IMG/VR virus record: IMGVR_UViG_3300032242_002041
Location: 164,287 to 228,286 of that record
Source of the DNA: a virus
Length of the DNA: 64,000 nucleotides
Reading direction: 5' to 3' (one strand)
In this document: in pieces, positions 1 to 64,000 of the stretch
Layout of the letters: every line of letters begins with the position of its first letter
Position numbering within the stretch: position 1 is the stretch's first letter
The notes under the pieces: generated by a model
The model's database searches: none
What the model was told of the DNA's origin: nothing
The model's input: the letters and a program-made list of their open reading frames with translations, nothing else
Position numbers and translations under genes: made by a program

Positions 1-379
1 ATTCGTGTTTGGAATCTAACAGGGGAATAAACTTCTTGCGAGTAGTTCCGGGCAATACTGTACTAATTAACACTACTTTTTTAGGAGTTGTAGCATACTG
101 ATTTACATTATTGATAGCATCAATAACGGCATCATGTCCAAAGTCTCGAGGAGTCATATGACTTGATGGAACTGACCCATCATATCCTTCGGTGTGCGGA
201 GTAGGAACAGCAATAAAAATCCACTCGCTTTCGTTAACAAGTTCTTCGATACTGCATACTTTTACACTATCGCTAGTGCGTGGATAGATATCAAAACCGC
301 GTACTTCGTGCTTTTCAGCAAATACTTCTGCACAATCTAATCCTAATTTTCCAATTCCTATGAAGCCAATCTTAGCCAT
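1..379 (-). CDS. UDP-glucose/GDP-mannose 6-dehydrogenase, N-terminal part (runs off left edge)
   Basis: This frame is open to the window edge and gives about 126 residues of the NAD-binding half of a nucleotide-sugar dehydrogenase. A Rossmann GxxGxG loop (GFIGIG, residues 5-10) starts the protein and the family motif VPTPHTEGYDG follows at 58-68. Such enzymes oxidise UDP-glucose or GDP-mannose at C6 to give the uronic acid. The ATG has a good ribosome site (AAAGGAAACTC) and a TTGACA/TAAATT promoter lies just upstream. The catalytic Cys and substrate domain are outside the window, so the sugar substrate is unknown. It lies beside other sugar-nucleotide genes. Confidence 0.85.
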   Translation of the reverse strand, partial: MAKIGFIGIGKLGLDCAEVFAEKHEVRGFDIYPRTSDSVKVCSIEELVNESEWIFIAVPTPHTEGYDGSVPSSHMTPRDFGHDAVIDAINNVNQYATTPKKVVLISTVLPGTTRKKFIPLLDSKHE

Positions 380-410
380 GAGTTTCCTTTAATATTGAAT
401 GCTACAGACT

Positions 411-439
411 AATTTATCTGGGTTTGGGCAGGGTGTCAA
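411..439 (-). promoter_or_regulatory. sigma-70-type promoter upstream of the sugar dehydrogenase
   Basis: Minus strand: TTGACA at 434-439, 17-bp spacer, TAAATT at 411-416. The -35 box overlaps the stop codon of nadE. The -10 matches the consensus at 4 of 6 positions. Confidence 0.5.
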
Positions 440-1185
440 GATTTTTTAAACACTGGAATAGGATTCATTTTGTGTAGACTGCGAGCACGTATCTCTTGAT
501 ATTTTTGTAGGCGTTCAAGTTCCAAGCTATTTTTTACTAAAATAGTGCCTTCGTCTTGTTGCATGGCAAGTTCCAAATCAACATAAGTCATTCCGCCTAG
601 TTGATCTTCGTCTGTACGTCCATCATCCCATAAACCGTCTGTAGGAGGAGCATCAATGATGTCTTTGAGTACACCTAGTTCACGACCCATTTGCCATACT
701 TCTGTTTTGTAGCAATCAGCAATAGGACTGATATCCACACCGCCATCACCGTATTTGGTATAAAAACCTACACCAAAGTCTTCTACTTTGTTACCTGTAC
801 CTACCACAATACCCGAAACACTTTGAGCAATTTGATAAAGTGTAACCATACGCAAGCGACTGCGACTGTTGGCAAATCCTAACAAGTTGTTGTAGGTGGC
901 CAAGCGGCCTTCAAACTCATCAAAGACAGTGGTTAAGTCAATGATCTCGTGACGCACATTGTCAAAGCGTTCAGCAAGCCAGGCACCTTGGCGCATACTA
1001 AGATCGTGTAGTTCTGGACGCTGACGAATAGGCATGGTTACTGCCACAGTATTCAACCCAGTGCGAGCGCAGAGTGCGCTGACTACAGCACTGTCAATGC
1101 CGCCACTAATGCCAACTACCAATGATTTTATATTGGCTTGTTGAGCATAGTTCTTAATCCAGGCTGTAATTTGATCTTGTAACAT
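436..1185 (-). CDS. nadE: NH3-dependent NAD+ synthetase
   Basis: The 249-aa protein has the ATP-pyrophosphatase P-loop SGGIDS (27-32), the NadE signature GTGNKVEDF (129-137) and KYGDGG (144-149), and the PTDGLW segment near 181. The family turns nicotinic acid adenine dinucleotide, ammonia and ATP into NAD+. There is no glutaminase domain, so it should use free ammonia. QueC has a similar P-loop, but the GxGNK..DF and KYGDGG signatures are those of NadE. It is last but one in a left-running operon. In a phage it could supply NAD+ or rebuild it after NAD-depleting defence; that role is inference. Confidence 0.93.
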   Translation of the reverse strand: MLQDQITAWIKNYAQQANIKSLVVGISGGIDSAVVSALCARTGLNTVAVTMPIRQRPELHDLSMRQGAWLAERFDNVRHEIIDLTTVFDEFEGRLATYNNLLGFANSRSRLRMVTLYQIAQSVSGIVVGTGNKVEDFGVGFYTKYGDGGVDISPIADCYKTEVWQMGRELGVLKDIIDAPPTDGLWDDGRTDEDQLGGMTYVDLELAMQQDEGTILVKNSLELERLQKYQEIRARSLHKMNPIPVFKKS

Positions 1186-1189
1186 TATT

Positions 1190-1453
1190 TTAATATCCTT
1201 TTAATTTTAATACCAACATTTCTTTTGTACTGTACCAACGAGTCCATATCGCACGATCACCAGGACCAGAAATAATATACTGAGCACGATAGGCTAGAGT
1301 AAGCCATAACCACCGACCACTGGCATGGCAACGTCTTGGCCATAGCGACCATTTTAAATCAGTACAGGCCCGTTTTAAAAATCGTTCTTCGCTATAATGA
1401 TCTGGCATACTGAGATCCGGAATTGGCATACTATAACTAAATCCTGGCCACAT
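1190..1453 (-). CDS. hypothetical protein, 87 aa
   Basis: Small basic protein rich in Trp and Arg (eight Trp residues), family not recognised. Its ATG overlaps the TAA of the upstream gene (TAATG), a sign of translational coupling, and nadE follows 4 bp after its stop. No membrane segment or signal peptide is evident. Confidence 0.6.
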   Translation of the reverse strand: MWPGFSYSMPIPDLSMPDHYSEERFLKRACTDLKWSLWPRRCHASGRWLWLTLAYRAQYIISGPGDRAIWTRWYSTKEMLVLKLKGY

Positions 1454-1767
1454 TATGTAATATTATGTTCCCAAAATTGAACCTTCAACCGAGTTTCAGG
1501 ATCAAGTGTTGCCGGATCCTTTGCTTGCATTAATTCAACCCATTTCATGTAAGCCTTCCTGCCATCGCCTTGTGCTTTGGCACGCCGCCCACATTCTTCA
1601 CACACGTGAAATGCCTGAACTAAAATTTTTCCATCTTTTTTAGGATAGACTTCAAAATCTTCTTTAGTAAATTTATCCACACACCCATTAAATGTGCAAA
1701 CCACTTCCATGGTCACTGGGTCTAAAAAAGCTACATCAACTTTCTTTTTTGACATTTTTTTAATCAT
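1453..1767 (-). CDS. small CxxC protein, 104 aa
   Basis: The start is set at the ATG that overlaps the queE stop (TAATG) rather than a longer upstream frame. The Lys-rich N-terminus (MIKKMSKKK) is followed by a compact domain with a CEECGRR motif that could bind metal together with one or two upstream Cys. Function not recognised. It is translationally coupled to queE and to the next gene. Confidence 0.65.
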   Translation of the reverse strand: MIKKMSKKKVDVAFLDPVTMEVVCTFNGCVDKFTKEDFEVYPKKDGKILVQAFHVCEECGRRAKAQGDGRKAYMKWVELMQAKDPATLDPETRLKVQFWEHNIT

Positions 1768-2633
1768 TACTTGCCCCAACCATTGCCCCACAAGTCTACA
1801 TGTAAACGTGGACTATAATTAAATCCACGTTCACAGCAAATATTGGCAATGTTTAGTTTATTTGATTCATACGGATCTACAACACCGCCTTGTGGCATTA
1901 GATAGACAACACCTGTAAATCCACCTGCACGAAAAGCATCAACGGCCCGAACAGCTTCATTGACATGATCTTCAGTTTCAACAACAAACTTAAGATATAC
2001 GTGTCCGTATGTTTGATATTCGGCAACAATATCAGGACAAATGGCATCTTCCCAACGTTCGCCACTGGCACTTAGTTTAGCACTGACACTAAAGGTAACT
2101 TCTTTGTCTTCACAACCATAGGTCCAAAAATTGTCAACCAAAAACTTTTTAAAATCTTCAGATAATGCTTGGGTGCCATTGGTTTCAAATGTAAGATTTT
2201 TTAAATCTGCCATACGAGGATGACTCAACAATTCACCATAAGCACGTTGCCAACCTAGCAACGGCTCTCCACCTGTAATAACCAAGTGTACATCATTGCC
2301 GTTGTTCTGTGCCCACTGACGATTGGGAGTTAGATCTGTCATATGTGTTACAAGTTCTTCTGTAGTGTAACTAGGCGATAAATGCTTAAATGCAGGATGC
2401 CACGACGCATAGCTGTCACATCCTGTTTCTACCAAGGGCAAGTCCAAAAAGTTATTGTACATATGGACAACTTCGGCTACATCGTCGGCACCTGTGCTCT
2501 TCTCACCTGGCTTACAACCAAACCCACTACAGGTAAAGTTACAGCCATAAGTGCGTAAGAACACACTAGGCACACCAACAAAGCGTCCTTCGCCTTGTAA
2601 ACTATAAAATATTTCGCTTACTTTTATTTTCAT
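1767..2633 (-). CDS. queE: 7-carboxy-7-deazaguanine synthase QueE (radical SAM)
   Basis: The protein (288 aa) begins with the QueE signature EIFYSLQGEG (7-16), then LRTYGCNFTC, and has the radical SAM GGEPLLG motif. QueE converts 6-carboxy-tetrahydropterin to 7-carboxy-7-deazaguanine, the ring-contraction step of preQ0 synthesis. The Cys cluster is unusual: Cys31-x3-Cys35 is followed by about 36 residues before the C-D-S-Y at Cys72 that matches the usual third Cys. Cys40 (CX4C) is an alternative third ligand. The start ATG overlaps the upstream stop (ATGA). Together with queD, folE and the DpdA-like gene it points to DNA 7-deazaguanine modification. Confidence 0.92.
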   Translation of the reverse strand: MKIKVSEIFYSLQGEGRFVGVPSVFLRTYGCNFTCSGFGCKPGEKSTGADDVAEVVHMYNNFLDLPLVETGCDSYASWHPAFKHLSPSYTTEELVTHMTDLTPNRQWAQNNGNDVHLVITGGEPLLGWQRAYGELLSHPRMADLKNLTFETNGTQALSEDFKKFLVDNFWTYGCEDKEVTFSVSAKLSASGERWEDAICPDIVAEYQTYGHVYLKFVVETEDHVNEAVRAVDAFRAGGFTGVVYLMPQGGVVDPYESNKLNIANICCERGFNYSPRLHVDLWGNGWGK

Positions 2634-3127
2634 TTCCACCAATCTTCCCAAGGAAAAACAATCCACACGTCTTCTTCAGCCTTATTTAGGTCAACGGCTG
2701 AGTAGCTAACATTTAATTCACTAGTACTCGCTTCATTATCTACTAACACAGCAACACGAACAGTATCGCCCCAGATCTCTTGCCACTTTGGATTGTCCGG
2801 TAAACTACTACTCATCCAATCTTCTCGGATCCAATTTAGTGTAGCACCCGAGTCGTTAATATCGTCCACAATAAGAATACGCCGTTGTTCAAAGGCATCT
2901 TCACTCATCCATAGGTTCGATTCGGGTTGGCTAGTATCATCACGCAAACTAACCTTAAGACATTCCATTGGACATTCTAAGTACTGACTAATTAGATTAG
3001 CTGGCACTAGTCCGCCACGAGTAAGTCCAACTACATAATCAGGCCGCCATGGATCCAGTGCCATTTGACGTAGGATTTCTTGTGTTTGTGCTTCGACATC
3101 TTGCCAGGTATAATATACTTTTTTCAT
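2630..3127 (-). CDS. type I phosphoribosyltransferase
   Basis: The 165-aa protein carries the PRPP-binding loop ILIVDDINDSGATL (84-97) and VGLTRGGLVPA (33-43), typical of purine (xanthine-guanine/hypoxanthine) phosphoribosyltransferases. It would join PRPP and a base to a nucleotide; the base cannot be read from sequence. The start is set at MKKVYY because a consensus promoter lies directly upstream and would make a longer frame untranscribed. There is no Shine-Dalgarno, so the mRNA is probably leaderless. The stop overlaps the queE start. Confidence 0.85.
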   Translation of the reverse strand: MKKVYYTWQDVEAQTQEILRQMALDPWRPDYVVGLTRGGLVPANLISQYLECPMECLKVSLRDDTSQPESNLWMSEDAFEQRRILIVDDINDSGATLNWIREDWMSSSLPDNPKWQEIWGDTVRVAVLVDNEASTSELNVSYSAVDLNKAEEDVWIVFPWEDWWK

Positions 3128-3133
3128 GTTACA

Positions 3134-3162
3134 ATTATACAATACTTGCCAACACTTGTCAA
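3134..3162 (-). promoter_or_regulatory. consensus sigma-70 promoter, leaderless type
   Basis: Minus strand: TTGACA (3157-3162), exactly 17 bp, TATAAT (3134-3139). The ATG of the phosphoribosyltransferase starts 6 nt after the -10 box, so transcription should begin at or next to the A of the ATG. Confidence 0.85.
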
Positions 3163-3165
3163 GAA

Positions 3166-3879
3166 TTATTCTATATGTAATTGATCGTTTATGTTTTTAA
3201 TGATTTGTAATTTGGCATCGGCATTTCGACTACCATGCCAATGAACGATTCTGGATTCCTCAAGACGGCAACCATTCCAATTATCGGTATAGTCCTTGGC
3301 ATCTTGTGGCCCAGGCAACCAAGGTCCTTGATAGGCCATGTGTGGCATGCGAGCCTGTTCTATAGTTAGTCCTTGCTCCCACATCATTTTGTTCAGAATA
3401 ACCTGTTCGGTATTCCATTCTTCCATGTCCCAATTTTCTGCCATGTTCAAACCAAAATTCCAAATGTCTTGACTCATTTCGGCTGGATAGTATCTAACAT
3501 CGGCGTTGAAGAAATGTGGTATGTCTTGGAACTGTCTTGGATCAGTGTAGTTGAACATACGGAATTCTTTGAAATGGCCAAAGAAATCGACCGGTGCAAT
3601 GGCCTGCACGTCTATGCCACAGTATAAAATATTACAAGGCTCACTGCGCCACAGATCGTAAATTTCAAAAAAGTTTTTACGGAATGTATCTCTAATGTTA
3701 TCGGTTTCTTCGTTGTAAAAAACCAATTCCCAATCACCTTGAACAAAGCGTTTTAAACTTTTCAAAGTAATTTCGTGCATCTCCATATATTTGGAGTATA
3801 TGTCACCTTCGTCACTGCGATCCTTAAACCATTCTGGACTTTTAATTTTATGTAAACTGCGAACTAGATAATTTTTCAT
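3166..3879 (-). CDS. conserved phage protein, putative GT-A-like glycosyltransferase
   Basis: 237 aa. The start is the ATG overlapping the upstream stop (ATGA). The segment NILYCGIDVQAI suggests a nucleotide-sugar site with a D-x-(Q/D)-like element, and aromatic-rich strands follow, but no decisive family motif is visible. It sits among sugar epimerases and glycosyltransferases, which is the main support for a glycan role. It could equally be a conserved protein of unknown function. Confidence 0.55.
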   Translation of the reverse strand: MKNYLVRSLHKIKSPEWFKDRSDEGDIYSKYMEMHEITLKSLKRFVQGDWELVFYNEETDNIRDTFRKNFFEIYDLWRSEPCNILYCGIDVQAIAPVDFFGHFKEFRMFNYTDPRQFQDIPHFFNADVRYYPAEMSQDIWNFGLNMAENWDMEEWNTEQVILNKMMWEQGLTIEQARMPHMAYQGPWLPGPQDAKDYTDNWNGCRLEESRIVHWHGSRNADAKLQIIKNINDQLHIE

Positions 3880-4823
3880 TGTTGTAACCATTCTGTATGT
3901 TGAGAAGACCATTGAACAAATTGTTCAATGCCTGATGTGCCGGTATATTTAGGTTCAAATCCTGCGGCAAGTATTTTTTTGTTGCTGACGCTATACCTGG
4001 CACCGTGCCCTGGGCGATCTGCCGACTTTACTTCATACCGTAAATCTTGACCAAACAACTGACTGATATATTGAGCGGTGGTCAACAAAGGTTGCTCAGA
4101 GTCACCACCCAGGTTATAAGTATCTACAAATCCGTTCAATGGGCTATACAACAAGAACTGTATGGCTTGGGCACAATCTTCCACATGTAACCAAGCACGT
4201 TGATCGGTGTTGCCGTTGTGGTCTCCGTGTAAAGTTATGGTTTCTTGCTGTAATATAGAACGAACCACCAAACTAAAAAACTTGCCAGGCAATTGTCTGG
4301 CACCGTAGATATTTTGTGCTCGCAATATAGTACAAGGAATTTTATAACTTTGTGCCCAGGCCGATACCAACATTTCGCCTGCGGCTTTGGTGCCACTATA
4401 AGGACTACGACAATTTAGTGGGTCTTGTTCGGTCCAAGAATCGTTGTTGACGTTTGGGCCATACACTTCTCCGCTGGAAACGTAAATGAATCTTTTTAAA
4501 TTTTTACTGGTATGTGCGTATTCCAACATGTTGGCAGTCAAAACTACATTGTCCTCAACTGCCTTGAGTGGATCTTGTAACGTATCTCCTACCTGTGCAT
4601 TGGCTGCACAATGCACAATGTAATCAATTGCTATTGTTGTGGGAAGTTTTTGAACTAGGTCAACTCGGTCAGCAAAATCAGGATGGCTGTCAATGACCCA
4701 CTGTAATCGTTTGCTGATGTTTCTAATGACGCATACAATGTGGTAGTCTGTTTCTTTTAAAAAATAATCCAGTGCATGATGCCCCAGGAATCCTGTAGCG
4801 CCGGTTAGCAATAGAGTTGTCAC
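3876..4823 (-). CDS. NAD-dependent epimerase/dehydratase (extended SDR)
   Basis: 315 aa from a GTG start that overlaps the rmlC-like stop (GTGA). The Rossmann loop GATGFLG is at 8-14, YVSSGEVYGP at 114-123 and the catalytic YSGTK (Tyr142, Lys146). The protein belongs to extended short-chain dehydrogenases acting on nucleotide sugars (epimerase, dehydratase or 4-reductase). It follows RmlB and RmlC homologues in one operon, so a 4-keto-sugar reductase (RmlD-like) or epimerase role is plausible. Confidence 0.85.
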   Translation of the reverse strand: MTTLLLTGATGFLGHHALDYFLKETDYHIVCVIRNISKRLQWVIDSHPDFADRVDLVQKLPTTIAIDYIVHCAANAQVGDTLQDPLKAVEDNVVLTANMLEYAHTSKNLKRFIYVSSGEVYGPNVNNDSWTEQDPLNCRSPYSGTKAAGEMLVSAWAQSYKIPCTILRAQNIYGARQLPGKFFSLVVRSILQQETITLHGDHNGNTDQRAWLHVEDCAQAIQFLLYSPLNGFVDTYNLGGDSEQPLLTTAQYISQLFGQDLRYEVKSADRPGHGARYSVSNKKILAAGFEPKYTGTSGIEQFVQWSSQHTEWLQQ

Positions 4824-5341
4824 AGTGATTCCTGATCTACAAATTTGGGCCAAGCACGGTCTTTGTCACTGACTACCGCAGGTTCATGAAGCCAAGGCAG
4901 GCCAAGATCTGAATCGTTCCAGACAATGCCTGTTTCTGCGGTTGGTGCATAGTAGCCATCCAAGTGATACTGTATAACAGTGTCTGGCTCCAAGGTCAAT
5001 ACACCATGATAGCAACCGGGTGGAACTATTAACATACTAGGGTCTTGGTCAGTTAAAGTAAAACTAAAAATCTTACCGTAATTTGGACTATTTCGACGAC
5101 CATCGACAAATATGTCCTGTATGGTACCTTTGATCACTGAGATAGCTTTACAAGTGCGATTGGGCTGGCGCTGTGCGTGTAGGCCTCTAAGCGTATATGC
5201 TTTTTTGGTATAAGAAGTGTTGGTCTGCAAAAAGTCGTTAGCAAATCCTGCATCGGCAAGACGTTGCTTGTTATAAGTTTCACTAAACCATCCGCGATTG
5301 TCATGAAACTTTGTTAGGTTTACTAGTAGGTGATCTTGCAT
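4820..5341 (-). CDS. rmlC: dTDP-4-dehydrorhamnose 3,5-epimerase-like protein
   Basis: 173 aa with RmlC features: FHDNRGWFSETY at the N-terminus, LRGLHAQ (52-58) and the VPPGCYHG strand with a conserved His. The family epimerises C3 and C5 of dTDP-4-keto-6-deoxyglucose in the cupin barrel. The ATG overlaps the rmlB stop (TAATG) and the stop overlaps the next gene's GTG, giving tight coupling RmlB-RmlC-SDR. It could also act on another 4-keto sugar nucleotide. Confidence 0.88.
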   Translation of the reverse strand: MQDHLLVNLTKFHDNRGWFSETYNKQRLADAGFANDFLQTNTSYTKKAYTLRGLHAQRQPNRTCKAISVIKGTIQDIFVDGRRNSPNYGKIFSFTLTDQDPSMLIVPPGCYHGVLTLEPDTVIQYHLDGYYAPTAETGIVWNDSDLGLPWLHEPAVVSDKDRAWPKFVDQESL

Positions 5342-6381
5342 TAGATTTTAAGCCAGCGATCGTTTTTGAGTGTCCAAGTAACCATTTGTTTGATACGGGT
5401 GTCAAAATCATACTTGGGTTCCCAACCTAACCCTTTCATGTATTCGCCACTGAGACTGTAACGAAAATCGTTACCAGGACGCTCTGGATCGTGTCCTACC
5501 ATGACATATTTTAATTCTCGTCCTAGTAAGGTAGCAATTTTCTGGGCCACAACTAAATTACTAATTTCCAATTGACCAACAATGTTAAACTTGGGGCAAG
5601 TGGCACCGCCAAAGTCACTGGCCAGTGGAAAGCCCTTGTGTGGCAAGTCCATAATGAACATGGTGGCATCGGCTACATCTGCGGCATGCACCCAGTGGCG
5701 CAGTCCACTTTGAGTTCCTGTGGCTTCGTCACAGTAGATGACAACAGTTTCATCTGCCAATACCTTACGCACAACCAATGGAATAAACTTTTCTGGACTT
5801 TGACGCTCGCCAAACACGTTCATGGTGTGCGTACAGTAGATAGGCATGCCAAAGGTGTTTTCGTAGGCAATGCACAATTCTTCACCGCCGGCCTTGGTGG
5901 CACTATAAGGACTGCGACTGTTGTAGCGATCCCACTCTTGGTACTCCACACCTTCGGGGGCATCTCCAAACACTTCGTCTGTACCAAAATATATAAACTT
6001 TTCTAATTTGGGCAAATAATGTCTAGCGTAGTCCAACAGGTTACAGGTTCCTACCACGTTGTCTTGCACAAACATCATAGGGTTTTCGATCGAACGAGTA
6101 ACGTGGCTACCTGCGGCCATGTGAATGATAAAATCAACAGGACCAATTTGATGTGCCAACTGTGGGTTAATTTCGGCACGTAAATCATGATAAATGAACT
6201 TTAGGCGGCTCATGGCATCTGTGCCAAACTCTTGACTCAATTCATACAGTCGATTTAGATTGCCTGAAAAGTCCAAACGATCTAGACAGGTAATTTCATA
6301 TTCTTCGTGTTTGAGCAAGCGACGAATCATATGGTGCCCAATGAATCCTGCACCACCGGTTACTAATACAGTTTTTTTCAT
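5341..6381 (-). CDS. rmlB: dTDP-glucose 4,6-dehydratase-like protein
   Basis: 346 aa, extended SDR. GGAGFIG is at 9-15, the dehydratase-specific Thr-Asp-Glu at 134-136 and the catalytic YSATK at 159-163. The TDE triad separates RmlB-type dehydratases from simple epimerases. Product: a 4-keto-6-deoxy sugar nucleotide, handed on to the RmlC-like enzyme encoded next. The ATG overlaps the upstream glycosyltransferase stop (ATGA). Confidence 0.88.
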   Translation of the reverse strand: MKKTVLVTGGAGFIGHHMIRRLLKHEEYEITCLDRLDFSGNLNRLYELSQEFGTDAMSRLKFIYHDLRAEINPQLAHQIGPVDFIIHMAAGSHVTRSIENPMMFVQDNVVGTCNLLDYARHYLPKLEKFIYFGTDEVFGDAPEGVEYQEWDRYNSRSPYSATKAGGEELCIAYENTFGMPIYCTHTMNVFGERQSPEKFIPLVVRKVLADETVVIYCDEATGTQSGLRHWVHAADVADATMFIMDLPHKGFPLASDFGGATCPKFNIVGQLEISNLVVAQKIATLLGRELKYVMVGHDPERPGNDFRYSLSGEYMKGLGWEPKYDFDTRIKQMVTWTLKNDRWLKI

Positions 6382-7202
6382 CGTTGAGTTCTTATTTCAA
6401 ATTGTTGCATTTGGCCATTTACATCGTTTTCTCGTAGCACTTGCCAAGGATCTTGTTTACCAGATTTGACATTGTCCCAGAATGTAGGATTTAATCCTTG
6501 ACTTTTTAAATACTCATTGAGTTTGTCGCATTCCTTGAATCGTATCTGTGATGTTGGAGGGTAGTGAAAATCTCTAGGATTGCTAGGATTACCTTCTAAT
6601 AACTCACGTTCTTTATAAGTAGCATCTAAGTTATTACCAGTGAGGTCGGCACGATCGTGCAGGACATCGACTTCAATACGCTGATAAATGTCTACACAAT
6701 ATGCATTTTGACTTAACCAAGCATCGTTCATACTATGTAAACTCAAATGACCGATTACATCTAGCCAGGCCCTGGGCACAATGGGAAATATACTGTAGGG
6801 ATGATCGTTGTGAGTATGAACTGCCAGGAGTTTAAACTGGCCGGTGTACTTGCAAATTTCAGTATCCCAGCCTTGTGTTTCCATTACAGCATCATCGTTC
6901 CAGAAAAACATCCAATCTGCTGAACTAGCGTGTGCCAAGGTGTTTACATAATCGTGTAATCGACTATACCCCATTGGGTCAAAACTCATGGCAGTATAAT
7001 GCACTCCCATGTCATCCAATTTGGGCTGTAGTTTTTCTTGAAAATGTTCAATACCGACAGTATCATCGGTATCTAGTCCTAACAAAACCTGTATACTATC
7101 TAGGTCTGTGGTTAATTCTAGCAACCCAACAAGGCTACGATCCAATGCCGCTGTGCGGCCTCGTGTGGGTAATAATATGGCTATTTTGTATTCGTTTGTC
7201 AT
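6378..7202 (-). CDS. GT2-like glycosyltransferase
   Basis: 274 aa. The start YKIAILLPTRGR is typical of GT-A glycosyltransferases, as is LLGLDTDDT with its acidic cluster; MFFWNDDAV (about 96-104) looks like the metal-binding D-x-D region. It is the first gene of the sugar operon and is preceded by an exact T4-late-like TATAAATA box. Substrate unknown; candidates are modified DNA, the virion surface or host lipopolysaccharide. Confidence 0.75.
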   Translation of the reverse strand: MTNEYKIAILLPTRGRTAALDRSLVGLLELTTDLDSIQVLLGLDTDDTVGIEHFQEKLQPKLDDMGVHYTAMSFDPMGYSRLHDYVNTLAHASSADWMFFWNDDAVMETQGWDTEICKYTGQFKLLAVHTHNDHPYSIFPIVPRAWLDVIGHLSLHSMNDAWLSQNAYCVDIYQRIEVDVLHDRADLTGNNLDATYKERELLEGNPSNPRDFHYPPTSQIRFKECDKLNEYLKSQGLNPTFWDNVKSGKQDPWQVLRENDVNGQMQQFEIRTQR

Positions 7203-7210
7203 CGTGCGAA

Positions 7211-7218
7211 TATTTATA
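7211..7218 (-). promoter_or_regulatory. T4-late-type promoter box
   Basis: Exact TATAAATA on the minus strand, 8 nt before the ATG of the glycosyltransferase at 7202. TATAAATA is the sequence recognised by the T4 gp55/gp33 late sigma. The predicted leader is only a few bases and has no Shine-Dalgarno. Confidence 0.6.
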
Positions 7219-7248
7219 TGCGTATATTATTAGGCAAATAAATCTTCA

Positions 7249-7764
7249 TTAGTCTTCGTAAGTAGCTGAATTAGCACCATGTTCAAACACTTCTACAGAT
7301 TTAATCCTAACTGTTGGATTGATCGGATAACGCATGTCGCCACTAGCCAACAGTTCAGCCATTTTGTTATAGGCCAGTTTGGCAAACATTTCACAGCCTA
7401 CTCCGGGCACAATGCGCAGATCACACAAGGCACCGCGTTCATACGGCAACTTGCTTAGATGATTTTTGCTGTCAACATTTACAATTTCGTTCATGTGTTT
7501 GAAAAAATCTAACATTGGATCGTCTTCGGCCACGACCAAAGTATGATCAAACATATAGTCTGCCCATGCTTTGAATTCTTTCAAACCACCAAAGTCCATA
7601 CACCAGTTTTTGTCATCTAGTGTATCACATTCAAAGATTAATTTGATACCAATTGAGTATCCGTGAAGTGTTGAGCAGTGACTATGAGTCGCTCTCCACT
7701 GTCTAAAACAGCATGAAAGTCCGCGATCGTTGCCGTAAGTTTTTGTTGAATAGTACTTTGCCAT
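7249..7764 (-). CDS. queD: 6-carboxy-tetrahydropterin synthase (QueD family)
   Basis: 171 aa. The QueD/PTPS core is visible: RATHSHCSTLHGY (24-36) with Cys30 in the catalytic position, and FDHT (72-75). The enzyme makes 6-carboxy-tetrahydropterin from dihydroneopterin triphosphate. The usual zinc motif HGH is HGY here (His34, Tyr36); His27 and His29 may complete the site. It has its own sigma-70 promoter and a good ribosome site (AGGAGAAACAA). With FolE and QueE it forms the path from GTP to 7-carboxy-7-deazaguanine. Confidence 0.88.
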   Translation of the reverse strand: MAKYYSTKTYGNDRGLSCCFRQWRATHSHCSTLHGYSIGIKLIFECDTLDDKNWCMDFGGLKEFKAWADYMFDHTLVVAEDDPMLDFFKHMNEIVNVDSKNHLSKLPYERGALCDLRIVPGVGCEMFAKLAYNKMAELLASGDMRYPINPTVRIKSVEVFEHGANSATYED

Positions 7765-7782
7765 TTGTTTCTCCTATGTTAG

Positions 7783-7811
7783 ATTATAGCATAGGCGGCA
7801 GAGTTTGTAAA
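7783..7811 (-). promoter_or_regulatory. sigma-70 promoter of queD
   Basis: Minus strand: TTTACA (7806-7811), 17-bp spacer, TATAAT (7783-7788), followed by a short leader with AGGAG and the queD ATG. Confidence 0.8.
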
Positions 7812-7840
7812 GCGGGAGTGACGCCAAGACCGCTGTGAAT

Positions 7841-8002
7841 CTATTTATTATCGCTGTTTGGTGCTTCTGGTTTTGTTGATGGCATTACCTTATCTATAGC
7901 AGGATTGATATAGGGTTCTACCACAGTTTTTTGGGCAGTGCCCCAACCAATGGCAGAGAAGAAGCCAATTACTATCCAGGTTCCAATCAATTCAATGATC
8001 AT
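7841..8002 (-). CDS. small single-pass membrane protein, 53 aa
   Basis: Short frame beginning MIIELIGTWIVIGFF with a hydrophobic segment at about 4-22 and a polar Pro/Lys-rich tail ending in NSDNK. Its ATG overlaps the stop of the HIT gene (ATGA), which supports a real, coupled gene. Similar tiny one-TM proteins are common in T4-like aquatic phages. Function unknown. Confidence 0.7.
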   Translation of the reverse strand: MIIELIGTWIVIGFFSAIGWGTAQKTVVEPYINPAIDKVMPSTKPEAPNSDNK

Positions 8003-8367
8003 TTTTTATAATTACCTTTACCCGGTATTGTATTTCGTACACCGCCCACCGGATCCTCGACATCACCCGTTCTGCGTGGAATAAGATGAATATGGGGATA
8101 CATAACAGTCTGTCCAGCAGCCGTGCCACTGTTATACCCAATGTTGAAACCATCGCATTCTCCTTGTTCAACCATGTGATTACCATCGGCTAGTGCTTGT
8201 TCCATGGCCTGCACAATCCAATTTGGATTGTCATGTTTGGGAACATATAATCTATGACCCGGAGTACACGGATACCGGTCTAGGAATACTGCAACCAATG
8301 GACGTTCTTTGATCTTTTCAGTCCATGGTGCTATTCCGGCTTGTTGTGCTTCTAGTAGTGTTGTCAT
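7999..8367 (-). CDS. HIT-family nucleotide hydrolase/transferase
   Basis: 122 aa. The histidine-triad region reads GQTVMYPHIHLIPRR (85-99): His92 and His94 are present, and the usual first His of HxHxH is Tyr90. FLDRYP and TPGHRLYVPK are the typical N-terminal strands. HIT proteins cleave dinucleotide or nucleoside-phosphoramidate substrates, acting through the central His. It lies between the lipoprotein gene and the small membrane protein. Confidence 0.85.
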   Translation of the reverse strand: MTTLLEAQQAGIAPWTEKIKERPLVAVFLDRYPCTPGHRLYVPKHDNPNWIVQAMEQALADGNHMVEQGECDGFNIGYNSGTAAGQTVMYPHIHLIPRRTGDVEDPVGGVRNTIPGKGNYKK

Positions 8368-8368
8368 T

Positions 8369-11020
8369 TTAATCTATCCAAAATCTAAGTTCGTGCATTA
8401 GTCGATATTGATTCTGCTGGGTTCCCATAACACTGAAACGATACATGGTCTTTTTATCAATCATGTTAGTGTATAATGCTCTAACATACGCTGTAGTTTG
8501 ATTCTGTATTGCTAGTTTTTTGTTAGTGTACACTATATTGCCGCTGTTGTCAACACCAGTCGGCATCTTTGCCTCCACATTGCCTGATAATACCACAGGC
8601 TTGACACCAGCATATACTCCAAGATCACCAAACTGATCTTCGGTATAACGATATCCGGTTTCAGCCCAAGCACCGACTATGTTATTAACCTTGGTTATTA
8701 ATCCTGGAGTAATGTTGGTTGTAACGTGCATCAAGCTGGCCTGTGTGCTAAAGCCACCATCTCGGTAAGTGGCCACATTGTCTAGGATGCCTGAATTGGT
8801 AACAGTGCCCCAAGCACCACCAAACGCCATCCAGGGATTGGTGTTTAGGTTGGTAAACTGAGCACCATAGGTAAACTTACCGTTTTTATAAATTTCTGGA
8901 ATACCTACAGAGTATTGTGTGGGCTTTTGTAGCATTCCAGGTCCTTGATCGTTACCAAAAAATGCATTACGATTTTCTGTAGCAACACGCATATTGCCAT
9001 AGGTTACTGGTGTGCCATTAACCAGATATTCTGCGTGGCTAGTTAAATTGTATTGATCAGTGTGTTCAGTGTTATAACCAAAACTATTCATGCCTGACAC
9101 ATTCATAAATTTAAGGTTGGTTGTAAACCCACGACCTACACTGTCAGTGACCAATGTATCGCTATCATCAAGCCCTAGACCCATTACGTATCCACGTATT
9201 GGTGCAAATCCTTTGCCACCACTTAGTGGTATTGACATATCGCCCACGGGCTGAAATACTTTAGTCGTGTCTAGTAAATTAAAACCAAAATAGTTAGTTG
9301 AGCTGGCTGCCAGCACGGTGTTGACTTGTGCATTACTCATCCACGGCCATACCTGTTTAATCGCCGTAACAGTTGCCTGAGTAGTGGTACTGGCCGTGTC
9401 TCCTAATTTGCTGAGATAGATAGCTTTTTGTTGTGTACCATTGCCGCTATAACTGATTGCTGTAGCAAGATACATGCTATTATCTGGCCCTTTAACAAAC
9501 ACAATACCATTGGCACCGCCGGCTGCACTGGCATTAATTGCCTTTTCAAGAGCCACCGATTGTCCTACAAAAGCATCAATGATGGCGGCATAGCTGGCCA
9601 CATATTTGTTTTCTTTAGTGTGTATTAATACTTGTGCGCCGGTAGTACTTCCCCAACCAGTTGCGGCTAATACGATGTCAGTTAACCCGTCGCCGTTAAC
9701 GTCTACAAGTTTAGGATTATAGTTTGCAGAAGTTTTAGTATCATACCCAACCAGGGTAGTATCAGTAACATCTATAAATGTGCCACCACCTTTGTTTTTT
9801 AAGAATTGTATCTCACTGAAGTCAGGCCATGCTCCATTAGTAAACCAAGGTCTACTAAAAATAACAGCACTAGTTAATCCAGAGTTGTCAAAGTCAAACG
9901 CTAACGCTCTATAATCGGTCGCTCCGCTAAAACCGTAACTATCCCATTTAGGTAAAAAGAATCTTGAGCCTGGCAAAGTACTGATCTTGGTTATTTCAAA
10001 GTCTAGTGTGCCGCGATTGGTGTCGGTCATAGCCCAGCTATATAAATTTGTGCTACAAGTTTTGCAACTAGTTACTCCAGAGTCTGTTAGAATAACCGTA
10101 CTAGTGCCGTTGCCCATAAAATCAGCAATAGCTACTGAAGCAGCAGATCCACCATAATCCAGCCCCGACACAGTATGAGCAACAAAATTATTAGTACGCG
10201 AACCAAATACAACCTTACTACCTGTTGTAAAGATATCGTCAATGCCATCACCGTTGATGTCGTAGACTGCACTGTCATGACCATTAATACCGAGTCCTAA
10301 ATCAACTCTAGTAAAACTTGAACCGTTATTAAGAAATAACCAACCAGATCCAATATTAGCACCATTATCTGTATTTGGTGAAACGTACATACTTTTTCTT
10401 CCACTACCATTAAAGTCACCAAACTTTACACTAGGTTCTGTACCTAAAATTACATTATCCGTTCCTGTGAACCATTTACTAGTTTTGTTTACTAACTGAC
10501 CGTTTTCCCAATCAAAAATGTTCAAATTATATGTAGGATAACTACCGCCATTGGTTGTACCAGAGCGACCTGCTGTAACAAGTTGTTGACCCGTTCCGGC
10601 AAGATTTTCAGCGTATAATGCACTTGAATCGTATTCGTACACTGCACTATTAATCGGAGTAACTGATCCAACACGAACCGGCGTGGCATATGGAACATAG
10701 GTATTTGTGGGTGTAGTGGTTGTGGGTGTAGTAGTGGGTGTAGTGGTTGTGGGTGTAGTGGTTGTAGTGGGTGCGGTAGTGGGTGTAGTGGTTGTAGTGG
10801 TTGTGGGTGTAGTAGTGGGTGTAGTGGTTGTGGGTGTAGTAGTGGGTGTAGTAGTAGGTGTGGTGGTTGTGGGTGTAGTAGTGGGTGTAGTAGTAGGTGT
10901 GGTAGGACCTGTACCTTGGGTAGGGGGCGCAGATGTACCTGGATTGTTTGCGCCTCCACCGCCGCCAGCACAAGCTACTAATTGTAGTACTACTGTTGCT
11001 AAAAGCAAAATCCGTTTCAT
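8369..11020 (-). CDS. large lipoprotein with Pro/Thr-rich stalk and FG-GAP/VCBS-like repeats
   Basis: 883 aa from MKRILLL. A lipoprotein signal with lipobox LVAC (Cys17) is followed by Gly and then a Thr/Pro low-complexity stalk (about 34-108). The middle region has calcium-loop repeats such as DINGDGIDD and DVNGDGLTD, as in FG-GAP/VCBS beta-propellers. The C-terminal third is beta-rich and not recognised. The protein should be anchored in the host outer membrane and exposed. A TTGACC/TATAAT promoter lies upstream. A surface role such as receptor masking or superinfection control is possible but not shown. Confidence 0.75.
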   Translation of the reverse strand: MKRILLLATVVLQLVACAGGGGGANNPGTSAPPTQGTGPTTPTTTPTTTPTTTTPTTTPTTTPTTTTPTTTPTTTTTTTPTTAPTTTTTPTTTTPTTTPTTTTPTNTYVPYATPVRVGSVTPINSAVYEYDSSALYAENLAGTGQQLVTAGRSGTTNGGSYPTYNLNIFDWENGQLVNKTSKWFTGTDNVILGTEPSVKFGDFNGSGRKSMYVSPNTDNGANIGSGWLFLNNGSSFTRVDLGLGINGHDSAVYDINGDGIDDIFTTGSKVVFGSRTNNFVAHTVSGLDYGGSAASVAIADFMGNGTSTVILTDSGVTSCKTCSTNLYSWAMTDTNRGTLDFEITKISTLPGSRFFLPKWDSYGFSGATDYRALAFDFDNSGLTSAVIFSRPWFTNGAWPDFSEIQFLKNKGGGTFIDVTDTTLVGYDTKTSANYNPKLVDVNGDGLTDIVLAATGWGSTTGAQVLIHTKENKYVASYAAIIDAFVGQSVALEKAINASAAGGANGIVFVKGPDNSMYLATAISYSGNGTQQKAIYLSKLGDTASTTTQATVTAIKQVWPWMSNAQVNTVLAASSTNYFGFNLLDTTKVFQPVGDMSIPLSGGKGFAPIRGYVMGLGLDDSDTLVTDSVGRGFTTNLKFMNVSGMNSFGYNTEHTDQYNLTSHAEYLVNGTPVTYGNMRVATENRNAFFGNDQGPGMLQKPTQYSVGIPEIYKNGKFTYGAQFTNLNTNPWMAFGGAWGTVTNSGILDNVATYRDGGFSTQASLMHVTTNITPGLITKVNNIVGAWAETGYRYTEDQFGDLGVYAGVKPVVLSGNVEAKMPTGVDNSGNIVYTNKKLAIQNQTTAYVRALYTNMIDKKTMYRFSVMGTQQNQYRLMHELRFWID
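10700..10905 (-). repeat. low-complexity Thr/Pro-coding repeat
   Basis: Degenerate short tandem repeat of a gtggttgtgggtgtagta type (plus strand) that codes for T(2-4)P runs in the lipoprotein stalk. Slippage could change the stalk length. Confidence 0.8.
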
Positions 11021-11051
11021 TGTATAACCTAGATTAATTAACAATACTAGT

Positions 11052-11080
11052 ATTATACAAGAAACGGATTTTCAGGTCAA
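11052..11080 (-). promoter_or_regulatory. sigma-70 promoter of the FG-GAP lipoprotein
   Basis: Minus strand: TTGACC (11075-11080), 17-bp spacer, TATAAT (11052-11057). The ATG at 11020 follows a 31-nt stretch. Confidence 0.8.
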
Positions 11081-11110
11081 ACGGTAAATCTGTAGCTTTT
11101 TTACAACGGT

Positions 11111-11917
11111 TTATCTAGGCGCAAAGTCCTGTTGTAGTTTAATATTATCCATAAATTCTTTTTTAGTTCCAGGATCTGTATTAAACGCACCTTTAAGTAC
11201 TGTAGTCTGTGTTAGACTACTGTGCGCCATAATGCCTCGGTTTTCGCAACAACCGTGTGTAGCTTGAATATAAACTCCAACATTCTCACTGTCGGTTGCC
11301 CGCATTATTTCTCTCGCGATGTCATTGCATAGCTCTTCTTGCAAAGTACCACGCCTAGCGCACCACTGAGCTATCCTAGTATATTTGCTAAGACCAATGA
11401 GTTTATTTGCGGCAATAATACCAATATAAGCAACACCACTGACAGGTTGATGGTGATGACTACACATGCTACGGAGCTCACTACGAACCACAAGCATACC
11501 TTCGTAACGATCCGCTGAGTCATTTGGAAAAGCTGTTGCATCTGGTGCTGGATCATATCGACCTCCCATAATTTCGTTATAATACATTTTAGCTAGACGT
11601 CTAGCGGTACCTTTACTGTTAGGATCATTTTCACGATCAATTAATAGTGTGTCCAGTACCTGTTCAAATGCCACCGTGGCTTCATTGATTAGTTGTTCTT
11701 TATCACCTTCATGTAAATAATCACTGATATTATCGCCTGCCCAGAAACGCTTCTTATCACGTTTCATCTTAAAGCGGATAGCATCGGCTAAATTTGCTTC
11801 TTTATAGCCCTTATCGTCCATGCCAACATCTTCATAGCCTGGGTGATACGGTGCTTCTTCTACTAATTTAGAATTAGCCAATGCGTTTTTTAAGTCTTCT
11901 GATGTAAATGTTGTCAA
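11111..11917 (-). CDS. folE: GTP cyclohydrolase I
   Basis: 268 aa. FolE signatures: SMCSHHHQP (150-158) with zinc ligands Cys152 and a following His, GLSKYTRI (175-182) and HGCCENRGI (221-229) with the third zinc Cys. The enzyme converts GTP to dihydroneopterin triphosphate, the entry step of folate and of 7-deazaguanine synthesis. No ATG is available near the N-terminus; a TTG follows the ribosome site CGGAGAAAAA with normal spacing and is taken as the start. With QueD and QueE in the same window the 7-deazaguanine role is most likely. Confidence 0.92.
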   Translation of the reverse strand: MTTFTSEDLKNALANSKLVEEAPYHPGYEDVGMDDKGYKEANLADAIRFKMKRDKKRFWAGDNISDYLHEGDKEQLINEATVAFEQVLDTLLIDRENDPNSKGTARRLAKMYYNEIMGGRYDPAPDATAFPNDSADRYEGMLVVRSELRSMCSHHHQPVSGVAYIGIIAANKLIGLSKYTRIAQWCARRGTLQEELCNDIAREIMRATDSENVGVYIQATHGCCENRGIMAHSSLTQTTVLKGAFNTDPGTKKEFMDNIKLQQDFAPR

Positions 11918-11997
11918 TTCTTTTTCTCCGAGTTATAGGGTCGTGGATGACCAGTCTTGTTACTATTGTAACAGTTATTTAGACCGTTGTCTACAAG

Positions 11998-12591
11998 TTA
12001 ATCAATTATTTTAATTTTTCGGCAATCTGGATATGCTATGAATTTAGGCGCTTCGTTAACCAGTGGCAGTAATTGACTTCCTAATTCTGCTTCTTCCGTT
12101 GTGGGTTTATAGTGATAACCTACGTGGAACACTTCTTGTGCTTGCCAGGGCACAATCCTCAGGTCACGACCATCATAGCGTTGAGCCAACATTACCTTGT
12201 AGGCCACAGGATCATCTAGCAAGATAGCACCACAGCGACCAATCTCTAATGGCTTGGTGCGCCCAAAACTTACACAAGTTAATGTGCCAGGACGATACAT
12301 GTTGCGCTCTAATCTGCGAGCACTATCCCAAATCCTAGTAAATTCAAATTTATATTCACCAATCCATTCTTGTCTGTTTGGGTGTTCGTGATAACTGTAC
12401 TTGATACCCAGCTTGTGCATGGTCATAGGCACACTCAAATATGTAAAAGGAGTAAAACAAGTTTCTTTTACACGGTCGTATCTCATACATAATTCAATAG
12501 CATGAGTACAACAGTCAGTCATTACAGTATAAGGAGCACCTGTGTACTCGGCTAACTCTTGTTCAAATTTTAGTATACTGTCAAAGCTCAT
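11998..12591 (-). CDS. shortened DegT/DnrJ/EryC1-like (sugar aminotransferase fold) protein
   Basis: 197 aa, about half the usual length of DegT aminotransferases. FEQELAEYTGAPY and the following Cys/Thr segment match the family start; IWDSARRL corresponds to the D-x-A-Q PLP-pyridine site and SFGRTKPLEIGRCGAIL to the S-F-x-x-x-K-x-L-x-x-G-E-G-G-x-I motif with Lys in place for PLP. The C-terminal domain is missing. It could be a minimal aminotransferase or a binding protein. The ATG overlaps the galE stop (ATGA). Confidence 0.65.
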   Translation of the reverse strand: MSFDSILKFEQELAEYTGAPYTVMTDCCTHAIELCMRYDRVKETCFTPFTYLSVPMTMHKLGIKYSYHEHPNRQEWIGEYKFEFTRIWDSARRLERNMYRPGTLTCVSFGRTKPLEIGRCGAILLDDPVAYKVMLAQRYDGRDLRIVPWQAQEVFHVGYHYKPTTEEAELGSQLLPLVNEAPKFIAYPDCRKIKIID

Positions 12592-13538
12592 TGATTATAC
12601 CACTTCCATACATGGTTAATTATATCTGTCATAACAAATTTTGGTTGCCAGCCACTGACCTTTGTAAACTTGCCAGCATCAGCTGTTAGAATAGCTGGGT
12701 CACCTTCGCGCTTTGGTCCATGTAACATGGGAATATTAACGCCGGTAATCTGTGCAGACGCACGAACAATTTCAAGATTACTATATCCAGTGTTAGTACC
12801 GAGATTATAGATGTCGCTAGGAATAGTTCGATCCATTGCCAAGATATGTGCCTCGGCCAAGTCTTCCACGTGAATATAATCACGAATACAAGTGCCATCT
12901 GGTGTAGGATAATTAGTTCCATACAAAGTAAAATCTTGTTTGTTTTTAACTGATTCTAATACTCGAGCAATAATATGTGTTGCACCTGCGGCTTGTCCAT
13001 GCCGGGCTAGGCTATCTGCACCACACGCATTAAAATAACGAAAACTCACATAGTCTAAACCATAAGCACGATGATAACTGGCCAACATCCAATCAATCAT
13101 CAACTTGCTTTCGCCATACGGGCTGATCGGTTCTTTGGGATCAATTTCCTGCACAGGAGTTATGACGGGATTGCCGTAGGTTGCAGCACTGCTACTAAAA
13201 ATAAATCTAACTTGTTTATCGTGATTCCTAATCAAATAGTCTAGTAGGATTTTAGTTTTGATAAAATTGTTGTTGTAGTACTCTTGAGGATCTTGCATAC
13301 TAGGACCAACTAAGCTGGTACCAGCACAATGAATAACAGCGTCTGGACAAAATCGCTTGATAGCATCCAGCCCTAGCTCAGCTGCAAAGTCTCCAGTATG
13401 CCACTGGCACGGAACAGGAATCAAGTTACCAGGAGGCATTACCCGATCAATCGCTAATACATCGTGCCCGTCATCCACTAATTTTAATAATGTTTCCCCG
13501 CCAATGAATCCAGCAGCACCAGTGACTACTACTTTCAT
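12588..13538 (-). CDS. galE: UDP-glucose 4-epimerase-like SDR
   Basis: 316 aa. GAAGFIG (7-13), SSSAATYG (115-122), catalytic YGESK (Tyr141, Lys145), FRYFNACGA and the RDYIHVEDLA motif typical of GalE. Interconverts UDP-glucose and UDP-galactose (or the N-acetyl forms). Coupled by 4-bp overlaps to the glycosyltransferase upstream and the DegT-like gene downstream, so the three probably act on one glycan. Confidence 0.9.
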   Translation of the reverse strand: MKVVVTGAAGFIGGETLLKLVDDGHDVLAIDRVMPPGNLIPVPCQWHTGDFAAELGLDAIKRFCPDAVIHCAGTSLVGPSMQDPQEYYNNNFIKTKILLDYLIRNHDKQVRFIFSSSAATYGNPVITPVQEIDPKEPISPYGESKLMIDWMLASYHRAYGLDYVSFRYFNACGADSLARHGQAAGATHIIARVLESVKNKQDFTLYGTNYPTPDGTCIRDYIHVEDLAEAHILAMDRTIPSDIYNLGTNTGYSNLEIVRASAQITGVNIPMLHGPKREGDPAILTADAGKFTKVSGWQPKFVMTDIINHVWKWYNQ

Positions 13539-14740
13539 CCTTCAATTTTCCTTACGTGATACTTGGCTTGGCTTACATGATCGCGATAACGATTGCCTGC
13601 ACGATTCCACTGTTCACCGTTACCTTCTAAGATGTCCACAATACGATCCACAGTGCCATCAGTCCAGTCACTGATCAGGCCTGTATTGTGATGTAATTCA
13701 CCTAACAAGTTTTCTAACTTGTGATAAGCGTCATCAATGCTCCAAGGAACATATAACCTGTTAGGATCGTCAGCAAAAGTTTCAGGGAAACTGCGATAAG
13801 CAGGATAAAGCACATTAGAGCCAAGTGTGTCTGCTTCCGAGACGGTGTTGCTGACCCAGTCTTGTAAAGCACAATTAAACAATACCCGAGTATCATTGAG
13901 CAAATTATAGTAATCATTTTTCTTTAAGTTTTCATAGATTGTAAGTTTACCTTCGCTTTGCAAAACTCTTGCTCTAGTTACATATTCTGAATTATTACTA
14001 CGCAATGGACCACCTTGGAATATGGCAAATTCAATATCTTTATGACGACCTTGGCTATAGTACATGTCAATCAAATCCATAAAGAAACCTGGTTGTTTCT
14101 CTTGGTCAAATCTAGCTGCAAACCCCACTCGGATCTTACGTTCATTAAATGGTTTAATATTTTGAGCGCCACCAATGCGTTCTAGCACCTCTTCTTTGCC
14201 AAAAGCAAGTCCAGAGATATTGTAGATTGGAGCCGACCAACCTGCAATACGCATATGAGCCACCATCTCTTCGTTAGTGGCCAACACACCTGTTACGAAC
14301 TCATTGACCATCTTCTCATATAAGTCCATCCACTTGGCCATACCCCAGACATGAACAAAGTCGTCTGGATCAATTGCTTGTGCCAGACAACGCACAAAGA
14401 CCTTAGGACGTTGCTCCGCTGGAATTTGATCCATAATGTATGGCAACGATTCGATGCCTGGCTGGAACATGTCTTCAAAGTAGATAACGTCTTCACTAGT
14501 TACATCACCGTTACGCATCATTTGAACCAAGTTCATCATTTGACTCATGCCAAAGTAACTGCGACCGTGTGCGTCTAGCACCTGTCCAACACTAATACTT
14601 TGCGTGTTGTCAATAGTATTGCCAGGAACATAGACTACATCTAGTCCACGACGATCAAATACACGCCGATTCCATTCTGTAAGTTGTAGAGTGTAGCGAG
14701 CCTCATATGACTCCAAGCCCATATAGAATAATTTACGCAC
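13535..14740 (-). CDS. GT4-like (GT-B fold) glycosyltransferase
   Basis: 401 aa from a GTG at 14740, chosen because AGGAT lies 8 nt upstream and because a longer frame would overlap most of the preceding 75-aa gene. The C-terminal half has IRVGFAARFDQEKQPG and a late acidic segment (VSEADTLGSN) like the E-x7-E site of GT4 enzymes. Such enzymes transfer a sugar from a nucleotide donor. It is coupled to galE (ATGA), whose product may be the donor. Confidence 0.7.
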   Translation of the reverse strand: MRKLFYMGLESYEARYTLQLTEWNRRVFDRRGLDVVYVPGNTIDNTQSISVGQVLDAHGRSYFGMSQMMNLVQMMRNGDVTSEDVIYFEDMFQPGIESLPYIMDQIPAEQRPKVFVRCLAQAIDPDDFVHVWGMAKWMDLYEKMVNEFVTGVLATNEEMVAHMRIAGWSAPIYNISGLAFGKEEVLERIGGAQNIKPFNERKIRVGFAARFDQEKQPGFFMDLIDMYYSQGRHKDIEFAIFQGGPLRSNNSEYVTRARVLQSEGKLTIYENLKKNDYYNLLNDTRVLFNCALQDWVSNTVSEADTLGSNVLYPAYRSFPETFADDPNRLYVPWSIDDAYHKLENLLGELHHNTGLISDWTDGTVDRIVDILEGNGEQWNRAGNRYRDHVSQAKYHVRKIEG

Positions 14741-14960
14741 GGCGATATCCTGAGAATCTACGAGTATCTTCTTCCCACATGTTTTTGGCATTCTTGCCTT
14801 GAGTAAATTTGTTATACTGTTGCCAGGCATAAGAACGGAAGTTGTAGAGATCTTCTTCTCTATAACGGTATCCGTAGTCACGACAGAATTCCAAGTAGTT
14901 TGACAAATCTTCTAATGCTTGAAGAGCTCTTGGGTTTACACGATGTTGGGGTTTGCCCAT
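14733..14960 (-). CDS. small conserved phage protein, 75 aa
   Basis: Basic, aromatic protein (MGKPQHRVNPRAL...) with many Tyr and Arg, typical of small proteins shared by T4-like aquatic phages. A good ribosome site (AAAGGAACTATC) precedes the ATG. It overlaps the GTG start of the glycosyltransferase by 8 nt. Function unknown. Confidence 0.75.
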   Translation of the reverse strand: MGKPQHRVNPRALQALEDLSNYLEFCRDYGYRYREEDLYNFRSYAWQQYNKFTQGKNAKNMWEEDTRRFSGYRRA

Positions 14961-14970
14961 GATAGTTCCT

Positions 14971-15432
14971 TTAAATTACAGTTGATTGTGTTGGACGAGT
15001 AAGATTATAACTAATGGAGCATCCGTTCTCGCCGTCTTCGGATACTTCAATTACTACAGCACGACCGGGATAGCGTTCGGCTATCTTTAAATATAAATCA
15101 TCGGCAATCATTTCACATGATTTCCAGTCTAGTTCTAAAACGGGATTCGAAACAATTCCGTTATTGGAATAGAGATTTTCAAGCCACCGTTTGAATTGGA
15201 TGAATTCGATATCTCTGTCGTTATGGAAGACATCGATTGACACCCGGAAATGAAAGATATGGCGATGAGGACTGGCCAAAAACGATACATCATATTCTCC
15301 TGCTGTGCATAATGCTGGGTCTGTTGCAGCCGCTGGATAGCGATGAATGCCTTCCTTACGGAATGTAACCCAAATTTGTCTCTGGGCTGCCGCTTTAATG
15401 CGTTCAATAGTTTCGCGTTCTTGTTGTATCAT
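14971..15432 (-). CDS. conserved phage protein with T-fold-like features
   Basis: 153 aa. The order HRHIFHFRVSIDVFH, IEFIQFKRWLE and SCEMIADDL resembles the strand-helix layout of QueD/T-fold proteins, but the zinc His triad and catalytic Cys are not clearly present. This is a conserved T4-like phage protein whose function I do not recognise. The start overlaps the radical SAM stop (ATGA). Confidence 0.65.
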   Translation of the reverse strand: MIQQERETIERIKAAAQRQIWVTFRKEGIHRYPAAATDPALCTAGEYDVSFLASPHRHIFHFRVSIDVFHNDRDIEFIQFKRWLENLYSNNGIVSNPVLELDWKSCEMIADDLYLKIAERYPGRAVVIEVSEDGENGCSISYNLTRPTQSTVI

Positions 15433-16604
15433 TTCTGGTGGCTTTCTATATTAGTATTATTAAACGAGTCAATGGCATCATACATATCTGGAAAAATTGC
15501 ACGACTATTTAATTTTCTATCTTGGTCTAATTTGTTAAATTCTTCTACTGTATATTCAAGTCCGTCCCAATTGGATTTATAGGGAGTTCGATCGTCGTTT
15601 AACGAGGCAATTACGTTGTCAATGCCAAGAATATTTGAATAATCATTTTTAGAAATTCGCTGTCTAACCAACTCTCTCTGGTGATCAGTTAGTCGTTGAA
15701 TTGCCCACGGACCACCATTATCTCTCAGATTGTAGATATTAATAGTTATTGCTCGATGAGATATATTCAAAGTTTGATGCACCAAATCAATAAAATCCCA
15801 AATTGACAACGAGTTAATATTCATAAACACCATGTTAAAACTAAGGTGATGCTTTGCAATCAAGTTAATTGTGTGTAAATTTTCTAAGAAAACATTCCAT
15901 TTTCCGGGCCAACGAATATATTCATATTGTTCTGCAATTGATTCTCCGCTAACTAACCATTGTACATTACTAAACTGTTTCAACAATTCAAAAATTTTAT
16001 TTTCGTGTATTAGGCTAAGATTAGTATTAACACAAATACGACAAGATTTATTAACTTCTAATAATTTTCTTAAGACTATTTCGTTTTCTTTTATCATCAA
16101 CGGCTCGCCACCAGCAAGATATATTTCTTTAAGGTCGGCAGCAGATTCTAAAACATAATCTAACAAATCTCCTTTGGCTTCTTTCATCTTAACTACTTGA
16201 TATTTCTGTTCGGCCCATAGTGAGCTGAGCTCAGGGTCACAATATATGCAGGCAAAATTGCAGGTATTGTTCCAACGCAAATCAAGATATTTTAAATTAA
16301 AGTTATCAATATTGTTGTAAAACTCATCACCAAGATGGTTATATTTCTTTTTAAAATGATGTTGTAAAGTATGAGTACCAATCTGAGAGTGGCAATTTTT
16401 ACACCCTTCAACCGGAATATCATTTAACATCATTGTTTTGATATCGAGATTATTAGAGCCGCTTATTGTGTCTTTGATTGCAGGAGTTTTATTAATATTA
16501 CCTAATTTATTTTTACTCACACAACAATTTTCTATATTGCCTTGGGGGTCAATATACAGTGAAACCCACGGCGCTGGACAGAAATGTTTATTATCTATGG
16601 TCAT
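15429..16604 (-). CDS. twitch/SPASM-type radical SAM protein
   Basis: 391 aa. An N-terminal auxiliary Cys segment (CPAPWVSLYIDPQG, then CC, and CKNCH near 68-72) precedes the radical SAM core with Cys115-x3-Cys119-x2-Cys122 and LAGGEPLM. The layout matches phage radical SAM proteins annotated as twitch-domain enzymes. Substrate unknown; it may modify a peptide or sugar. A second radical SAM protein is encoded at 23.8-24.9 kb. Confidence 0.85.
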   Translation of the reverse strand: MTIDNKHFCPAPWVSLYIDPQGNIENCCVSKNKLGNINKTPAIKDTISGSNNLDIKTMMLNDIPVEGCKNCHSQIGTHTLQHHFKKKYNHLGDEFYNNIDNFNLKYLDLRWNNTCNFACIYCDPELSSLWAEQKYQVVKMKEAKGDLLDYVLESAADLKEIYLAGGEPLMIKENEIVLRKLLEVNKSCRICVNTNLSLIHENKIFELLKQFSNVQWLVSGESIAEQYEYIRWPGKWNVFLENLHTINLIAKHHLSFNMVFMNINSLSIWDFIDLVHQTLNISHRAITINIYNLRDNGGPWAIQRLTDHQRELVRQRISKNDYSNILGIDNVIASLNDDRTPYKSNWDGLEYTVEEFNKLDQDRKLNSRAIFPDMYDAIDSFNNTNIESHQK

Positions 16605-16930
16605 TTTTGTAGCAATTCCATAGTTACAATTTTACCAATTGATTCAGATAAGTTTTCATCAGGGGTAACAATGTGTAGTTTAATCCGTTCTTCGTCTTTT
16701 TTGTGGTCATAATATTTGGTTTCAATTACTGTACCACCCGATACCTGTTGTACACGGAAGCGTATTGGATCCGGAAGTTCGAGACAATCTTTCGTCTCAA
16801 CGTCACAGTCATCAAAACTGACGCTAATACTTCCACGTCCAATCCTAGCAGGTTTACTTTTTTCTTCACTTAATTCGTAACTAAAATCCCAACCCCATGC
16901 AACTATCTTTGCCCATAACCATCTAATCAT
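16601..16930 (-). CDS. conserved phage protein, 109 aa
   Basis: Starts with a Trp-rich segment (MIRWLWAKIVAWGW) followed by a small alpha/beta domain (IRFRVQQVSGGTVIETKYYD). The type is shared by T4-like cyanophages and relatives; function unknown. Overlaps both neighbours by ATGA. Confidence 0.7.
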   Translation of the reverse strand: MIRWLWAKIVAWGWDFSYELSEEKSKPARIGRGSISVSFDDCDVETKDCLELPDPIRFRVQQVSGGTVIETKYYDHKKDEERIKLHIVTPDENLSESIGKIVTMELLQK

Positions 16931-17442
16931 TTGATAACCTCGTCCTTTGTGTATTTAGACCAGTCAGTAAACACCTCACGTTTTTGTAAATCGTGTAACG
17001 AGTGGCACCAGACGCCTGGGTTTGTTGCTGCAAAATCTCGGTCATCAATTTTAAGAGTAGCATTGTATCCAAACTGTTTAATATAAGGAAGTTTAACGCT
17101 AATCATTGGAATGAAGTTATGGAATTCTACCAGTGCGGATTCAAGTAATCCTTCTGCCTGTTGAATATCTAAATCCAAAGTACATAACCAGCCAGCTTCC
17201 AAGCAGTCTTGTACCATGACTTCCCAATCACGCCATGCATCACCGTCATTTTTATCCAATGCTGGAAAACTCTGATTGGCACCAAAGTAGATATGTTCAA
17301 TGTTGTTATTCTTTGCTTCCTGTTGGACGATTTGTGAATCCTGTACACCTACTACAAATAGTGTACGGCGTCCAAACGCAGGGGTATGTTCTACTTCGGT
17401 TCCTGTAAAGAAACTTACTTCTTCGTGTCCTGCTCTAATCAT
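16927..17442 (-). CDS. conserved phage protein, paralogue of the 27-kb gene
   Basis: 171 aa. The start is the ATG inside the last codons of the upstream gene. The core (GTEVEHTPAFGRRTLFVVG, then a helix, then IYFGANQSF) matches the protein at 26930-27655 along most of its length, so the two are paralogues. Function unknown; the Rossmann-like strand order suggests a small alpha/beta domain. Confidence 0.75.
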   Translation of the reverse strand: MIRAGHEEVSFFTGTEVEHTPAFGRRTLFVVGVQDSQIVQQEAKNNNIEHIYFGANQSFPALDKNDGDAWRDWEVMVQDCLEAGWLCTLDLDIQQAEGLLESALVEFHNFIPMISVKLPYIKQFGYNATLKIDDRDFAATNPGVWCHSLHDLQKREVFTDWSKYTKDEVIK

Positions 17443-17641
17443 TTTGTTCTGTATTATAATGGGTGGATGGATTATTTTCTTGTTTAAGTATAACAATTTG
17501 TTTTTTTAATTGCAACCTTTGTTTCTTCAAATCAGTTAGTTCAACATCATCAAACACACCGGTGCTTTCCAAACCGTCAATTCTTTTGTTGAGTGCGTGG
17601 TGTGCTTCTTCTAAATGTTTAATTCTTCTTTCCCAAGACAT
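17435..17641 (-). CDS. small coiled-coil protein (DUF465/YdcH-like)
   Basis: 68 aa, helical throughout: IKHLEEAHHALNKRIDGLE and LKKQRLQLKKQI give a helical hairpin like YdcH-type proteins. ATG overlaps the dpdA-like stop (TAATG). Confidence 0.7.
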   Translation of the reverse strand: MSWERRIKHLEEAHHALNKRIDGLESTGVFDDVELTDLKKQRLQLKKQIVILKQENNPSTHYNTEQND

Positions 17642-19341
17642 TAGGCCTCCAGATTATCTAGTTTTGATTCATCTAAATCGGCATCATCTCCATCAATGCC
17701 ATCGTTTGATTCCTCTACTTCAAATAATGCATTAAATTGACTGTGTGCGTTTTTGGCTTTTTTACCTTTGAATCCGCGTGTGCCTACAATGTCCATCCAG
17801 TAACGATCATAAGACTCAATAATGGCTTCGGCTTCGGCACGATCAGGCGTAGCAAAGATGGCTTCTACAATGTCTTTAAATCGTGTATGATCTCCGTTTT
17901 GATCCCACATCATGGCGGGCCAAGATCCGTTGTCATATTCACGATTAGCTCTTTGTACAGCTTCTAGGTGCATCCAAACATTATGGCCCATTAGTAATGC
18001 ATAACTAAAACTATCCCACGATGTCTTGCCTTCTTTGCCAATCTTGTTCAACATACCAGGTTGATAGTAACAAACATCCTTCATTTGTAACTGTAGACTG
18101 ATTGGACTCTCGTCAAAGTGATCAACAAGACCATCGGCTACTACCGCTTGTCCATACGGACGAGTATCTGTTGAATACTTTTTATCGTCCGCAATTGGAC
18201 TCATTCGATAGCACCACTTTTCGTTGTGTGGAAGGTCGATGTGGTGGTAGACTTGCCCATTTGCTGTAGCCAAAAACGGCGAAGCACAATCAAAACTAAT
18301 AGTAAAAGAAGGATTAACATACTTACGAACTGCACGTTGAATGTCTGTAAGTAATACTGCCCACTCTAATTTACTTGTGCCCAAGAAGTGCATCCAATCA
18401 TGCACACCTTCTTTTAACAAGCCATCGTGGCGTAATGCTACAAGTCTACGCAGGACCAAATGCACATCGCACATGTTCTGACCACCCATTGACCAACCAT
18501 CAAAGTGTGTGTCTGGGTATATGGCAGGGTCACAATAGTGTTTCATTGTTTCATACCAACGATCTGCGTCAGCGTGATTGGCACCTTGTAAAACATTAAG
18601 AACTTTCATGCCACCATTCTTGGCGCCCTTGCGGTGCTTCATGTAATAGTCATTATTATATTTGGTAGCAGCCACAGCTTCTTCTAGTGTAGTAATGCCA
18701 CACTTGGCGCTGGCGTGTTTGTCATGTATGACCCAGGTTGGTATATCAAGTGTCATACCATAGTCGGCAACACCATCTAACCATTTGAGTACAGCTTCAC
18801 GTTTCTTCTGTGCAGCATCTAATAGATTTTGATAATTTTTAACATGATCAATCTTAATGTATTTGGTATTACCATTCTTATCGTGCTTGGGGGTACCATC
18901 GGGTTTAAGATCCGGCACATGCTCAACACCCTTGGCCCGGAGCTCGGCCATCTTGGCCAACACCACTGGACTTGTTGGGTCGCGCCACTCACCTTCCCAT
19001 AGACCTTTGGCAATTTGGAATCCACCTGAGTCGCCTAGCATTACAGTGCCAGGTTCACGATTACGAACCATATCCTCTGACCAGTCTTGTTTGGTTAGAT
19101 CCAAGTTGGCATGTCCACCCGAATACAAAGACCACTTATATGGAAATAAGCTCTTGGCGCTGTTAAGCCAGTTCATCATTTCCATATCTTTCATGCCAGC
19201 TGGCATACGAGTTTTTGGGTCTACATACGGTCCGTTTACTGGATCTCGTTGTTTACCTATGTAAGTGGCATAGAAACCACTAATAGCTGGCAAGAACACA
19301 GCATAATCGTTTTGTTTGGCTGTAAGATTATCTTGAGTCAT
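17641..19341 (-). CDS. dpdA: DpdA-like DNA 7-deazaguanine transglycosylase (TGT superfamily)
   Basis: 566 aa. The TGT landmarks are present in order: DSGGFQ (104-109), with Asp104 matching the base-recognition Asp; LQGANH (251-256) in place of the QGG strand; FDGWSMGG (280-287), like the GG(L/W)AxG recognition loop; and SFDCASP (349-355), with Asp351 in the nucleophile position. The CxCxxC zinc cluster of tRNA TGTs is not seen. Phage DpdA proteins exchange guanine in DNA for a 7-deazaguanine. folE, queD and queE are nearby. The start lies just after the gp45 stop with only a few bases between. Confidence 0.85.
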   Translation of the reverse strand: MTQDNLTAKQNDYAVFLPAISGFYATYIGKQRDPVNGPYVDPKTRMPAGMKDMEMMNWLNSAKSLFPYKWSLYSGGHANLDLTKQDWSEDMVRNREPGTVMLGDSGGFQIAKGLWEGEWRDPTSPVVLAKMAELRAKGVEHVPDLKPDGTPKHDKNGNTKYIKIDHVKNYQNLLDAAQKKREAVLKWLDGVADYGMTLDIPTWVIHDKHASAKCGITTLEEAVAATKYNNDYYMKHRKGAKNGGMKVLNVLQGANHADADRWYETMKHYCDPAIYPDTHFDGWSMGGQNMCDVHLVLRRLVALRHDGLLKEGVHDWMHFLGTSKLEWAVLLTDIQRAVRKYVNPSFTISFDCASPFLATANGQVYHHIDLPHNEKWCYRMSPIADDKKYSTDTRPYGQAVVADGLVDHFDESPISLQLQMKDVCYYQPGMLNKIGKEGKTSWDSFSYALLMGHNVWMHLEAVQRANREYDNGSWPAMMWDQNGDHTRFKDIVEAIFATPDRAEAEAIIESYDRYWMDIVGTRGFKGKKAKNAHSQFNALFEVEESNDGIDGDDADLDESKLDNLEA

Positions 19342-19344
19342 CTA

Positions 19345-20067
19345 TTATTTAGACTGTGCTGGAATGATATAAGTGTAAGTAGCCAATCCAGAATCAACAG
19401 TAATCTGTGCTGCGCCATCGTCGCTGATCTTCATAACTTTATCGCCGGTTAAATCTAAAATACTAATAACTGTTTTAATTGGCCAACTCCAAGCACGTTT
19501 AAGAGTACCTGTTACACCTGGGTGGAACACAAAGTTACCTGCGTGTGTTGAATGGTCGCCGAAGAAGAATTTTAAATCGCCGTCTTCTGTTTTTGCTTGA
19601 AAGTTAACTTCTTCGGCATTGGCACTGGCCTGCATCTTCAATCGTTGAATAGCTGCTACAGTTGGTTCAAACTCAACGTGCCAAGGAACGCCTTTAAATT
19701 TAACTGTTTTGGCCTTTTGATCAACATGTTCGGCAGCCATAAAGCGATAATTATTTTTAAAGTCGCCGGTGGCATTTTTAAAATTAATACCATCTAGTGC
19801 CCCGGTATCTTTCTTTGTTACACCAAGTTCTGCACCTTCTTTATACTCTGGCAAGTTTAATAAAATATTAAGTTTAGCCAAATTTGGCATGCCAAACAAA
19901 CCAATAAACTCTGGCACCGGGTTGGTATATTTGCCTTCTACAATTACGCTACGATCTTCAGCAATACCAAATATTTCGGTTGCCTTGTCATCGCCTGTAA
20001 TTTTAACTAGGTCAATACAGCCTAATTTGTGTGTGTGTTCTACTAAGTCTAGTAAATGATCTTTCAT
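19345..20067 (-). CDS. 45: sliding clamp, DNA polymerase accessory protein gp45
   Basis: 240 aa from MKDHLLD, chosen for the ribosome site AAGGAGAATTAT. The sequence follows T4-like gp45 (two to three beta-alpha-beta clamp modules, FMAAEHVDQ, WSWPIKTVISILDLTGD, and C-terminal YTYIIPAQ). It forms the trimeric ring that tethers gp43 and, in T4, activates late transcription. The gene lies downstream of gp43 in the same direction. Confidence 0.85.
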   Translation of the reverse strand: MKDHLLDLVEHTHKLGCIDLVKITGDDKATEIFGIAEDRSVIVEGKYTNPVPEFIGLFGMPNLAKLNILLNLPEYKEGAELGVTKKDTGALDGINFKNATGDFKNNYRFMAAEHVDQKAKTVKFKGVPWHVEFEPTVAAIQRLKMQASANAEEVNFQAKTEDGDLKFFFGDHSTHAGNFVFHPGVTGTLKRAWSWPIKTVISILDLTGDKVMKISDDGAAQITVDSGLATYTYIIPAQSK

Positions 20068-20098
20068 ATAATTCTCCTTGTTGTTGATTGTACGTGGT

Positions 20099-21058
20099 TT
20101 ATTTAGATTCTGCAACGGGTTTAGGTAATATTTGTGCCAAGGCCTGGCCACCACGGTATGATTGCCATTTTCCTGGTTTACGAAATTCTATCCAGGTCCA
20201 CGGCCCGTTGTCGTGATAGGTAAAGTGTTGTTCAAATCCTAAACTTTCAGCAAACGATAGAATCAGTGACCCCGGTGTGTACAGCCCTGTTGTTGCTTCA
20301 ACTGCTTTGACCCCTTCCCATCGATCACAGTCATTAAAGGTCATTAAGAGCATGCCCCCTGGGCGCATCTTTCTATAAAGTTCTATTAGGTATTGACGAA
20401 TTATTTCAAAAGGTCTATGGTTAAAATAATTCCAAGCAAGTACTAATCCAAATTGATTATTGGGCAATTGCCACAATATATCCTGATCTTGATCTTCTCG
20501 TATTGTGTAAGTTCGTAATCTACGTTGATATGCTTCATTGAACTGTGATAAAACTGGTTTTAACAGTTCATAATCTTCGTCAACAAGATATATAGGATCA
20601 TTGTTAACCATGTTGTGTATCCAAGATTCTACTCCAGGACGCAAAATCATAGTTGTATTTTGCCAACCAGAAACTCGCGTAATGCGATTTATGAGAAGTT
20701 CTCGAGTCTGGTCTGATACAGGCAAACGACTACTAAGAACATTATTAACATACTCGTTTGGGTCTCTCCATTTGTACCAACTATATCGATAAGAACGAAA
20801 TTCTTCATATGTTTTATAACTATTTTGTAGGTATGGCTGTTCTTCTTTTCTAATTTGATCGTATACTTGACGTTTAATAGTGTTGAATGCACTTTCAAAT
20901 TGATCAAATGAATTTAGTACATCGGAACGCAGATTTTCTAATTCTGAATGCTGAGATATTTGAATAATTTTTTGTAATTCTGCGTCAGCAAACCGTTTGG
21001 CATCTATTGCGGTTATAGAACACAGTTGATTGTAGTAGTTAACTAGATCGCTTAACAT
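20099..21058 (-). CDS. SAM-dependent methyltransferase-like protein
   Basis: 319 aa. The C-terminal half looks like a class I methyltransferase: FGLVLAWNYFNHRPFE (motif IV region), an IELYRKMRPGGMLLMTFND strand-helix (post-IV) and LGFEQHFTYHD. The N-terminal half is helical. Target unknown. It lies between gp43 and gp45 with a 1-bp gap from gp43. Confidence 0.7.
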   Translation of the reverse strand: MLSDLVNYYNQLCSITAIDAKRFADAELQKIIQISQHSELENLRSDVLNSFDQFESAFNTIKRQVYDQIRKEEQPYLQNSYKTYEEFRSYRYSWYKWRDPNEYVNNVLSSRLPVSDQTRELLINRITRVSGWQNTTMILRPGVESWIHNMVNNDPIYLVDEDYELLKPVLSQFNEAYQRRLRTYTIREDQDQDILWQLPNNQFGLVLAWNYFNHRPFEIIRQYLIELYRKMRPGGMLLMTFNDCDRWEGVKAVEATTGLYTPGSLILSFAESLGFEQHFTYHDNGPWTWIEFRKPGKWQSYRGGQALAQILPKPVAESK

Positions 21059-21059
21059 A

Positions 21060-23717
21060 TTACCACTCAAATAAAGTTTGGAAGGTATTTTCGGTGTTAG
21101 TAGCTGCCGCTAGATCCCATTCCAACACACCTAACAAATTGTCTAATTTTTGATCTACCACTGTGGCTTCCATTTCGCTGTCATCAAATGGTAGTTCTTT
21201 AAACCACGTAGGAAGATGTGTTTCATCAGTAGGATAACCTATTGACGTCCAGCCCAGTGGGTTTGCTTTAAGTTTGCAAACAATAGTTTTCATGCCATCT
21301 ACAATTTGCATACTATACTTGTCACTGTTCATACGACGCAAATTGTTCCAGTTAAGTGCGGCACGGACATGTCCTGGCATGTTGGCTTTGCCTAGGCGTT
21401 CTTCTTCCTTGCCATATTTGGTCAAGTTGTTTACACGCTTAGGACTACCCTTTTCCCAACCTGGACGTTCTTTGAACTTGTACTTGAACTCGCGAATCTT
21501 TTCAATGATTTCTTCACGACTTGTGCCAATTAGTACCTCATCAAGAATTTGACTTAGGAATTCTTGAATAACCTTAGGAGTATCACTACGCTTGAGATCT
21601 AATCCCATGGCTTTTACTTTACCCGGTGATCCGTGTGTGTCTACACGCTTGTTTTCTTTGTCGTAGTACATGACAGCATACCGCTTTTTAGTAATAAACA
21701 AGCCTTTACTGGCAACAATCTCACGTCCACCTTTAATAACATCGCCCATCTCCCTAGGCACGTGAAATGCTTGTTCCATAAAACCTGGAAAGCTATCGTT
21801 AACTTGATCAGCAATACTGTTATACAGTCGAACGGCAATTTCACGACTCCAGGTCATGTTGCCTGCTTCTATTTCTTTTTGTAGTACAGGATACGCTGTA
21901 AAATAACACGAGTCTGTATCACCATATATAATTGCCTCGCCTACGTGATCATACACACCTGTGATACATTCGTTCACATACGCATCCATATGCCGGGCAA
22001 TTGCACGACCAGTAAGAGTTGTGGATTGACCAATACGCTTATCAAAGAAACGGCAACCAGGATTAAGAATAGCACCATAGAGACTGTTGAGGTTAATCTT
22101 TTTAACAAGTTGACGCTTGTCCCAGTATTCTTCATCTTCTGCATTTTTACACTCCTTTAATCGGGCCTGCATCTCTTTACGTTCAGCATACCAACGTTTT
22201 AACAATCCTGGAATAACAGCTTCCTTCTCATAGGTAAAGATAGTACCGTTAGCGGTAATCATCCAAGGATGATTGCTATCAAAAATTATCTTCCATATGT
22301 CAGCGGCACTGTGTACACTCTCCTCACCGTCTTTCCAGTCAATGGTAATTTCTGTACCTACTTCGGTATTCATGACTGCTTCGTATTCTAAACTTCCAAA
22401 CAGGCCTTCCCATGCCCCGGCAAATGAGCTACCTGCTCGCATCTTATCACCAATATAGCGTTCAGTCATTATAGGTCGGAGTTGTCCTACAATAGTTTCA
22501 GGTCCCATATTAAGTGCTCTAATAGCACTTGGATACAGTGAGTTAATATCTATACTACCTACATACTCGTGTATGCCTTTTTTTGGAAACGCAACATAGG
22601 CACCTGCGGCTTGTGTGTCTTCATCCGAATAGCGTTCCTTGCGATTAGGCACAACCATACCACGCTCGTGTGCTTCGTTAATAATTGCTTGTTCTGTTAC
22701 AGCTACAGCACCCATTGTAGTTTGTAGTAACACTGTGTTTTCGTGTGCTAGGGTATTGGCCAAATCCAAGAACTTTAATTTCTTATCCAGCTTGGCAAGA
22801 ATCATTGTGTCCTGACGGTTATATTCGATAAACTTTTTAAAGTTTTGATTGTACAATTGATCAAGTGTGCCTTCAAACACCGTCTTGGTTTCTTGTAACT
22901 CATATTCAGCAATAGCATCCAAACTATAACTATGGCGTTCTTCGTATGTGTACTTGCGATACAGTTGCATATAGTCCATATGCACACGACCAATTAAATC
23001 GTAGGTTTCGTTTTCTGCACCAAAGCGTTCGAACATACGTTTCTTAGGGTACTGGTTCCACAGGCAAAATCTGCGTGTATCATCCTTGCTGAGAATACGT
23101 GTAACACGATTTACTGTGTAGGGTATATCATAACCCTCTGAGTTCCAACCGGATAGTGCATCGGCGTCTTCGATAAGGTCCAAGAATGTTTTTAACATTT
23201 CATCTTCACGCTCAAAGACGACGCAGTTTTCAAACTCCTTGGCAATTTCGTTCGCAGTTGCACGACTCATATGCTTGGGCGGAACAACTAGCGTGACCAT
23301 TTGATCGAGCCATTGCAAGTAGACCGAGATTGCAGTGATAGCATTAAATGGATCTGTTGTTGGTGAGAAACCACGTTCGGGATCAAAGTCTACTTCAATG
23401 TCAAAGAATGCTACGTTTAACTTGGGACCATCTTGCCCTTTGTAGTTTTCTTCTAAGCACCGAAAGATTGGATTGATATCACTCTCATACAGTTGCTTGC
23501 CTGACTGTATGCGAATTTCTTTACGAAACTCTTTGTTGTTGCGTGTGCTGAATCTACTGACAGGTGTGCCGAATAGGCTTAGGAATTTACCACGAGGATC
23601 CTCGTAATAAAATACATAGTTGGCCGGATATTCTTGATAGGTTCTACGTCCATCCTTCCGTTCAACTACATGAATACGATCGTGTTCACGATCAAATAGT
23701 GCATCTACATAACTCAA
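21060..23717 (-). CDS. 43: family B DNA polymerase gp43
   Basis: 885 aa. Exonuclease motifs DIE (106-108), SGWNSEGYD (189-197) and YNRQDT (299-304); polymerase motif A DINSLYPS (390-397), motif B KKINLNSLYGA (539-549) and motif C YGDTDS (598-603). The C-terminus FQTLFEW resembles the clamp-binding tail of T4-like polymerases. The only well-placed start is TTG, 6 nt after CGGAG. Two small hairpins and a TATAAATA box lie upstream; T4 gp43 represses its own translation through an RNA hairpin, and the same could occur here. Confidence 0.95.
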   Translation of the reverse strand: MSYVDALFDREHDRIHVVERKDGRRTYQEYPANYVFYYEDPRGKFLSLFGTPVSRFSTRNNKEFRKEIRIQSGKQLYESDINPIFRCLEENYKGQDGPKLNVAFFDIEVDFDPERGFSPTTDPFNAITAISVYLQWLDQMVTLVVPPKHMSRATANEIAKEFENCVVFEREDEMLKTFLDLIEDADALSGWNSEGYDIPYTVNRVTRILSKDDTRRFCLWNQYPKKRMFERFGAENETYDLIGRVHMDYMQLYRKYTYEERHSYSLDAIAEYELQETKTVFEGTLDQLYNQNFKKFIEYNRQDTMILAKLDKKLKFLDLANTLAHENTVLLQTTMGAVAVTEQAIINEAHERGMVVPNRKERYSDEDTQAAGAYVAFPKKGIHEYVGSIDINSLYPSAIRALNMGPETIVGQLRPIMTERYIGDKMRAGSSFAGAWEGLFGSLEYEAVMNTEVGTEITIDWKDGEESVHSAADIWKIIFDSNHPWMITANGTIFTYEKEAVIPGLLKRWYAERKEMQARLKECKNAEDEEYWDKRQLVKKINLNSLYGAILNPGCRFFDKRIGQSTTLTGRAIARHMDAYVNECITGVYDHVGEAIIYGDTDSCYFTAYPVLQKEIEAGNMTWSREIAVRLYNSIADQVNDSFPGFMEQAFHVPREMGDVIKGGREIVASKGLFITKKRYAVMYYDKENKRVDTHGSPGKVKAMGLDLKRSDTPKVIQEFLSQILDEVLIGTSREEIIEKIREFKYKFKERPGWEKGSPKRVNNLTKYGKEEERLGKANMPGHVRAALNWNNLRRMNSDKYSMQIVDGMKTIVCKLKANPLGWTSIGYPTDETHLPTWFKELPFDDSEMEATVVDQKLDNLLGVLEWDLAAATNTENTFQTLFEW

Positions 23718-23731
23718 ATTTTTCTCCGTTT

Positions 23732-23769
23732 ATGGCCGGTTAGCCATGATTCATGCTCCTTATGGGAGC
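23732..23769 (-). promoter_or_regulatory. two leader hairpins upstream of gp43
   Basis: Stem ATGGC/GCCAT with a 6-nt loop (23732-23747) ends about 10 nt before the ribosome site of gp43; a second stem GCTCC/GGAGC with a 5-nt loop is at 23755-23769. The first also codes a five-codon mini-frame MANRP. Candidate gp43 autoregulatory operator by analogy with T4 and RB69; sequence is not conserved with T4. Confidence 0.4.
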
Positions 23770-23780
23770 GACTCAGTAAA

Positions 23781-23788
23781 TATTTATA
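23781..23788 (-). promoter_or_regulatory. T4-late-type promoter box upstream of gp43
   Basis: Exact TATAAATA on the minus strand between gp43 and the upstream radical SAM gene. Confidence 0.5.
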
Positions 23789-23801
23789 TACACAACTCGA
23801 C

Positions 23802-24875
23802 TCAGTTAAAATTTCCTTCAAACCATGTGTCCGGAAGTAACTTTGCCTGGTTAATTAAATCTAATGCTATAATTTTTTCTGGATGTAAATTATTAAAAAC
23901 ATCGTGAGTTTTAAATTCATGTTTATCCCAGGTATTCCAATTGGTCAGTCGAGAGTATTCAACTCGATCAACATTGTATAGCTTGCACAGACTGTAAAAT
24001 TCAAGAATTTCTCGAAAGTTAGATTGTTGCACAATCATTCGAGTATTAAACTTGAATCCTACTGCCTCTTTTTTATTTTTTAAAAATTCCAAAGACCTTA
24101 AAATGTCTGGCCACTGGCCACCGCGTCTAATTTTTTCATATGTATCGGGTCTAGCTGCATCAACTGATATAGTTACATTACTAATTGCTGATTCTATGTG
24201 TTTGACTCTATGCCAATTTTTTTCAGCCAATAAGCCATTACTGTGTAAACTTATTGCTATGTTTGGAAAGTCTTTTAAATTTAATAGTCCCAAAAAACTT
24301 TGTATCATAGGACTAGAAAAAACTTCTCCAGCGCCACTGGTTACTAAGTGTATACGTTGACTAGATGGTTTTGAAAAAATATTTTGAAAGATACGTTGAC
24401 TAATTTCTTCTTGTCTAGCTATATCTTCCTCACTGATTTTGGTTACCTTTGTTCTACAACTAGGACAACTAAGATTGCAGGTAGAATCAACATTTAACGC
24501 AATTTCGTAAGGCATGTCATGTAGACTGGCATCTTCGATTTGCCGAGCTACATTTAACGGAAGAGTGTCCGCGGTGTTTAAATTGCCATTGATTATTAAT
24601 GCACATTGATTCTCGTCGCAATAATCATAAGTGCCATCTATAATGCTTTGTCTGATGCGTTGTGCTTTTGGAGACGACAGCATCTGTTCCAGTGTTTCGG
24701 TTAAAATATTTCCAATTCTGGTATCGCCCCAACCGGGACAGGGGCAAAGATGAACTTCGCCTATGACACTGATGTGTATGTTTATAAACGGACTAAGACA
24801 AAAGTAACCTTTAAGATTCTTAGGAGGAAACTTTTTCTTATCTATAAACACCACCGGAACAGCTACAGAGTTCAA
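23802..24875 (-). CDS. SPASM-type radical SAM protein
   Basis: 357 aa. An N-terminal Cys segment (CLSPF, LCPCPGWGDTRIGN) looks like an auxiliary-cluster domain placed first. The radical SAM core has Cys133-x3-Cys137-x2-Cys140 and TSGAGEV in place of GGEP. The start is TTG, overlapping the dsbA-like stop (TTGA); no strong ribosome site, so translation probably depends on coupling. Substrate unknown. Confidence 0.85.
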   Translation of the reverse strand: MNSVAVPVVFIDKKKFPPKNLKGYFCLSPFINIHISVIGEVHLCPCPGWGDTRIGNILTETLEQMLSSPKAQRIRQSIIDGTYDYCDENQCALIINGNLNTADTLPLNVARQIEDASLHDMPYEIALNVDSTCNLSCPSCRTKVTKISEEDIARQEEISQRIFQNIFSKPSSQRIHLVTSGAGEVFSSPMIQSFLGLLNLKDFPNIAISLHSNGLLAEKNWHRVKHIESAISNVTISVDAARPDTYEKIRRGGQWPDILRSLEFLKNKKEAVGFKFNTRMIVQQSNFREILEFYSLCKLYNVDRVEYSRLTNWNTWDKHEFKTHDVFNNLHPEKIIALDLINQAKLLPDTWFEGNFN

Positions 24876-25135
24876 AGAGTCTTGCCTACTGTAACTAAAA
24901 TTTGTTCAAGTAATTCGTGATCCTGTTGCTCACGACCAAACTCACTCTTGTGTGCCAGCTTGATAGCCTTCTTGAGAATGTTGGGTTTGATGTCTAATTC
25001 TTCGGCAATGGCTTTGATAGTATCGTTAAGTCCACCTGTGAGTGTTTCGATCTCCAAGGTCACCTGCATACCTTCGTTAATAACCTGGGTCAATTTGGCC
25101 TGTTCGGCTGTGTTAAAAGTTCTGTTGTTAGACAT
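24872..25135 (-). CDS. dsbA: DsbA-like double-stranded DNA-binding protein
   Basis: 87 aa, helical. The C-terminal half IKPNILKKAIKLAHKSEFG matches the T4 DsbA pattern (short helix-turn-helix-like domain with FNRLLALYHK in T4). T4 DsbA binds dsDNA and stimulates late transcription. Own sigma-70 promoter and ribosome site AAAGGAG. Confidence 0.75.
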   Translation of the reverse strand: MSNNRTFNTAEQAKLTQVINEGMQVTLEIETLTGGLNDTIKAIAEELDIKPNILKKAIKLAHKSEFGREQQDHELLEQILVTVGKTL

Positions 25136-25156
25136 GTAAATCTCCTTTGTTCTGCT

Positions 25157-25184
25157 ATTATATACGATTATTTTAAAAAGTCAA
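25157..25184 (-). promoter_or_regulatory. sigma-70 promoter of dsbA
   Basis: Minus strand: TTGACT (25179-25184), 16-bp spacer, TATAAT (25157-25162), then a leader with AAAGGAG. Confidence 0.75.
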
Positions 25185-25210
25185 GCCTGGATTGGCTAAA
25201 CTTAAATGCG

Positions 25211-26110
25211 TCAACCTAATATTATTAGATTAACAGACACAAAGTCTTCTCGCCACCTACAAAATATTCTATCTAGTTGGTCCTGGTCTCGATTAACAAT
25301 ATTACCCAATGGATAATCTCCCCAAAGGTCTTGATAAGTAACCGCATTTTGATCCATCCATTTGCGAAACAATGGACCTTGATAGATCTCTTGTCTATAA
25401 GTTCCGTTTACTAATTTGCAACCGCCCCAACTCATGTGATGACCGGTTGTGTCCCAATGGTTAGGATCATCATTGTCGATAAAACTTTGCATGGTTGTTT
25501 TGCCATGCACAGCTTGATCCAAAATTAAATCAGCGTGTTCCCAGCTGTGGTATTGACGATGAGGAGCTAGATCAACATAACCAATTTTAAATCCGTGTCT
25601 ATCTAACTTAGGCTGAAAATTAAACTCCAATCCAGCTGTGCTTAATTCTTTTTTTGGATACTCATGAATAGTGGATTCTAAAACATGCACTACCTGATTT
25701 AATTCGTTCAACCAGTAATACTCAGCAGATAGTTCTAAATTATCAGTTGTTATTCCTTGAATATAATCATCAAACCAACTAGGATTGTTAGTTATTATCC
25801 GTTGAGAATGCTCAGTAAACCATCTATGCCATACATTAAGATGGTGTTGTGTAATCTCTTCCGGTGTACTAACCGGTAACGGTATAGGTAAAGAAGTCTT
25901 GGACAATTCTTGTTGCACTAATTGTTGATGAACCCACTGTGATTGATTTGCAACTAATAAGTTTGTTGCTATTCCTTGCTTTATTACACTTCTAGACTGG
26001 GGAAGTTTTTTGCAATATTCACCCCAGGCGCAAACTCCCGGATTATCTATTAAATCAATTAATAAACTTTCGGTGCTAGATCTAAATTTGATATCAATTT
26101 TTAGTTGCAT
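25211..26110 (-). CDS. hypothetical protein, 299 aa
   Basis: Soluble, rich in Trp, His and Gln; no signal peptide or recognised catalytic motif. Segments such as GYVDLAPHRQYHSWEHAD and TTGHHMSWGGC suggest a metal- or sugar-binding site, but this is only an impression. The leader upstream (26.11-26.22 kb) may be structured RNA. Confidence 0.6.
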   Translation of the reverse strand: MQLKIDIKFRSSTESLLIDLIDNPGVCAWGEYCKKLPQSRSVIKQGIATNLLVANQSQWVHQQLVQQELSKTSLPIPLPVSTPEEITQHHLNVWHRWFTEHSQRIITNNPSWFDDYIQGITTDNLELSAEYYWLNELNQVVHVLESTIHEYPKKELSTAGLEFNFQPKLDRHGFKIGYVDLAPHRQYHSWEHADLILDQAVHGKTTMQSFIDNDDPNHWDTTGHHMSWGGCKLVNGTYRQEIYQGPLFRKWMDQNAVTYQDLWGDYPLGNIVNRDQDQLDRIFCRWREDFVSVNLIILG

Positions 26111-26132
26111 ATTAACCTGTAGCTCACTTTAA

Positions 26133-26202
26133 GTTACCATTCCGGGGCACGACTCCCATAATAACTAACCCAGCAGCCGGGCACACCCAAAGTAACGGTA
26201 AC
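26133..26202 (-). promoter_or_regulatory. possible structured leader RNA
   Basis: On the minus strand GTTACC (26197-26202) can pair with GGTAAC (26133-26138), enclosing CCCGG-CTG-CTGGG and a GGG/CCC hairpin. It lies in a 109-nt gap directly before the 299-aa gene. No known riboswitch consensus is recognised. Confidence 0.3.
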
Positions 26203-26219
26203 GTCCTAAGGTAGGTGTT

Positions 26220-26300
26220 TTATACAGGTGCATAGGGATTACGTTTGTAATCGCTATTATCACCTTCTTGTTGTTCTGGATAAATTGGATAATCGTTCAT
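26220..26300 (-). CDS. possible 26-aa peptide
   Basis: Short frame MNDYPIYPEQQEG...PYAPV, 4 bp after the deaminase-like gene. Tyr/Pro-rich. The ribosome site is weak, so this is tentative. Confidence 0.3.
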   Translation of the reverse strand: MNDYPIYPEQQEGDNSDYKRNPYAPV

Positions 26301-26304
26301 ATGT

Positions 26305-26943
26305 CTACTTACCGTCGACATGGAGCTGGCTACCATTATTGAAGCTGGGGCTAAATGGACTTTGTGCTACACGCCCGCCTTTGGATTGTGACCATGCATA
26401 GCCGGCACGATGTCCTGAACAGTCTTTGGTGCAAGGGCTACCAAGGAAGCTGAGTTCGTTTAATTCATCTTTGAGCCAGGTATCAGCAAAGGCTTTGCAC
26501 AATGCTTGAATTTTTTTATTTCGAGTAATTTCTAAATGATATGTTTTATTACCGGCTTTGGTTTGTTGACTAGGATCTCTATAGCCAGCATAGACTTTAT
26601 GTACCGGTGTACTACTGATCAAATCTCGACAGCTAGAACCCGCACGTTCAGGCATGGGTTCGGTGCAAGGACTACAGGTAGTCAGGATGATACTGCCATT
26701 GGGTATGTCGCCAAAACGGTCATGATACGCATCAATAGCCGCTCGTTCAGCGTGAACATCACCTGATTCGATCCAGTAGTTCAGTGCTGCCACACAGTTG
26801 TTGTTACGATCCAGCACCGCGGCTGCACACATCATGTAAGCATCGGGATCTCGACGCTGTCCGTCAATTACCAACTCACAAAGACGTACCAGGATTTCAT
26901 CTAGTTGCTTTCTATCATGTATTTGAAAATCACTTATGCGCAT
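26305..26943 (-). CDS. cytidine/deoxycytidylate deaminase-like protein with extra Cys/His domain
   Basis: 212 aa. HAERAAI (73-79) and the PC..C-type zinc region TCSPCTEP...SC give the deaminase site with a catalytic Glu. A second domain near the C-terminus contains CTKDCSGHRAGYAW and NNGSQL, a motif that recurs in T4-like aquatic phages. The N-terminus MRISDF fits the short peptide shared by several neighbours, suggesting possible packaging into the head. Substrate unclear (nucleotide or base). Confidence 0.75.
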   Translation of the reverse strand: MRISDFQIHDRKQLDEILVRLCELVIDGQRRDPDAYMMCAAAVLDRNNNCVAALNYWIESGDVHAERAAIDAYHDRFGDIPNGSIILTTCSPCTEPMPERAGSSCRDLISSTPVHKVYAGYRDPSQQTKAGNKTYHLEITRNKKIQALCKAFADTWLKDELNELSFLGSPCTKDCSGHRAGYAWSQSKGGRVAQSPFSPSFNNGSQLHVDGK

Positions 26944-27655
26944 CTTTAATCCAGTCGTCGGGAACTACACCGTGTTTTTCAACAAACAGCTCGTGCAGTT
27001 TTTTTGGAGTAATTTTGTATTTTTTGGCTATAGACTTCATCATGTGATCTATAGCATCGTAGCTGTAGGGATGGCGAAGATCTTTTTCAAGATCATCAAC
27101 ACTGCCTTCTTTTAATGGAATAACCTTGACATCTTTATCATACCGTTTCCAAGGTGTAAAGTTTTTGTTAGTTCTAATCGTATCAAAGTCAGCAACATAT
27201 ACACCGCCTGACTTGTTCCAGTCAGCACCGCCAACAAATTTCATGGACACACGGTCTCCTAACTTGTGCATGTCAGGGATTTGTATAGCCACATTCATAA
27301 CAAAGTTTTTATTGTTAGTTAAATCAGCATAACGGCTAGCTAGTTCGTTAGGAATATCAATAGTAACTGTATAGTTTTGTCGTAAGAAGTGCTGGGCCAA
27401 TTGCCTATATCTCTTTAATACCTGCGCCTGATTACTACTGTGATTTAACGCATAGGTAACTTCTAAATAAATGTGACGGCATTTGAATTGTTCGGCTATA
27501 GATTGAATGGTGTCAATGTCTTTGAACTGGTTGACAATCAAAGTTTTTTTGCCGTAGGCAGCAGTCCTCTCAACTTCAGGACCGATGATATAATCGGGTC
27601 TATTGCCGGTTGGATGCACATTTTTTGTGCTGGTAGTAAAGTCACTGGCTCTCAT
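26930..27655 (-). CDS. conserved phage protein, paralogue of the 17-kb gene
   Basis: 241 aa. GPEVERTAAYGKKTLIVN and RHIYLEVTYAL align with GTEVEHTPAFGRRTLFVVG and EHIYFGANQSF of the protein at 16927-17442, and similarity continues through both sequences. It carries an extra basic C-terminal extension and an MRASDF N-terminus like nearby putative internal proteins. Function unknown. Confidence 0.75.
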   Translation of the reverse strand: MRASDFTTSTKNVHPTGNRPDYIIGPEVERTAAYGKKTLIVNQFKDIDTIQSIAEQFKCRHIYLEVTYALNHSSNQAQVLKRYRQLAQHFLRQNYTVTIDIPNELASRYADLTNNKNFVMNVAIQIPDMHKLGDRVSMKFVGGADWNKSGGVYVADFDTIRTNKNFTPWKRYDKDVKVIPLKEGSVDDLEKDLRHPYSYDAIDHMMKSIAKKYKITPKKLHELFVEKHGVVPDDWIKDAHK

Positions 27656-30600
27656 TCAACACCAAGGATCTGTTGAACCTGATTGACATAAGCACTAACA
27701 TCACTGGTGCCAATTTCGTCTACGTCACCTACATTGTATGCCACTTCCTCAATGGCCTGTGTGACTTTATCTAGCCCAAATTCCATTATCAAATCAGTGT
27801 GCGCCACTAGGATACGCCTGATAATGGCGATCTCAACGGCTTCGCTACTGGTTGAATTTTCGTCCTCGACCAAGTCTTGTTCAAGTCGATTGATCAGTTT
27901 GGAAACTGTTGTTTCAAAGGACTGTATGCTGGGTTTACCCAATCGAGCCTGCTCAATGGCAGCTTCTTCGCTATCGCCACGTCGTGTGATGCTGACCATT
28001 CGAGTTTGAGGATTGTAATAGACCACATAGCCGCGGATCACACTTTTCTGTGGAATAGTAGTACCGGGCATTTCAAATTCTTCTGTGACTTTGTCCTCAA
28101 ATGGCAAATACCAGAACCAGTTTTGGAAACCACCTGGGTTGGTATCATAGTCCATATGCGCACGATTACGAGCACCAGCCATCATACGTTTGAACTCATT
28201 TTCTGCGCCATGTAGTTCAGCAATGTTTTCTAGCTCGTCGTACAGTTGACCAGCAAGAAAACTGTCCCTGTGACGTTCAATTTTAGGAGCCAGGCGGCGA
28301 TAAACTCTAGCCATTTCTGCTCGAACATCTGTAACAGTTTCGGCTACGCCTTGCTTGCGCTCGTAGTCACGAATGATGTCAGCCCGCATATTAGGATTAC
28401 GTTCAATAGCCCGTAGCACTGCCTCGGGATAACGTGCAGGTTGTTTTGCTTTAACTGCTATGTGAGCATCTGGCATGTCATTCCATTCACCATCATCATA
28501 ATCATCACTTTCGTTCTTGGGTTTGACATGATGTTTTTTCATGTTGATTGCAATAGCAGCCTGCTGTGCGGCATTGGCGGCTTCCTCAAAGTCATCTCGA
28601 GGATTCATGACAACCGAACGAGATTGAGGTTGATTAACTGATTTTGCTGTCGGAGATTGATTAATGGTTTGAGCTTGTGAGCCGGCCGCATTTCTATGAC
28701 CAATTGCACCAATAATACTATTAACATCATTACTGCCCTGCATACCGGCTGTATTTTGTAATATTTTCCATACCGCTTGTTTATTACTTGCGTTACCTAG
28801 TGCTGACATTAAATCATTTTGATTTTGAATTTTACCAGACTGAATTTGTTGTATAACAGCGGTAGGATTGACTACACTAGGACCACTGCTTTGTGCCTGA
28901 GCCGCACCGGCGCCGCCCAAGGCCATGGCACCTGCTAGGGCTGCACCACCTAATGCTGATTTCCAGCCTTCATCCAGATCAATATCAGCCGGAGCAACCC
29001 ATACTGTATCGTGAGTCCATTTTGTTGGATCTTTCTTGCGCATGGCGGCCACATAGGCTTCAGCTTCTCTAGTATTCATGGGTTTGCCAATCTTATTTGT
29101 GGATTTGATACGCTTGACTTGACCGTTTTGTTTGGTATACACCGCATAGTGGTCACGTAGTCCTGCGGCCCCACTTCCACCCCAATTGCCTTCCTTGACT
29201 GGTGTGTCTTGTTGAGGTGCTGGTTTTAGCAGTGTGCGATACTGTTGTTGAAATGCCGCTTTGCTCATACCATATGCAGTATAAAACTGGCGCTCATTCA
29301 TATGTTCTACGTCTTGACGCATGATATCTATATCACTCAAACTGTCGCTTTCATCTAACTCGTCGTACCAATCATCTTCTTCTTGTTTGTCAGCATACTG
29401 GTTGTATTCAACATCACTCAGGTGCATGCTGTGTTTACCGTGATTGTACAAGTCGACAATAACAAATGTTCCACTTGGACTGAGTTCATAGATCTCGCCA
29501 GTCTTGCCTTCAAATTCGTTGGGTGCTGTAACAATGATAGGATCACCCGGGTGTAATCGGTTAGCAGATTCGTCAATGTTTAATAAATCAAATTCATCTT
29601 CTGGATTAGGAACTGGTAGTGTCTGAGATTTAATCTGAGGAGCGGCAGGCTTGGCCTTAGGTTTAGATTTGGATTTGGAAGGTGCAACATCTAAATCACT
29701 AAACGGAGCCTGCACACGCGGAGTCTGTTGTTTTTTGGTCGTGGTCAAATTATCCTGATCTATGTTTAATGCCTGTGCGGCCTGTGCCGGCAGTGAGTTT
29801 ATTTGAGTTCGTAATTTTGCTATTTCGGCCTTGACATTATCTGATGGTGGCTGTTGTTGTAATTGATTAATTTGCATTTTAAGATCTTGTAGTTCTTTTT
29901 CAACTCCTGGATCTGCACCAGGCGCAATGATTGTTGTGGGCTCTGGGGTTATTGTCTGTGGTGTTGTCTTGGCTGCTTGTTTAGGACGTGTGGACTGTTT
30001 TGCTCCAGTCATTGATTGGATGGTGTTTTGTAAACGATCGTTAGTAGCTTGTATGCGAGCTAACTGAGCTTCAAGACTATTATTTTCAGAATCTAACCCG
30101 TCAATCTCACGCCCTTGCTCTTGGTCAAGTGATACTAATTTTTTTAAGAGTTCGTCTTGTTTAGTGTTAGCACCCTGAATAGCAGCCAACTGTTGATCAC
30201 TACGTTTTTGATGGTCCAATTCATCTTTGGCCAAAGCTGCCATAGCATTAGGAGCTGCAGGGTGCTTGGCTTGTATTTTTCTTACAGCGTTGGTGGTTTC
30301 GGCGTCGCCAAAGTTTGGATCTTCAGAATTTTTTTTTTGAGCTCGTTCTGAGACTGGGCTTATCTTAGGTTCAGCATACCCTGTCAATTTGGGCTGGAAA
30401 GGATCTGCGGGTTGTTTTAACTGTGGACGAGTGGTTACTTTTTTCTGCCCACCTAACCATAAGGCAAAATTATTACGATCAGCTAATGTTTGTAGTGCAA
30501 ATTGATTACGAGTTTGGCGGCTCATATTTTTTAATTTTAATAAAGTATGATATATTTGATTACGTGACATAGTAATTGGTTCAGGACTGTTCATCCAGCG

Positions 30601-31137
30601 GATAGTTGCAATATCAACATTGTCGTCATGTGCTTTACGCATTTGTTCGTAGGCATATTTGGCAGCAGCTACAGGAGAAATTGCGGCTGTTTGTTCTTTA
30701 ACTGTGGACTCGTATGTAGGACCAGTGTCGTCTCGACCTGCTAACCAATCAACAAAACTAGAAAAAGTCGATTTAGCTTTTCCTAACGCAGTATTGCTTG
30801 GAGGAGTAGCACCGGTTACACGTTGTTGCGGAGTAACTAAATCTGTACCAGCACGAACAGGTTGGGCGGGTGCTGGAACTTGGTCAGCTTCACCTAAGCT
30901 ACCATAGCCCATGCACTCATCTTTAATCTTGTAATAGCCGTCGCGCTCAGTTTTGCACTTTTGAAATTCTTTAACCAATGCCGCCTTAGATTCTGGAGTA
31001 GTAGCTGTTTTAGCACGAGCAACCAAGTCATCCATCTTCATAGCTAAATCGTCAATGCGACGTTGTTCTAATTGGTCAACAGCACCTTCTGCAAGGCGTC
31101 GTTCGTGATCTGTGTTAAATAGGTCTAATGCAAACAT
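27652..31137 (-). CDS. giant putative internal virion polyprotein, 1161 aa
   Basis: Low-complexity, helical and linker regions alternate with small domains. Visible parts: N-terminal helical pair with RRLAE-GAVD (LAE at 15-17); a charged/Gln-rich coiled coil about 305-460; a KOW/SH3-like beta domain about 527-580; an Ala/Gly-rich hydrophobic stretch at 725-749; a helical region after RKQGVAE (928-933). L/I/V-x-E sites followed by G, A, S or T recur at 15-17, 81-83, 521-523, 594-596, 647-649, 721-723 and 931-933, like the T4 prohead protease motif. It is probably processed and packaged. Overlaps its downstream neighbour by ATGA. Confidence 0.6.
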   Translation of the reverse strand: MFALDLFNTDHERRLAEGAVDQLEQRRIDDLAMKMDDLVARAKTATTPESKAALVKEFQKCKTERDGYYKIKDECMGYGSLGEADQVPAPAQPVRAGTDLVTPQQRVTGATPPSNTALGKAKSTFSSFVDWLAGRDDTGPTYESTVKEQTAAISPVAAAKYAYEQMRKAHDDNVDIATIRWMNSPEPITMSRNQIYHTLLKLKNMSRQTRNQFALQTLADRNNFALWLGGQKKVTTRPQLKQPADPFQPKLTGYAEPKISPVSERAQKKNSEDPNFGDAETTNAVRKIQAKHPAAPNAMAALAKDELDHQKRSDQQLAAIQGANTKQDELLKKLVSLDQEQGREIDGLDSENNSLEAQLARIQATNDRLQNTIQSMTGAKQSTRPKQAAKTTPQTITPEPTTIIAPGADPGVEKELQDLKMQINQLQQQPPSDNVKAEIAKLRTQINSLPAQAAQALNIDQDNLTTTKKQQTPRVQAPFSDLDVAPSKSKSKPKAKPAAPQIKSQTLPVPNPEDEFDLLNIDESANRLHPGDPIIVTAPNEFEGKTGEIYELSPSGTFVIVDLYNHGKHSMHLSDVEYNQYADKQEEDDWYDELDESDSLSDIDIMRQDVEHMNERQFYTAYGMSKAAFQQQYRTLLKPAPQQDTPVKEGNWGGSGAAGLRDHYAVYTKQNGQVKRIKSTNKIGKPMNTREAEAYVAAMRKKDPTKWTHDTVWVAPADIDLDEGWKSALGGAALAGAMALGGAGAAQAQSSGPSVVNPTAVIQQIQSGKIQNQNDLMSALGNASNKQAVWKILQNTAGMQGSNDVNSIIGAIGHRNAAGSQAQTINQSPTAKSVNQPQSRSVVMNPRDDFEEAANAAQQAAIAINMKKHHVKPKNESDDYDDGEWNDMPDAHIAVKAKQPARYPEAVLRAIERNPNMRADIIRDYERKQGVAETVTDVRAEMARVYRRLAPKIERHRDSFLAGQLYDELENIAELHGAENEFKRMMAGARNRAHMDYDTNPGGFQNWFWYLPFEDKVTEEFEMPGTTIPQKSVIRGYVVYYNPQTRMVSITRRGDSEEAAIEQARLGKPSIQSFETTVSKLINRLEQDLVEDENSTSSEAVEIAIIRRILVAHTDLIMEFGLDKVTQAIEEVAYNVGDVDEIGTSDVSAYVNQVQQILGVE

Positions 31138-31147
31138 TTATTTTTCC

Positions 31148-31960
31148 TTAAGCTTCGTCTATGTAATCTTGTGCTTCGTTGTGCTTACGTTGACGATGTG
31201 CAAACATTTCAATGGCCATTTCGGCCTCATCTAACGTTTTAAAACGTGTAGGCAAGCTACGGCCGGATCGACGAATTTCAAAACCATTATGCTCATTGCC
31301 GTGCATTTCCCAAAGTCCACATTCGTTAGTGATAGTTTTAACTGGACTATCTTCCTTGATGCTAACTCCGGGTTCTCCAGCAGGTTGTTCTGCGGGAATA
31401 ACACCGCTTAAGTCCGTACCAAGTTCTGACTCGTTGGCTATTAAATCTCGATCTTGTTTATCTTTTGATTTTAAATCGCCATCTTCGTGTTTTTTATCTT
31501 TAAGATCTGAATCTTTAATTTCTTGTTCAGCTTGTTTAATAAAATCTGTAAACGAACGTTTAACCTTGTCCAGGACATCCTCGCTAGTAATAGCTTCTGC
31601 TAAGTCCTGATTATGATAATTATCCCAGAACTCTTCCGGATCATCAAAGTAACGACTATATTCGTCATAGAACTCATCATAGTCCATTACTTGTGCATCG
31701 GCAATTAAGTCTTGTAATAGCGCAGGGTCTTTAATACCATGCCATGGTTCTTCATCATGTTCAACACTTTCTTCGCAGCCGCCAACCAACTTGCCTGCCA
31801 TTGGATTCTTGGGATCTTGTTTGGCAGTGAGTACTGCCACTGTCTTGGGTTTAAAAGTTGCGCCAAGTTGATTGACGCTTTTTTGATTCGCGTTTAGACC
31901 TTCTTCCAACATACGAAGACGTTCTACAATAGTATAGATATCGTTATGGTCTTGTGCCAC
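31148..31960 (-). CDS. acidic putative virion protein, 270 aa
   Basis: Starts at GTG. Contains RLRMLEEGLNANQKSV near the N-terminus (possible L-E-E-G processing site at 18-21), an acidic Tyr/Asp-rich middle, a Lys/Asp-rich linker and a small C-terminal domain with the motif GFEIRRSGRSLPTRF. The type recurs in T4-like aquatic phages beside similar large proteins. Function unknown. Confidence 0.6.
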   Translation of the reverse strand: MAQDHNDIYTIVERLRMLEEGLNANQKSVNQLGATFKPKTVAVLTAKQDPKNPMAGKLVGGCEESVEHDEEPWHGIKDPALLQDLIADAQVMDYDEFYDEYSRYFDDPEEFWDNYHNQDLAEAITSEDVLDKVKRSFTDFIKQAEQEIKDSDLKDKKHEDGDLKSKDKQDRDLIANESELGTDLSGVIPAEQPAGEPGVSIKEDSPVKTITNECGLWEMHGNEHNGFEIRRSGRSLPTRFKTLDEAEMAIEMFAHRQRKHNEAQDYIDEA

Positions 31961-31963
31961 AGA

Positions 31964-32404
31964 TCATGCCCTTGCTTCTTTTAAACTAGAACGTAATTGC
32001 CAAGCAAACTTATTGGTTTGACTTAAACGTTCAGCAATAAAATTTGCTATGTCTTGTTTGTTTTCTTTGGTGGCAGCTGCAAAACATTGGTTTAATAACC
32101 CAACCATCTCTTCGCTATTGGCCAACAATTCTTCAATCATTAATCGGGCACGGGGCACTTTGAGTTGCCCGGGGATTACGCTTAGTTCTAGGAAACGTTC
32201 CATACTACCTGGGGAATATTCTTGTAGACTGCGAATGTATTCGGCTGTGGGATCTATGGCACTATAGGCATCTTCATAGATCTTTTGGAAAAACTTATGA
32301 TATTGATAAAAGTCTGGCGATTCAATATTCCAGTGGAAAGCATGTGCTTTTACATAATAGGCAAATTGAGTTCCTAACAAGGTTTTTAACAAATCAGCTA
32401 ACAT
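31964..32404 (-). CDS. Dps/ferritin-like protein
   Basis: 146 aa, four-helix type. The Dps-like signature is AHAFHWNI (about 20-27), followed by FYQYHKFFQKIYEDAYSAID, which supplies the second-helix ferroxidase-type residues. Dps proteins oxidise iron and shield DNA. It lies among putative capsid-cargo genes, so a role in protecting packaged or injected DNA is possible. The next gene's ATG overlaps its stop region (TAATG). Confidence 0.75.
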   Translation of the reverse strand: MLADLLKTLLGTQFAYYVKAHAFHWNIESPDFYQYHKFFQKIYEDAYSAIDPTAEYIRSLQEYSPGSMERFLELSVIPGQLKVPRARLMIEELLANSEEMVGLLNQCFAAATKENKQDIANFIAERLSQTNKFAWQLRSSLKEARA

Positions 32405-32613
32405 TACTTTTTCCGTTTATATTTCTTGTACTCTGCAGGCGTATTGGGCGTTGCATCGTCAGTAGTGTATTTAGTGCCAGAAAAGAAATGGCCACCATTT
32501 CTACTAATCATGCCACCTAAGGGCATGGCTACAGGGGCTATACTGCCTGCGCAAGTAGATCCACTACTTGCGCCACTGTCTTCTCGTAAGTCAACAAATT
32601 CGTGCAATCTCAT
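32404..32613 (-). CDS. small virion-region protein, 69 aa
   Basis: Begins MRLHEFVDLRED, one of the shared M-(R/K)-x-x-(E/D)-F N-termini. The rest is Ser/Gly-rich (SGASSGSTCAGSIAPVA, GGMISRNGGHFF) with a basic end. Similar small proteins occur in T4-like aquatic phages. Coupled to both neighbours by overlaps. Confidence 0.65.
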   Translation of the reverse strand: MRLHEFVDLREDSGASSGSTCAGSIAPVAMPLGGMISRNGGHFFSGTKYTTDDATPNTPAEYKKYKRKK

Positions 32614-32894
32614 TCTGCAATCCTTAATACGTTATTTTCTACGGTTCCAGGGCCAAAATCTACACGGATATTTTGTACTTGCAACTGAGCTAAATGCGGT
32701 GGAACTAATTCCCAACGTAACCGATACTCTCCGGGCTCTGCTTCAATCTGTAGCATTTCTTCAAGATATTCTGTGGTCCAATACCAGGTACGCTCGGCAA
32801 ACAATTCGTCATTGACGTACACGCGATAGATAGGATTTAACCCTTCCCAGTCGCAGTCTACATCGGCTAACACACGTACAAAATGTTTATTCAT
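32610..32894 (-). CDS. hypothetical beta-rich protein, 94 aa
   Basis: Immunoglobulin- or carbohydrate-binding-like strand pattern (PIYRVYVNDELFAERTW, EYRLRWELVPPH). No catalytic motif. A GCTAAATA late-like box lies only 4 nt before the ATG and there is no Shine-Dalgarno. Confidence 0.6.
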   Translation of the reverse strand: MNKHFVRVLADVDCDWEGLNPIYRVYVNDELFAERTWYWTTEYLEEMLQIEAEPGEYRLRWELVPPHLAQLQVQNIRVDFGPGTVENNVLRIAE

Positions 32895-32898
32895 AGTG

Positions 32899-32906
32899 TA
32901 TTTAGC
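32899..32906 (-). promoter_or_regulatory. late-like promoter box abutting a start codon
   Basis: GCTAAATA on the minus strand, 4 nt before the ATG at 32894. Confidence 0.4.
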
Positions 32907-32919
32907 GTAATTTAAACTG

Positions 32920-33654
32920 TTATATTGATAGATATCTTATAATCAAAACGCCAGGCTGAGCCGATAATCGATTACAATAGTTAGACTCGGCTAGATCGTA
33001 GCCGCCGCCAGCGCCATAGCTGGTATATCCTGTGCCATTAAGGCCAATACCGCCTGGGCCCTTGCCACTGCCGCCGCCGGCATAATAAACCATGTTACCA
33101 GTGATATCACTAGGTATACCTACACCACCACGTCCGCCAACTCCATCTAGAGTGCCCTGTCCGCCAGAGCCAGCAGCGCCACCCCCGCCACCTGGACCAA
33201 ACGGTGGATATCCACCACCAGCTGGAGCACCGCCGGCATAGCCTTGTCCGGGTATGCCAGCACCGCCTACAAAGTTTTGAAAATTGATATGTGTGACACC
33301 CAAGGTTCCGCCACCGCCGCCGGATCCACCACTAAAGCCATTGCCATAAAATCCACCCTGCCCGCCACCGTTGGCTGTCATGTTTAAGAAACTGCTGTTG
33401 TTGCCCGGATCACCAACAATTACTGGATATGATCCTGTGTTAATTGTAACGTTGCCTGTGAGTACTCCACCTGCACCACCACCGGCTACATAGGTACTCT
33501 GTGGCAGAGCTGCATTGCCGCCGCCGGCTACAAGCAAGTATTGGACGTCTGCAAGTGTACCACCCGACACAGTTAAACTACCATTGGCCTCAAAGGTTAC
33601 GACAGTATAATCACCGTCGGTGGTGACTGTACCAGTGGATGTTACCACGGTCAT
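32920..33654 (-). CDS. glycine-rich adhesin-like protein
   Basis: 244 aa. Starts with a beta-domain, then long Gly-rich loops (GGGSGGGGG, GPGGGGGAAGSGG) and a C-terminal GVLIIRYL strand. The pattern resembles phage Gly-rich tip adhesins and related receptor-binding modules. Likely on the virion surface or tail tip. Neighbouring genes overlap by ATGA. Confidence 0.6.
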   Translation of the reverse strand: MTVVTSTGTVTTDGDYTVVTFEANGSLTVSGGTLADVQYLLVAGGGNAALPQSTYVAGGGAGGVLTGNVTINTGSYPVIVGDPGNNSSFLNMTANGGGQGGFYGNGFSGGSGGGGGTLGVTHINFQNFVGGAGIPGQGYAGGAPAGGGYPPFGPGGGGGAAGSGGQGTLDGVGGRGGVGIPSDITGNMVYYAGGGSGKGPGGIGLNGTGYTSYGAGGGYDLAESNYCNRLSAQPGVLIIRYLSI

Positions 33655-33863
33655 CGAACTTCCTTTACACTGCCAATATGCCAGAGTGGCACACCATACT
33701 GTGCTTGCATTAGTTGACGGGCCAGTTGTGCGTTGGGCGCAGTCACAGTTACATCAATATAGCCTACATAATTAGGTTGAGTAATCTTAACCGGCGCTGT
33801 CCATAGCTTGGCAGCCACGGCTGTGTTTTGTTTTACGGCTTCCGATATTTCGTAGAATCTCAT
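33651..33863 (-). CDS. small protein with capsid-targeting-like N-terminus, 70 aa
   Basis: Start set at MRFYEISEA, whose ATG overlaps the upstream stop. I-S-E followed by A fits the T4 gp21 cleavage pattern. The rest is a small alpha/beta domain (VTVTAPNAQLARQLMQAQYG). Function unknown. Confidence 0.6.
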   Translation of the reverse strand: MRFYEISEAVKQNTAVAAKLWTAPVKITQPNYVGYIDVTVTAPNAQLARQLMQAQYGVPLWHIGSVKEVR

Positions 33864-34693
33864 TGTCCTGTCCACTTGGCTATCATAGTTGCTTGACTGG
33901 TATAAATGCCAGTGCCTCTTCGTCCGCTACGCATACTACTGCTACCAGGTTTTACTGGAAATGTATATCTAGTCCAATCCGCCGTTTGATCAACGACCTG
34001 GTCACCGCGTTGTGGCCGGTATTCATCAGTGGGCGTCATGTTGTAACCTAGGACTTCAACTCCTGGAATACTATTTAACATTAGCCACATCTGTTGTCCG
34101 TGACGGGTTTGTGTTTCGCCAGCTTCTACTGTGAGCTTTAATATGCTTAAGGCAATGCCATACAAGGCTTTGCCAAGCCCCTGTCCACGAAAATCAGGAT
34201 CAACCACTACAGTATCAACTTTCCAAGTTTTCATGTAGTCCTGAGTATAATACAAATCCATTTCGGCAGCTAATATTTGGCCATCAAAGATCATAATTTC
34301 TATATTTTCAGCATCGGGTTGATTAACAGCATAGTCAAACTTACTACCGCCTGGCAGGGGTTTTGTTTTGGGCGGAGTTTTAGGATCGGCCAAGGTGCCT
34401 TTTTTGCCCCAGTCACCTAGTTCACTTTTTGGCAAGCGGGCTATCTCAAATAATTCTGGATCAAAGTCATCAGCACTGATAAAATGTGTAGTGCCATCAC
34501 GATGTTGTAGTTGCACAGCATCATCCTCTGATTCAACTTGATGTATGCTCCAACCAAGACTGTTTAGTACATGTTCAATCTGTGGTTGTCGGTCCGTGGC
34601 GTTCCACCAACGATTGGCCAGAACAAAAATAGGATCTGGAACATCATCATTGTTGTCACGCTCAGGACTGGGAGCAAATTCTCTTAATCTCAT
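33860..34693 (-). CDS. GNAT-type acetyltransferase with capsid-targeting-like N-terminus
   Basis: 277 aa. The GNAT acetyl-CoA motif is VVVDPDFRGQGLGKAL (162-177). The N-terminus MRLREFAPSPE fits the shared peptide. About 120 residues precede the acetyltransferase domain. Placement among putative cargo suggests that it may be injected and acetylate a host target; this is inference. Confidence 0.75.
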   Translation of the reverse strand: MRLREFAPSPERDNNDDVPDPIFVLANRWWNATDRQPQIEHVLNSLGWSIHQVESEDDAVQLQHRDGTTHFISADDFDPELFEIARLPKSELGDWGKKGTLADPKTPPKTKPLPGGSKFDYAVNQPDAENIEIMIFDGQILAAEMDLYYTQDYMKTWKVDTVVVDPDFRGQGLGKALYGIALSILKLTVEAGETQTRHGQQMWLMLNSIPGVEVLGYNMTPTDEYRPQRGDQVVDQTADWTRYTFPVKPGSSSMRSGRRGTGIYTSQATMIAKWTGQ

Positions 34694-35169
34694 AGGTATC
34701 CTACCCAGGCTGGTCCTGCGTATCCTTGTGGAAATGCCTTTAATGCTTGTGTGGTTCTATGTCCACCTTCAACCAACGCATAGCCGTCGGGCATTTTTAT
34801 AACAATGATGGGTTCTCCACTGACCCCTTGTTGTTGTATCTTGGCGGCTTGTGCGGCATGCCGTTCGGCATCTCTGGGCACCTGATTGGGATTTTTAGAG
34901 CCGCCTTCTCTTTTACGAATTTGTTCCTGTGTAGCAGGTGTAAAGATGTCCATGGTAATAGGCAATTTTTCTAAACGCCATTGCCGGATTGGATATTCCT
35001 GTAACAAATGCTGTATGTGGGCTTTTTTATCTTCAAGTTCCATGTTATCAGGAATACGACCATACAACCAATCTTTGACCACATAGTCAGGCCAGTGTTT
35101 AGGCACCATGCTGCGTATTAAACGCCATGCTCCGCCTTGATATTCAAACAAAAATTCTTCAGCTCTCAT
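34690..35169 (-). CDS. ParB/sulfiredoxin-like domain protein
   Basis: 159 aa. The C-terminal half has PIIVIKMPDGYALVEGGHRT (120-139), the ParB-like nuclease/Srx signature with GGHR. The N-terminus MRAEEF fits the shared peptide. ParB-like domains in phage injected proteins act as nucleases or NTP-dependent switches in known families; activity here is not provable from sequence. Confidence 0.7.
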   Translation of the reverse strand: MRAEEFLFEYQGGAWRLIRSMVPKHWPDYVVKDWLYGRIPDNMELEDKKAHIQHLLQEYPIRQWRLEKLPITMDIFTPATQEQIRKREGGSKNPNQVPRDAERHAAQAAKIQQQGVSGEPIIVIKMPDGYALVEGGHRTTQALKAFPQGYAGPAWVGYL

Positions 35170-36249
35170 TTAGCAGTTCCAACGACGGCGTGCCTTGCAG
35201 ATAGCTTTGTCAGGAGTTTTTGCACAGCTAATATTGTGCATCTTCATTTGACCACGACTGCGTGAGCAGTAGCTCTTGCGACGCTTGCTGGCTTTGCTAC
35301 CTTTTTTGAGCTTGGAAGGTTTAGTAGTCACAGCAGTTTGTAGTTTGCTACCAGGATGCTCACGGCGATATGTTTTGACGGCTTTCTTACTCATGCCATC
35401 TGTGCGGTCTCGATTGTTGACCTTCTGCCAGGCTTCGGTTTCCATAATAGTTGTTGTGGTTGCAAACACATACAGTTCATCATCGTCCAAGCTCTCTAGG
35501 TCTTCCCAGATCACTTCGCTATCTACGCCATTACGCTCAGCAAGAGTTTCAATAATGTTTTCGATTAAGTCAAATTCTTCAGCCAGTTCTGTGTCTTCCG
35601 CCACACCTTGCTGTCTTTGGACAGGGCTGTCTCTAAGTGCATCTCGATAAAACTCTTTGAAATCTTGTGCCAATTCTCTTGCTGACCACGCCCAAGTTTG
35701 ACGGTCCCAATCGTCTGTCATCTCAGCTTCAAGTTTAGCACCTGGTGCTCGACCACGACTAAACCCTATACGAACAGTATGTTCAATTTGTTTATTAACC
35801 AACTTTGCAAATAGTTTGCCATTGGGATTTGGATTAATTGTTACTTTATATCCGTGTCGTTCGGCAAACTGTATCGTTGGCTGTAAGAACTGGATTTTAG
35901 GATCAACAACACCAGCTTGAGGCGGAACAGCTTCCGCCACACTCTCGTTAGGCACACAGTTACGCACCTGGCCGCCATTCCGGCCTTTCTTTGTACCTTC
36001 GGCATGTTTGCCAGGCCAGCAACGAGTATAGCCATTGGCATCTTTAGCACCCTTCTTGATTTCATTGAGATTGCCATGTGTTTGACACATGCCACAGTCT
36101 TCACAGACCATTTCCATTTCTGTGCTTTCATTGTGCTTTTTCTTACCAGCACAATGAGCTCGTTGCGAGAAGCCCTTGGGGTGGCTACAGTTGATACTGC
36201 TCTTGTATTTTTGACTCCACTTTTCAGTGATAAATTCATAGGCTTTCAT
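35170..36249 (-). CDS. multidomain putative internal protein, Cys-rich ends
   Basis: 359 aa. Begins MKAYEFITE, close to the T4 internal-protein targeting sequence MKTYQEFIAE. A Cys/His/Lys-rich N-terminal block, a central domain after SVAE (103-106) and a helical block after QGVAE (214-218) follow; the basic C-terminus contains more Cys (SYCSRSRGQMK, RRRWNC). The V-A-E sites look like protease linkers. The basic ends suggest DNA binding in the capsid. Function unknown. Confidence 0.65.
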   Translation of the reverse strand: MKAYEFITEKWSQKYKSSINCSHPKGFSQRAHCAGKKKHNESTEMEMVCEDCGMCQTHGNLNEIKKGAKDANGYTRCWPGKHAEGTKKGRNGGQVRNCVPNESVAEAVPPQAGVVDPKIQFLQPTIQFAERHGYKVTINPNPNGKLFAKLVNKQIEHTVRIGFSRGRAPGAKLEAEMTDDWDRQTWAWSARELAQDFKEFYRDALRDSPVQRQQGVAEDTELAEEFDLIENIIETLAERNGVDSEVIWEDLESLDDDELYVFATTTTIMETEAWQKVNNRDRTDGMSKKAVKTYRREHPGSKLQTAVTTKPSKLKKGSKASKRRKSYCSRSRGQMKMHNISCAKTPDKAICKARRRWNC

Positions 36250-39200
36250 TCTTTGTGTTTCCTTTTCTGTCCTCTACGCATATTTAACTGCCAACGTGCC
36301 AGTTGTCCTTTACGACCTTTGGCATGACTCGCTTTTTCTAATTCAGCCATTGTAGCACCTTTGGGGATGCCGTGACGAACGCTATCGCCTGGACGACCAG
36401 GTCCTTTGCCGTCGGCAAAATTTTCTTGTAATCCTCTGACTGACATATTGTGTCCAGTGCTACGTTCTAGTTCGTTGGCACGAGCATCAGCCTGCGACCA
36501 AGGCACGTTATCCATTCTGCTGATCTCGCGTCCTAAGGTAACATCGTATATTGCCCAAGTGCCTACTCTATTGGTAGCATCCGCGGGTTGGTCAAAGTTC
36601 TGTGCCACATCTGGCTCAACATCCTTGACTGCTGTTTCTTGCTTGCGTGGTCTATAACCATAGTCGTGAGTGTCGTTTGGCAAACCCTTCATTGTCAGCC
36701 ATTTATCAAACGTTGCATCTGCTTCTTGTTTGTCAGCGGCATAGAACCGGTCCACTACACGTAGATTTACATCGCCAAGATTTACAATTTCGTAGTTGTA
36801 GTCTGTGGGCTTTTTGGTTTGAGTAATGCGCTTGGCTAACTTGGCACGTGGTGTCATAGTTGCTGGATCTTCCCAAGGGCGAACCTGGAAGCCAATGCCT
36901 TGATCCACATACTTGTCGTAGACCTGATCAGCCACTTCGCCTTTGCTCTTGCCCTTGACTATTTCCAGCGTCTTGCCAGTGTTGACATCATACACTTCCC
37001 AGTCTTGCTCACCCATGTTGACCAGCTGATATTCACCAGAGTCCAAGGCTTCACGACCATACTTGGCCCATACTCGGTTTTTAACTTCACTTTCGGGGTA
37101 ACCATTCCACTCGGCACCAGGAACTGGTTCCCACCGACCGTTGACGTTTTGATACAGTCTAAAACGCTGATTCATTTTCTTTTCTTTACCGATGGTCTTT
37201 TCGGCCCATTGTTTCTTGAGTTGTTCTGCGGTGAGTTCACCCGCGGCATATTGACTGAACAGAGCTAGTTCACTGTCGCCTTCGGGCGCTACTAACTTGT
37301 ACAACTTCTTGGCATACTCTCTGCGTTCTTCAGCAGGGTTAGCCGCCAAACTCATAGCACGGGCAAAACGCAACATGGTTGTTTGTAATTTTTCCGGATC
37401 AGCTGACTCTTCTGCTAACCAATCACCACCTGGCGATCTAAATTCAATATAGCCTTTTTGTATGTGGGCACTGGTGTACTTGCCATCGCCTACCCCTTTT
37501 TGTATTTCTTTGTGTGCTAGTTCAATCAAGCCACTCTGCATGAGTTTGATCGCACCCATAGGATCAGCACGACCGCCTTTGATGTTTTCACGGAACTTGC
37601 TCATGGCACTCTTGGTGTAGGTATTGGCTTCGCGACCAAATGACCGTAACACATACTCGTCACCCAAGAACAGGATTAATTTCAAGTAGTCAACATCGCC
37701 ACCTTTGAATGGCACACTAACGCCCATGTGCAGGCCAGTTGAGCTGTTGGTATAGGCATTACCTTCTTGAGGATTATTGGCCCAGTCACATACTTGTTGT
37801 AGTTTTTCTAATGCTGTCAACAGGGGCATAGGAGGACTTACAATTTCCAACCCAAAATCTTCACGATCATCGGGTTCTAAACTGGTATCAGGTTCTACAA
37901 TAAACTGTCCTTCTCGGCGAGTAGCTTGGTGATAACCGCTACTTACTTTAACCGGCATGTCAACGGCACTGTTCAAACTGTCACCAATTTCATCCCAATC
38001 ACGACTTCCGTCATTGCCACCGCCACCGGTCATGTAAGGCCAGTCTAAGTCATATGAATTGGCCACATCACTCATCCAGCGTAGACCCACATCATCAAAG
38101 AATCCTGAATCGTCATCAATTTGATAATTGTCGCGGAAATCATCCAGTGCGGCATCCCAGTTGGCACCTTCCTTACGTACTTCATCTGCTATTAAATCAT
38201 CCAACAAGCCTTCGGCTTCGTTTTGTGCATCCAGGTATTTGTCGTAAAGTGGGTTGGCTTCAGCATACAAGATCTGTTCTTTACTGCTTGTGAACTTAGG
38301 TGCCCGTTCGCCCGCTTGTATAATGTCATTCATTTCATCGTCGGTTAAATCCAACAACTCCAACTGTTTTTGTATTTCGTTGTCAAGATCCCAATCGCCT
38401 TCATCTACTAGAACTTTACGAATCAAGTCCTCGGCTTCTTCTCTAAAGTCTTTGTGCATTTGCTCGTCATACCACTCATAATACTGTTCGTCAAGTCCTT
38501 CTTGTAAGGCACGCTCTTGTCTAGGACTTAAATTTCCGTAGTCGCCACCACTAAAAAAGTCTATGATATCTTGGATGCTACGACAACGTTCGTCCTGATC
38601 ATAGTCAGGTTCCATTTCGTAGTCACTGTCGCCGTTGTTGCTGGTGTCACGGAAGATTAACTCTGCTTCAAACCCAGCACGTATACCCTGGGCTTCTGGA
38701 CTCCGTGCCCACTGCATTAGATTGCTTGGACTCATACGTACTTCGTCTAGTTGCTCAACTGATTCGGCTACCTTTGTTTTTTTGAACTGTGATAATTCTA
38801 AGGCTAATTTTTCAAACAGGCCATTAGGATTAGCAATCTGCGGTTGTCCTTGACTGTTGGTTTTTAATTTTAATTTGTTAGCTTCTTTGCCAACTTGACC
38901 TGGCTTGATATCTTGTGTAAGCGCCATTGAATAGCGTGGATCTCGGGCCTGTTTCCGTGTAGGGATGTATCCCGATGCTGACTCCTCTACACCTTGCTTG
39001 GCACGTTGCTTGGCACGTTTGGCACGTTGTAAGTAGTATTTTTTTAATTCTAAATCTTTTGGTGTAGCAGTTCTGATCAGATCTAAATGTTGATCCACTG
39101 GAACTTTTTCAACTTCTATTGGTTTAAGTTCGGTTACGCTGGGCACGGAAGTAAACTCTCTGTCATTGCCGCCGGGCTCAAACAAAGGACGACCATTGGC

Positions 39201-40652
39201 ATCATACCTTGGTAACTTGTGTAGGTAAACCATTTGACCGTGTCTAATTTTGCCGCTGAATAAAACCAATTGCGGATCATTGGGAAATCCAGCAGTATCA
39301 GACCCTCGTTCTGTAAGGCCCATTGCTATAGCAAAATTTTTGTCGGCTGTGGCATAAATGGCTTTTTTATTACTCTTAGGATTGCCGCCGGTGTCTTCTG
39401 CCTGTTGTGGCGTCAGTACTGGAATCTCGTTTCTAGATCCGTGCCATAGATATTCTTGTGACGCACTTTCTTTAACTTCATCAGCGTGTAAGCCTTGGGC
39501 TTGCCCTACAGCAAAGTAGTCCGGGTGTAGTCTAGCATAGTCGCGCATTAAGATACCAGCACGGGCATTGGCTTCATTTTCCCATGGTGATCCTGTTTCT
39601 CCAGCTGTTGGTCCCATACGTTGACCATCGCGTTCGTGTTGATGCTTGTGTGTAAGTTCGTGTGCCACAGTGCGCAACACATCCATGATGTGACGATGGC
39701 CCCAGGCTACTTCAAGCAAGTGTTGATTGTTGATGTAACGGCCAAAAGTTTTGTTACGCACAGACCATTCAGGATCTTTGCGTAATTTAATTGTGGGCAT
39801 CTGCTTGAGTTTTAATTCTTTAAAACAAAAGTCAATAAAATCTTTTAGTATCTCTTCGTCTGAGGGAACAGGGTCTGGTTCCGTTACGGCTTCAACTATC
39901 TCTGGAGTTCGAAATCCATACTTTACAGGAGTCTTAACTACAGTTTTTTCTTTTAAACTGAGTTCCTGATCTTTGGCTGCGTTACGAGCATCATATAATT
40001 CTTTAATCTTGCCTTGACTACGTAACATTTTAAATGCCAAATTTTCTGGTCCAAATTCGCCGTGTTGTTCAAGTCCAGTTTGGCGCATCTTTTTAATCTT
40101 TTCAGCCATACAGGTCATCTGTTTTAAGTTGCCTGATTTGATAGCACGTTCAATTTGGTGCCCTACTGACTCAAATTTGTTTCGAGTGCTGGTATCGTCT
40201 ACCACTGACTTGACACGACGCGGAACTTGAATCCAGTCATTGTTTAAGATACTGTAAATGCCTTGACTAATATGCGGAGCATCGGCATCTTGAACATATA
40301 GTTCAACATCGTATCCACCAATTGTAATATTGTGTTGTTCGTTATACTGAAACTTTTTAGCATCAAACAGTTCACGATAAACTTCGTTATCGGGCATTTT
40401 AACTACTAGGTGTAGATCGATGTCTGAATTGGGTGTGTATGTGTAAGCGGCATTGCTACCACTAATAGTTATGTCTTTGAGGTCAAGGTCTGTAACGCCC
40501 AGAAACTCGCGAAAATCTTCAGCTATTAACAATAGCTGTGCTTTAACTTCTGGCTTTAAATGCTCAGTAGAATCCCATAATCTAGGATTTAATCGATTAT
40601 TAAATTTGACGGCATCGTCAAGGTTATAGGCGTCTAATTCAAGAATATTCAT
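36246..40652 (-). CDS. giant polyvalent internal protein: nucleotidyltransferase, metallopeptidase, ART-like, amidoligase
   Basis: 1468 aa from MNILEL. Domains: (1) about 40-240, pol-beta/MNT nucleotidyltransferase with GSNAAYTY...SDIDL (65-80); (2) about 265-385, zinc peptidase with HELTH (331-335) and a downstream ENEAN; (3) about 400-520, ADP-ribosyltransferase-like with WHGSR (403-407), AIYAT (431-435) and REF (498-500), suggesting an H-Y-E triad; (4) about 640-1110, amidoligase-like domain with GFEAEL (660-665), DTSLEP and STGLHMGV; (5) basic C-terminal repeats with WxVYDVxTG. Linkers VKE-S, VEE-S, VAE-S and LDE-V separate the domains. Resembles the polyvalent proteins described in phages. 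Confidence 0.75.
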   Translation of the reverse strand: MNILELDAYNLDDAVKFNNRLNPRLWDSTEHLKPEVKAQLLLIAEDFREFLGVTDLDLKDITISGSNAAYTYTPNSDIDLHLVVKMPDNEVYRELFDAKKFQYNEQHNITIGGYDVELYVQDADAPHISQGIYSILNNDWIQVPRRVKSVVDDTSTRNKFESVGHQIERAIKSGNLKQMTCMAEKIKKMRQTGLEQHGEFGPENLAFKMLRSQGKIKELYDARNAAKDQELSLKEKTVVKTPVKYGFRTPEIVEAVTEPDPVPSDEEILKDFIDFCFKELKLKQMPTIKLRKDPEWSVRNKTFGRYINNQHLLEVAWGHRHIMDVLRTVAHELTHKHQHERDGQRMGPTAGETGSPWENEANARAGILMRDYARLHPDYFAVGQAQGLHADEVKESASQEYLWHGSRNEIPVLTPQQAEDTGGNPKSNKKAIYATADKNFAIAMGLTERGSDTAGFPNDPQLVLFSGKIRHGQMVYLHKLPRYDANGRPLFEPGGNDREFTSVPSVTELKPIEVEKVPVDQHLDLIRTATPKDLELKKYYLQRAKRAKQRAKQGVEESASGYIPTRKQARDPRYSMALTQDIKPGQVGKEANKLKLKTNSQGQPQIANPNGLFEKLALELSQFKKTKVAESVEQLDEVRMSPSNLMQWARSPEAQGIRAGFEAELIFRDTSNNGDSDYEMEPDYDQDERCRSIQDIIDFFSGGDYGNLSPRQERALQEGLDEQYYEWYDEQMHKDFREEAEDLIRKVLVDEGDWDLDNEIQKQLELLDLTDDEMNDIIQAGERAPKFTSSKEQILYAEANPLYDKYLDAQNEAEGLLDDLIADEVRKEGANWDAALDDFRDNYQIDDDSGFFDDVGLRWMSDVANSYDLDWPYMTGGGGNDGSRDWDEIGDSLNSAVDMPVKVSSGYHQATRREGQFIVEPDTSLEPDDREDFGLEIVSPPMPLLTALEKLQQVCDWANNPQEGNAYTNSSTGLHMGVSVPFKGGDVDYLKLILFLGDEYVLRSFGREANTYTKSAMSKFRENIKGGRADPMGAIKLMQSGLIELAHKEIQKGVGDGKYTSAHIQKGYIEFRSPGGDWLAEESADPEKLQTTMLRFARAMSLAANPAEERREYAKKLYKLVAPEGDSELALFSQYAAGELTAEQLKKQWAEKTIGKEKKMNQRFRLYQNVNGRWEPVPGAEWNGYPESEVKNRVWAKYGREALDSGEYQLVNMGEQDWEVYDVNTGKTLEIVKGKSKGEVADQVYDKYVDQGIGFQVRPWEDPATMTPRAKLAKRITQTKKPTDYNYEIVNLGDVNLRVVDRFYAADKQEADATFDKWLTMKGLPNDTHDYGYRPRKQETAVKDVEPDVAQNFDQPADATNRVGTWAIYDVTLGREISRMDNVPWSQADARANELERSTGHNMSVRGLQENFADGKGPGRPGDSVRHGIPKGATMAELEKASHAKGRKGQLARWQLNMRRGQKRKHKE

Positions 40653-40657
40653 GATAG

Positions 40658-40665
40658 TATTTACC
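40658..40665 (-). promoter_or_regulatory. late-like promoter box abutting a start codon
   Basis: GGTAAATA on the minus strand, 5 nt before the ATG of the 1468-aa gene; no Shine-Dalgarno in between. Confidence 0.4.
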
Positions 40666-40670
40666 GGGCA

Positions 40671-40696
40671 AACAAAAGCCGCTTTGATAGCGGCTT
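40671..40696 (-). terminator. rho-independent terminator
   Basis: Minus strand: stem AAGCCGCT/AGCGGCTT (40676-40683 with 40689-40696), 5-nt loop, then TTTTGTTTG. It ends the glycosyltransferase transcript and separates it from the giant gene. Confidence 0.75.
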
Positions 40697-40718
40697 GTGT
40701 CATTTAAACAAAAACAGT

Positions 40719-41621
40719 TTATTTTTTCTTTTTCTTGCTGGATGATGCCAGTACTTTAGCTTCAACCGGCTTGGGTGCTACATCAACAGGTGCAGCAACA
40801 CCTGTAGGACCACCTAGTGCTACATTATTGTTTAATGCCAGAGTATGCAGATCTTTGTAGAGTTGATCTTGTGTTTGAAAGTCAAATACATAGGTTCCTG
40901 TGTGCTTGAGTAGGACACGCTTGTCAACCCACACTTTACCTCCTAGATCACGCCAGTTTTCACAGAAAGTCCAGTCTTCGCTATAGTAGCGGTTCTCACG
41001 AACTGCTGTATCAAAGTAGGTTTTCATAAACGGATTTAATTCAGGCGGCAGGCCAATGTCATTTAAAAACGGCTTGGTAGCAGGATGAGCATTGAGTTTT
41101 TCAAATACATCACGTTTGATCAACATAAATCCTGTGCCAGTTTTGCTAACTTCTTGCAGACCATCTGGGCCTTCTTCGGCTCCTTCAAAACCATTGACAC
41201 ACCACTTGACTGGCAGGCTTTTCATTGGGTATAAACCACCAATAACGTCCACGTCACGATTTAACATGACCAGCAGGTGCCATGGCTCCCAACCAATGTC
41301 AGCATCAATAAACATCAGGTGTGTGGATTCTTTGTTGTACAGGAACTTGGCTGTGAGTGTGTTACGAGCACGGCTAATCAATGACTCATTGGTCATGGTT
41401 TCCATGGTCCAATCAATGCCCAATTGACGGCAAGTATTGGCCCATTTGATATAGCTCATAAAACAACTTTCTGTTAGCATACCACCATAGCAGGGCATAC
41501 AAATATGAACTCGAGTAGTTTTTAAATAATCAACGTTAACTTGAATTTGTTGTTGTCCTGGCTGTAGGGCCGGCGCTTGTGGTGTTTCTGTTGTTGGTAC
41601 TGCGTCTTTGGTTTCAGCCAT
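40719..41621 (-). CDS. GT-A-like glycosyltransferase
   Basis: 300 aa. After a Pro/Gln-rich start, VHICMPCYGG and the LMFIDADIGWEP segment (a D-x-D type site) identify a GT-A glycosyltransferase common in T4-like phages. The C-terminus is Lys-rich (KKKKK). A perfect 10-bp hairpin in the leader runs into the ribosome site and may control translation. A terminator follows the gene. Confidence 0.75.
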   Translation of the reverse strand: MAETKDAVPTTETPQAPALQPGQQQIQVNVDYLKTTRVHICMPCYGGMLTESCFMSYIKWANTCRQLGIDWTMETMTNESLISRARNTLTAKFLYNKESTHLMFIDADIGWEPWHLLVMLNRDVDVIGGLYPMKSLPVKWCVNGFEGAEEGPDGLQEVSKTGTGFMLIKRDVFEKLNAHPATKPFLNDIGLPPELNPFMKTYFDTAVRENRYYSEDWTFCENWRDLGGKVWVDKRVLLKHTGTYVFDFQTQDQLYKDLHTLALNNNVALGGPTGVAAPVDVAPKPVEAKVLASSSKKKKK

Positions 41622-41627
41622 GATTTC

Positions 41628-41657
41628 CTCTAGTAAAGTGTCTGATATTTACTAGAG
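41628..41657 (-). promoter_or_regulatory. leader hairpin touching the ribosome site
   Basis: Perfect 10-bp inverted repeat CTCTAGTAAA/TTTACTAGAG with a 10-nt loop. On the minus-strand transcript the 3' arm ends in the first bases of AGAGGAAATC, the ribosome site of the glycosyltransferase. Confidence 0.55.
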
Positions 41658-41671
41658 TTTAACACACCTGG

Positions 41672-42484
41672 TTATTTTTTCCTAGGCCTACATTCGTCAA
41701 TATAGTCTTGACTGTCACGTAAAATTTGAATTTGTTCTCGCAGATATTGGATATTTTTTTGTAATTTTGCCATACGATTTTCGCGCATAACTGTCACAGG
41801 TTGATCACCGGCAAATACCTTTTCCTGCCCATAAATTACAGCATCTTGAGGCTCATTAACACCCAAACGTTGATCAAAAATATCTTTTAATTCTGGATCT
41901 GGAGCACCATACAAATCAGTAATGATTTGATTACGATCGTTTTCATTGCCATCAACATACATTTTTCTCACAGTGCTGGCAGAATCTGCATCTTGACCCA
42001 GGACTTTAAATGGAATAGTATCCACAACATCTACATAGGCTGTGCCATCGGAAATAGGCTTGCAATCTTTTAAATTTTTAGGCAGGGGTTGTGGGTTAGC
42101 TGGACTTCCGTCCCGCTTGGGAGCAAAGCTAAATCTAGGACGTTGAATAACTTTGCCATCAGCATCTTTAATTAACTGTTGATCTTTTGCTCCCACAGCA
42201 AAAATTAATACAGTATTTTCTGGATCTGGAATATTGGTATATTCTGTAATATGATAAGGATTAACTACTTTGACAATGTCGCTGGCCGGAACGCCCATTT
42301 TGGTTAACATGGTAACTTTGTCACTGTAGCTAAATGGACTGCTTGCTCCGTCTTGTTTTTCAGTTGTAGCAATTTTGACACGCCCGCCCAGTGGAGTGTA
42401 TTTCTTGACAAGATAGTCATAAACACCTTTATGACCTCGGTGGAATAGATGGAATCTGCCTGGATATATTACAAGATAGTTCAT
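41672..42484 (-). CDS. nucleotidyltransferase (NMNAT/cytidylyltransferase superfamily)
   Basis: 270 aa. The YPGRFHLFHRGHKGVYDYL start holds the HxGH nucleotide site (FHRGH), and STVRKMY is in the position of the second ATP motif. The family joins NMN, pantetheine-P, glycerol-P or similar groups to a nucleotide. With nadE in the window an NAD role is possible. A coiled-coil tail (QKNIQYLREQIQILRD) is added at the end. Confidence 0.75.
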   Translation of the reverse strand: MNYLVIYPGRFHLFHRGHKGVYDYLVKKYTPLGGRVKIATTEKQDGASSPFSYSDKVTMLTKMGVPASDIVKVVNPYHITEYTNIPDPENTVLIFAVGAKDQQLIKDADGKVIQRPRFSFAPKRDGSPANPQPLPKNLKDCKPISDGTAYVDVVDTIPFKVLGQDADSASTVRKMYVDGNENDRNQIITDLYGAPDPELKDIFDQRLGVNEPQDAVIYGQEKVFAGDQPVTVMRENRMAKLQKNIQYLREQIQILRDSQDYIDECRPRKK

Positions 42485-42500
42485 TGTAACATATTTATGG

Positions 42501-42938
42501 TTACATGTGCTCTAAGAGCCAGAGATAAACAGGGGTAGAAAATTTAAGACTAACTGTGCCATTACATCCCATTTCTCCATAGAATTTACTTTGGGTTTCT
42601 GGGCCAGTGCTATTGAACCGGTGCGTATAAACAGCCTGTTCTACAAGTGTATGACCCAGGGCTATTTCGTCAAATGTCAAGTTTGAAATGGTTAATGTAG
42701 CATCTGCAATAATATCGCCGGCTGCGTTGATTTTAGTATGATCCGTGGTTTTATTTTTCATTACAAATCGTAATTCGTGGTCAGCTTCGTCCTCGACAAG
42801 TTCTATAAAAATTTTCTCTGCAGACGCCACATGGTTGGTGTCAAAATGTTTTTGATCATCAACCCAGACTTCTAAACCCAGTGCCGCAGAGGCATCGGTA
42901 GTATCAACATGACACGAAATTACTATATTGTTTGTCAT
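42501..42938 (-). CDS. hypothetical protein, 145 aa
   Basis: Beta-rich; a carbohydrate-binding-module-like pattern (VDDQKHFDTNH, ELRFVMKNKT). Adjacent to other small structural-region genes with no gap after its upstream neighbour. Possibly a virion decoration protein. Confidence 0.6.
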   Translation of the reverse strand: MTNNIVISCHVDTTDASAALGLEVWVDDQKHFDTNHVASAEKIFIELVEDEADHELRFVMKNKTTDHTKINAAGDIIADATLTISNLTFDEIALGHTLVEQAVYTHRFNSTGPETQSKFYGEMGCNGTVSLKFSTPVYLWLLEHM

Positions 42939-43298
42939 TTAATACGAAGCGTTGACGATGTTTACGTTGCCGGCAACAAAATCAGTTACAGTTGCTCGTA
43001 ACCAAGTAAAATTACCAACAACTGTGTTGCTACGAACTTCTGACTGGTTGTTGGCTTCTAGTCGTGCTATTTCAAACCAAGGTGCTGATTCTTGAAGATC
43101 ATTTAGCGTAGCCTCAATGGTAATATTTCCTTGCAGAGCATCTACATCATACAAGATAGTTTGAATAGCACCTTGCCCACCGTAGTAGTTGGCTGCCGGG
43201 ACTGCATTACCTATATAGGTGTTACCACCATCGTAATAGGCTGACGGGTCGCCCCATTGTAAAAAGGGCACTAGCGTTTGTGTGGTGTATGAGTTCAT
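42939..43298 (-). CDS. hypothetical structural-region protein, 119 aa
   Basis: Asn/Tyr/Gly-rich, beta-like (YYDGGNTYIGNAVPAANYYGG) with a C-terminal TWLRATVTDFVAGNVNIV. Looks like a virion or fibre accessory protein. Its ATG overlaps the stop of the 55-aa gene (ATGA). Confidence 0.6.
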   Translation of the reverse strand: MNSYTTQTLVPFLQWGDPSAYYDGGNTYIGNAVPAANYYGGQGAIQTILYDVDALQGNITIEATLNDLQESAPWFEIARLEANNQSEVRSNTVVGNFTWLRATVTDFVAGNVNIVNASY

Positions 43299-43462
43299 GC
43301 TAATGTAAGTTCAACTAGCGTATTATCACCGGCTAGTGCTTCTACTACACTGACAACTTCAGCTATGTTTTCTGAGCTTAACGGAAGACGGTCAATTTCT
43401 GTAGAATTTGGAACCATTTTGCTAACGGTAATTACAAAGGTTTGTTCGATTAATTTTGCCAT
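43295..43462 (-). CDS. small protein, 55 aa
   Basis: Frame MAKLIEQTFVITVSKMVPN...LVELTLA, coupled to the next gene by ATGA. Helix-strand mix, no motif. Too short for common ORF cut-offs, but the overlap and position support it. Confidence 0.65.
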   Translation of the reverse strand: MAKLIEQTFVITVSKMVPNSTEIDRLPLSSENIAEVVSVVEALAGDNTLVELTLA

Positions 43463-43468
43463 AGTGTA

Positions 43469-44179
43469 TTATTTAGTCGGGATTATCTGCATAGTTTTTC
43501 TTATAAGGCCAGGGCGAACTAAACCGAGCATGGTTAACCACAGCATTTCGTTGTGATCAACAAAAAAGTAATCTTGGGTCCTATTAAACGGCCCTACTAT
43601 CCATGCGTTGAGCGCAGGGCTTACCCTAACAGTCTGTTGATTTAATAAAAATCCCGTTAGATGAGTCTTTTGTTCCGCGGTCAATTTGACTATTTTAAAA
43701 TAACTACGAAATTGGTGTTGAGGGTTTTTTAGTTGTATAGTATTTGGAGGACGATTAATATCTGCTCGACTGTAACTGTTACTTTCTACTCCATTGAGTT
43801 GATCTACCCGATCAATTAAAGTTAAATCGTTGGTGTAAAGGTATCCTTGGTTGGCACTTACTACTAGTTTAAAATCTACAGGTGCAGTTAACAACAGCGT
43901 TGCCAAGGTGTGTAAGTTATCAACCGTTTGGTCGGTAATTTCTTTTCTTCGCTGTCCTAGTATATGTTGACGGCCTAATACTTGTCCGGTCTTGTGCCAT
44001 CGTTGCATGGCTATGCTACGCCACTCTCGGCGACGTTCAATCGTTCGATCAATTTCGTCATGACCAAGGTCGCGCAAAGCACTGGCTTCATCCATTGTGA
44101 AACTTAGCACGTATTCAAATCGATTATGAAACAATCGATCTTTGACAACCGATTTAAATTGTTGGATCGCTTTGGTCAA
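43469..44179 (-). CDS. conserved phage protein, 236 aa
   Basis: Charged helical N-terminus (IDRTIERRREWRSIAMQRWHK) followed by a beta-rich half. Family not recognised beyond similarity in style to T4-like phage proteins. The reading frame begins at TTG inside the end of clpA (26-nt overlap); no strong ribosome site, so the exact start is uncertain. Confidence 0.55.
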   Translation of the reverse strand: MTKAIQQFKSVVKDRLFHNRFEYVLSFTMDEASALRDLGHDEIDRTIERRREWRSIAMQRWHKTGQVLGRQHILGQRRKEITDQTVDNLHTLATLLLTAPVDFKLVVSANQGYLYTNDLTLIDRVDQLNGVESNSYSRADINRPPNTIQLKNPQHQFRSYFKIVKLTAEQKTHLTGFLLNQQTVRVSPALNAWIVGPFNRTQDYFFVDHNEMLWLTMLGLVRPGLIRKTMQIIPTK

Positions 44180-46430
44180 GAACTATATATCCATTTTCAT
44201 CGACTACAGGAGCCAGCATAGGAGGCTCGATTATAAAATCAATTCGATCATCAACCATGATAGCTGAAATATTGCAGTTTTCTAATCGATCAAACAAGAT
44301 CTTCTTACTCAACGGCACACGAATTAACTCGTCAATCTTACGACCTAAGGGACGAGCACCCATCTTATTGTCATAGCCCTTATCGGCTAACATATCAATA
44401 ACAGATTCCGTTAAGTTTAGCTTAATGTTCTTGTTCATTAGGCTATCTTTAAGTTCATCTACAAATTTAACAACAACTTTCTTGATAGCCAAGGTATCTA
44501 ACTTGTTAAACTTGCACACACAGTCGATACGATTGCGTAGCTCAGGCTTGAAGAACTCTTTCATGGCTTTGTCTTCACTACCGGTCTTTTCTAATGCCTG
44601 ACCGAAGCCAATGTTGTTTGACTCGTTATCACGAGCACCCAAGTTTGATGTCATGATAATGATGCAGTTCTTAAGATCTACTGTTTTACCATTGCTCGAT
44701 GTAATACGAGCTTCGTCTAACATTTGTAACATAATGTTAACAACGTCGGGGTGAGCCTTTTCAATTTCGTCAAACAACAAGATACTAAATGGATTCTTAC
44801 TAACATCACTAATTAACTTGCCGCCGCCTAGGTTACCATCTTCAAAGCCTACGTAGCCTGGAGGCGCACCAATCAAGCCCGAAACTGTATGACGTTCTTG
44901 ATACTCACTCATATCGTATTTTAACAACTTCATATCTAAGTGTTCGCCTAGCAACTTGGCTAGTTCTGTTTTGCCTGTGCCTGTTGGTCCAAGGAATAAA
45001 AAGCTGGCAATAGGACGTTTGTTGTTGCCAATGCCGGAGAAATTAATGTAGACACGTTCTAAGACACGATCTACAGCCGCATCTTGTCCGTAGAGCTTTT
45101 GTTTGATGTTACTTTCCAGTTCAACAATCTTGGTTGAACGTTCGTTTTCAAGTCGATCTAAGGGAACATCAGTTACCCGACTTAGTTGTTCCATAATCAT
45201 TTCTTTGGTAATGGTTACATTGCCCAAGTCCTTGACACGTTCCTTAGCACAAGCACCGTCCAACAGATCAATTGACTTGTCTGGATTCTTACGATCATGA
45301 ATGTAACGGCCACTTAATTCAACTGCGGCTGTAATAGCATCAGTATCAATCATGACATTATGAAACTGTTCCAAACGTGGGCTAAGTCCAATAAGAATCT
45401 GTTCTGTTGTTTCTGCATTGGGCTCATCGATGCTCACACGATGGAAGCGACGCATTAAGGCGCGGTCTTTTTCAAACGACTCGTAGTATTCTTCCCAAGT
45501 AGTACTAGCAATTACTTTTAAACTGCCCTTGGTAATACTTGGCTTTAACATGTTGGCCATGTCCAAGCTACTTTGACTGCTGGCACCAGCACCTTTCATG
45601 GTATGCGCTTCATCAACAAACAAGATACAATTCTTTTTAGTTTCTAGAGCAGTAATAACTGCTTTGAACTTTTCTTCAAACTCACCGCGATACTTTGATC
45701 CAGCTAGTAATGAGCCCACTTCCAATGACCATAGTTCGTGTCCTTTAAGGAATTCTGGTACATGACCAGCGGTCATTTCCTGTGCTAGTCCTTCTACAAT
45801 AGCAGTCTTGCCTACACCGGGGTCGCCAACCATTAACACGTTGGCCTTGAACTTGCGAGCCAACACAGTAATCATTTCATCGAGCTCTGCACTACGGCCA
45901 ATCATGGGTTCAAGACGATCTTCACGGGCTAGCTTGGTAAGCTCAACACAGTGTTCTGTTAATATTTCTGTGGCCTGTTGATCCGTGAGCTTGACATCAC
46001 TTTGTTTGTAATGAGCGTTGTAAAATTCTACAAATTCAGTTTTCTTCATACCATACTTGAGTAGGAAGTAATGAGCGTGACTGTTGTTCTCAGCCATCAT
46101 GGCCAAGTATAAATCTACAGTACTAATAGTTCTGCGACCAGTAAACAAGACCTGAGTCAGTGCGCGATTAAACACACGTTCTAGAGCATTGGTTTTTTTA
46201 GGTTGCACATCTTTGTCAGTGACTAGTGCTGCCAAATTATTTAGATAGGTGTTTAATTCCATATCTAGCAAATTTACGTCAACACCAAATTTTTCCATGA
46301 CACGATGAAAAGGTTCGTGTCTAATTAGGCTCAATAGTACATGTTCAGTTAATACGTATTCGTGATGGCGATCACGTGCTAATTTAACTGCACCGTCAAC
46401 TATTTGTTCAATTTCTGGATTATTTTGCAT
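44154..46430 (-). CDS. clpA: ClpA-like AAA+ unfoldase
   Basis: 758 aa, two AAA+ modules. Clp-N domain about 1-140; Walker A GDPGVGKT (202-209) and GPTGTGKT (481-488); second-module FDEIEKAH (553-560) for Walker B. IGFG at 607-610 falls where ClpA has its IGL loop for ClpP docking. The ClpB/Hsp104 coiled-coil M domain is absent, so it is ClpA-type. No phage ClpP is seen, so it may steer host ClpP to new substrates. A sigma-70 promoter lies upstream and dnaJ is the next gene upstream. Confidence 0.9.
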   Translation of the reverse strand: MQNNPEIEQIVDGAVKLARDRHHEYVLTEHVLLSLIRHEPFHRVMEKFGVDVNLLDMELNTYLNNLAALVTDKDVQPKKTNALERVFNRALTQVLFTGRRTISTVDLYLAMMAENNSHAHYFLLKYGMKKTEFVEFYNAHYKQSDVKLTDQQATEILTEHCVELTKLAREDRLEPMIGRSAELDEMITVLARKFKANVLMVGDPGVGKTAIVEGLAQEMTAGHVPEFLKGHELWSLEVGSLLAGSKYRGEFEEKFKAVITALETKKNCILFVDEAHTMKGAGASSQSSLDMANMLKPSITKGSLKVIASTTWEEYYESFEKDRALMRRFHRVSIDEPNAETTEQILIGLSPRLEQFHNVMIDTDAITAAVELSGRYIHDRKNPDKSIDLLDGACAKERVKDLGNVTITKEMIMEQLSRVTDVPLDRLENERSTKIVELESNIKQKLYGQDAAVDRVLERVYINFSGIGNNKRPIASFLFLGPTGTGKTELAKLLGEHLDMKLLKYDMSEYQERHTVSGLIGAPPGYVGFEDGNLGGGKLISDVSKNPFSILLFDEIEKAHPDVVNIMLQMLDEARITSSNGKTVDLKNCIIIMTSNLGARDNESNNIGFGQALEKTGSEDKAMKEFFKPELRNRIDCVCKFNKLDTLAIKKVVVKFVDELKDSLMNKNIKLNLTESVIDMLADKGYDNKMGARPLGRKIDELIRVPLSKKILFDRLENCNISAIMVDDRIDFIIEPPMLAPVVDENGYIVLDQSDPTI

Positions 46431-46464
46431 GAATACCTTTTTATGTAAATGTGGCCTATGCTAC

Positions 46465-46493
46465 ATTATACTATATAGTGAATTAAAAATCAA
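46465..46493 (-). promoter_or_regulatory. sigma-70 promoter of clpA
   Basis: Minus strand: TTGATT (46488-46493), 17-bp spacer, TATAAT (46465-46470). Confidence 0.75.
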
Positions 46494-46506
46494 TCTATAT
46501 GGATAG

Positions 46507-47298
46507 TTATTGATTACGGGTTTGAGCAATAGCATCCACTACGGATTCTGGAATATTTTCGGGTATTTGTGCCTGAATCCGTACAAACAAATCGCCAGCT
46601 GGCCCGGATCTTTGTCTAAGTCCCCGTTCGCGTAGTCTAAACATAGTTCCTGGTTGAGTTCGGGGTGGTACAGTTACACTCAGGGTGTTGCCCAAGATAT
46701 CACGAACTGGGATTTCCGCTCCCAAAATCAAATCCCAGACGCTAACGGCTTCTTCTGCAATTAAGTTAGCACCTTGTCGCTCCCAACGAGGATTAGGATG
46801 TATTCTAAAAGTAATCAACAAGTCCATGCCCATGGGTCCTGTTTTGGGATACTGTACTGTGTCGCCGTCGTTGATGTTTAGGGGTATTTCTATTTCTACA
46901 GTAACATTGCCTTGATGCGAACCCACGCTGATGGTTTTTCTTCCACCCTCGGCTACATCTTGTAAGGTTATCCATAGGCTCATGCGGGCCTGTTGTGTAC
47001 GTTGTTGATGTGGATGATGAAATTGTGCTCCAAACGCATTGAATATGTTTTCAAAATCAAACGATCCGCCATTGGTTCTAAAACTAAACCCGTGTTGCCC
47101 AAATGGATTAGGATTATCGTGTTGGGCACGTTGTTGTGGATCGCTTAAGGTGCGATATGCCTGTTCTATTTCTTGGAATTTGTTTTTGTCGCCGCCTTTA
47201 TCAGGGTGATGCTGACTGGCCAATCGACGATAAGCTCGTTTGATTTCTTCAGAGGAAGCGGTTTGATTAACGCCTAGTGTTTGATATGGATTTTGCAT
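46507..47298 (-). CDS. dnaJ: DnaJ/CbpA-type co-chaperone
   Basis: 263 aa. J domain with HPD at 31-33 and the usual flanking helices, a Gly/Phe region, then two C-terminal substrate-binding beta domains. No zinc-finger Cys, so it is CbpA-like. It would stimulate host DnaK. The ATG lies just after a terminator whose loop holds a promoter. Confidence 0.9.
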   Translation of the reverse strand: MQNPYQTLGVNQTASSEEIKRAYRRLASQHHPDKGGDKNKFQEIEQAYRTLSDPQQRAQHDNPNPFGQHGFSFRTNGGSFDFENIFNAFGAQFHHPHQQRTQQARMSLWITLQDVAEGGRKTISVGSHQGNVTVEIEIPLNINDGDTVQYPKTGPMGMDLLITFRIHPNPRWERQGANLIAEEAVSVWDLILGAEIPVRDILGNTLSVTVPPRTQPGTMFRLRERGLRQRSGPAGDLFVRIQAQIPENIPESVVDAIAQTRNQ

Positions 47299-47303
47299 AA
47301 AAT

Positions 47304-47338
47304 AAAAAAGCAGACAGCATAGTAATTATACTGTCTGC
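47304..47338 (-). terminator. rho-independent terminator between a 70-aa gene and dnaJ
   Basis: Minus strand: GCAGACAG (47331-47338) pairs with CTGTCTGC (47310-47317), 13-nt loop, then TTTTTT (47304-47309). Confidence 0.8.
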
Positions 47339-47353
47339 CAAGGGCGATGCGAA
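47325..47353 (-). promoter_or_regulatory. possible dnaJ promoter with its -10 in the terminator loop
   Basis: Minus strand: TTCGCA (47348-47353), 17 bp, TATAAT (47325-47330). The -10 lies in the loop of the terminator; a transcript started here would lack the upstream stem arm and escape termination. Confidence 0.45.
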
Positions 47354-47566
47354 TTACTTCTTGGCTGGTTTTTTAGCTGGTGTAGGTGCCTTTTCTGGAA
47401 CCGCTGTTCCTTCTACCTTTTTGTGCGTCTTGATTGTTTTGCAAACTTCTTGTTTGGTTTTACTATCTTCGTGGCACACTTTCTGCATGACTGCTTCTGC
47501 GTGTGCAACTTCATAGCCAACTAAACTCCAAATTACAATGTTTAATGCAATTAAAAACTTTTTCAT
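47354..47566 (-). CDS. small secreted protein, 70 aa
   Basis: Signal peptide (MKKFLIALNIVIWSLVGYEVAHA) then two Cys (KVCHED, EVCKTI) and a Lys/Pro/Ala-rich tail. Probably periplasmic with one disulfide. Function unknown. Confidence 0.65.
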   Translation of the reverse strand: MKKFLIALNIVIWSLVGYEVAHAEAVMQKVCHEDSKTKQEVCKTIKTHKKVEGTAVPEKAPTPAKKPAKK

Positions 47567-47567
47567 T

Positions 47568-47684
47568 TTACTTTCCTTTTAATAACCCTAAAAGTTTTGC
47601 CTGAATGTTCTTGGCAAAATCAGGTTGTGGTAAATTCCAACCTACAAATGCTCCTACTGCAATCCAAAATAATGTTTCTAACAT
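47568..47684 (-). CDS. tiny membrane protein, 38 aa
   Basis: MLETLFWIAVGAFVGWNLPQ... has one hydrophobic segment and a basic end (LLGLLKGK). Ribosome site AAAGGAG upstream. Similar small one-TM proteins with GWNLPQP occur in aquatic phages. Confidence 0.7.
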   Translation of the reverse strand: MLETLFWIAVGAFVGWNLPQPDFAKNIQAKLLGLLKGK

Positions 47685-47700
47685 GGTGATTCTCCTTTAG

Positions 47701-48330
47701 TTATAGTGCTGGGAATGATTGTGCAGGTCCCAAGGGTTTACCTGTGTTTGGGCAAGCTGGCGCTGGTGTCCCAAATGCAGGTGCTGGTGTGGAGCCAAAT
47801 GCAGGTGCTGGTGTGGAGCCAAATGCAGGTGCTGGCGCGGATCCATATGCTGGTGTTGCACTGCCGTAACCTCCTGTTGCAGGTGCGCCATATGCTGGTG
47901 CTCCGCCCATTGTTTGCGATCCATATCCATTATTAAATCCTCCACCCATATTGTTATTCATACCACCCATTGCACCGCCTGGAGGAACATACTGTGTACC
48001 TGCTCCTGGTCCAAATCCTTGACTTAATCCGCCATTCTCTGCTCCAGCCATTTTTTCTTTAGTACGGCCATATGCGGCAATACCTAATACAGCACCCATG
48101 GCAATATGGAAAAGTCCAGCACCTTGTAAGGTCAAGGGTTGCCATTGGCTATTAACTTGTCCGTGGTTAATTGCTTGATGTAGACTCCATAGTACCGGAA
48201 ACAACATAAAGTCGCAGGCACAGACAGCCATGTACATCCAACCCATCATTGGACGCCATTTGGCATTCATCCAATCTTCTTTTTTCTTTTCACTATCCGT
48301 AGAGTGATTGTATTCACTTAACTGTGACAT
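47701..48330 (-). CDS. holin-like protein (GTA holin 3TM type) with Ala/Pro/Gly-rich tail
   Basis: 209 aa. Residues 24-95 resemble the 3-TM holin family of gene transfer agents and phages: KWRPMMGWMYMAVCACDF, then QGAGLFHIAMGAVLGIAAY. The rest is a low-complexity tail with AP.YGS and repeated PAFGST. It lies just upstream of small ORFs, spanins and endolysin, so it is probably the lysis holin. Upstream is a TAA-rich leader with AAGGAG. Confidence 0.75.
   Translation of the reverse strand: MSQLSEYNHSTDSEKKKEDWMNAKWRPMMGWMYMAVCACDFMLFPVLWSLHQAINHGQVNSQWQPLTLQGAGLFHIAMGAVLGIAAYGRTKEKMAGAENGGLSQGFGPGAGTQYVPPGGAMGGMNNNMGGGFNNGYGSQTMGGAPAYGAPATGGYGSATPAYGSAPAPAFGSTPAPAFGSTPAPAFGTPAPACPNTGKPLGPAQSFPAL
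47762..47834. repeat. 24-bp tandem repeat in the holin tail
   Basis: About three copies of ccaaatgcaggtgctggtgt-gag, coding APAFGSTP-type repeats. Confidence 0.75.
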
Positions 48331-48379
48331 ACCTGCTCCTTTTTATTATTATTATTATATTTACTACAAAACTACTTTA

Positions 48380-48664
48380 TTACTTTGCTTCGTCTACGTT
48401 TCCTGCGTGATAATTGGCCAATGCTTCCGCTTCTTTAGCGGCTTCAATTAAGGCGGCTGTTTCGGCCTGTGCTTTGGTTGCAGCGGCCAATGCAGCTAAA
48501 TGTGCGGCCTTGCTAAACTTGGCGGCACGCTGTTTGGCATCTGCCAAGGCACGTTCCGCGGCCGCAACATCATCAATTGCTTCTGTGGACAACTTTTTAG
48601 CATTGGTAAATGCTTCTTTTAACTTGCCCGCTACTGTTTGTTCTAATCGAGTAAACCAACCCAT
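48380..48664 (-). CDS. alanine-rich coiled-coil protein, 94 aa
   Basis: Start MGWFTRLEQTVAG after AAGGAGAATAAA. An amphipathic N-terminus is followed by long Ala/Lys/Glu helices (AAERALADAKQRAAKF). Could attach to the membrane next to the holin. Function unknown. Confidence 0.65.
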   Translation of the reverse strand: MGWFTRLEQTVAGKLKEAFTNAKKLSTEAIDDVAAAERALADAKQRAAKFSKAAHLAALAAATKAQAETAALIEAAKEAEALANYHAGNVDEAK

Positions 48665-48674
48665 TTTATTCTCC

Positions 48675-48932
48675 TTAAACGGCTCCAGCAATCATAATTA
48701 GCCCGGTAATACAAGTGTTTAAAGTTTCTTTAAACGACAAGGCACTCATGTCATTTAGAATGGCCAATTGATTTTGAGCGTCCTTAAGGATTTCTGCTGT
48801 GTCTTGTGGCGACATTTGTCCTGCCTTGGCTTGTTCTACGATTTGATTTATTTGCGAGGCAAAATTAGCAAATGTTGGATCACCAGAGTTGGCGATATTA
48901 TAAAGTTGTTGTTGAATTTCATCTAGTGTCAT
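48675..48932 (-). CDS. small helical protein, 85 aa
   Basis: Two or more helices with Gln-rich segments and a hydrophobic C-terminus (ITGLIMIAGAV). Coupled to the lipoprotein gene upstream by ATGA. Function unknown; it is part of the lysis gene cluster. Confidence 0.65.
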   Translation of the reverse strand: MTLDEIQQQLYNIANSGDPTFANFASQINQIVEQAKAGQMSPQDTAEILKDAQNQLAILNDMSALSFKETLNTCITGLIMIAGAV

Positions 48933-49327
48933 CTTGGTCTATTTCCTATAACGTGTTGTATTACTCGGGCACTGTTCTCAATACTTGTGTATTTTAACTT
49001 ACAGAACAAGGGAGGAACAGGAGGTGTATCATAACGTTTGGCTAACCCTTGCGCTATATCATTTAAACTTTTAGCGGCCTTATAACTATCTGTGTTATTA
49101 GGAATCTGCTCGCTGTAAACTTCATATAACTCTGTCTTGCGGGCTAATGCAACAGCATTTGGTTGTGCTACCAATGGATTGCTACAGCCATCTCGATAGT
49201 ATGCAGCATCTACACGAATCTCAGTTATAATACGATATTCATTGGAATCAAAGCTGGTCATCATTATAGCGTCATAAACAGCACAGCTTGACAACACAGG
49301 CAACAGTAGCAAGACTAATCTTTTCAT
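48929..49327 (-). CDS. lipoprotein, 132 aa
   Basis: Signal MKRLVLLLLPVLSSC with lipobox LSSC (Cys15). The mature part contains two or more Cys and a Pro patch (DTPPVPPLF). Part of the lysis cassette; may support the spanin pair or act on the outer membrane. Overlaps its neighbour by ATGA. Confidence 0.65.
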   Translation of the reverse strand: MKRLVLLLLPVLSSCAVYDAIMMTSFDSNEYRIITEIRVDAAYYRDGCSNPLVAQPNAVALARKTELYEVYSEQIPNNTDSYKAAKSLNDIAQGLAKRYDTPPVPPLFCKLKYTSIENSARVIQHVIGNRPR

Positions 49328-49596
49328 TGTGCGCCTTGGTAAATTTGCTTGTGTGTGTTATACCAATTTTGCCAGGCTTCATACCGGTCTTTAAGAATAT
49401 AGTATTTAGAAAAATTAGTGTTGGCGTTGTCAATTAGGTCGCTTAATTTGGTTTGGTCGGCGGCCAACGGGGTTAGGTCTTCGGCAGGTTCCATTAGTTC
49501 GGCGGGTGCATCGGGCCATTTAATATTGATCGGTGCAACTTTGGTGGCACATCCAACTAGACCAACAAGCATTACAGCAATAAGTAATCGTTTCAT
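49324..49596 (-). CDS. o-spanin-like lipoprotein (Rz1-type)
   Basis: 90 aa. Lipobox LVGC (Cys16), then a Pro-rich start (VAPINIKWPDAPAELMEPAEDL) and a short helix, the layout of outer-membrane spanins. It follows the i-spanin-like gene by ATGA. Spanins join inner and outer membranes for the last step of lysis. Confidence 0.7.
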   Translation of the reverse strand: MKRLLIAVMLVGLVGCATKVAPINIKWPDAPAELMEPAEDLTPLAADQTKLSDLIDNANTNFSKYYILKDRYEAWQNWYNTHKQIYQGAQ

Positions 49597-50066
49597 TTTG
49601 TTGGTCCTAATATCTTACTACCGGAGTTTTTTACGGCACGGTTATAGTCTTCCCATGCGTCACTATTGATCTTATTGCAATCAGCATTGATCTTGTCTCG
49701 GTCTTTCTGAATAATAACACTTACTCCATAAGCACGACCTTTAACTAAGTGTGCATTGGCATCAAGTGCTTGACTTAATTGTTGATTAGCTGCCTTGGCC
49801 TGTTCGTCAGCAATGTCTGCCTTGTGTTGTGCTTCTATAACATCGGCTTTGTACACGGCAATCACACCGGCACCACCATACATAAACACACCGGTCAGCA
49901 TGGCAATAAACGCCACAGGTTTGATAAACTTGGCATACAGGCTAAACTGTGGCAAATGACTGATAACACCAGCAAAGAACCAGATCACAAAAGCACCACC
50001 GGCCAGAGCAGGCCATAGCCAGTCTGGAATGTTGCCTAAGGCGTAGTGGACAAATAATTCAAACAT
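49593..50066 (-). CDS. i-spanin-like membrane protein
   Basis: 157 aa. Two N-terminal hydrophobic segments (about 15-37 and 48-70), then a long charged helix (AQHKADIADEQAKAANQQL) and a Cys-bearing end, like Rz-type spanins with an extra TM. Its ATG overlaps the endolysin stop (TAATG). Confidence 0.7.
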   Translation of the reverse strand: MFELFVHYALGNIPDWLWPALAGGAFVIWFFAGVISHLPQFSLYAKFIKPVAFIAMLTGVFMYGGAGVIAVYKADVIEAQHKADIADEQAKAANQQLSQALDANAHLVKGRAYGVSVIIQKDRDKINADCNKINSDAWEDYNRAVKNSGSKILGPTK

Positions 50067-50677
50067 TATGAACTAAACACCTGCATGGCCTGCAGGTAAC
50101 GATGCTGACGATCATCTAATCCCAAGGTGCCGCCATTGATCTTCTTGGTCATGGTAACAAAGTCTCCCGAGTCAGCATAAGAATTTAAGTTGTTGTTTTC
50201 CCAGAACCAGCAGGCACTTTGAACAGCACCTTCAAATGTTTGTAGGAACGCAGGAACATCATTGATCGCCATACCAACTGAATCAGCAAACGCTTGATAG
50301 TTTACACGCCCTGTAACTTGTAACAAGCCTCGGCCGCAAAAGTTCCAACCGTCGCCTGACGCTTCATCGCCATTGCCCATACGGCCAGCATAGGCACGGT
50401 TGGCAATACGTTCTGGATTGTGAGCGTATTGCTCGGCGATATCTGGAGTAAAGTGGCTAGGCCAGACCCGACAAAGACTGGCCGCTTGATAGTTTAAGTT
50501 TTCATGTAAGGCAGAATAACCACCCGACTCGTGTGCTGTTTGTGCTAAGAATGCCGCCACACGCTGTGGTGTAGTGATATCATAATCTGGTAGTATTTTG
50601 TTCAAGGCTTCGCACCAATGGTCAACATAAGGGTTGCCCGGTAGGATTTGTGCTAATTGATCTTGTCTGATTTCCAT
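50066..50677 (-). CDS. endolysin, GH19 (chitinase/lysozyme) family
   Basis: 203 aa from MEIRQDQ (ribosome site GGAG). GH19 features: AAFLAQTAHESGGYS with catalytic Glu50, a long helix of the family, DGWNFCGRGLLQVTGR and NYQAFADSVG. Cleaves peptidoglycan glycan strands. Part of the lysis cassette with holin and spanins. Confidence 0.88.
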   Translation of the reverse strand: MEIRQDQLAQILPGNPYVDHWCEALNKILPDYDITTPQRVAAFLAQTAHESGGYSALHENLNYQAASLCRVWPSHFTPDIAEQYAHNPERIANRAYAGRMGNGDEASGDGWNFCGRGLLQVTGRVNYQAFADSVGMAINDVPAFLQTFEGAVQSACWFWENNNLNSYADSGDFVTMTKKINGGTLGLDDRQHRYLQAMQVFSS

Positions 50678-50719
50678 GGTATTGTGCTCCGTTGATACCA
50701 ATATTTAGCTGATCAAGTG

Positions 50720-51379
50720 TTACAAACTATAAGGGCTCCGACTTCTTAATATACGCAGAAAATCTCTAGTTTTGTCTGTAACTACACCGGTCATCTGTAG
50801 TGTAATCCTGGGGCCATGTCCTGCGTTGGCAGTTGAGTGTGGAATGTTTTGCCAGTCAAAAGTGTGAACATCACCGGCACGCCATCCTGTATGGAGATAG
50901 TTGCCGTAGCTAAAGAAATGTCCTGGTTCATAGTCGTTGAGCGCAATCATAACTCGCATGACTTTGGAAGGGTCTTCTGGATTCCACTTTTCTAGTTTGT
51001 CTAAATGTAAGTTCCAAACTTGTCCTGGTTGTTGAACGTGCAAGCGCATTTTACAGTTGTCCATGCCAAACCATACAGCAATTTTGTTAAATGTTTCCGG
51101 AACGTCCCAGGATAGGTCACCAACAATATGATCTTTGCCGTAGCCAAACTGCTCAAGATCGTAATCCTCTTGATCGTATTCTTCTGCAGGACGGTCAGCA
51201 CCCCGGCCACGAGTACGCCATGTTTTAGGCTTTGCCAGCTCTACAATAGTTGCTAGCTCATCTTGCCAAAATGGCGAAATATTACCTAGGCTAGTAACAC
51301 AGTCTTGATCTGGATCAAATCTAAAATTATCAAAATGATACGTACTACGCTGTTTAGTTAATTCCCAACTTCCGTTCAT
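50720..51379 (-). CDS. 2-oxoglutarate/Fe(II) oxygenase-like protein
   Basis: 219 aa. HLHLDKL (H-x-D) and a distal PHSTANAGHGPRITLQ with His and Arg fit the jelly-roll 2OG oxygenase site. The family hydroxylates proteins, bases or small molecules; T4-like phages carry several. Coupled by ATGA to the sulfotransferase-like gene upstream. Confidence 0.65.
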   Translation of the reverse strand: MNGSWELTKQRSTYHFDNFRFDPDQDCVTSLGNISPFWQDELATIVELAKPKTWRTRGRGADRPAEEYDQEDYDLEQFGYGKDHIVGDLSWDVPETFNKIAVWFGMDNCKMRLHVQQPGQVWNLHLDKLEKWNPEDPSKVMRVMIALNDYEPGHFFSYGNYLHTGWRAGDVHTFDWQNIPHSTANAGHGPRITLQMTGVVTDKTRDFLRILRSRSPYSL

Positions 51380-51993
51380 ATTACTTTGACTCCTAAGTCT
51401 GATTTGTTGTAATTCTGCTTATACTCGTCTGGTGCAGGTTGAATACCCAATATGTGTGCTAGAGCAAAATTATCAGTGGGCATCATACCTGTGTATTTGT
51501 CCCATGCCAGTTGAATATCTCTGTTTTGATCAGCTATAATTCCTGCCATGGTTCGTAAATCTTTATAATACTTAGTATAGCTAGGATAGGTAATGTTGAA
51601 ATGCCCGCACTTGACCCACCAACCCAAACATGCATCATCGCCGCGGTGTGCTAAGATAATAGGAGCATCTGGCCAGGTATGACGCAAGAAGTCAATGTTG
51701 TGAGCAAAAATATGGCTCTTGATAATACGCACACCTTCACCACTAAACGGTTCATCAAACCGCCGTTCTAATTCTGCTTTGCTCAAAGTGCTAAGATCTG
51801 CCGGTAAGTCAAATTCCATGCCTGGATCAAAGTACGCACCTAGATGCATGAGCTCAAGTTGTCCAGGAGCATCGTGCCAGTATGTGCGCTCTTCTGAGTA
51901 GTCACTACGATCAACACTGGAACTATAGTAAATATTTTTAATTAAACTTGACCACTTGCTACCAGGAGCGGCTGCACAAAATATATATTTCAT
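51376..51993 (-). CDS. sulfotransferase-like protein
   Basis: 205 aa. APGSKWSS near the N-terminus matches the 5' phosphosulfate-binding loop, and LAHRGDDACLGWWVKCGHF is in the position of the 3' phosphate site. The family moves sulfate from PAPS to sugars or small molecules. The target is unknown. Confidence 0.6.
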   Translation of the reverse strand: MKYIFCAAAPGSKWSSLIKNIYYSSSVDRSDYSEERTYWHDAPGQLELMHLGAYFDPGMEFDLPADLSTLSKAELERRFDEPFSGEGVRIIKSHIFAHNIDFLRHTWPDAPIILAHRGDDACLGWWVKCGHFNITYPSYTKYYKDLRTMAGIIADQNRDIQLAWDKYTGMMPTDNFALAHILGIQPAPDEYKQNYNKSDLGVKVI

Positions 51994-52970
51994 TAATTGG
52001 TTCCTTCTGCGCTGATGTACTTTTGCATAGGCAAGAAGGTGGCACGTAGATCTTCTATCTGCTGATTTAATCCCTTGGGAGTAAGTTCACGCTCTTCAAC
52101 AAAGACCAAATTTTGGTCGCACCACTCTCGATATTCTTTAGTTTTCATTGCGGCGCTAAATGTTCGTTGATACCAAGCAACAATGTCTTTAGGAGTTTTA
52201 GGCGGAAGTGCTATTGCCCATCCGGCATAAACATTAATACCTGGAGCAATTGTGCTTAAGAATGGAACATTGGGATATTGTGCTAACTTACGATCGCCGG
52301 TGAATCCAATGATTTTTACTTTACCAGCATCAGCTAAAGGATGAGCTACAGCAATAGGCATTATTCCAAATTCTGTGCCACCGGCATCCAGACTGGCCAC
52401 ACTGGTAACTGCTTGCAATGGACCTTGGAACTTGATAAACTTGACCTGATCACGCTTGCCATTGCCTTTGACCATCAAGTATTCATAAGCCATGCGATGT
52501 GCGCCCCCGCCAATGGCCACGTTAATAGGTCGATCTGTGGTAGAAATTAATCGCACAAAATCTATAGGAGTGTTTACCCGGCTGTTGGGCCAGGCTACCA
52601 ATACCAACGGACTCTTGCCCATGGTCAATACGTATTCAAATGAATTGTAATCAAATTTTTTAACTTTCTTTTCCCAAATATCATTAGTAACAAACGTACT
52701 CATATGGCTAGGAATACCTGCGGTGTAACCGTCGGGAGCAGCATCGTACACATAATTCATGCCTACCACTGAGTCAGCACCGGGTTTATTTTCAATAACA
52801 AATTTAACCTTGCTCATTTTCTTTTCTGAAATGATGCTGGCTAACTTACGAAAAGCAATTTCATTTCCTGCTCCAGGAGCATTACCTATAACAACAATTA
52901 CAGGTTTTGTGGGTTCCCAGGCAAATGCCAGTGTGGGTATTAATAATAGTATTGCTAACAAACGTTTCAT
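51993..52970 (-). CDS. Bug/TctC-family periplasmic solute-binding protein
   Basis: 325 aa. A Sec signal MKRLLAILLLIPTLAFA (1-17) is followed by the tripartite-tricarboxylate receptor fold: VVIGNAPGAGNE in place of the usual P-x-G-G-x-x-D loop, VIENKPGADSVVG and VPFLSTIAPG. The family binds carboxylates or similar solutes and is abundant in Betaproteobacteria. In a phage it may be an auxiliary metabolic gene for uptake. Start overlaps the sulfotransferase-like gene's coding region at TAATG. Confidence 0.88.
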   Translation of the reverse strand: MKRLLAILLLIPTLAFAWEPTKPVIVVIGNAPGAGNEIAFRKLASIISEKKMSKVKFVIENKPGADSVVGMNYVYDAAPDGYTAGIPSHMSTFVTNDIWEKKVKKFDYNSFEYVLTMGKSPLVLVAWPNSRVNTPIDFVRLISTTDRPINVAIGGGAHRMAYEYLMVKGNGKRDQVKFIKFQGPLQAVTSVASLDAGGTEFGIMPIAVAHPLADAGKVKIIGFTGDRKLAQYPNVPFLSTIAPGINVYAGWAIALPPKTPKDIVAWYQRTFSAAMKTKEYREWCDQNLVFVEERELTPKGLNQQIEDLRATFLPMQKYISAEGTN

Positions 52971-52971
52971 T

Positions 52972-53523
52972 TTAGTCCTTGAATAATAAATTTTTAATTT
53001 CGTCGGGTATCCAGGGTTCCTTCATGCGCTCTGGATGCCATACTACTCCTGCTATGTTGGCATCAATCCAGGCTTCGATGTTTCCTTCTGGGTCTGTTGC
53101 CAATGGTGTTGCTTGTTTGGGCAATCGTGTAATTGCTAGGCCATGGTAACTGTTTACCTGATGTTGATCTCCGAAATACATAATGGTATGTTCTGTATTA
53201 TGATGCCCAATAACATCTTCAACTTCGCCACCTAATACTTCTGCTAATAAAAATGCACCATGACAAACACCAACTACGGGTTTTCGTCTAAGTGTCATCT
53301 GTCCCGCTAATTTTAATTCTATTGTGCGGCGGAGAGCTGAATCGTCACCACCTGTGATAATCACGGCGTCTAAATCTACTGCTAACTGCTCAAAATCTTG
53401 ATCGGTTCTATTTGCAATAGGAACAAGCGTATGGCCCTTAAGGTATGAATACCAGGAGTGGGAGCTAGAGTCATACGCCTGTCCGTTATGATATAGGATT
53501 CGTTGTGTTAATCCTATCTTCAA
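52972..53523 (-). CDS. class I glutamine amidotransferase (peptidase C26-like)
   Basis: 183 aa from a TTG start. GVCHGAFLLAEVLGG gives the nucleophile Cys87 (GxCxG), and GVVWHPERM contains the catalytic His. The family hydrolyses gamma-glutamyl amides (for example PuuD). No synthase domain is attached; it could hydrolyse gamma-glutamyl conjugates or feed ammonia to a partner. Confidence 0.82.
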   Translation of the reverse strand: MKIGLTQRILYHNGQAYDSSSHSWYSYLKGHTLVPIANRTDQDFEQLAVDLDAVIITGGDDSALRRTIELKLAGQMTLRRKPVVGVCHGAFLLAEVLGGEVEDVIGHHNTEHTIMYFGDQHQVNSYHGLAITRLPKQATPLATDPEGNIEAWIDANIAGVVWHPERMKEPWIPDEIKNLLFKD

Positions 53524-53524
53524 A

Positions 53525-54220
53525 TTACCAACCGTATGCGTCTGCTACTAGCTCTCGTCCAGCTTCGGCCGCTACAGTGTTCTTGCATGAAATTTCATAC
53601 AAGTCTTTACGCATAGCGGCAACCAAAGTTTCAACTCGAGCAGCAACTTCTGCGTCTGTAACTAACTGCTCTAACTTACGAGCACCAATCTTGGCATGGA
53701 AACCTTCGTCCTTGGCAATCTTGGCATAACTCTTACGAATAAATTCGTCCTCAACACACTCAGCCATTGTGTTCCAAACAGCTTCAGCACGACCTTCAGC
53801 AACTAGTTGATAAGCAGCAAGAGCAACTGGATCATTTTCTGCTTCGTACTTAGCAAGTAGGCCAGCACCTTTGGCAGTTGGTTTAGCAGCTTCACGGGCA
53901 ATAGCGGCTTCAACATCAACTGGTGCTCCTGTGATATGTTCAATAACATCTTTAACCATACGGAAATGAACGGCTTCATCATGGGCTTGCTGAGTTAGTA
54001 GCTGGAGTTCTACTGGATCAGCATCTGCTGGCATTTGTGCAATAGCTTGGCTGATTTCAACCATGTTCATGCGCTCATTGACCATACGGCCAATGAAGTG
54101 CTCTACTAGCTCTTCTTGAGCTGGCTTGCTGTCAAAGTAAGCCCGAACATTGTGTTGGCTTGCTTGAAATAGGGCTTGGTTGTCTGCTACAATCTTGGCA
54201 ACAAATTGTTTACTGTTCAT
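53525..54220 (-). CDS. ferritin-like di-iron protein
   Basis: 231 aa, helical. HDEAVHF and DEGFHAKIG each contain an ExxH-type pair, and two further Glu (NERMNM, ECVEDEF) lie in the spacing of ferritin-like di-iron carboxylate enzymes. Resembles ferritin-like oxygenases or hydroxylases rather than Dps. Substrate unknown. Ribosome site AAGGAG. Confidence 0.7.
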   Translation of the reverse strand: MNSKQFVAKIVADNQALFQASQHNVRAYFDSKPAQEELVEHFIGRMVNERMNMVEISQAIAQMPADADPVELQLLTQQAHDEAVHFRMVKDVIEHITGAPVDVEAAIAREAAKPTAKGAGLLAKYEAENDPVALAAYQLVAEGRAEAVWNTMAECVEDEFIRKSYAKIAKDEGFHAKIGARKLEQLVTDAEVAARVETLVAAMRKDLYEISCKNTVAAEAGRELVADAYGW

Positions 54221-54312
54221 AAAATCTCCTTAAATAGTTATCATGAAATTACAAGAGGCATAAAATTTTTTATCTCTTTGTAAAATTATTTACCTGAAAC
54301 GGAAATTTTTTA

Positions 54313-55041
54313 ATGAATACCAAAATTTATAAGCTAATACAGAAAAATTTGTATGATACCTTTAATTTGCCCAAGTACAAAGATGTTATTGTCACACCCG
54401 ATACTCGAGTAGATGAGTTGCCTTGGACTCCTGCACGTTATCGCAAGTTTAAAGACGCAGTAGAAACAGAGTTAATGTTAGAGGATTGTGACTTTAATGG
54501 CCCGCTACTTAAAATTGTAGACACTATCAGCGAACGCTACATTCTACGTTTTTTTGGAGAAATTTGGAAACCCAGAACTGATGACTATAATCACACTGGC
54601 TGGAGCCTGGTTGAAGAAATTAACAAACTTGACCCTAAAAATGTATTAGATGTAGGTTGTGGATACCACCCATTTAAAGGGCGCATTCAAAACCTAATAG
54701 GTATTGATCCATACAATGCGGCCGCTGATTATCAAGTTGACATTTTAGAATATCGGGTTAAACACAAGCACGATGTTATTATTGCTCTTGGATCAATTAA
54801 CTTTAATAGTCAAGATGAAATTGAAGCTAGATTTGGGCATTGTGTAGATTTACTTGAAACCGGTGGCCGCTTCTATCTACGTGCCAACCCAGGAATTGCA
54901 CACAAGGCAGGACCATATGTAGAAATATTTCCTTGGACGTTTGAAATAGTAAACGAGTTTGCTGAACGATATAATCTTAAATTGTTAGAGTTTAAAAAGG
55001 ATGCTAACAATCGTTTATATTTTGTTTACGAAAAACTTTAA
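54313..55041 (+). CDS. SAM-dependent methyltransferase
   Basis: 242 aa, one of only two clear plus-strand genes. Motif I VLDVGCGYHPF, GIDPYN, VIIALGSINF and FYLRANPG fit a class I methyltransferase. Divergent from the ferritin-like gene (92 bp between the start codons) and tail-to-tail with the SGNH gene, overlapping it by 38 bp. Confidence 0.75.
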   Translation: MNTKIYKLIQKNLYDTFNLPKYKDVIVTPDTRVDELPWTPARYRKFKDAVETELMLEDCDFNGPLLKIVDTISERYILRFFGEIWKPRTDDYNHTGWSLVEEINKLDPKNVLDVGCGYHPFKGRIQNLIGIDPYNAAADYQVDILEYRVKHKHDVIIALGSINFNSQDEIEARFGHCVDLLETGGRFYLRANPGIAHKAGPYVEIFPWTFEIVNEFAERYNLKLLEFKKDANNRLYFVYEKL

Positions 55042-55690
55042 TCATTAATTCGCCAGCGGCTTGATGTGCTGCTTCTAATGGGTGCCAGCTAGCAGTTTCG
55101 GGGTGCCCATTTTTACGACTCCAGTCTAAAAAATTTAATCCATCGAACTTGGTCATACGAGTTTTTACATAGTCTTGTAGATCCATAATTGCTGGGGTGG
55201 TATGCCACTGTTGATCAAATAGTAACTCATCCATATAGGTCATAACAAACGGAATATTTCTTTGATCAAGAGTATCTATAGCTAATTTTATATAACTTAA
55301 ACAGGTAAATTTATCTCGATACTCAGAATGTAAATCGCGATAGTAGACTTTTGCTATTTCTGTATTGTCTACGGGCATGATAGTTGACCAGTCTTGCCAG
55401 ACTGTTCCAATTTGTTTAGTATTATAATAATCAAACCGATCAATCCAGGTCCAGCTAATAACAAATAAATCAGAGTTATTGCTAGTAGACGCCTGATTTA
55501 ATACTTTTTCTAAAATTTGTAAATTGCCACTACCGGGTCTGGCAAAACATTCATATTGATAATTAAGATTTTTAGCTAAAATTGCTGGCCAGGTTTGTTG
55601 GCTTGGTACAATTGGGCCGCCTGGAACTATAACAGCATCGTTTAGATCACTGCCAAAGATAAATGAACAACCGAAACTTTTTAGAATCAT
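55004..55690 (-). CDS. SGNH/GDSL hydrolase-like protein
   Basis: 228 aa. FGCSFIFG (block I nucleophile region), RPGSGNLQ (Gly/Asn block) and the C-terminal WHPLEAAHQ (Asp/His block) match SGNH hydrolases found in T4-like phages. May de-esterify a glycan or surface polymer. Its promoter -10 lies within a palindrome 5 nt from the ATG, and there is no Shine-Dalgarno. Confidence 0.7.
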   Translation of the reverse strand: MILKSFGCSFIFGSDLNDAVIVPGGPIVPSQQTWPAILAKNLNYQYECFARPGSGNLQILEKVLNQASTSNNSDLFVISWTWIDRFDYYNTKQIGTVWQDWSTIMPVDNTEIAKVYYRDLHSEYRDKFTCLSYIKLAIDTLDQRNIPFVMTYMDELLFDQQWHTTPAIMDLQDYVKTRMTKFDGLNFLDWSRKNGHPETASWHPLEAAHQAAGELMIKVFRKQNINDC

Positions 55691-55707
55691 AGGTAATTAT
55701 ATACCTA
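55690..55707 (-). promoter_or_regulatory. palindrome-flanked -10 box, leaderless type
   Basis: TATAAT (55696-55701, minus strand) is flanked exactly by TAGGTA and TACCTA inverted arms. The ATG of the SGNH gene follows 5 nt later. No good -35 box is seen. Confidence 0.5.
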
Positions 55708-55721
55708 CTTTTAAAACAAGA

Positions 55722-56306
55722 TTAAATTAATCCAGCGGCGCTTTGGATTGCTTGTAGTGCTGGGTCTTTACGATCGTAAATAGCAACAACTGGCATGCCT
55801 GCTGCTATGCGCATTTCATTAAGATCTGCATCCGAACGTTCACGATATGCTTTAGGACTTAGTGGTACTGTGCTGTCGAATGCATCACGGCTAAATGGAA
55901 CGGACTGACCTTTATAATGCATGGTCCAATCTGTGGCCTTTTCAAATTCCGTAAGAGTATTCAAGTCATCTAAGAGCTCTTCTACCTGTGCTCCGGCTGT
56001 TGAACGGCGACGTATTTCAACGTAAACTAGGTAACGGTTGGGTTTAATTTCACCTGGACTACGGTCAGCATCAAGAACAAAGTCGTAGCCTTTTTCAAAC
56101 CATGACATCAGATCTTTGGCTGCCTGCGGATCACGTACAAAAAAACTCAATACAATGATATCATCATCATCGCCCATTTTGCTTGAAAATTCATCCACGT
56201 GAATAGTAGGCTTCATTAGGCCATCTAAATCTTTAAAATTAAGATTTTCAGAAAGCAGGTTGAGTGGGTTGTTGGAGTTGTTGTTGTGCATTTTCAGCTT
56301 TCTCAT
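55722..56306 (-). CDS. conserved phage protein, 194 aa
   Basis: Acidic; DDDDIIVLSFFVRD, YLVYVEIRRR and a C-terminal helical part. Family not recognised. The start may be ATG 56306 or ATG 56291 (MHNNN); both overlap the upstream gene's end. Confidence 0.65.
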   Translation of the reverse strand: MRKLKMHNNNSNNPLNLLSENLNFKDLDGLMKPTIHVDEFSSKMGDDDDIIVLSFFVRDPQAAKDLMSWFEKGYDFVLDADRSPGEIKPNRYLVYVEIRRRSTAGAQVEELLDDLNTLTEFEKATDWTMHYKGQSVPFSRDAFDSTVPLSPKAYRERSDADLNEMRIAAGMPVVAIYDRKDPALQAIQSAAGLI

Positions 56307-56838
56307 CGCTTTGATAACTATCTTGATCTAGATCCTTCTCGTAGGCTTGATCTAAATCCTCTAAATCAATTTCTTCATCTTCTAATTCTACAGAGCCTGT
56401 GCGGATATCGCTCATCAAGGCCTTGGGCATGGAGATCTGTACTAACCATATTTTCTTTTCTATCAAGCGAGCTTTTTTGGTACCAGGACGATAATCACTG
56501 GGATCTTCAATCTTCATGGGTACTTGCATATTGGTTTTTTTGTATTTGACTTCACAGTCAAATGGCAACAATCTGCGTCCACCACGTGGATCTGGCATAA
56601 GATTTTCAGGCCACATAAAAATGCAGGTCACACGATATTTTCCAATATCAGGGCCACTAACTAGCTCACCAATAGCCCAGTTTTTAAAAGCATATAAATC
56701 CAGCTCGTCAAGCACACGCTCAAAGTCTAGTAGAGTCAGCAGACTGCCTTCGCTAAGATAGATATCCTGAATATTTTGGGCTACTTGCCAGTAGTCGCTC
56801 CCATCCTTGAATATGGCTTGGTCAATGGTTTTGCTCAT
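56248..56838 (-). CDS. conserved phage protein, 196 aa
   Basis: N-terminal 130 residues look folded (VTCIFMWPENLMPDP, FDCEVKYKKT); the C-terminus is acidic and Gln-rich (low complexity). A CATAAATA box lies 5 nt before the ATG. Family not recognised. Confidence 0.65.
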   Translation of the reverse strand: MSKTIDQAIFKDGSDYWQVAQNIQDIYLSEGSLLTLLDFERVLDELDLYAFKNWAIGELVSGPDIGKYRVTCIFMWPENLMPDPRGGRRLLPFDCEVKYKKTNMQVPMKIEDPSDYRPGTKKARLIEKKIWLVQISMPKALMSDIRTGSVELEDEEIDLEDLDQAYEKDLDQDSYQSDEKAENAQQQLQQPTQPAF

Positions 56839-56843
56839 ACAGT

Positions 56844-56851
56844 TATTTATG
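56844..56851 (-). promoter_or_regulatory. late-like promoter box abutting a start codon
   Basis: CATAAATA on the minus strand, 5 nt before the ATG at 56838. Confidence 0.45.
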
Positions 56852-56966
56852 GTGTTTTGGAAGAGTCGAATACTTTGAAGATGCGTGTGGACAGCTTAAT
56901 ACTTAGTCCGTTTTTAACTTGTTTAGTACCCATATTAAATGATTTGGCATTCATCTGTAAATATTT

Positions 56967-56987
56967 CTAACAGCATGTCGCTGTTAG
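56967..56987. repeat. 8-bp inverted repeat upstream of phoH
   Basis: CTAACAGC/GCTGTTAG with a 5-nt loop, 30 bp before the phoH ATG. No T-run follows on either strand, so it is more like an operator or leader hairpin. Confidence 0.5.
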
Positions 56988-57016
56988 AAGTAATCTAACC
57001 CACTACACGGAGTATC

Positions 57017-57754
57017 ATGAGTAGACAAAAAGCAGTTAGTAAACAACAAAAACGTCAAATGACATACCAAGAAAACACCATAAGATTTGATCAAGCAAAA
57101 CCACAAAAGCAAAGGCCCATTGATATCGTGCCACGTTCACGCAATCAAGAACGCCTTGTATTAGCTTTACAAAGTGCTGATCAGCATATTGTGGTCACAG
57201 CAGGGCCAGCAGGAACAGGAAAGACATATTTGGCCATGCTAGCAGCAGTCAAGGCTTTTAGAGCTGGAGAAGTAGATCGCATAGTATTAACGCGACCAGC
57301 AGTAGGAGTGGAAGATGAAAAGCATGGGTTCCTACCCGGTGATTTAAATCAAAAAATGGATCCGTGGGTTCGCCCATTGACCGATATACTTAGAGAGTAC
57401 TATCGTCAGCCCGACATCCAGGCCATGATAGAGGAGCAAACTATAGAGATTGCCCCGCTCGCTTTCATGCGAGGTCGTACTTTCAAAAGTGCATATATTA
57501 TAGCTGATGAGATGCAGAACGCAACTCCTAGTCAGGTAAAAATGCTGATGACCCGTATCGGCGAAGGCTCAAAAATCGTAATCACGGGCGATGTAGAACA
57601 GGCGGATCGCAACCGCGGCAACAACGGGTTAATGGACCTATGCCAAAGATTGCAGGAAGGAGGTGTAAAGGGAATAGCTGTTTGTCATTTGGACAACCGA
57701 GACATACAGCGGCATGCTATCATTGATAGTGTGCTTACGCTTTACGCTGACTGA
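57017..57754 (+). CDS. phoH: PhoH-like ATPase
   Basis: 245 aa. Walker A TAGPAGTGKT (61-70), the RPAVGVEDEKHGFLPGD loop and DEMQNATP Walker B are diagnostic of PhoH. The N-terminus is Lys/Gln-rich. PhoH proteins are RNA-linked ATPases common in aquatic phages. The C-terminus overlaps the HAD gene on the opposite strand by 13 bp. Confidence 0.92.
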   Translation: MSRQKAVSKQQKRQMTYQENTIRFDQAKPQKQRPIDIVPRSRNQERLVLALQSADQHIVVTAGPAGTGKTYLAMLAAVKAFRAGEVDRIVLTRPAVGVEDEKHGFLPGDLNQKMDPWVRPLTDILREYYRQPDIQAMIEEQTIEIAPLAFMRGRTFKSAYIIADEMQNATPSQVKMLMTRIGEGSKIVITGDVEQADRNRGNNGLMDLCQRLQEGGVKGIAVCHLDNRDIQRHAIIDSVLTLYAD

Positions 57755-58356
57755 CCAGTAATGTGTTCATAAATGTGCCTCCAGTTTTTTACTATTGTAA
57801 TATCTGGATGGTGCTTGTGCATATTATGACCATGTTCCAGGACTAGAGGGCTGAGACCATATTTGTACCCGGTCTCAGCATTCTCCCATTTATCTTCAAT
57901 CCAAAATAATCCAGTGCCTTCATATTCTTCCAAGGCATCGTCTTTGTGTGCGCCAGTGTCTAGACATACAATTCTTTCAAATGCTGTTGGCCCAAACATT
58001 TTGTGAATATTCATTTCGCGCAATCTTTGAGCATTAGGATCAAGACTTAGTGAAGTAATACAGTGGAAGATGTATCCATGTTCTTCGTGCAAGCGTTTGA
58101 CATAGTACATGGCATCACGTTGGGCTGGTAAAAATCCAATTGCGGCACTTTCGTTGAATATACGAATTAATTTGACCACTTGCTCTCTGGGTATGCCGTA
58201 GCGTACACTCATATCATAATTGAGCTTACTGCCCGGAACTTCTTCGAAACCGTGCTCCTGCATCCAAACATTAAAGGCCCACTCCCAGTCGAGTAAACAC
58301 CCGTCTGCGTCAGTTAGGATTAATTTGTTTTTTTTGTTTCTATATTTCGATTTCAT
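57742..58356 (-). CDS. HAD-like phosphatase
   Basis: 204 aa. LTDADGCLLDW is HAD motif I (two Asp); CITSLS is motif II, and FWIEDKWENAE has the motif IV acidic pair. Substrate unknown; nucleotidase activity (5'/3') is common for phage HADs. Consensus promoter 6 nt before the ATG; leaderless type. Confidence 0.8.
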   Translation of the reverse strand: MKSKYRNKKNKLILTDADGCLLDWEWAFNVWMQEHGFEEVPGSKLNYDMSVRYGIPREQVVKLIRIFNESAAIGFLPAQRDAMYYVKRLHEEHGYIFHCITSLSLDPNAQRLREMNIHKMFGPTAFERIVCLDTGAHKDDALEEYEGTGLFWIEDKWENAETGYKYGLSPLVLEHGHNMHKHHPDITIVKNWRHIYEHITGQSA

Positions 58357-58362
58357 AATAAT

Positions 58363-58391
58363 ATTATACTTGAAATCGATTTAATGGTCAA
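58363..58391 (-). promoter_or_regulatory. consensus sigma-70 promoter, leaderless type
   Basis: Minus strand: TTGACC (58386-58391), 17-bp spacer, TATAAT (58363-58368), 6 nt, ATG of the HAD gene. Overlaps the end of the upstream gene. Confidence 0.8.
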
Positions 58392-58672
58392 CCAGCTGGA
58401 ATTTCAGCTTTTATATCAACAGGATGCCCGTTTTCTGCAAATAAACGTTCCATAATGCTGGTATAGAATGGATAGTAATATCCAACAATACGATCCCAAT
58501 CTTTAGGAATGGTTGTATCACGCAAGGCGGCCTTAAGAACTTTTAGTTCTTTAAAGTCTAGAATTACGCTGGCAGTTTGCCAATCTTTAGTTCTAACCCG
58601 GGTAGCCACAGTCATACCTTCATCAATTTTACCATTAGCCTGGTAAAAGTAGGTTAACATTAAGTATCTCAT
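58388..58672 (-). CDS. conserved phage protein, 94 aa
   Basis: LTYFYQANGKIDE, VILDFKELKVLKA, PKDWDRIVGYYYPFY: a conserved small protein of T4-like aquatic phages encoded after the clamp loader. It does not match T4 gp62. ATG overlaps the gp44 stop (ATGA). Confidence 0.75.
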   Translation of the reverse strand: MRYLMLTYFYQANGKIDEGMTVATRVRTKDWQTASVILDFKELKVLKAALRDTTIPKDWDRIVGYYYPFYTSIMERLFAENGHPVDIKAEIPAG

Positions 58673-59589
58673 AATCTGCTCAATTCTACTAGAGTGGATG
58701 ATAAATTAATCTCTTGGTCTGCTACCAAGGGCATATTGGCCATGCCATTCTTAATAATAATAATAGCAGAATCCTGTTTTTCTACATCAGTAGACCACAG
58801 GTCCAAGTTGTCATACATCCATCGAAAAATATCTTCAGTTTCTTCTGGAGTACTTTGCTGACAAATCAGTGTGCGAGCTTCGCGAATCTTTCCAGCTTTA
58901 AACAATTGAACACAGTCTAACTTCCAATCGCCCACACTTTTATCTGTTGTGTTGGGAGCATTCAACACACCGGCTTGACTATTTTGTTGTAGCAACTGCA
59001 AACACTTACGCAGGTCTGGATAGGTAGCACGAACATAACTGTCTAGGGTATCGATGTCAAACTCTACGTTCTCTGTGACCAACACAGTGGCCGCACGGGC
59101 TGTAAATTCTGTATGATCCGTTTTTAGAATATGTAATTGTTGCAGTCTCGAATGTAGCGGTGGAATAATCTTGTTAGGATAGTTACAAGTTAAAATAAAA
59201 CGGACGCTGTGACTGTAGTCTTCCATTAAGTTACGCATAGCTGGCTGAACACTATTAGGATTCAAATAGTCCGCTTCGTCAATGAACACTACTTTAAAGT
59301 TACCATAAGGCATGGTTTGACAAAATGAAATTAGTTTGTCTACCCATTCAATCTTACGTCCTTCTTTACTACCATTGGCATATAGGACATCAAACTCGTC
59401 TACTCCAAGCTCATTGATCAGCATCTTGCCAAGAGTAGTTTTACCTGTGCCCGGGCTACCACTAAACAATAGATTTGGAATAGATTGATCCTTAATCCAT
59501 GCCTCTACTTGCTGGCGTTGATTATCATCTACAAATACATAACCGTCAATTGTTTTAGGTCTGTATTTTTCTATCCACAGTTCGTTCAT
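58669..59589 (-). CDS. 44: clamp-loader ATPase subunit gp44
   Basis: 306 aa, AAA+ of the RFC/gp44 type: Walker A SGSPGTGKTT (43-52), Walker B FIDEADYLN, and ILTCNYPNKI (sensor 1). Loads the gp45 clamp in T4. Ribosome site GAGGAAC. A gp62 partner is not obvious in this window. Confidence 0.9.
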   Translation of the reverse strand: MNELWIEKYRPKTIDGYVFVDDNQRQQVEAWIKDQSIPNLLFSGSPGTGKTTLGKMLINELGVDEFDVLYANGSKEGRKIEWVDKLISFCQTMPYGNFKVVFIDEADYLNPNSVQPAMRNLMEDYSHSVRFILTCNYPNKIIPPLHSRLQQLHILKTDHTEFTARAATVLVTENVEFDIDTLDSYVRATYPDLRKCLQLLQQNSQAGVLNAPNTTDKSVGDWKLDCVQLFKAGKIREARTLICQQSTPEETEDIFRWMYDNLDLWSTDVEKQDSAIIIIKNGMANMPLVADQEINLSSTLVELSRL

Positions 59590-59781
59590 TTACACTAGTT
59601 CCTCAGCGATTCCTAAAAGTTCTGCAATGGCCAACAAAATAGCCGCAGTTTGAATTTCGTAGAACGCTAAGGCAAAGCAAGCACCAAGGCGGAATCCGCT
59701 TTTGACCAGGCTAATGGCCTTGTGCTTACCTGCATCTGGATGTTGTTCTAGTTGAGTTGTTTTTGGTTTAGTTAATGCCAT
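59590..59781 (-). CDS. small membrane-like protein, 63 aa
   Basis: Basic start, then a Gly/Ala/Leu-rich hydrophobic C-terminal half (FALAFYEIQTAAILLAIAEL). Directly abuts gp44. Function unknown. Confidence 0.6.
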   Translation of the reverse strand: MALTKPKTTQLEQHPDAGKHKAISLVKSGFRLGACFALAFYEIQTAAILLAIAELLGIAEELV

Positions 59782-59782
59782 T

Positions 59783-59935
59783 TTATTTTCCCTTAAAAAA
59801 ATTAATTAAATTCATAAATCTTAGTTTTACTGCCGACGAATTGATTGTTGCTGGGTGATACGGGCAACGACCTTGCCGATAATCGCACATGGGCGTGTAT
59901 TTTTTGCCGCAGGTTTTGCAATTTGTTTGTTTCAT
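59783..59935 (-). CDS. small zinc-ribbon-like protein, 50 aa
   Basis: MKQTNCKTCGKKYTPMCDYRQ... has CxxC, a following Cys and CxxH (CPYH), a compact metal-binding knuckle of a type frequent in T4-like aquatic phages. Ends 1 bp before the next ATG. Promoter TTGCTA/TATACT lies within a large palindrome upstream, with the ATG 6 nt from the -10. Confidence 0.7.
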   Translation of the reverse strand: MKQTNCKTCGKKYTPMCDYRQGRCPYHPATINSSAVKLRFMNLINFFKGK

Positions 59936-59941
59936 TGTAAT

Positions 59942-59970
59942 AGTATAAACGGTTTTACTAAATTTAGCAA
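59942..59970 (-). promoter_or_regulatory. sigma-70-type promoter, leaderless type
   Basis: Minus strand: TTGCTA (59965-59970), 17-bp spacer, TATACT (59942-59947), 6 nt, ATG of the 50-aa gene. Confidence 0.5.
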
Positions 59971-59978
59971 TACCGTTT
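59947..59978. repeat. 32-bp near-perfect palindrome across a promoter
   Basis: AAACGGT-A-TTGCTAAA matched by TTTAGTAA-A-ACCGTTT: a 16-bp stem with one A-A mismatch and one G-T pair. It covers the -35 box and spacer of the 50-aa gene, and could be an operator or a terminator-like hairpin for the GroES-like gene. Confidence 0.65.
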
Positions 59979-59983
59979 GGTGA

Positions 59984-60385
59984 TTATTCTTTGATTTGTT
60001 TTGGTATGTGAACAGCATCACTTTGTGTGTCGTCCTGGGGACGATCCGCCCTATCGCTGATCAATAAAATATCTTTGGGATCAATTTTACGAATGGTGCG
60101 TTTGTGCGCTACCTGTCCATCTTCGATGTCGATGCCTCGTGTCCAACGTCCGTGTGCTACCATGATCCATTGTCCTACTCGAACTTCTGTTTGTTTTGGA
60201 CCTACAGCGTAGACACGACCCCAACGTGGACGAATACCTAGACTGGTTCCGTTATCATTGGGTAGGATAATACCTGACTGTGTAATGCGTGTATCAAACT
60301 CCATGTCTGCTACTAATATATTATCGTGCAGGGCTTTAATTTGTTCTTGTTGAATTTGGTGTGGTGCAAATGCCGCTTTAGTCAT
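59984..60385 (-). CDS. GroES/gp31-like co-chaperonin
   Basis: 133 aa. LHDNILVADMEFDTRITQSG and GIILPNDNG give the GroES strand and mobile-loop region, RWGRVYAVGPKQTEVRVGQWI the domed barrel, and a flexible end. T4 gp31 replaces host GroES for capsid-protein folding. Ribosome site GAGGACC. Confidence 0.82.
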   Translation of the reverse strand: MTKAAFAPHQIQQEQIKALHDNILVADMEFDTRITQSGIILPNDNGTSLGIRPRWGRVYAVGPKQTEVRVGQWIMVAHGRWTRGIDIEDGQVAHKRTIRKIDPKDILLISDRADRPQDDTQSDAVHIPKQIKE

Positions 60386-60393
60386 AGGTCCTC

Positions 60394-60867
60394 TTAAAAT
60401 TTTCTTACGCCTTTGTCTTGCGCTTGTTGGCGTCGTGTTTTGTCTAAATTCTGCTTGATTTCTCTACTGCGAGCAATGGCCTCGGCGAGTCCGCCAGCTA
60501 CTGGTTCCAGACTTGGTGCAGGCTCTGTAACCGGCTCCGTCACAGGTGCAGGTGCTACAACTGGTTCTGGTGTAGGATCTGCTACAAGTGTTACCACTGG
60601 TGCAGGTGGCTCTACATTTGTTTTGGTTTCTCGAACTTTTTTAGAGCTTGACTGAACTGGGGCAGCAGATACATTAGTTGTGGTACGATCGCTTTGTCGT
60701 TGAATTTGCTTTGCCTTAGTTTCAATAACTTGATTATTACTGTCTAATTTATCGCCTCGTGCATTGACTTTCATGTTGCCAACAGCACGTACATGTTCGT
60801 TTTGTAACATTATAGTGCCCAGATCAACGGACTTTCCTTGCGCACTTTTGTAAACTTTACTGGTCAT
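60394..60867 (-). CDS. conserved phage protein with Pro/Glu-rich linker, 157 aa
   Basis: N-terminal conserved block (MTSKVYKSAQGKSVDLGTIM, RAVGNMKVNARGD) typical of T4-like aquatic phages, a long Pro/Thr/Val linker and a basic C-terminal helix. Function unknown. Confidence 0.7.
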   Translation of the reverse strand: MTSKVYKSAQGKSVDLGTIMLQNEHVRAVGNMKVNARGDKLDSNNQVIETKAKQIQRQSDRTTTNVSAAPVQSSSKKVRETKTNVEPPAPVVTLVADPTPEPVVAPAPVTEPVTEPAPSLEPVAGGLAEAIARSREIKQNLDKTRRQQAQDKGVRKF

Positions 60868-60894
60868 TATCGTTTCCTTGGAGTAATATTGTAT

Positions 60895-61416
60895 TTAACG
60901 TAAAAATTCACCTGGATCTAAATTATAGTGCAGGCTATTGATACGGTGTACACCCAATTTGTATAATACAAAACTTGCCACACTGGAACCACGTCCTACA
61001 CCCCAAATAATACGGTTAGCGACCATGGTATCTACCAGATATTTTAAATAGCGTAACAAATCAAATAGGTCACGTTCTTGATACAACAACAACTCTTGAC
61101 CGCAGCGTTGTAATTCGGCCTCGTCATTGCACAAATTTAATATGTGTTGAGCAATGTCAATTGTTTTATATTCATCGGGCATGTGCCAGGACTGTTGTTG
61201 TATTAGGTGAAACTCTGGAACCGATGATTCTTGGCTATAAGGAAACGACCAAGTAAGTAATGACTCTGGACGCTCAATGTATCTAGCCAGCTCTTCAAGA
61301 TTAACACTATCGTCAACTACTAGGTGTTTTAAAGAATCGATATTGCGTCCTTGCATAAGCAAATCGCATACATCGTTTTCTGAAAAAACTACCTCACTAA
61401 ATTTATTTTGTTTCAT
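60895..61416 (-). CDS. DnaE/PolC-like palm fragment protein
   Basis: 173 aa. The C-terminus GVGRGSSVASFVLYKLGV (139-156) and the following residues to the end match the GPGRGSAAGSLVAYLLGI region of bacterial DNA polymerase III alpha, including the FL end before the catalytic Asp. It stops exactly where DnaE continues to its DxD, so it should lack polymerase activity. It may bind DNA, nucleotides or a replication partner. Confidence 0.6.
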   Translation of the reverse strand: MKQNKFSEVVFSENDVCDLLMQGRNIDSLKHLVVDDSVNLEELARYIERPESLLTWSFPYSQESSVPEFHLIQQQSWHMPDEYKTIDIAQHILNLCNDEAELQRCGQELLLYQERDLFDLLRYLKYLVDTMVANRIIWGVGRGSSVASFVLYKLGVHRINSLHYNLDPGEFLR

Positions 61417-62011
61417 CGGGCTGTTTAAAATCTGCAAACACTACAATGTTTCCTGATGCGTCCGAAGTTGGTATATCGGACCATGCCAAGTCTATATCTC
61501 TCCAGGCTGTAGACTGGGGTATAGATACTACTTTGTCAGACTCTACGGGCACAAAATCACTGTGTGTTAAATCAGCGGTGGTCCACCAGTCTGGTTGCTC
61601 ATATCCCAAGGTATTTTCAAATTCACTGTGCAGGTAAGTCATATTTTCACCATAGGTGCTAGATAATTCGGTTTCTACTATGTTCATACGATCTTCGGTA
61701 ATGGCATTAAGTTTATAGTATAACATAATTCCTACCAACTGATCTACAGGGTCTCCAGGCATAGTGGTTATGTTAAGGTCTGCTTGAACAAATCGTTGGC
61801 ACTCGTTTTTTAATTCACTACTAATAAAAATAGTACTGTCTATTTGTGTATAGAGAAAATATTTGATTCGTTCAAATGAAATATTTTGATCAGCTGGATT
61901 TTCACTATTGGTTGTCATCCACAGTCTAAGGTTGTAGTTGTTCATACGCAACGTACCATCATAGTATACGCCGGCAGTAAAAGACATGTCATACTTGAGT
62001 CGTACATTCAT
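61403..62011 (-). CDS. conserved phage protein, 202 aa
   Basis: Mixed alpha/beta; conserved style of T4-like aquatic phages (YYDGTLRMNNYNLRLWM, ERIKYFLYTQIDSTIFI). No catalytic motif recognised. Coupled to the upstream 73-aa gene by ATGA. Confidence 0.7.
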   Translation of the reverse strand: MNVRLKYDMSFTAGVYYDGTLRMNNYNLRLWMTTNSENPADQNISFERIKYFLYTQIDSTIFISSELKNECQRFVQADLNITTMPGDPVDQLVGIMLYYKLNAITEDRMNIVETELSSTYGENMTYLHSEFENTLGYEQPDWWTTADLTHSDFVPVESDKVVSIPQSTAWRDIDLAWSDIPTSDASGNIVVFADFKQPDETK

Positions 62012-62229
62012 GATATGTCAATCACGCTGTCAAAGTTAGTGTCTGGATTGTTACGAATTTTTTCTTGATATTTGGTTTGATAACTTTCGATAGCCATTCT
62101 GAGTTGATTGCAAAGGTCATTATTGCCCATACGATAGGCTATGCCCAATTTACGATTGAGCTCAGAAATTTTTTCTAGAAGTTGTTCGGCTGTAAACTCT
62201 TCTAAACTAGCAATTAAAGGATGTTCCAT
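62008..62229 (-). CDS. small conserved helical phage protein, 73 aa
   Basis: Helical (LLEKISELNRKLGIAYRMG) with an acidic end; common in T4-like aquatic phages beside the above. Function unknown. Confidence 0.7.
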   Translation of the reverse strand: MEHPLIASLEEFTAEQLLEKISELNRKLGIAYRMGNNDLCNQLRMAIESYQTKYQEKIRNNPDTNFDSVIDIS

Positions 62230-62274
62230 ATACCTATTGTATATGATTACGTGACAAAAGTCAACTAGTTTTGG

Positions 62275-63165
62275 TTAGCCAAATACAGCACCGTTGTTGC
62301 CGACACAGTACCATTTACTATTTGCATATCGTAAACTGCATCCCTGACCAATGGTACTAAATGTGATAGTGCCTGATCCAGATGATTTCCATCCAGCATT
62401 GGCCACAGTAATAACCATATTGCCGGCAGAGGCAGTCATAATAAACTCTTTAACTTGACCGATTACACCGGCAGCCAAAGTAGCTGTCCATGCACCGGTT
62501 GTGGCAAATTTGGTACTGGTTACAGCTAAACTACAAGCCTGACCAGTAGCACTAAGAGTTTCACCTGTAGCGTTAAACGGAGCAAGTTCTTTATTATTTT
62601 CAAAAACAGTAATAGTAGTTCCGGCATTGCTGGTTACAAATTGAAAACTGTATACCCCAACTGCGGCAAAAGTTATTACATTGGTCAATACGTTTAATCC
62701 TTGAATTCCAGCAGCATTAACTGAAACAGCTGAAGGAAGTGTTAACGTATGTGCAACACTAGTTACTGTAGCTACTACGGTAACAGAGGCTGCAGCTCCT
62801 GCGGCAGGAAAATTGCTAAACGCTAAACTAACGGCACCATTGGTGCTCAAGGTCTGATAACTGCCCAAAGCATAGTTGATAGTAACAGAACTGGCCACTG
62901 GTCCTAAGGCCACGGTGGTCTGGTACATGTTTTTTAAATAACCATTACTTAAGGTACTGGTTTGTAGGTTATTGACCACTGGCTGACTGTTGGCCAAACT
63001 AGCGGTTAACACTGCGGTATTTTGTAAAGCAGTTATTTCGTCGGCTGCAAATTGGAAATTAGTAGACGTATTGGTAAAATTTGTACGAAATCCTTGCGAA
63101 TTATTGTCTTGTCCGGCAACTGGATAAGCGCCGTCGATGTTGTTTGGGTTAATGTTACTTGTCAT
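62275..63165 (-). CDS. virion structural protein (tail fibre/neck-like)
   Basis: 296 aa. The start NINPNNIDGAYPVAGQDNNS followed by GFRTNFTN is a hallmark of T4-like aquatic-phage structural proteins. The rest is Ala/Val/Thr-rich with repeated beta segments. TATAAATA upstream (63189-63196) and ribosome site AGGAAT fit late expression. Confidence 0.8.
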   Translation of the reverse strand: MTSNINPNNIDGAYPVAGQDNNSQGFRTNFTNTSTNFQFAADEITALQNTAVLTASLANSQPVVNNLQTSTLSNGYLKNMYQTTVALGPVASSVTINYALGSYQTLSTNGAVSLAFSNFPAAGAAASVTVVATVTSVAHTLTLPSAVSVNAAGIQGLNVLTNVITFAAVGVYSFQFVTSNAGTTITVFENNKELAPFNATGETLSATGQACSLAVTSTKFATTGAWTATLAAGVIGQVKEFIMTASAGNMVITVANAGWKSSGSGTITFSTIGQGCSLRYANSKWYCVGNNGAVFG

Positions 63166-63188
63166 AGGTATTCCTAGGTTATATGATG

Positions 63189-63196
63189 TATTTATA
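63189..63196 (-). promoter_or_regulatory. T4-late-type promoter box
   Basis: Exact TATAAATA on the minus strand in the gap before the virion structural gene, 23 nt from its ATG. Confidence 0.65.
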
Positions 63197-63234
63197 CTGG
63201 ATTATTCTAACTGGGTAAATCTTATTATTGTGGA

Positions 63235-64000
63235 TTATAATATTACTGCAATAATGATTTTTTCGCCGTCTGCAAGATCAGTTTCAAGCGATTTGGCAAA
63301 TACAGACATGGCATAACTGCGATCTCTTCCTATACTTTGGGCAAATCCTGCTTGCGAACTAGCAACCAAATTGTCACCTTTGTTTACCGGACCTACGACT
63401 TTTACAGGCACACGACCACGCAAGGCCACTGGCAGCCCAGATTGGCTAGCATTCATTAGGTGTGCTGGCTGAGTACTAATAGCCCCTGCAACTCGTTCGT
63501 CGGCCATTTCTGTAGTCACGGTTATTTCTTGTTTGCCACCAAATATAACCACAGTACCGGGTGCATAATCTGCATCTGACAAATAATTCTCTGCCAAGTC
63601 CGCGTATACTGCTGATGTTGCTTTGGCAAATACCGTGTTAAAATATCCAGTTGAGTTACCGATATTGCCAACGGCATTGGCATTGTTATTGATAATATTA
63701 CCAACAGTTAAACTTGATATATTTGTGATATTGTATCCAGCACCAGCAATATTAGAAGTCAGTGTGCCGCTAAAGGTTCCTGTAGCGCCAGTGGCACCTG
63801 CACCAGTAGCACCAGTAGCACCTGTGGCACCCGAGGCGCCGCCGCCTGGGCCAGTAGCTCCAGTAATGCCAGTAGCGCCTGTAGCGCCTGCACCAGTGGC
63901 ACCAGTACTTCCCTGAATACCTGTAGAGCCAACAATACCAGTGGCACCTGTAGCGCCTGCACCAGTGGCACCAGTACTTCCCTGAATACCTGTAGAGCCA
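63235..64000 (-). CDS. collagen-like tail fibre, C-terminal part (runs off right edge)
   Basis: 255 residues visible. Collagen-like GxT/GxQ triplets ([13 protein letters not shown]) dominate up to about residue 100, then a short beta region and the C-terminal domain ([20 protein letters not shown], ...[15 protein letters not shown]) shared by many phage fibres. It is not confined to the shorter frame starting at MAENYL: the frame stays open to the window edge. Likely adhesin or fibre tip. Confidence 0.8.
63881..64000. repeat. 69-bp tandem repeat in the collagen-like fibre
   Basis: The block starting gtagcgcctgcaccagtggc at 63881 returns at 63950 with the same sequence; 23-residue period in the protein. 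Continues past the edge. Confidence 0.85.

Follow-up and report, generated by a model that had tools for sequence, protein, structure and literature searches.

Seven genes of a phage known from metagenomic sequence begin with a short shared leader that is very probably a T4-type capsid-targeting propeptide, serving a large cargo of enzymes. By analogy with T4, the virus probably carries the tagged enzymes within its particle and delivers them along with its DNA. A packaging tag had been proposed in a sequence-only reading, and we support it because related phages show a peptide consensus on unrelated bodies, their records and this one contain S77 protease and capsid genes, the end of the tag matches the capsid cleavage site, and tagged proteins appear in the virion proteomes of cyanophage relatives. 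The window is a stretch of 64,000 nucleotides (bases 164287-228286 of a 228,286-base IMG/VR record).

All seven open reading frames with similar starts were found on the minus strand (Table 1), where they belong to a run of closely packed genes. M(R/K)xx(E/D)(F/I/L) occurs at seven of about 13 N-termini in this run. Record-wide, M[RK]xx[ED][FIL] is present at eight of the 279 N-terminal ATGs of called open reading frames, six of which lie in the run; the seventh, the gene beginning MRLHEF, is absent from this set because it overlaps a longer frame on the opposite strand. Internal methionines of the record match the leader pattern in 3 of 1200 cases, and at this rate the binomial chance of at least 7 matches in 13 N-termini is 3e-15.

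Table 1. Tagged genes and adjoining features, in window coordinates.
Feature	Position	Strand	Leader (position)	Further properties
Deaminase-family protein	26305..26943	-	MRISDF (26926-26943)	PF00383, E=3.9e-8
MRASDF protein	26930..27655	-	MRASDF (27638-27655), without IxE	C-terminal part matches phrog_10346, E=5e-11
1161-residue mosaic protein	27652..31137	-	Divergent, MFALDLFNTDHERRLAE (31087-31137)	Internal QGVAE, 28339-28353
69-residue protein	32404..32613	-	MRLHEFVDLRE (32581-32613)	Leader followed by stretch like the mature capsid N-terminus; 15-member family
70-residue protein	33651..33863	-	MRFYEISE (33840-33863)	11-member family of tagged relatives
GNAT-type protein	33860..34693	-	MRLREF (34676-34693), without IxE	PF00583, E=1.4e-4, above cut-off
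ParB-like protein	34690..35169	-	MRAEEFLFE (35143-35169)	Weak PHROG ParB matches, E=0.001 to 0.004
359-residue mosaic protein	35170..36249	-	MKAYEFITE (36223-36249)	C-terminal DUF6321, PF19846, E=3.3e-8
Junction DNA word CAAGGTGTGGCGGAAGA (one mismatch)	35594..35610	-		Codes for Q-G-V-A-E
Multi-domain polyvalent-type protein	36246..40652	-	MNILELDAYN	Nucleotidyltransferase and amidoligase-like parts

A usable (I/L)xE-type site is present in only four of the seven leaders (MKAYEFITE, MRAEEFLFE, MRFYEISE and MRLHEFVDLRE), and cleavage is plausible for these four tags only; the deaminase, MRASDF and GNAT proteins have the front half of the leader alone. The MRFYEI start sits within a frame that has a possible alternative GTG start at 33875. 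Two adjoining large genes, encoding the 1161-residue and polyvalent-type proteins, have divergent leaders, the former of which is kept in four relatives. A second small tagged group lies at the opposite end of the record and comprises MRAREFIGE, MRACEFISE (GTG start), MKIADI and MKNFQQYLAE, the last of the T4-style ten-residue form. MRAREFIGE and MRACEFISE belong to a tandem pair of small genes (L002:629-1021 and L002:1018-1401) with a common C-terminal end, GFKGYPR; FKGY is the commonest four-residue word among the tagged proteins of relatives.

The cargo in the window consists of a deaminase, a GNAT protein, a weakly ParB-like protein and a polyvalent-type protein. In the 55-member deaminase family, Phe6 is invariant and Asp/Glu at position 5 universal, and the N-terminus continues straight into the domain; this tag may therefore serve targeting alone, or have a partly structural role. 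The MRASDF protein has two relatives that we could find, and the N-terminal module of the GNAT-type protein also occurs in otherwise different proteins. For the polyvalent-type protein, an inner ATG was taken as the start; PF01909 scored above the cut-off and PF12224 just below it, phrog_36119 matched with E=2e-40, and metallopeptidase and ART motifs were spotted by eye only. At the family level the bodies are unrelated, as had been suggested, though the larger proteins are mosaics that share modules. Searches of NCBIfam and PDB returned little on the cargo proteins. Midway through the tagged cluster, a Dps/ferritin-like gene (31964-32404) is without a tag; a glycine-rich, repeat-like protein of 244 residues (32920-33654), also inside the cluster, has none either. 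An untagged cytidylyltransferase-like gene (41672-42484) adjoins the cluster and weakly resembles gp154, a tagged virion protein of S-CREM2. Tagged proteins of relatives include sigma-70 region 4, NUDIX, iron/manganese superoxide dismutase, ADP-ribosyltransferase, and M23 and M48 peptidases. T4 Alt, too, is an ADP-ribosyltransferase.

The sequence-only reading had pointed to a search of N-termini across related phages. The N-termini of relatives give a sharp peptide consensus, M-(R/K)-A-x-E-F-(I/L/V)-x-E. The relatives are 93 loci obtained from two protein searches of IMG/VR. Within them, a loose motif occurs at 185 of 1259 N-terminal ATGs and at 11 of 4456 internal methionines. Given this motif, which leaves residues 7-9 free, residue 7 is Ile, Leu or Val in 73% of cases and residue 9 is Glu in 58%, against a background in the protein bodies of about 17% and 6%, respectively. 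When the bodies were clustered without their first 12 residues, the leader was found on 73 unrelated families, 52 of them with the strict form, in a set that takes in a small number of control loci and loci retrieved with the tag pattern. MRAxEFIxE is almost the sole consensus in an alignment of 105 tagged proteins, which were chosen by motif, making the alignment an illustration and not a test. A pattern scan of IMG/VR found at least 120 stretches, as against a total of 23 when F and I were exchanged in a control pattern. We reject a chance origin of the leader on the internal-methionine and permuted-pattern controls. In literature text searches, we found nothing on capsid-targeting sequences (CTS) in metagenomic T4-like phages.

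Synonymous codon choice at A3, E5, F6, I7 and E9 of the tag hardly departs from the background in those genes, and the lone codon bias is at R2, towards AGA. A preference for AGA near gene starts is not unusual. Because the tag codons are at background, selection, as judged from codon usage, acts on the tag peptide and not on the DNA. We rejected a DNA-level or translation-level origin of the tag on the same codon data, AGA at codon 2 being the exception.

A T4-type head module is located elsewhere in the record, outside the window. It contains a portal gene (phrog_213), an S77 (gp21-type) prohead protease (PF03420, E=1.4e-25; phrog_207), a gene in the gp22 position whose sole match is phrog_10922 (annotated function unknown), and a gp23-type major capsid protein (PF07068, E=3.1e-98). 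On this gene content, the record is that of a T4-like phage. The S77 protease and Gp23 occur together in 19 of 30 records that bear the tag or the junction word described below, and in 15 of the 16 such records of at least 185 kb. S77 was found in one of 17 control contigs, a weak control given that most of these contigs are short. In an alignment of capsid proteins of the clade, including that of the present phage, an invariant LxE directly precedes the predicted mature N-terminus, which suggests that the tag ends in the type of site expected to be cut by the S77 protease. The 69-residue protein provides a second sign: its leader MRLHEFVDLRE is followed by DSGASSGSTCAGSIA, resembling LRE followed by NASSGSTVSGNIA in the phage's own capsid protein (shuffle p=0.0004; compared stretches, LREDSGASSGSTCAGSIA and LRENASSGSTVSGNIA, respectively). 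A tag followed by the same capsid-arm-like stretch is likewise seen in 15 relatives. The match suggests that the glutamate ending its leader is a maturation site.

These features bear on whether the leader might instead be a virion tag for the tail, the baseplate or another virion compartment outside the capsid interior. Several tagged relatives are peptidoglycan hydrolases, a phage tail lysozyme among them, and tail genes are found near one tagged pair at the start of the record; the hydrolases call for caution, as they may belong to the tail. We nevertheless regard such a tag as improbable, since the leader resembles the T4 head signal and has a head-protease site at its end, most of the cargo consists of soluble enzymes, and a small tagged protein copies the capsid-protein arm.

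Virion proteomes have been published for two relatives, in tables that give the coverage of proteins. For S-CREM2, 52 virion proteins were detected according to Table 3 of PMC10665884. The pattern M[KR]x(3,4)F[ILVF]xE fits four S-CREM2 proteins, gp6 (SAM hydrolase), gp13, gp14 (kinase) and gp154 (cytidylyltransferase), and that table places all four in the virion. The hypergeometric chance of this result is about 0.003, or 0.0002 without known structural proteins, but this figure shifts with the pattern used, and little weight should be put on its exact size. Three forms were tried after some cyanophage N-termini were known; p is 0.055 for the loosest (0.006 with structural proteins set aside) and 6e-4 for the middle one (2.6e-5). 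The published list for S-SZBM1 contains 30 virion proteins, among them the gp140 cytidylyltransferase with a nine-residue leader, MRFRQFIIE; gp191 (MKSFKSFLSE) and gp192 (MKTFKQYITE) are absent from this list. We take these proteomes as support for packaging: every protein of S-CREM2 with the T4-style tag was detected, and one of three in S-SZBM1. Two window proteins have homologues in S-CREM2 virions: the N-terminal nucleotidyltransferase part of the polyvalent-type protein is 36% identical over 227 residues to gp156, and the C-terminal module of the 359-residue protein is 69% identical over 88 residues to gp137. Neither gp156 nor gp137 has a canonical tag. A virion protein of S-CREM2 annotated as Cas9-like (OR473000.1 7704-10313, L375) contains a tag-like RFASFMAE at about residues 18-25, not at its start.

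The proteomes also weigh on the idea that the leader is an intracellular signal (for degradation, host targeting or translation start) with no relation to the virion. Roles of this sort are open to short N-terminal peptides, and codon 2 shows a preference for AGA. This explanation seems to us very improbable, as tagged enzymes and homologues of window proteins were found in CsCl-purified virions of relatives, the codons beyond the second are at background, and the S77 protease and capsid genes occur in the same records. Least probable of all is that the N-termini are similar through inheritance within a few related genes or through start-region composition, without shared function: the deaminase leader is indeed continuous with its domain and related loci are non-independent samples, but the leader is found on unrelated body families and the controls are far lower.

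If the leader is a capsid-targeting propeptide, its front half, with a basic residue at position 2, a hydrophobic one at 3, an acidic one at 5 and an aromatic or aliphatic one at 6, would bind the assembling prohead core, and any protein behind it would enter the head. Where residues 7-9 are (I/L/V)xE, the gp21-type S77 protease would cut after the glutamate at maturation and free the cargo, which would then pass with the DNA into the host and take over or disarm the cell. For this phage, binding to the core, cleavage and injection are our inferences, the last from T4. Against this explanation, three of the seven window leaders lack a cut site, the deaminase leader continues into its domain, two tagged S-SZBM1 proteins were not detected, the S-CREM2 p value varies with the pattern, and gp156 and gp137 lack the canonical tag.

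The mosaic proteins have a second recurring feature. At their module junctions, Q-G-V-A-E-G is encoded by a nearly fixed in-frame 18-base word, CAAGGTGTGGCGGAAGGC (loci L013-L365). At 77 [QEK]GVAE sites found by protein sequence, alanine is encoded by GCG in 64 (background 7%, p ~1e-59) and valine by GTG in 60 (background 25%); p values for both codons are too small, as some junction sites share descent. Exact 17-mers of the word lie in the QGVAE frame of the longest open reading frame in 173 of 175 cases. At 156 junctions, 123 left and 129 right flank families meet in 154 combinations; for 18 of the left families, at least two different right partners are seen. Given the frozen codons, the fixed frame and the many flank combinations, the word behaves as a frame-keeping joining site at the DNA level. 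An origin as a tRNA or cellular sequence is unsupported, exact 18-mers numbering just 26, scattered, in 257 Gb of cellular genomes. We saw no significant link between the word and the N-terminal leader, a leader-like pattern being present in 13 of 73 word-bearing frames and 95 of 848 others (p=0.13), and a literature text search for QGVAEG found nothing.

V-A-E resembles a protease site, and that it may be cut is our guess. A tentative reading, which we think rather unlikely, is that the cargo consists of exchangeable cassettes, with CAAGGTGTGGCGGAAGGC as the site of module recombination and Q-G-V-A-E/G serving as a prohead-protease site (cut at the slash) that separates them inside the head. 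If true, one gene behind one capsid tag would deliver several independent effectors. The junction word is a more novel lead than the leader.

With the leader, hypothetical genes of uncultivated T4-like phages become a testable list of head-packaged effectors, recognisable from their first nine residues. T4 ipII carries MKTYQEFIAE (checked in NC_000866). According to PMC9026906, residues 4 and 7 of the T4 CTS drive targeting and residues 8 and 10 processing, with cleavage after (L/I)xE; aspartate at residue 10 gives targeting without cutting. The likeness of MKAYEFITE to the T4 peptide, remarked on in the sequence-only reading, extends to the I/L-x-E site and to the spacing, residues 3/6 and 7/9 of this phage being spaced as 4/7 and 8/10 of T4. 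As with IPI, IPII and IPIII, a short N-terminal leader precedes unrelated bodies, and both phages have T4-type protease and capsid genes; the gene in the gp22 position, with phrog_10922 as its sole match, is a candidate core gene. The leader differs from the T4 CTS in having nine residues instead of ten, with arginine and alanine at positions 2 and 3, and its cargo spans dozens of families, many of them enzymes and part of them without a cut site. That the leader works like the T4 CTS is supported by the sequence features we compared, except that the cut site is not on every tag.

In phiKZ and SPN3US, a gp21-like protease cuts the head ejection proteins, which are cargo of the head, after (S/A)xE propeptides; they have another P3 residue, and we found no short shared leader reported in the accessible parts of those papers. 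The T4-like cyanophages S-CREM2, S-SZBM1 and S-CRM01 have T4-style leaders on a virion kinase, SAM hydrolase and cytidylyltransferase. In the accessible text, the cyanophage papers present the tagged proteins as virion-associated enzymes, and we did not find the leader named there as a shared signal; it offers one reason why unrelated enzymes recur in cyanophage virions. Polyvalent proteins (Iyer et al. 2017, PMC5512222) are long, contain several conflict-type domains and are predicted to be packaged and injected. The present cargo may resemble them in its nucleotidyltransferase, GNAT, ART, ParB-like and peptidase domains. Whereas their processing is attributed to built-in peptidase domains, we propose a capsid tag and prohead-protease sites, and the leader may link T4 internal proteins with polyvalent proteins by a single delivery signal.
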